Source: Comamonadaceae bacterium
GTDB taxonomy: Bacteria > Pseudomonadota > Gammaproteobacteria > Burkholderiales > Burkholderiaceae_C
Length of the DNA: 11,647 bases
Direction: 5' to 3'
Assembly (NCBI GenBank): GCA_947457975.1
Contig: CANGYC010000049.1
Location: forward strand, 1-11,647
Shown: positions 1 to 11,647 of the stretch, in pieces
Layout: every line of letters starts with the position of its first letter
Numbering within the stretch: the first letter of the stretch is position 1
Made by a program: the position numbers and the translations under genes
Notes under the pieces: generated by a model
Told to the model about the DNA's origin: nothing
The model's input: only the letters and a program-made list of their open reading frames with translations
Databases searched by the model: none

Positions 1-816
1 CGAGAGCATGTTCAGGCCCTCGATGTAATCGGCTGCATTCTTCTTGTCGCCGGAGACCACCAGCCAGCCAGCACGGTATCCGCAGGAGCGGTAGCTCTTG
101 GACAGCGAGTTGAAGGTGAGCGTGAGCACGTCCTCAGAGAGGCTGGCAATCGGGGTGTGGCGCACGCCGTCGTACAGCACCTTGTCGTACACCTCGTCAG
201 CGAAGATCACGAGCTCGTGCTCACGGGCGATGGCCACGATCTGCTGCAGCAGCTCGGTAGAGTACAGCGCCCCGGTGGGGTTGTTCGGGTTGATCACCAC
301 GATGCCCTTGGTGTGAGGCGTGATCTTGGCGCGGATGTCGTCGAGGTCGGGCATCCAGCCCTTGGACTCGTCGCACAAGTAATGCACGGGCGTGCCACCG
401 GAGAGCGAGGCCGCCGCCGTCCACAGCGGGTAGTCCGGGGCGGGCAGCAGCAGCTCGTCGCCATCGTTGAGCAGGCCATTGGTGGCCATGACGATGAGCT
501 CGCTCGCCCCGTTGCCCAGGTAGATGTCATCGAGCGTAACGCCCTTGATGCCCTGCTTCTGGGTCTCGTGCATCACGGCCTTACGGGCGGCAAAGATGCC
601 CTTGGAGTCGGAATAACCTGCCGAGGCCGGCAGGTTGCGGATCATGTCCTGCTGGATTTCCTCGGGCGAGTCAAAGCCGAAAGAGGCCAGGTTGCCGATG
701 TTGAGCTTGATGATCTTGTGGCCGTCCTCCTCCATGCGCCTGGCCGCGTCCATGATCGGACCCCGGATGTCATAGCAGACATTGGCAAGCTTGGCGGATT
801 TGGTGATGGGCTTCAT
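1..816 (-). CDS. alaA: Alanine-type PLP aminotransferase (AlaA-like), C-terminus beyond window
   Basis: This is a fold-type I, class I/II aminotransferase, most likely making alanine from pyruvate and glutamate in the cytoplasm. Reading from ATG 816 leftward gives 272 open codons with no stop before the edge; AlaA proteins are about 405 residues, so roughly the last third is missing. The N-terminus (MKPITKSAKLANVCYDIRGP) closely matches my memory of E. coli AlaA. Visible landmarks are GNGASEL (101-107), the NPNNPTG loop (176-182), FADEVYDK (205-212, with the Asp that contacts the pyridine nitrogen) and SLSKSYR, whose K240 is the expected PLP lysine. Upstream of the ATG there is only a weak CAGG ribosome-binding sequence. 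It is divergent from the Mth938-domain gene. In Burkholderiales it is commonly followed by hom and thrC, which would lie outside this window. The family is certain; the exact substrate is inferred from similarity. Confidence 0.93.
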   Translation of the reverse strand, partial: MKPITKSAKLANVCYDIRGPIMDAARRMEEDGHKIIKLNIGNLASFGFDSPEEIQQDMIRNLPASAGYSDSKGIFAARKAVMHETQKQGIKGVTLDDIYLGNGASELIVMATNGLLNDGDELLLPAPDYPLWTAAASLSGGTPVHYLCDESKGWMPDLDDIRAKITPHTKGIVVINPNNPTGALYSTELLQQIVAIAREHELVIFADEVYDKVLYDGVRHTPIASLSEDVLTLTFNSLSKSYRSCGYRAGWLVVSGDKKNAADYIEGLNMLS

Positions 817-872
817 GGTGGCGGCCTGGGTGCGCAAGCCCCCATGGGCGGGGCCTGCCGTATCGAGCGAAA

Positions 873-880
873 CCTATAAT
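873..880 (+). promoter_or_regulatory. Possible -10 element for the Mth938-domain gene
   Basis: A perfect TATAAT lies at 875-880, in an AT-rich island between two divergent genes and about 78 bases before the chosen start at 958. No good -35 hexamer sits 16-18 bases upstream (the position holds GGCCTG). On the other strand the same bases read TATAGG (873-878), which could serve the divergent aminotransferase. It is called on the -10 match and the divergent context only. Confidence 0.4.
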
Positions 881-957
881 TTGACCACATAAACACGGCC
901 ATGCAGCCGGCCAGCGAGCACCCGCCGCGCCCGCCCCGGCCCACCCCAGGATCTCCC

Positions 958-1356
958 ATGAAACTGCAGCCCGACCGCTCGGACTCCCCCACCATCCTGG
1001 GCTACGGGCCCGGCTGGATAGGCCTTGGCCACCAGGGGGTGGCCGAGAAGGTACAGCACAGCCTGGTGATCGGATCGCACGGGGAAAAACTCGATTGGAC
1101 CTGCGCCCGTTTCGAGCAGCTGACGGCCGAGCACTTCGACCGGCTGGCCGAACTGCAACCCGAGCTTGTGATCTTCGGCAGCGGCACCAAGCTGCGCTTC
1201 GTGCCGCCCCAGTTCCTCAGGCAGCTCATGGCGCGGCGCATCGGGGTGGAAACCATGGACACGGTGGCCGCGTGCCGCACCTACAACATACTGGCCGGTG
1301 AAGGCCGCCATGTGGTGGCCGCTCTCCTGCTGGAGGTCGAGGACAGCACAGCTTAG
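958..1356 (+). CDS. Mth938-domain (DUF498) protein
   Basis: A 132-residue single-domain protein of the Mth938 / DUF498 family, whose eukaryotic relatives include AAMDC and the complex I assembly factor NDUFAF3. The bacterial proteins have no established biochemical role, so I assign none. Family landmarks are GYGPGW (15-20), VIFGSG (71-76), ETMDT (98-102) and NILAGEGRHVVAALL (110-124). I start at ATG 958 rather than the in-frame ATG 901. AGGA at 948-951 sits 6 bases before 958, 901 has no ribosome-binding site, and the extra 19 residues would be a proline-rich tail unlike the family. It is divergent from alaA and 158 bases before the peroxiredoxin gene on the same strand. Confidence 0.85.
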   Translation: MKLQPDRSDSPTILGYGPGWIGLGHQGVAEKVQHSLVIGSHGEKLDWTCARFEQLTAEHFDRLAELQPELVIFGSGTKLRFVPPQFLRQLMARRIGVETMDTVAACRTYNILAGEGRHVVAALLLEVEDSTA

Positions 1357-1375
1357 CGAATCGCCCCTTTGAGGG

Positions 1376-1412
1376 TAAAATCACGGGTTCTGCATACGGG
1401 AAAAGGCGCCTT
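1376..1412 (+). promoter_or_regulatory. Possible promoter -10 and palindrome before the peroxiredoxin gene
   Basis: The 158-base gap between the Mth938 gene and the peroxiredoxin holds a TAAAAT at 1376-1381 that could be a -10 element, with only a poor TTAGCG at the -35 position. It also holds a perfect 10-base palindrome AAGGCGCCTT at 1403-1412. No terminator is visible after the Mth938 gene, so read-through is equally possible. Confidence 0.28.
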
Positions 1413-1514
1413 GGAGGGCTCTTTTTCCTGCAAGCTCGAGCAAAAGCCAGCAAGAAGCCGACAGACTTCGGGCCGCAAGGCCAGACATAACTTTCCAATC
1501 AGGGTTCACGCAGC

Positions 1515-1991
1515 ATGGCAGTCGTCGTCAACAAACCAATCCCCGAATTCGAAGCGGTCGCCACCGGTGGCGTGAAGGTCACCAACCACAGCCATGTGGG
1601 CAAGGTCGTGGTCCTTTACTTTTACCCCAAGGACAACACGCCGGGCTGCACCACTGAAGCCATGCAGTTCCGCGACAAGTACAAAGACTTCGTCAAGGCC
1701 GGCGCGCTGGTGTTCGGTGTGTCCCGCGACAACATGAAATCGCACGAAGACTTCAAAGCCAAGCTGGAGCTGCCCTTCGAACTGATCGCCGACACGGAAG
1801 AAAAGATGTGCCACATGTTCGGCGTGGTCAAAAACAAGATCATGTATGGCAAGAAGGTCAAGGGCATCGAGCGCAGCACCTTCTTGGTCGGTGCCGACGG
1901 CCTGCTCAAAGAAGAGTGGCGCGGCCTGAAGGTGCCGGGCCACGTCGATGAGGTGCTGCTGGCGGTGAAGAACCTCAAGAAAGCCGCCTGA
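1515..1991 (+). CDS. bcp: Bcp/PrxQ-type peroxiredoxin (thiol peroxidase)
   Basis: A 158-residue thioredoxin-fold peroxidase that reduces hydrogen peroxide and organic hydroperoxides in the cytoplasm. The active-site block YFYPKDNTPGCTTEA (35-49) places the peroxidatic cysteine at C45, with T42 and P43 in the conserved TPGCT pattern and R71 downstream in VSRDN. The length matches the Bcp family (about 155). The usual resolving cysteine five residues after the peroxidatic one is absent: residue 50 is Met. The only other cysteine is C99 (EKMCHMFG), which aligns with a cysteine in E. coli Bcp that, as I recall, is not its resolving residue. The start is ATG 1515, preceded by a weak AGGG at 1501-1504. 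An intrinsic terminator follows at 2081-2109. The family is firm; the catalytic cycle (1-Cys or another partner) is open. Confidence 0.93.
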   Translation: MAVVVNKPIPEFEAVATGGVKVTNHSHVGKVVVLYFYPKDNTPGCTTEAMQFRDKYKDFVKAGALVFGVSRDNMKSHEDFKAKLELPFELIADTEEKMCHMFGVVKNKIMYGKKVKGIERSTFLVGADGLLKEEWRGLKVPGHVDEVLLAVKNLKKAA

Positions 1992-2023
1992 GCCCCTGGT
2001 CTTTCCTCGAGGATAAAGGGTCA

Positions 2024-2040
2024 TATGCCTCGTGCATAAT
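2024..2040 (+). promoter_or_regulatory. Inverted repeat overlapping a possible -10 box
   Basis: TATGC (2024-2028) and GCATA (2034-2038) form a 15-base dyad. The right arm overlaps CATAAT (2035-2040), a possible -10 element. No convincing -35 is present. If used, transcription would start near 2047 and soon meet the terminator at 2081-2109. Confidence 0.22.
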
Positions 2041-2080
2041 GATCCGATGCAGTTGATTCTCGCAACCGCTTCCCCGGACG

Positions 2081-2109
2081 AAGCCGCCTTGGCCTCAAGG
2101 CGGCTTTTT
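2081..2109 (+). terminator. Intrinsic terminator between bcp and phoH
   Basis: A perfect 10-base stem, AAGCCGCCTT (2081-2090) and AAGGCGGCTT (2097-2106), closes a 6-base loop, GGCCTC. The T-run at 2105-2109 completes a textbook Rho-independent terminator on the plus strand. It lies 90 bases after the peroxiredoxin stop and 52 bases before the PhoH start, so it ends the peroxiredoxin transcript or a short leader RNA. Confidence 0.88.
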
Positions 2110-2160
2110 CATTTCCGGGTGTCTCCTGATGAGCGTTCCACCCACTGATCCTCAAGTACC

Positions 2161-3891
2161 ATGCCCCTGCCACCTGCCCCGACCAAAAGAGCCGCCCTCC
2201 TCGCCAAAGACGCCTACCAGACCCCGGCCCGCTCTGCATCGAAGGGGGGCCGCAGGCAAACCGCCCGGGATGAGTCCGAGCCATCCCCTGAAACCCAGAG
2301 CCATCCCGTCGCCTTGCAGGCCGACAACGTCCGCCTGAGCACACGCCCCACCGGCCGCAAGACAAGCCCCGCGTCGGACCGGTCGGAGCCGTCCAAAGTC
2401 CGGCAGACTGCAGTGCGCTCAGAGGAGTCAATAGCCGCTGCGGCCGAGGAGATGCCCAAGGGGCGCCGCGAGCCGCGGCGCGCGGCCCGCAAGCCCACGG
2501 GACCGACCAAGCTCTTCGTGCTGGACACCAACGTGCTGATGCACGACCCCATGTGCCTGTTCCGCTTCGAGGAACATGACATCTTCCTGCCCATGATCGT
2601 GCTGGAAGAACTCGACAGCCACAAAAAAGGGATGACCGAGGTGGCCCGCAATGCGCGGCAGACCAGCCGCACCCTGGACGCCCTGGCCGCCGAGCAGGGG
2701 GCCGACATTGCCAAGGGCCTGGTCCTGAGCAGCACCGGCCACACTGAGGCGCGGGGCTGCCTGATGTTCCAGACCCAGCCGCTCAGTGGCGACTTGCCCA
2801 TGGCACTGCCCCAGGGCAAGGCCGACAACCAGATCCTGGGTGTGGTCGAGGCCCTGCGCAAGGCACAGGCGCCACGCGAGGTGGTGCTGGTGTCCAAGGA
2901 CATCAACATGCGGGTGAAGGCCCGCGCGCTGGGCCTGCTGACCGAGGATTACCGCAACGACAAGGCGCTGCAGGACGGCGACCTGCTCTACGCGGGCTCG
3001 CTCGCCCTGCCGCCCGATTTCTGGACGCGCCAGAGCAAGACCATCGAGAGCTGGCAGCAGGGTAGCCACACCTTCTACCGCATCAGCGGCCCCATCGTGG
3101 ACAGCCTGCTGATCAACCAATTCGTGTTCTTCGAGGCGGCGGGCGAGCCTTCGCTGTATGCCCGCGTCACGGAGATCCGTGGCAAGACGGCGGTGCTCAA
3201 GACCCTGAAGGACTACACCCACCTCAAGAATGCGGTGTGGGGCGTGACCACCCGCAACCGCGAGCAGAACTTCGCCATGAACCTGCTCATGGACCCGGAG
3301 GTCGACTTCGTCACGCTCACGGGTACGGCCGGCACGGGCAAGACCCTGATGGCTCTGGCCGCGGGATTGACGCAGGTGCTGGATGACAGGCGTTACACCG
3401 AAATCATCATGACCCGGGCCACCGTCTCTGTGGGCGAGGACATCGGCTTCCTGCCTGGCACCGAGGAAGAGAAGATGGGACCCTGGATGGGCGCCCTCGA
3501 CGACAACCTGGAGGTGCTGGGCAAGAGCGACAGCGGCGGCGCCGGCGAATGGGGCCGCGCGGCCACCAATGAACTGATCCGTTCGCGCATCAAGGTCAAA
3601 AGCATGAACTTCATGCGCGGCCGCACCTTCCTGAACAAGTACCTCATCATCGACGAGGCGCAAAACCTCACGCCCAAGCAGATGAAGACACTGATCACCC
3701 GGGCCGGCCCGGGCACCAAGATCATCTGCATGGGCAACCTGGCGCAGATCGACACCCCCTACCTGACCGAGGGCTCCTCGGGCCTGACCTATGCGGTCGA
3801 CCGCTTCAAAGGCTGGCCGCACGGCGGGCACATCACCCTGGCCCGGGGTGAGCGCTCGCGTCTGGCCGACTTTGCCAGCGAGGTTCTCTGA
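2161..3891 (+). CDS. PIN-PhoH family protein (PhoH2-type RNase/ATPase)
   Basis: A 576-residue cytoplasmic protein joining a PIN ribonuclease domain to a PhoH P-loop ATPase. In characterised PhoH2 proteins this pair acts as an ATP-dependent RNA-unwinding endoribonuclease. Residues 1-115 are a Ser/Pro/Arg-rich, probably disordered extension. The PIN domain (about 117-260) shows its acidic set in FVLDTNVLMHD (D122), VLEELD (149-152), KADNQ (D222) and VSKDIN (D247). The ATPase has Walker A GTAGTGKT (388-395) and Walker B YLIIDEAQN (494-502). I keep ATG 2161 because MPLPPAPTKRAALL resembles N-termini I recall from Comamonadaceae homologues, although no strong ribosome-binding site precedes it. It stands alone between two terminators. 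No antitoxin-like small gene precedes it, unlike the mycobacterial PhoAT-PhoH2 pair. Confidence 0.92.
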   Translation: MPLPPAPTKRAALLAKDAYQTPARSASKGGRRQTARDESEPSPETQSHPVALQADNVRLSTRPTGRKTSPASDRSEPSKVRQTAVRSEESIAAAAEEMPKGRREPRRAARKPTGPTKLFVLDTNVLMHDPMCLFRFEEHDIFLPMIVLEELDSHKKGMTEVARNARQTSRTLDALAAEQGADIAKGLVLSSTGHTEARGCLMFQTQPLSGDLPMALPQGKADNQILGVVEALRKAQAPREVVLVSKDINMRVKARALGLLTEDYRNDKALQDGDLLYAGSLALPPDFWTRQSKTIESWQQGSHTFYRISGPIVDSLLINQFVFFEAAGEPSLYARVTEIRGKTAVLKTLKDYTHLKNAVWGVTTRNREQNFAMNLLMDPEVDFVTLTGTAGTGKTLMALAAGLTQVLDDRRYTEIIMTRATVSVGEDIGFLPGTEEEKMGPWMGALDDNLEVLGKSDSGGAGEWGRAATNELIRSRIKVKSMNFMRGRTFLNKYLIIDEAQNLTPKQMKTLITRAGPGTKIICMGNLAQIDTPYLTEGSSGLTYAVDRFKGWPHGGHITLARGERSRLADFASEVL

Positions 3892-3915
3892 AGCTCAGCG
3901 TTTGGGACACCAAGC

Positions 3916-3942
3916 AAAAAGGCAGCCCAGGCTGCCTTTTTT
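3916..3942. terminator. Bidirectional intrinsic terminator between phoH and phaR
   Basis: GGCAGCC (3921-3927) pairs with GGCTGCC (3930-3936), with a tiny apical loop. The stem is flanked by AAAAA on the left (3916-3920) and TTTTTT on the right (3937-3942), so it carries a T-run on both strands. It sits between the converging ends of the PhoH gene (plus) and phaR (minus), as expected for a shared terminator. Confidence 0.9.
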
Positions 3943-3965
3943 CATGGAGATGGCGCTGAAGCCGC

Positions 3966-4613
3966 TCAGCGCTTGAGGCCGAAGCTCGAAAGCATCTGCT
4001 CGCCCTGCTTGTGCAGCTGCTCCTGCATCTGGGAGAACAGCTGCTTGGACTGCTCCATGTAGGTGCCCATGACGCCCGAGACCATGGGCGTCTGCTGGCT
4101 GAGCAACTGGCTCCAAGCCTCGGGACTCAGGCCCTTGGACTGTTCGGCGAACTTACCCTGCAACTCCATCAAGGTCTGGATGTTCTTTTCCAGGTAGGTG
4201 CCCATGAAACCCTGCATGGCGTTGCCATAAAAGCGAATGATGTTGGCCAGCACCTGTTCGGTGAACATGGGCGCGCCACCGGCCTCTTCCTCCAGGATGA
4301 TCTGCAGCAGGATGCTGCGGGTCAGGTCCTCGTTGGCCTTGGCATCGCGCACCACGAAGACCGAGCGCCCCATCACCAGTTCGCGCACATCGGCCAAGGT
4401 GATGTAGGTGGAGGTCTTGGTGTCGTAGAGGCGGCGGTTGGGATACTTCTTGATGATGCGCACGGCCTGCGCGGGCTCAGCGTCCTGAGCGGCGTCGGTG
4501 GGAGGCGCTGTGCTGCCAGCCTTGGCCTGACGCGGCGCGGCAGCCGCCTTGCTGGAGCTTGAGGCCTTGGCACGGCGCTGGGCCGCGGGGCTGTCGGATG
4601 GTTTTTTCTGCAA
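3966..4613 (-). CDS. phaR: Polyhydroxyalkanoate synthesis regulator PhaR
   Basis: A 215-residue DNA-binding regulator that represses phasin and PHA-granule genes and is released by binding polymer or granules. Residues 1-49 are an Ala/Lys/Ser-rich tail. RIIKKYPNRRLYDTKTSTYI (52-71) opens the PHB/PHA accumulation regulator DNA-binding domain, followed by the polymer-associated region from about 95. MGTYLEKN (137-144) and MGTYMEQS (182-189) are two copies of a short helical unit. The start is a TTG at 4613, backed by a strong AGAGGA six bases upstream. The only nearby ATG is out of frame. It ends at the shared terminator with phoH. A MarR gene lies 123 bases upstream on the same strand. TAGAAT at 4662-4667 (minus) could be its -10. 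No PHA synthase is in the window. Confidence 0.94.
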   Translation of the reverse strand: MQKKPSDSPAAQRRAKASSSSKAAAAPRQAKAGSTAPPTDAAQDAEPAQAVRIIKKYPNRRLYDTKTSTYITLADVRELVMGRSVFVVRDAKANEDLTRSILLQIILEEEAGGAPMFTEQVLANIIRFYGNAMQGFMGTYLEKNIQTLMELQGKFAEQSKGLSPEAWSQLLSQQTPMVSGVMGTYMEQSKQLFSQMQEQLHKQGEQMLSSFGLKR

Positions 4614-4661
4614 GGCGTTCCTCTCTGTCCAGCCATGCCGAGATGGCCGGATGACCCTGGC

Positions 4662-4667
4662 ATTCTA
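4662..4667 (-). promoter_or_regulatory. Possible -10 element for phaR
   Basis: On the minus strand these bases read TAGAAT, one mismatch from the consensus -10, about 50 bases before the TTG start of phaR. The matching -35 position holds TCCGCC, a poor match, so the alternative of co-transcription from the MarR gene remains open. Confidence 0.3.
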
Positions 4668-4736
4668 AGAACAGGGGCCATGCCGGCGGAGGGGAGTTTC
4701 CCTGTTCGTGGCCTGCGCCGCGCGAAAAACCAGGCT

Positions 4737-5240
4737 TCAGCGCACTGCGGTCTCGGGCTCGTCCTGCTCGAGGTTGTCAATCATGCGCAGCATGGTCTGG
4801 CGAAAGAGGGACACCTCCTGGGCCGTCATGCCCCGGATCAGCACCGCATTGACCTCCTCAGCCAGCGGCACCAGCCTGGCCTTGAGGGCTCGGCCTTCAG
4901 GAGTGAGGCTGACACTGATGTTGCGCAAGTTGCTGGGCAGCTTGCGGCGGGTGATGTAGCCCTGCTTTTCCATGGACAGCAGCGCGCTGTAGGTGGTGGG
5001 CTCGCTCACGCCGGCCAGCTCGCTGAGCTCGCGCTGGGTCATGCCATCGCGCTCCCACAAGATACGCAGAAAGGTCCAGTGGCCAATGGGCACCGAATGC
5101 TCGGCCAGCCGCACCTGCAGGGCCCGTTGCAGGGTGCGCATGAGGTCCTTGACCACATGGGCGAGTCGATCGTTGGGCACGGCCTCGCGCCATTTGCGCA
5201 GGCCCGCTGGAGATACCGCATCAGTGTCTTGCTTGCTCAT
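4737..5240 (-). CDS. MarR-family transcriptional regulator
   Basis: A 167-residue winged-helix repressor of the MarR family, expected to act as a dimer. The helix-turn-helix and wing span about 50-115: GMTQRELSELAGVSEPTTYSALL (66-88) contains the recognition helix, and RRKLPSNLRNISVSLTPEG (98-116) is the wing. The Asp of the usual wing pattern D-x-R is Asn here (N104-L-R106). Flanking helices (25-48 and 118-160) would form the dimer interface. The start ATG at 5240 has AGGA eight bases upstream. It precedes phaR on the same strand with a 123-base gap and no visible terminator. The ligand and targets cannot be read from sequence; the inverted repeats at 5345-5416 upstream are candidate operators. 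Confidence 0.9.
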   Translation of the reverse strand: MSKQDTDAVSPAGLRKWREAVPNDRLAHVVKDLMRTLQRALQVRLAEHSVPIGHWTFLRILWERDGMTQRELSELAGVSEPTTYSALLSMEKQGYITRRKLPSNLRNISVSLTPEGRALKARLVPLAEEVNAVLIRGMTAQEVSLFRQTMLRMIDNLEQDEPETAVR

Positions 5241-5344
5241 CGATCTGTCCTGAAAAGGGGCTGGGCATGCTCCACACCCGGACCAGCCTGTTAGAAGAAT
5301 AACTTACCGAGCTCATGCATCAGCCTGTCTTACCAGAACCGGAA

Positions 5345-5367
5345 GGACAAACATCGTCTGCATGTCC
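5345..5367. promoter_or_regulatory. Inverted repeat in the intergenic region (candidate operator)
   Basis: GGACA (5345-5349) and TGTCC (5363-5367) flank a 13-base spacer, giving a 23-base dyad. It lies between the divergently read MarR gene and the small gene at 5453. The size suits a dimeric repressor, but the arms are short and chance is possible. Confidence 0.3.
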
Positions 5368-5376
5368 TGCCCACAT

Positions 5377-5416
5377 TAGGGCAGAAAGACCACTGCGCCT
5401 GGCATGCACTGCCCTA
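5377..5416. promoter_or_regulatory. Widely spaced 8-base inverted repeat (candidate operator)
   Basis: TAGGGCAG (5377-5384) and CTGCCCTA (5409-5416) are perfect inverted copies with 24 bases between them and centres 32 bases apart, about three helical turns. They lie 36 bases before the start of the small gene at 5453. The phasing would let two protein subunits bind the same face of the DNA. No binding protein can be named. Confidence 0.35.
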
Positions 5417-5452
5417 GGATGAAGCGCATGGTCATACGCGGGAGAGACAAGG

Positions 5453-5764
5453 ATGACAAACACCAGCGCAGTGCTCATGGATGAGGAGCACCTCCAGGAA
5501 ACCGTTCAGGCCCTGAGCACCCTCTCGCTGTGCCAGCAAGGACAGATCATGGCCCTGGTGGCCGCCGTCGATGCCATGCTGGCCGTGCTGTGCAAGGCCA
5601 CACCTGCGCAAGCCCCAGCCTTGGCCGCCCACCTGGATGTGTCAGCGCGAGACCATCGCCAGGAGGACTGGGCGGCAGACCAGCGAGTCGCCTTCGATAA
5701 CCATATCCGGCGCCTGCAGACGCTGCTGCTCCTGCTGCAAAAGGCCGGCATGCTGCGCGCCTGA
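5453..5764 (+). CDS. Small protein of unknown function, 103 residues
   Basis: I do not recognise this protein. It is a soluble-looking, mostly helical sequence with no signal peptide or clear membrane span. A first helix-rich half (10-50) contains two cysteines (C27, C47). An acidic/basic middle follows (64-82), then a leucine-rich amphipathic end, RRLQTLLLLLQKAGMLRA (86-103). It is supported as a real gene by GGAGAG (5441-5446) six bases before the ATG and by its position between two annotated genes with no competing frame. It ends 17 bases before the end of the convergent LysR gene. It is divergent from the MarR gene and could be its target, which is inference from position only. Confidence 0.65.
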   Translation: MTNTSAVLMDEEHLQETVQALSTLSLCQQGQIMALVAAVDAMLAVLCKATPAQAPALAAHLDVSARDHRQEDWAADQRVAFDNHIRRLQTLLLLLQKAGMLRA

Positions 5765-5781
5765 TGCCGGCGCCTGGGGCC

Positions 5782-6681
5782 TCAGTCCACCATGCGCTGC
5801 GCGACAAACTCGCGCAAGACGCCCATCACGGGCGCCTCGCTGCGGCCGGCCAGCGTGACGTAGGCAAAGCGGGCCGTGGCCTTGAGGGCCGGCCGCACCG
5901 GCAGCACGGCCATGGCGCCGGCCTCAATGCGCTCGCGCGCGGTGGCCAGCACCCCCAGCAGCACCGCGTCGGTGCGCTCGACCACATCGATCAGGCTTTC
6001 CACGTCATTGCATTCCAGGGTGACCATCTGGGCCGGATTGGCCTGCGGCCCGTACTGCTCAACTAACTGGCGGCTGACCTCATCCGACAGCGGTGTGGAG
6101 GCCACGGGGTAGGTCAGCAGGTCGGAGAGGGCGACGCTACGCCGCGCCAGCAAGGGATGAGCGCTGCGCACCAACCACCCACCGGCCATTTCAGCCACGG
6201 GCTCAATGCTCAGATCACTGTCCGGTGGCAAGGCACGCATGTCCACGATGAGCGCATCGAGCTGCCGCGCCCGCAGTTGCACCAGTTGCAGCTCGGTCGG
6301 CCCGCGCACCACCCGGACCTGCACCTGCGGCTGGTGGCGCGCCATGTGGCACATCAAAGGGGTCATGAGGATCGCGCCCGGCCCTGAACCCAGGCCCAGG
6401 CGCATGGTGCCGGCATTGGCCTGGCGCATCAGCTCGGCGCCGCGCTTGAGCTCCGAGGCCTCCAGCACGATGCGCCGGGCCCGCTCCATGACCTGCCGGC
6501 CCAGAGGCGTGAGTTCATTGCGCTTGCCCACGCGGTCCAGCAGCCGGCCATCGACCTCCATCTCCAGCGCCTGGATGCTGCGGCTCAAGGCCGACTGGGT
6601 GAGGAACAACTTGTCGGCGGCCCTGCTGAAGGAGCCGCTCTCGGCCACGGCCAGGAAGTGCTCCAGGTGACGGATGTTCAT
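5782..6681 (-). CDS. LysR-family transcriptional regulator
   Basis: A 299-residue LysR-type regulator, the usual family length. Residues 1-60 form the winged helix-turn-helix (HLEHFLAVAESGSFSRAADK at 5-24, then LTQSALSRSIQALE). The effector-binding domain runs from about 90 to the end. I start at ATG 6681 (MNIRHLEHFL), the canonical family N-terminus; the frame stays open to a GTG at 6780 but nothing supports that extension. The gene is divergent from the Bug binding protein, with an LysR-style dyad in the shared 149-base gap, so it probably controls that binding-protein/amidohydrolase operon and itself. The inducer is unknown; the neighbouring genes suggest an amino-acid conjugate or a product of its breakdown. 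Confidence 0.93.
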   Translation of the reverse strand: MNIRHLEHFLAVAESGSFSRAADKLFLTQSALSRSIQALEMEVDGRLLDRVGKRNELTPLGRQVMERARRIVLEASELKRGAELMRQANAGTMRLGLGSGPGAILMTPLMCHMARHQPQVQVRVVRGPTELQLVQLRARQLDALIVDMRALPPDSDLSIEPVAEMAGGWLVRSAHPLLARRSVALSDLLTYPVASTPLSDEVSRQLVEQYGPQANPAQMVTLECNDVESLIDVVERTDAVLLGVLATARERIEAGAMAVLPVRPALKATARFAYVTLAGRSEAPVMGVLREFVAQRMVD

Positions 6682-6709
6682 GCCCAAGCCCTTAATCGAT
6701 GAGTTATCC

Positions 6710-6733
6710 GCATTATTATTCTGAAAATAATGC
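6710..6733. promoter_or_regulatory. LysR-type binding dyad between divergent genes
   Basis: Two nested symmetric elements lie here. GCATTATT (6710-6717) and AATAATGC (6726-6733) form a perfect dyad with an 8-base spacer. Inside it, ATTAT (6715-6719), seven bases, and ATAAT (6727-6731) give the 5-7-5 layout with T-N11-A (T6717, A6729) typical of LysR boxes. The site is 29 bases from the LysR start and just upstream of the putative -35 of the binding-protein gene, the normal place for an activator that also represses itself. Confidence 0.6.
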
Positions 6734-6734
6734 A

Positions 6735-6764
6735 TTGGACACATGTTTTTCTCAGGCCTAGCAT
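6735..6764 (+). promoter_or_regulatory. Putative promoter of the Bug binding-protein operon
   Basis: TTGGAC (6735-6740) and TAGCAT (6759-6764) are imperfect -35 and -10 elements with an 18-base spacer, placed directly after the LysR dyad. The predicted start near 6771 would leave a 60-base leader before the ATG at 6831. Weak hexamers are normal for an activator-dependent promoter. Confidence 0.42.
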
Positions 6765-6830
6765 TTGACCGTCCGTGCACAAGCCGTCACGGTCCTCACG
6801 CATCAACAGCACCCACCAGGAGACAAGACC

Positions 6831-7829
6831 ATGACCGCCAGCAAACGTTTCTTTCTGCGCCAGGCTGCGGCCGCCCTCGCCGGCCTGAGCCTGGCAGGCG
6901 CCGCCTACGCCCAGACCTTCCCCTCCAAGCCCGTGACCCTGATGGTGCCCTACCCGGCCGGCGGCTTGTCGGACGTGATCGCCCGCACACTCAACAACGC
7001 CCTGTCCAAGCAACTGGGCCAGCCCGTGCTGGTGGAAAACCTGGGTGGCGCCAGCGGCGGCATCGCCGCGCAGAAGGTGCTGGCCAGCCCCGCAGACGGC
7101 CACATCATCTTCCAGGGCTCGCCCAATGAGCTGGTGATGGGCCCCATGGCCAATGCAGCCCTGAAGTACAAGCCTGAGGACTTCCGCCTGGTGCAGATGA
7201 TCACCCTCAACCCCATGGCCATGTTTGCCCGCAAGGACCTGCCGGCCAACAACGGCGAAGAACTGCTGGCCTACGCCCGCAAGTCCGCCGCCGAAGGCAA
7301 ACCCCTGACCTATGCCAGCGTGGGGCCCGGCTCCATGTACCACCTGCTGGGCGAGCACCTGTCCAAGCAAACGGGCATCCCCATGACGCACGTGCCCTAC
7401 AAGGGCGCTGCCCCCGCGTTCCAAGACATGATGGCCGGCCTGGTCGATGTGTTCATGACCCCCTACGGCAGGGGACAGGTCGCCCTGGTCGACGATGGCA
7501 AGCTCAAGGCCGTGGCCGTGCTCTCCAGCGATCGGCAAGACCTCGTCAAGAAAGCCGCGCCCCTGAATGACACGCCCGCCCTCAAGGGCTTCGTGTTCGA
7601 CACCTGGGCCGGCTACTTTGTGCGCAGGGACACGCCCGAGCCCATCGTGCAGGCCCTGCACAAGGCCCTGAGCGAAGTCGCCAACGACCCGGCCGTGCGC
7701 AGCGCCCTGGAGGCGCACGCCATGATCGTGCCGCGCCCGCAATCGCTTGCGGCCATGAGCAAGGTCTACGCGGACAACACCGAACGCTACCGCGCCATTG
7801 CCCGCGCCATCAACCTGCAGCCGCAATGA
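6831..7829 (+). CDS. Tripartite tricarboxylate transporter (Bug-family) solute-binding protein
   Basis: A 332-residue periplasmic solute-binding protein of the Bug/TctC family, very abundant in Burkholderiales. Residues 1-27 are a signal peptide (SKRFFLRQ, a hydrophobic Ala/Leu core, then cleavage after AYA); the KR before FFL gives it a slight Tat flavour. The mature part begins QTFPSKPVTLMVPYPAGG. VPYPAGGLSDVIAR (39-52) is the ligand loop with the conserved Asp (D48), and HVPYKG (187-192) is the second family landmark. The ATG at 6831 has AGGAGA seven bases upstream; an upstream TTG at 6765 in the same frame has no support. Its stop overlaps the next start (ATGA at 7826-7829), so it is co-translated with the amidohydrolase. 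No TctA/TctB membrane genes are in the window. The ligand cannot be read from sequence. Confidence 0.93.
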   Translation: MTASKRFFLRQAAAALAGLSLAGAAYAQTFPSKPVTLMVPYPAGGLSDVIARTLNNALSKQLGQPVLVENLGGASGGIAAQKVLASPADGHIIFQGSPNELVMGPMANAALKYKPEDFRLVQMITLNPMAMFARKDLPANNGEELLAYARKSAAEGKPLTYASVGPGSMYHLLGEHLSKQTGIPMTHVPYKGAAPAFQDMMAGLVDVFMTPYGRGQVALVDDGKLKAVAVLSSDRQDLVKKAAPLNDTPALKGFVFDTWAGYFVRRDTPEPIVQALHKALSEVANDPAVRSALEAHAMIVPRPQSLAAMSKVYADNTERYRAIARAINLQPQ

Positions 7830-9010
7830 AGCGCGAGCCCTACCTGGGTCAGGCGCTGGCCGATCGCATCGGCGAGTTCGTCAGCCTCAGGCGCGACATC
7901 CACGCCCATCCCGAACTGGCTTTTGAAGAGCAGCGCACGGCGGCTCTGGTGGCCTCTAAGCTGCAGGCCTGGGGGTACACCGTGACCTCGGGCCTGGGCA
8001 AGACGGGGGTGGTGGGCACGCTCAAGCGCGGCCAGTCTTCCAAAAGCCTGGGGCTCAGGGCCGACATGGATGCGCTGCCCATCCACGAGAAAAACACGGC
8101 CCTCTGGGCCAGTGCCAGCCCTGGCCGCATGCACGCCTGCGGCCATGACGGCCACACCGCCACCCTGCTGGCGGCAGCGCGCCACATCGCTGAAGACGTG
8201 GACTTCAATGGCACCCTGAACCTCATCTTCCAGCCGGCCGAAGAAGGCGCGGGCGGCGCACTGGCCATGATGGCCGATGGCCTGTTCGAAAAGTTCCCCT
8301 GCGACGCGGTCTTCGCCTTTCACAACATGCCAGGCCAGGCGACAGGGCACTTCACCTTCCGCAGCGGCCCCATGATGGCCTCCAGCGACTACGCCACCAT
8401 CGTGCTGCACGGCCATGGCGGGCACGGTGCCATGCCGCACCGGGCCTGCGACCCGGTGGTGGCCTCGGCCTCCATCGTGATGGCGCTGCAGTCTGTGGTC
8501 TCTCGCAATGTCGACCCACTGCACACCGCCGTGGTCACGGTGGGTGCCCTCCATGCAGGCGAGGCCAACAACGTGATTCCGCAGGAAGCGCGCCTGGAGC
8601 TGAGCGTGCGCGCCCTGGACCCCGAGGTCAGGCAGCTGCTGCGCCGGCGCATCTTCGAGCTGGTCGAGCAGCAGGCCGCCAGCTTTGGCGTGCGCGCCGA
8701 GATCGACTGGCGCCAGGGCTACGCCGTGCTGGTCAACAGCGACAAGGAAACCCGCTGGGCCACGGACCTGGCCTGCGAGCTCTTCGGGGACGATCGGGTC
8801 ACGCGCCACGGCGCGCCCCTAACGGGCAGCGAAGATTTTTCCTTCATGCTCGAGCGCGTGCCTGGCAGCTACTTCCTCATCGGCAACGGCGCCGCCGGCA
8901 CGCCCGGCGGCTGCATGGTGCACAACCCCAGCTACGACTTCAACGACGATCTCATCGAGCCCGGTGCACGCTTTTGGGCCCACCTGGTGTCGCGTTACCT
9001 CGACGGCTGA
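7826..9010 (+). CDS. M20-family amidohydrolase (hippurate hydrolase-like)
   Basis: A 394-residue cytoplasmic metallo-amidohydrolase of the M20D group, which cleaves N-acyl or N-aroyl amino acids (hippurate, N-acetyl amino acids, indole-acetyl conjugates) to the acid plus the free amino acid. LRRDIHAHPEL (21-31) opens the catalytic domain. Expected metal ligands are C105 and H107 in HACGHDGH (103-110), the Glu pair E139/E140 in PAEEG, H166 in FAFHNMPG and H366 in MVHNP. LRADMDALP (77-85) is also typical. The lid/dimerisation domain covers roughly 185-295. No signal peptide is present. Its ATG overlaps the binding-protein stop by four bases, implying translational coupling. A glycine riboswitch begins about 12 bases after its stop, which hints that glycine is one product. 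The family is firm; the substrate is inferred. Confidence 0.93.
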   Translation: MKREPYLGQALADRIGEFVSLRRDIHAHPELAFEEQRTAALVASKLQAWGYTVTSGLGKTGVVGTLKRGQSSKSLGLRADMDALPIHEKNTALWASASPGRMHACGHDGHTATLLAAARHIAEDVDFNGTLNLIFQPAEEGAGGALAMMADGLFEKFPCDAVFAFHNMPGQATGHFTFRSGPMMASSDYATIVLHGHGGHGAMPHRACDPVVASASIVMALQSVVSRNVDPLHTAVVTVGALHAGEANNVIPQEARLELSVRALDPEVRQLLRRRIFELVEQQAASFGVRAEIDWRQGYAVLVNSDKETRWATDLACELFGDDRVTRHGAPLTGSEDFSFMLERVPGSYFLIGNGAAGTPGGCMVHNPSYDFNDDLIEPGARFWAHLVSRYLDG

Positions 9011-9021
9011 TTCCATCCACC

Positions 9022-9206
9022 CTCGCGCATCGGGAGAGACCGCCCTGCCTGCAGGGTGGCGCCGAAGGAGCAACCGCCCCGGAAACTCTCAGGCCAAAGG
9101 ACCGCTGCGCGAACCGACTCTGAAGAGCTGCCGGACCCGTCATCCGGCACACCGCAGGAGCAAACCGGCCCGTCCGGTGAATCTCTCAGGTTCCAAACAG
9201 AGGGGG
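9022..9206 (+). promoter_or_regulatory. Tandem (two-aptamer) glycine riboswitch
   Basis: Two glycine aptamers in series. Aptamer 1 is closed by UCGCGCA (9023-9029) with UGCGCGA (9106-9112). It has GAGAG (9034-9038) with CUCUC (9086-9090), a hairpin CCCUG/CAGGG (9043-9047, 9052-9056), the core GCCGAAGGAGCAA (9061-9073) and CUCAGGCCAAAGGACCGC. Aptamer 2 is closed by CUCUG (9118-9122) with CAGAG (9198-9202). It has hairpins GCCGGA/UCCGGC (9130-9135, 9143-9148) and ACCGG/CCGGU (9164-9168, 9174-9178), the core ACCGCAGGAGCAA (9151-9163) and CUCUCAGGUUCCAAACAGAGGGGG. Both match the family by eye. It starts about 12 bases after the amidohydrolase stop, so it is either read through from that operon or has a promoter inside the preceding gene; I found no convincing one. 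It controls the oxidoreductase at 9265. Confidence 0.95.
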
Positions 9207-9258
9207 CGTGCCAGGCACACGGTGTGCCTGGTGCTGTCCTTCCCGACCCTGTTTGGAG
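9191..9258 (+). promoter_or_regulatory. Riboswitch expression platform that can mask the Shine-Dalgarno
   Basis: UUCCAAACAG (9191-9200) can pair without interruption with CUGUUUGGAG (9249-9258), ten pairs with one G-U at the end. The right strand contains the whole Shine-Dalgarno GGAG (9255-9258) of the next gene. The left strand includes 9198-9200, which also belong to the P1 stem of aptamer 2 (9198-9202 with 9118-9122), so the two helices cannot coexist. A strong hairpin, CCAGGCAC/GTGCCTGG region (9208-9234), fills the loop between the strands. There is no U-run, so control of translation rather than termination is inferred: glycine would stabilise P1 and free the ribosome-binding site. Confidence 0.7.
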
Positions 9259-9264
9259 CCCTTC

Positions 9265-10524
9265 ATGAAAAGCATCGCAGTCATTGGTGGCGGCATCACC
9301 GGCGTGACCACCGCCTACGCCCTGGCCCGCCGCGGCCTGACCGTCACCCTCTACGAGCGGCATCCCTATGCCGCCATGGACACCTCGTTTGCCAACGGCG
9401 GCCAGCTCTCGGCCTCCAACGCCGAGACCTGGACGCATCCGTCCACCCTGCTCAAGGGCCTGAAATGGATGCTGCGCAAAGACGCCCCTTTGCTGGTGAA
9501 CCCCAAACCCAGCTGGCACAAGCTGTCGTGGTTCGCCGAATTCGCAGCCAGCATCCCGAAGTACGAGTCCAACACCATCGCCACCACCCGCCTGGCCATT
9601 GCGGCGCGGGCGCATCTGTTCGCCTGGGCGCAGGCCGAGGGCATCGACTTCGACCTGCGCCGCGAAGGCATCTTGCACATCTACCGTGACCGGCAAGGCT
9701 TCGAACATGCCGGCCGCGTCTCCAAACTGCTGGCCGCCGGCGGTCTGGAGCGCCGGGCGGTGACGCCCGAGGAGATGCGCAGCATCGAACCCACGCTCGC
9801 TGGCCAGTACTTCGGCGGCTACTACACCGAGAGCGACTCGACGGGCGACATCCACAAGTTCACCCAGGGCCTGGCGCGGGCCTGCGAGCGTTTGGGGGTG
9901 CGCATCCTCTACGGCCAGGCCGTGCACCAATTGCACAGCGATGGCCAGCAAGCCCGCGTCAGCACCGGTGCAGGCAGCGCAGAGGACACGCAGCACTACG
10001 ACGGCCTGGTGGTGTGCGCCGGCGTGGAAAGCCGCCGGCTCGCCGCCCAGCTGGGCGATCGCCTTAATGTGTACCCGGTCAAGGGCTACTCCATCACGGT
10101 GAACCTGCTCGACGAGGCCAGCCGCGCGGCGGCCCCGACCGTGAGCCTGCTCGACGACGAGACCAAGCTGGTCACCAGCCGCCTGGGCGCCGAGCGTTTT
10201 CGCGTGGCGGGCACGGCCGAATTCAATGGCTTTAACCGCGACATCCGTGCCGACCGCATCCGGCCGCTGGTCGACTGGGTGCGGCAGTGCTTCCCCGGCG
10301 TGAGCACCCGGCAGGTGGTGCCCTGGGCGGGTCTGCGCCCCATGATGCCGGACATGATGCCCCGCGTCGGGCCCGGCAAGCGGGCCAATGTGTTCTACAA
10401 CACCGGGCACGGCCACCTGGGCTGGACCCTGAGTGCCGCCACGGCAGACCTGCTGGGCGAACAGGTGATGGCCGGTGGCGCCCTGCAGGGCTCAGGCCTG
10501 CCGCCGGGCATCGCGGCCGCCTGA
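9265..10524 (+). CDS. dadA: DadA-like FAD-dependent D-amino acid dehydrogenase / amino-acid oxidoreductase
   Basis: A 419-residue FAD enzyme of the DAO superfamily, closest by eye to D-amino acid dehydrogenase small subunits (DadA), which oxidatively deaminate amino acids and pass electrons to the respiratory chain at the inner membrane. The Rossmann nucleotide-binding motif is IAVIGGGITGV (4-14; GxGxxG at 8-13), with E31 expected to bind the ADP ribose. FANGGQLSASNAE, GLRPMMPD (356-363) and NTGHGHLGWT (379-388) are DadA-family landmarks. The start ATG 9265 has GGAG (9255-9258) six bases upstream; the frame extends to GTG 9208, but that would lie inside the riboswitch platform. Control by a glycine riboswitch suggests glycine as a substrate, giving glyoxylate and ammonia. 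That is inference: a classic DadA acts mainly on D-alanine. Neither a racemase (dadX) nor the Lrp-type partner is adjacent. Confidence 0.9.
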   Translation: MKSIAVIGGGITGVTTAYALARRGLTVTLYERHPYAAMDTSFANGGQLSASNAETWTHPSTLLKGLKWMLRKDAPLLVNPKPSWHKLSWFAEFAASIPKYESNTIATTRLAIAARAHLFAWAQAEGIDFDLRREGILHIYRDRQGFEHAGRVSKLLAAGGLERRAVTPEEMRSIEPTLAGQYFGGYYTESDSTGDIHKFTQGLARACERLGVRILYGQAVHQLHSDGQQARVSTGAGSAEDTQHYDGLVVCAGVESRRLAAQLGDRLNVYPVKGYSITVNLLDEASRAAAPTVSLLDDETKLVTSRLGAERFRVAGTAEFNGFNRDIRADRIRPLVDWVRQCFPGVSTRQVVPWAGLRPMMPDMMPRVGPGKRANVFYNTGHGHLGWTLSAATADLLGEQVMAGGALQGSGLPPGIAAA

Positions 10525-10540
10525 GATCGAAGGTGGCGAA

Positions 10541-10571
10541 GGCGCCTTAGGCCAGCGCGCCTTAAGGCGCC
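10541..10571. terminator. Hairpin between convergent genes, possible bidirectional terminator
   Basis: GGCGCCTTA (10541-10549) pairs perfectly with TAAGGCGCC (10563-10571) around a 13-base loop. The right part is also a 14-base perfect palindrome, GCGCCTTAAGGCGC (10557-10570). It lies at the meeting point of the oxidoreductase (plus) and the ModA-like gene (minus), whose stop codon (10562-10564) is inside it. No T-run follows on either strand, so an intrinsic terminator is uncertain. Confidence 0.4.
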
Positions 10572-11314
10572 GCTTCCATGCCCTTGGCCTGCAGGACCGA
10601 ACGCAGCTGCGGGGAGGCCAGGGCCGCCAGCAGCTCGGCCACCGCCTGCGGCTGGGCCGTGGTGGCCGAGGCCGCCGCCGCATAGACCGTGTAGTTCTGA
10701 ATCTCCGCAGGAATCGGCCCGACCAGCACGGCCCCTGGCACAGCGAGGATCTCACTGATCTGGTGCAGGGCCACGTCGGCCGAACGGTCCACCACCTTTT
10801 GCGCCACCAGGCCACCCTGCACCATGACCAATTTCTCGCGCAGGGCGCCAGCAATGCCCCACTGCTCGAAGAGCCTGGCCAGGTAAATACCGCTGGAGCC
10901 GCCCGAGGCCGGATCGATCAGGGCCAGGCGCGGCGTGTCCTGCAGCATTTTCCGGAAGGCCGCCACGCTCGAAATGTCAGGCAGGGGCGCGCCCTGGCGC
11001 ACCGCCACGCCGATGGCCACGCGCGCCACCGGCACCGGCGGCTTCTGCGCCGACAGGTGGCTGGCCTGCAAGGTCTTGAGCGACGCGGGGGTGGAGACCA
11101 CCGCATCAAAGACCTCCCCGCCCGCAATCCGGCGCTGCAGGGCACCGGCCGTGTCATTCAGGATCACCAGGCGGTGCCCGGTGCGTTGTTCGAACTCGGG
11201 CTGCAGGGCCATGAGCACGGGCTTGAAAGCGCCGGCCGTCAGCACCTTCAGTTCAACGGCCTGGGCCAGATGACTGACGCACACCAGGCACAGGGCCAGA
11301 AAAAAACGAGGCAT
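10562..11314 (-). CDS. ModA-like periplasmic substrate-binding protein, stand-alone
   Basis: A 250-residue exported protein of the extracellular solute-binding superfamily that includes ModA (molybdate/sulfate-type, type 2 periplasmic binding fold). Residues 1-19 (MPRFFLALCLVCVSHLAQA) are a signal peptide, and the mature chain starts VELKVLTAG. LVILNDTAGALQRRIAGGEVFDAVVS matches the ModA block around the second ligand loop, and DPASGGSSGIYLARLFEQWG and VVDRSADVALHQISEI match later blocks. The first ligand loop of true ModA (A-S-S) is TAGA here, and the GSSG-like loop is NDTAG, so molybdate binding is doubtful. The start is ATG 11314, with a GGGGAG ribosome-binding site about eight bases upstream. 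An in-frame TTG at 11329 is less likely. No modB/modC permease genes are adjacent. Confidence 0.85.
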   Translation of the reverse strand: MPRFFLALCLVCVSHLAQAVELKVLTAGAFKPVLMALQPEFEQRTGHRLVILNDTAGALQRRIAGGEVFDAVVSTPASLKTLQASHLSAQKPPVPVARVAIGVAVRQGAPLPDISSVAAFRKMLQDTPRLALIDPASGGSSGIYLARLFEQWGIAGALREKLVMVQGGLVAQKVVDRSADVALHQISEILAVPGAVLVGPIPAEIQNYTVYAAAASATTAQPQAVAELLAALASPQLRSVLQAKGMEAAP

Positions 11315-11435
11315 GGAAGTTCTCCCCAAAAAGTACGCGAAGGCATTCTAGGCAGGCCACTGACAGCGACGCTGGCCCGTGGATCGGCGCAGTTCACTAC
11401 GAGCAGCCTGCCTGACCGATGAAGGGATGATCAGA

Positions 11436-11452
11436 AGCATCTCCATGATGCT
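11436..11452. repeat. Small inverted repeat in the 248-base gap
   Basis: AGCATC (11436-11441) and GATGCT (11447-11452) form a 17-base dyad with a 5-base loop. It lies between the divergent ModA-like gene and the right-edge gene. It could be an operator or chance. A loose promoter, TTGTGT (11461-11466) and TACGAT (11483-11488) with a 16-base spacer, follows it and would read toward the right-edge gene. Nothing else in 11315-11562 is recognisable. Confidence 0.25.
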
Positions 11453-11562
11453 GGTGGGCGTTGTGTCCGTATGAATCATGGGTACGATCTCCTGCGCGAT
11501 GCACCACAAGAAGTCAGTGACCTGTTGCTGTCTACGGTCCAAAAGAAAGAAACCACCATTTC

Positions 11563-11647
11563 ATGAAACTCGCTCGTTTTAATGATGATCGCCTCGGCTT
11601 GGTCTTGGGCAATGAATTGGTGGATGTCACCCAAGTCCTGACGCATC
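11563..11647 (+). CDS. Probable fumarylacetoacetate hydrolase-family protein, N-terminus only
   Basis: Only 28 codons are present before the window ends. The sequence starts MKLARFNDDRLGLVLGNELV and goes on with DVTQVLTH. This short N-terminal beta-rich stretch resembles the start of FAH-family hydrolases (2-keto-4-pentenoate hydratase / acylpyruvase type) found in Burkholderiales, which usually open MKL-(V/A)-R-(F/Y). The catalytic and metal-binding residues would lie beyond the edge, so the assignment rests on the opening residues alone. The ribosome-binding sequence is poor (purine-rich AAAAGAAAGAAA at 11541-11552). Confidence 0.55.
   Translation, partial: MKLARFNDDRLGLVLGNELVDVTQVLTH

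Follow-up and report, generated by a model that had tools for sequence, protein, structure and literature searches.

The window, that is, the whole stretch of 11,647 nucleotides analysed here, originates from a 2.3-Mb draft genome (78% complete) of a Comamonadaceae bacterium. An M20 amidohydrolase gene (7826–9010, plus strand; TIGR01891, 354 bits) is located directly 5′ of a tandem glycine riboswitch, and the riboswitch fills the intergenic gap between the end of this gene at 9010 and the start of the next one at 9265. The downstream gene (9265–10524, plus strand) encodes a PRK12409 D-amino acid dehydrogenase (NF009074, 722 bits, cut-off 494), which is a probable DadA6-type glycine oxidase/dehydrogenase. 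The region 6765–9010 of the same strand contains a tctC-like receptor gene, assigned by reading and without an NCBIfam match, followed by the amidohydrolase gene. A ModA-like periplasmic binding protein, whose score is far under the family cut-off, is encoded on the minus strand at 10562–11329. No tRNA was detected by the tRNA scan.

A similar amidohydrolase (56–96% identity) is encoded on the same strand directly 5′ of the riboswitch in 25 of the 80 named loci listed, and the riboswitch would be intercistronic in these loci. The PDB relatives of the amidohydrolase include acyl-amino acid hydrolases, and it may be guessed that the enzyme supplies glycine. At the locus L016 (1560–1700), the amidohydrolase gene passes straight into the dehydrogenase gene, and the riboswitch is absent. 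This is an apparent natural loss of the riboswitch, with possible translational coupling.

According to the Rfam model RF00504 (gathering cut-off of 32), aptamer 1 corresponds to 9021–9114 (63.8 bits) and the diverged aptamer 2 to 9118–9202 (34.7 bits), both on the plus strand. Both covariance-model scores exceed the cut-off, and aptamer 1 is nearer to the consensus, in agreement with the excerpted text of PMC6944388 on GCV genes. RF00504 matches were found in five of the seven loci scanned; two matches above the cut-off were found only in the Cupriavidus necator locus L048 (55.0 and 42.4). This locus also carries a C4 antisense RNA match at 4031–4123 (Rfam RF01695, 55.8 bits). In the cmscan alignment of aptamer 2, P1 is formed by 9118–9122 and 9198–9202, as the preliminary description had proposed. 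The 5′ strand of P1 is nearly invariant in 69 aligned leaders, and P1 yields no covariation because of this near-invariance. The base of P3 is formed by 9151–9153 and 9189–9191 (alignment columns 67–69 and 125–127 mapped onto the window). Thus, two aptamers and one expression platform precede a presumably glycine-catabolic gene, which is the layout of a tandem ON-riboswitch.

The segment 9191–9200 (UUCCAAACAG) can pair with 9249–9258 (CUGUUUGGAG) through nine Watson–Crick pairs and one U–G pair. This ten-position pairing over the Shine–Dalgarno (SD) motif GGAG (9255–9258) had already been described; two extra G–C pairs, 9190–9259 and 9189–9260, extend the helix to 12 contiguous pairs. The anti-SD strand is therefore 9189–9200 and the masked strand is 9249–9260, both on the plus strand. 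The anti-SD strand takes the P3 base, the J3/1 joint and, with 9198–9200, three of the five bases in the 3′ strand of P1 of aptamer 2. Because P1 and P3 of aptamer 2 require these same bases, the bound aptamer and the masked SD are mutually exclusive. The exclusion by P1 had been pointed out before, and the breaking of the P3 base is added here. Between the two strands, a hairpin with a 12-bp stem and a 3-nt loop (9208–9234, plus strand), also anticipated, is present in the letters and in the minimum free energy (MFE) structures, and the consensus fold contains a hairpin at the same place (columns 157–160/170–173).

The MFE structure calculated with ViennaRNA contains the masking helix in all three constructs folded (9011–9290, 9115–9290 and 9185–9290). 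In the first two, the pair probability of the helix is about 1, and the unpaired probability of the SD is about 0. In the ligand-free fold, the SD is thus paired by a strand that the aptamer needs, and the consensus scan of 8900–9400 shows no terminator. When the 3′ strand was subjected to dinucleotide shuffling, a run of 12 pairs between 9021–9207 and 9235–9264, with G–U allowed, appeared in 26 of 1000 shuffles, and a run of 10 in 185 of 1000. The run of 12 is moderately unlikely by chance, so the single sequence gives moderate evidence and the relatives decide. The strand-versus-strand duplex energy in the window is −19.6 kcal/mol, and this value was matched by none of 200 shuffles.

The energy model used here includes neither the ligand nor tertiary contacts. 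In the tandem construct, the masked ensemble is better than the forced-P1 ensemble by 11.5 kcal/mol (−126.1 vs −114.6), and for aptamer 2 alone the masked state is better than the P1 state by 11.3 kcal/mol. When P1 is forced in the tandem construct, the unpaired probabilities of 9255–9258 are 0.05, 0.03, 0.44 and 0.49, and the rest is paired elsewhere. The constrained folds thus agree with a masked ligand-free state, but the expected release of the SD by P1 is incomplete. These results indicate that glycine and tertiary contacts or the folding order must contribute much. The last base of aptamer 2 is 9202, and the masking strand emerges only from 9249. Among the 3′ ends tried, the masking helix is absent at 9250 and first appears at 9255. 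As aptamer 2 is finished before the masking strand, the decision between ON and OFF probably falls during transcription.

The protein scan gave at least 80 named loci. The protein was found in 26 of 150 genomes of the family (E ≤ 1e-100), 13 of 349 genomes of the order (E ≤ 1e-150) and 7 of 369 genomes of the class (E ≤ 1e-130), the own genome being included in each count. In total, 105 loci were examined, resulting in 94 distinct leaders with glycine-aptamer motifs, nine duplicates and two loci without the motifs (L016 and L102); L102 also shows no Rfam match. From 21 further loci, eight of which come from plasmid records, 17 leaders were used, and L117, L119, L122 and L123 were left out. The leaders come from Comamonadaceae, Cupriavidus, Azohydromonas, Stutzerimonas, Halopseudomonas, Halomonas, Aminobacter, Shinella and Paraburkholderia. 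Among the loci listed, the closest relative with a name is L005, a Comamonadaceae metagenome-assembled genome, whose regulated protein is 97% identical.

An alignment of 69 leaders was made by plain MAFFT. It is a part of 86 leaders distinct at 90%, the remaining 17 being L039, L052, L060, L097, L100, L101, L103, L104, L113, L114, L121, L124–L126 and L128–L130. Several of these 17 are weak pairers, and the count was repeated on all 86 with the same outcome. In L116, L118 and L131, the aptamer-2 core escaped the motif search; these three are therefore outside the 86-leader set, but the tree comparison and the test of 103 leaders include them. L101 is outside the test of 22 strand types, L093 (short reading frame) is outside the tree, and L110 (partial gene) was left out.

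For each leader, a duplex energy was calculated between the aptamer strand from CAGG to ACAG (J) and the 32 bases that precede the start (S). The own partners show a mean of −13.0 kcal/mol in 110 leaders, vs −10.4 kcal/mol for permuted partners (sd 0.21; the lowest value in 20,000 permutations is −11.1). With 22 types of J (93 leaders), none of 20,000 permutations reached the observed mean, and the own S set ranks first for seven of the 22 types. Common descent was removed by using 27 leaf pairs with different J and non-overlapping paths in a FastTree tree of the proteins. The own partner is better in 19 pairs, worse in six and tied in two, with a mean of −3.5 kcal/mol (Wilcoxon p 1.4e-4; sign test p 0.007). 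In 200 alternative sets of pairs, every mean was −2.0 or lower.

In the 69-leader alignment, both the covariation score and the fraction of cells that pair exceed all of 500 shuffles and the six versions with slid partners. The cells with two-sided change number 20, vs 6.9 in the shuffles and above all of them, but the version slid by −1 gives 27. Pairs that show two-sided change are not exceptional in number (249 of 500 shuffles). Using all 86 leaders, the paired cells, the two-sided cells and the score each exceed 500 of 500 shuffles. Two-sided changes are seen in L066 (UUCCGCAC/GUGCGGAG), L065 (UUCCAGACA/UGUCUGGAG), L022 (CCAAGAC/GUCUUGG) and L120 (CCAGGAC/GUCCUGG). In L005, four of the window pairs are lost at one end and two are gained at the other, leaving 10 contiguous pairs. 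The same-genus leaders L135 and L136 form 8 and 11 contiguous pairs with other letters, and pairing is weaker in L133 (−10.4; letters as in L008 here) and in L134 (−9.9).

When 3′ fragments of the leaders were folded, at least five bases of the stretch 4–22 nt before the start were paired with the aptamer strand in 97 of 100 leaders. By the same measure, the values are 45% with shuffled strands, 56% with reversed strands and 83% with the strands of other leaders. In most trials, J can still fold with an S strand from another leader because of the similarity among SDs; thus, the covariation signal is real but partial. In these folds, three or four bases of the SD core are on J in 67 leaders, one or two in 16 and none in 14, and the SD core was unrecognised in three. 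RNAalifold of the whole leader gives the aptamer as the consensus fold, and the masking helix is absent from it. This result counts neither way because the two folds are exclusive.

Against shuffles of the own S, the pairing of J and S is significant at the 5% level in 81 of 103 distinct leaders. The other 22 include both alphaproteobacterial leaders (L129 and L130), the Paraburkholderia leader (L131), the Limnohabitans-like leaders L032, L043, L050, L051, L052 and L068, and also L121, L125 and L126. The Limnohabitans-like group, which has no good partner, may use another platform or none. An SD of the GAAAG or GGAAAG type without significant anti-SD pairing was observed in L032, L043, L050, L051, L052, L068, L103 and L126. 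The covariation that the preliminary description expected in relatives is thus found in most leaders, from Burkholderiales and some gammaproteobacteria, in which two-sided changes keep the pairing, but 22 leaders lack significant pairing.

As a rough control, 30 other glycine-riboswitch loci were used, 29 from 60 genomes of the order and one from contig C25 of the own genome; a simple ORF rule was used to place the starts, not always correctly. Seven of the 30 reach the 5% level (L146, L148, L153, L155, L159, L160 and L161), vs 81 of 103 in the studied family. L144 and L162 were unscored, and L140, whose start is badly assigned, itself belongs to the studied gene family.

In 96 of the 103 distinct leaders, GAC is present 14–34 nt before the start, and in the window it is located at 9245–9247 (plus strand), 5′ of the SD. 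The conserved GAC follows a pyrimidine-rich stretch. In the masked state of the relatives, it is a possible tandem G–A partner of AGA in CAGAG. A kink-turn formed by GAC opposite AGA was considered and dropped, because the spacing from GAC to the C-rich strand varies by eye; what is retained as a suggestion is a tandem G–A internal loop. Pairing of the conserved GGGGG after P1 with the P3b loop was also dropped, as several loops appear by eye to have no C-run.

The best PDB sequence matches of the regulated protein are glycine oxidases, with weak similarity (best E 1.3e-16). In the excerpts available, DadA6 of Cupriavidus necator is named glycine oxidase (PMC11879842) and is described as a D-amino acid dehydrogenase orthologue of ThiO (PMC12421819). 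In five of 12 Cupriavidus loci, a site for dadA6-rev, a primer published for checking the deletion, is located about 1.2 kb 5′ of the gene led by the riboswitch, with one mismatch in L044, L048, L059 and L079 and two in L053; the other seven have no such site (at least five mismatches). The forward dadA6 primer is absent from the flanks examined (best, seven mismatches in the five loci). Such a position of dadA6-rev would be appropriate for verifying a deletion from outside the homology arms. The gene at 9265 is probably the orthologue of Cupriavidus DadA6, and judging from this orthology the product probably oxidises glycine to glyoxylate. In the Aminobacter locus L129, the next gene encodes malate synthase G, a glyoxylate-using enzyme. 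The orthology and this neighbour fit a conversion of glycine to glyoxylate that is switched on by glycine. Malate synthase as the usual neighbour was rejected, since it was seen only in this locus among those compared for it, the flanks of which are short.

We consider it highly likely that the tandem glycine riboswitch is a translational ON-switch for glycine catabolism. In the absence of glycine, 9189–9200 would pair with 9249–9260 and hide the SD of the gene at 9265. In the presence of glycine, aptamer 2, helped by aptamer 1, would fold during transcription ahead of the partner strand; P1 and P3 would then hold the anti-SD strand, and ribosomes could start. If the DadA6-type enzyme oxidises glycine, glycine would induce its own breakdown. 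Glycine binding, the ON direction and the folding order are what we infer here. The translational ON reading of the preliminary description is supported by the conservation of both folds, the fitting gene and a closely similar mechanism in Neisseria with mutational support.

Control of the transcription end is an unlikely explanation of the leader. In that case, the hairpin 9208–9234 would act as an intrinsic terminator, or Rho sites would lie open in the untranslated leader. Masked start sites often accompany Rho termination, and the glycine riboswitches L147, L154 and L163 of the same order, before genes that are gcvT-like by reading, carry a hairpin and a U-run. In the window, however, the U-run is missing 3′ of the hairpin, as had been noted earlier, and the consensus scan of 8900–9400 detected neither a terminator-like nor a sigma-70-like site. 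The covarying strand is moreover the SD strand, which argues against termination. That the helix is an unselected by-product of conserved sequences, CAGG and J3/1 in one strand and the SD in the other, is very improbable: own partners beat swapped ones by 19 to 6 in the tree-independent pairs, and two-sided changes occur in L066, L065 and L120. This explanation accounts for the pairing of strands swapped between types in 83% of trials, for the 22 of 103 leaders without significant pairing and for the first rank of the own partner set in only seven of 22 strand types.

A glycine OFF switch, in which the bound state hides the SD in another way, is barely credible. Parts of the SD are indeed paired elsewhere in the forced-P1 fold, but masking of the SD uses the very strand on which the bound form of aptamer 2 depends. 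The product of the gene probably degrades glycine, and the excerpts of PMC13104608 describe tandem riboswitches that precede genes of this type as ON switches. The translational ON-switch is the preferred reading. Within it, a further proposal is made tentatively, and we regard it as possible rather than probable. The riboswitch would represent a widespread subclass, in which J3/1 of aptamer 2 is largely given over to an anti-SD strand that drifts with the ribosome-binding site of each species. Aptamer 1 would be the main sensor and aptamer 2 mainly a lever. In one branch, the riboswitch would lie inside an operon behind a possibly glycine-releasing hydrolase and control the oxidation of glycine to glyoxylate alone.

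The switch provides a translational expression platform that is readable and backed by covariation; according to the excerpt of PMC13273304, such backing has been hard to obtain for expression platforms. The leaders form a large natural series for studying how an aptamer strand evolves under two simultaneous demands. A further prediction is that enzymes of the DadA6 type, which carry the annotation D-amino acid dehydrogenase, are glycine oxidases induced by glycine. This prediction is relevant to strains built for the reductive glycine pathway, in which, according to the excerpts of PMC11879842, deletion of DadA6 as a potentially wasteful sink improved neither the growth rate nor the yield.

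The use of a glycine riboswitch on the DadA6-type gene family looks little described. In the open text covered by our literature search, a PRK12409/DadA-type gene under a glycine riboswitch was not found; it may be printed elsewhere. The passages on Cupriavidus DadA6 in PMC11879842 and PMC12421819 mention no glycine riboswitch, and the passage retrieved for glycine oxidase together with glycine riboswitch concerns TPP and thiO. In other Burkholderiales (L143, L160, L161 and L164), a glycine riboswitch was observed before a gene with a classical DadA-like start, as judged by reading. The own genome contains one further RF00504 riboswitch, on contig C25, which is likewise tandem and is located before a gene that is gcvT-like by reading. 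Its J3/1 (UAAAGAGGAC) has no notable complement in the start region as assigned (−3.8 kcal/mol, a value as low being seen in 71% of shuffles).

A mechanism of the same kind was published in 2026 for gcvT of Neisseria gonorrhoeae with mutational evidence (PMC13104608), and the comparison below follows the excerpts of that paper. Both systems have tandem aptamers with a less conserved aptamer 2 and are read as translational ON switches. In both, P3 and P1 nucleotides of aptamer 2 are paired with the region around the translation start when glycine is absent. For tandem glycine riboswitches, the paper also names a P5 pseudoknot, with reference to Torgerson et al. The gene is different, being gcvT in Neisseria, and so are the sequences. 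The expression platform of Neisseria is reported to be poorly conserved. The evidence there comes from mutants of one species, whereas the evidence for the present switch is covariation across about 100 leaders. Thus, the kind of mechanism was already known, and the novelty lies in the covariation evidence and in the gene family.
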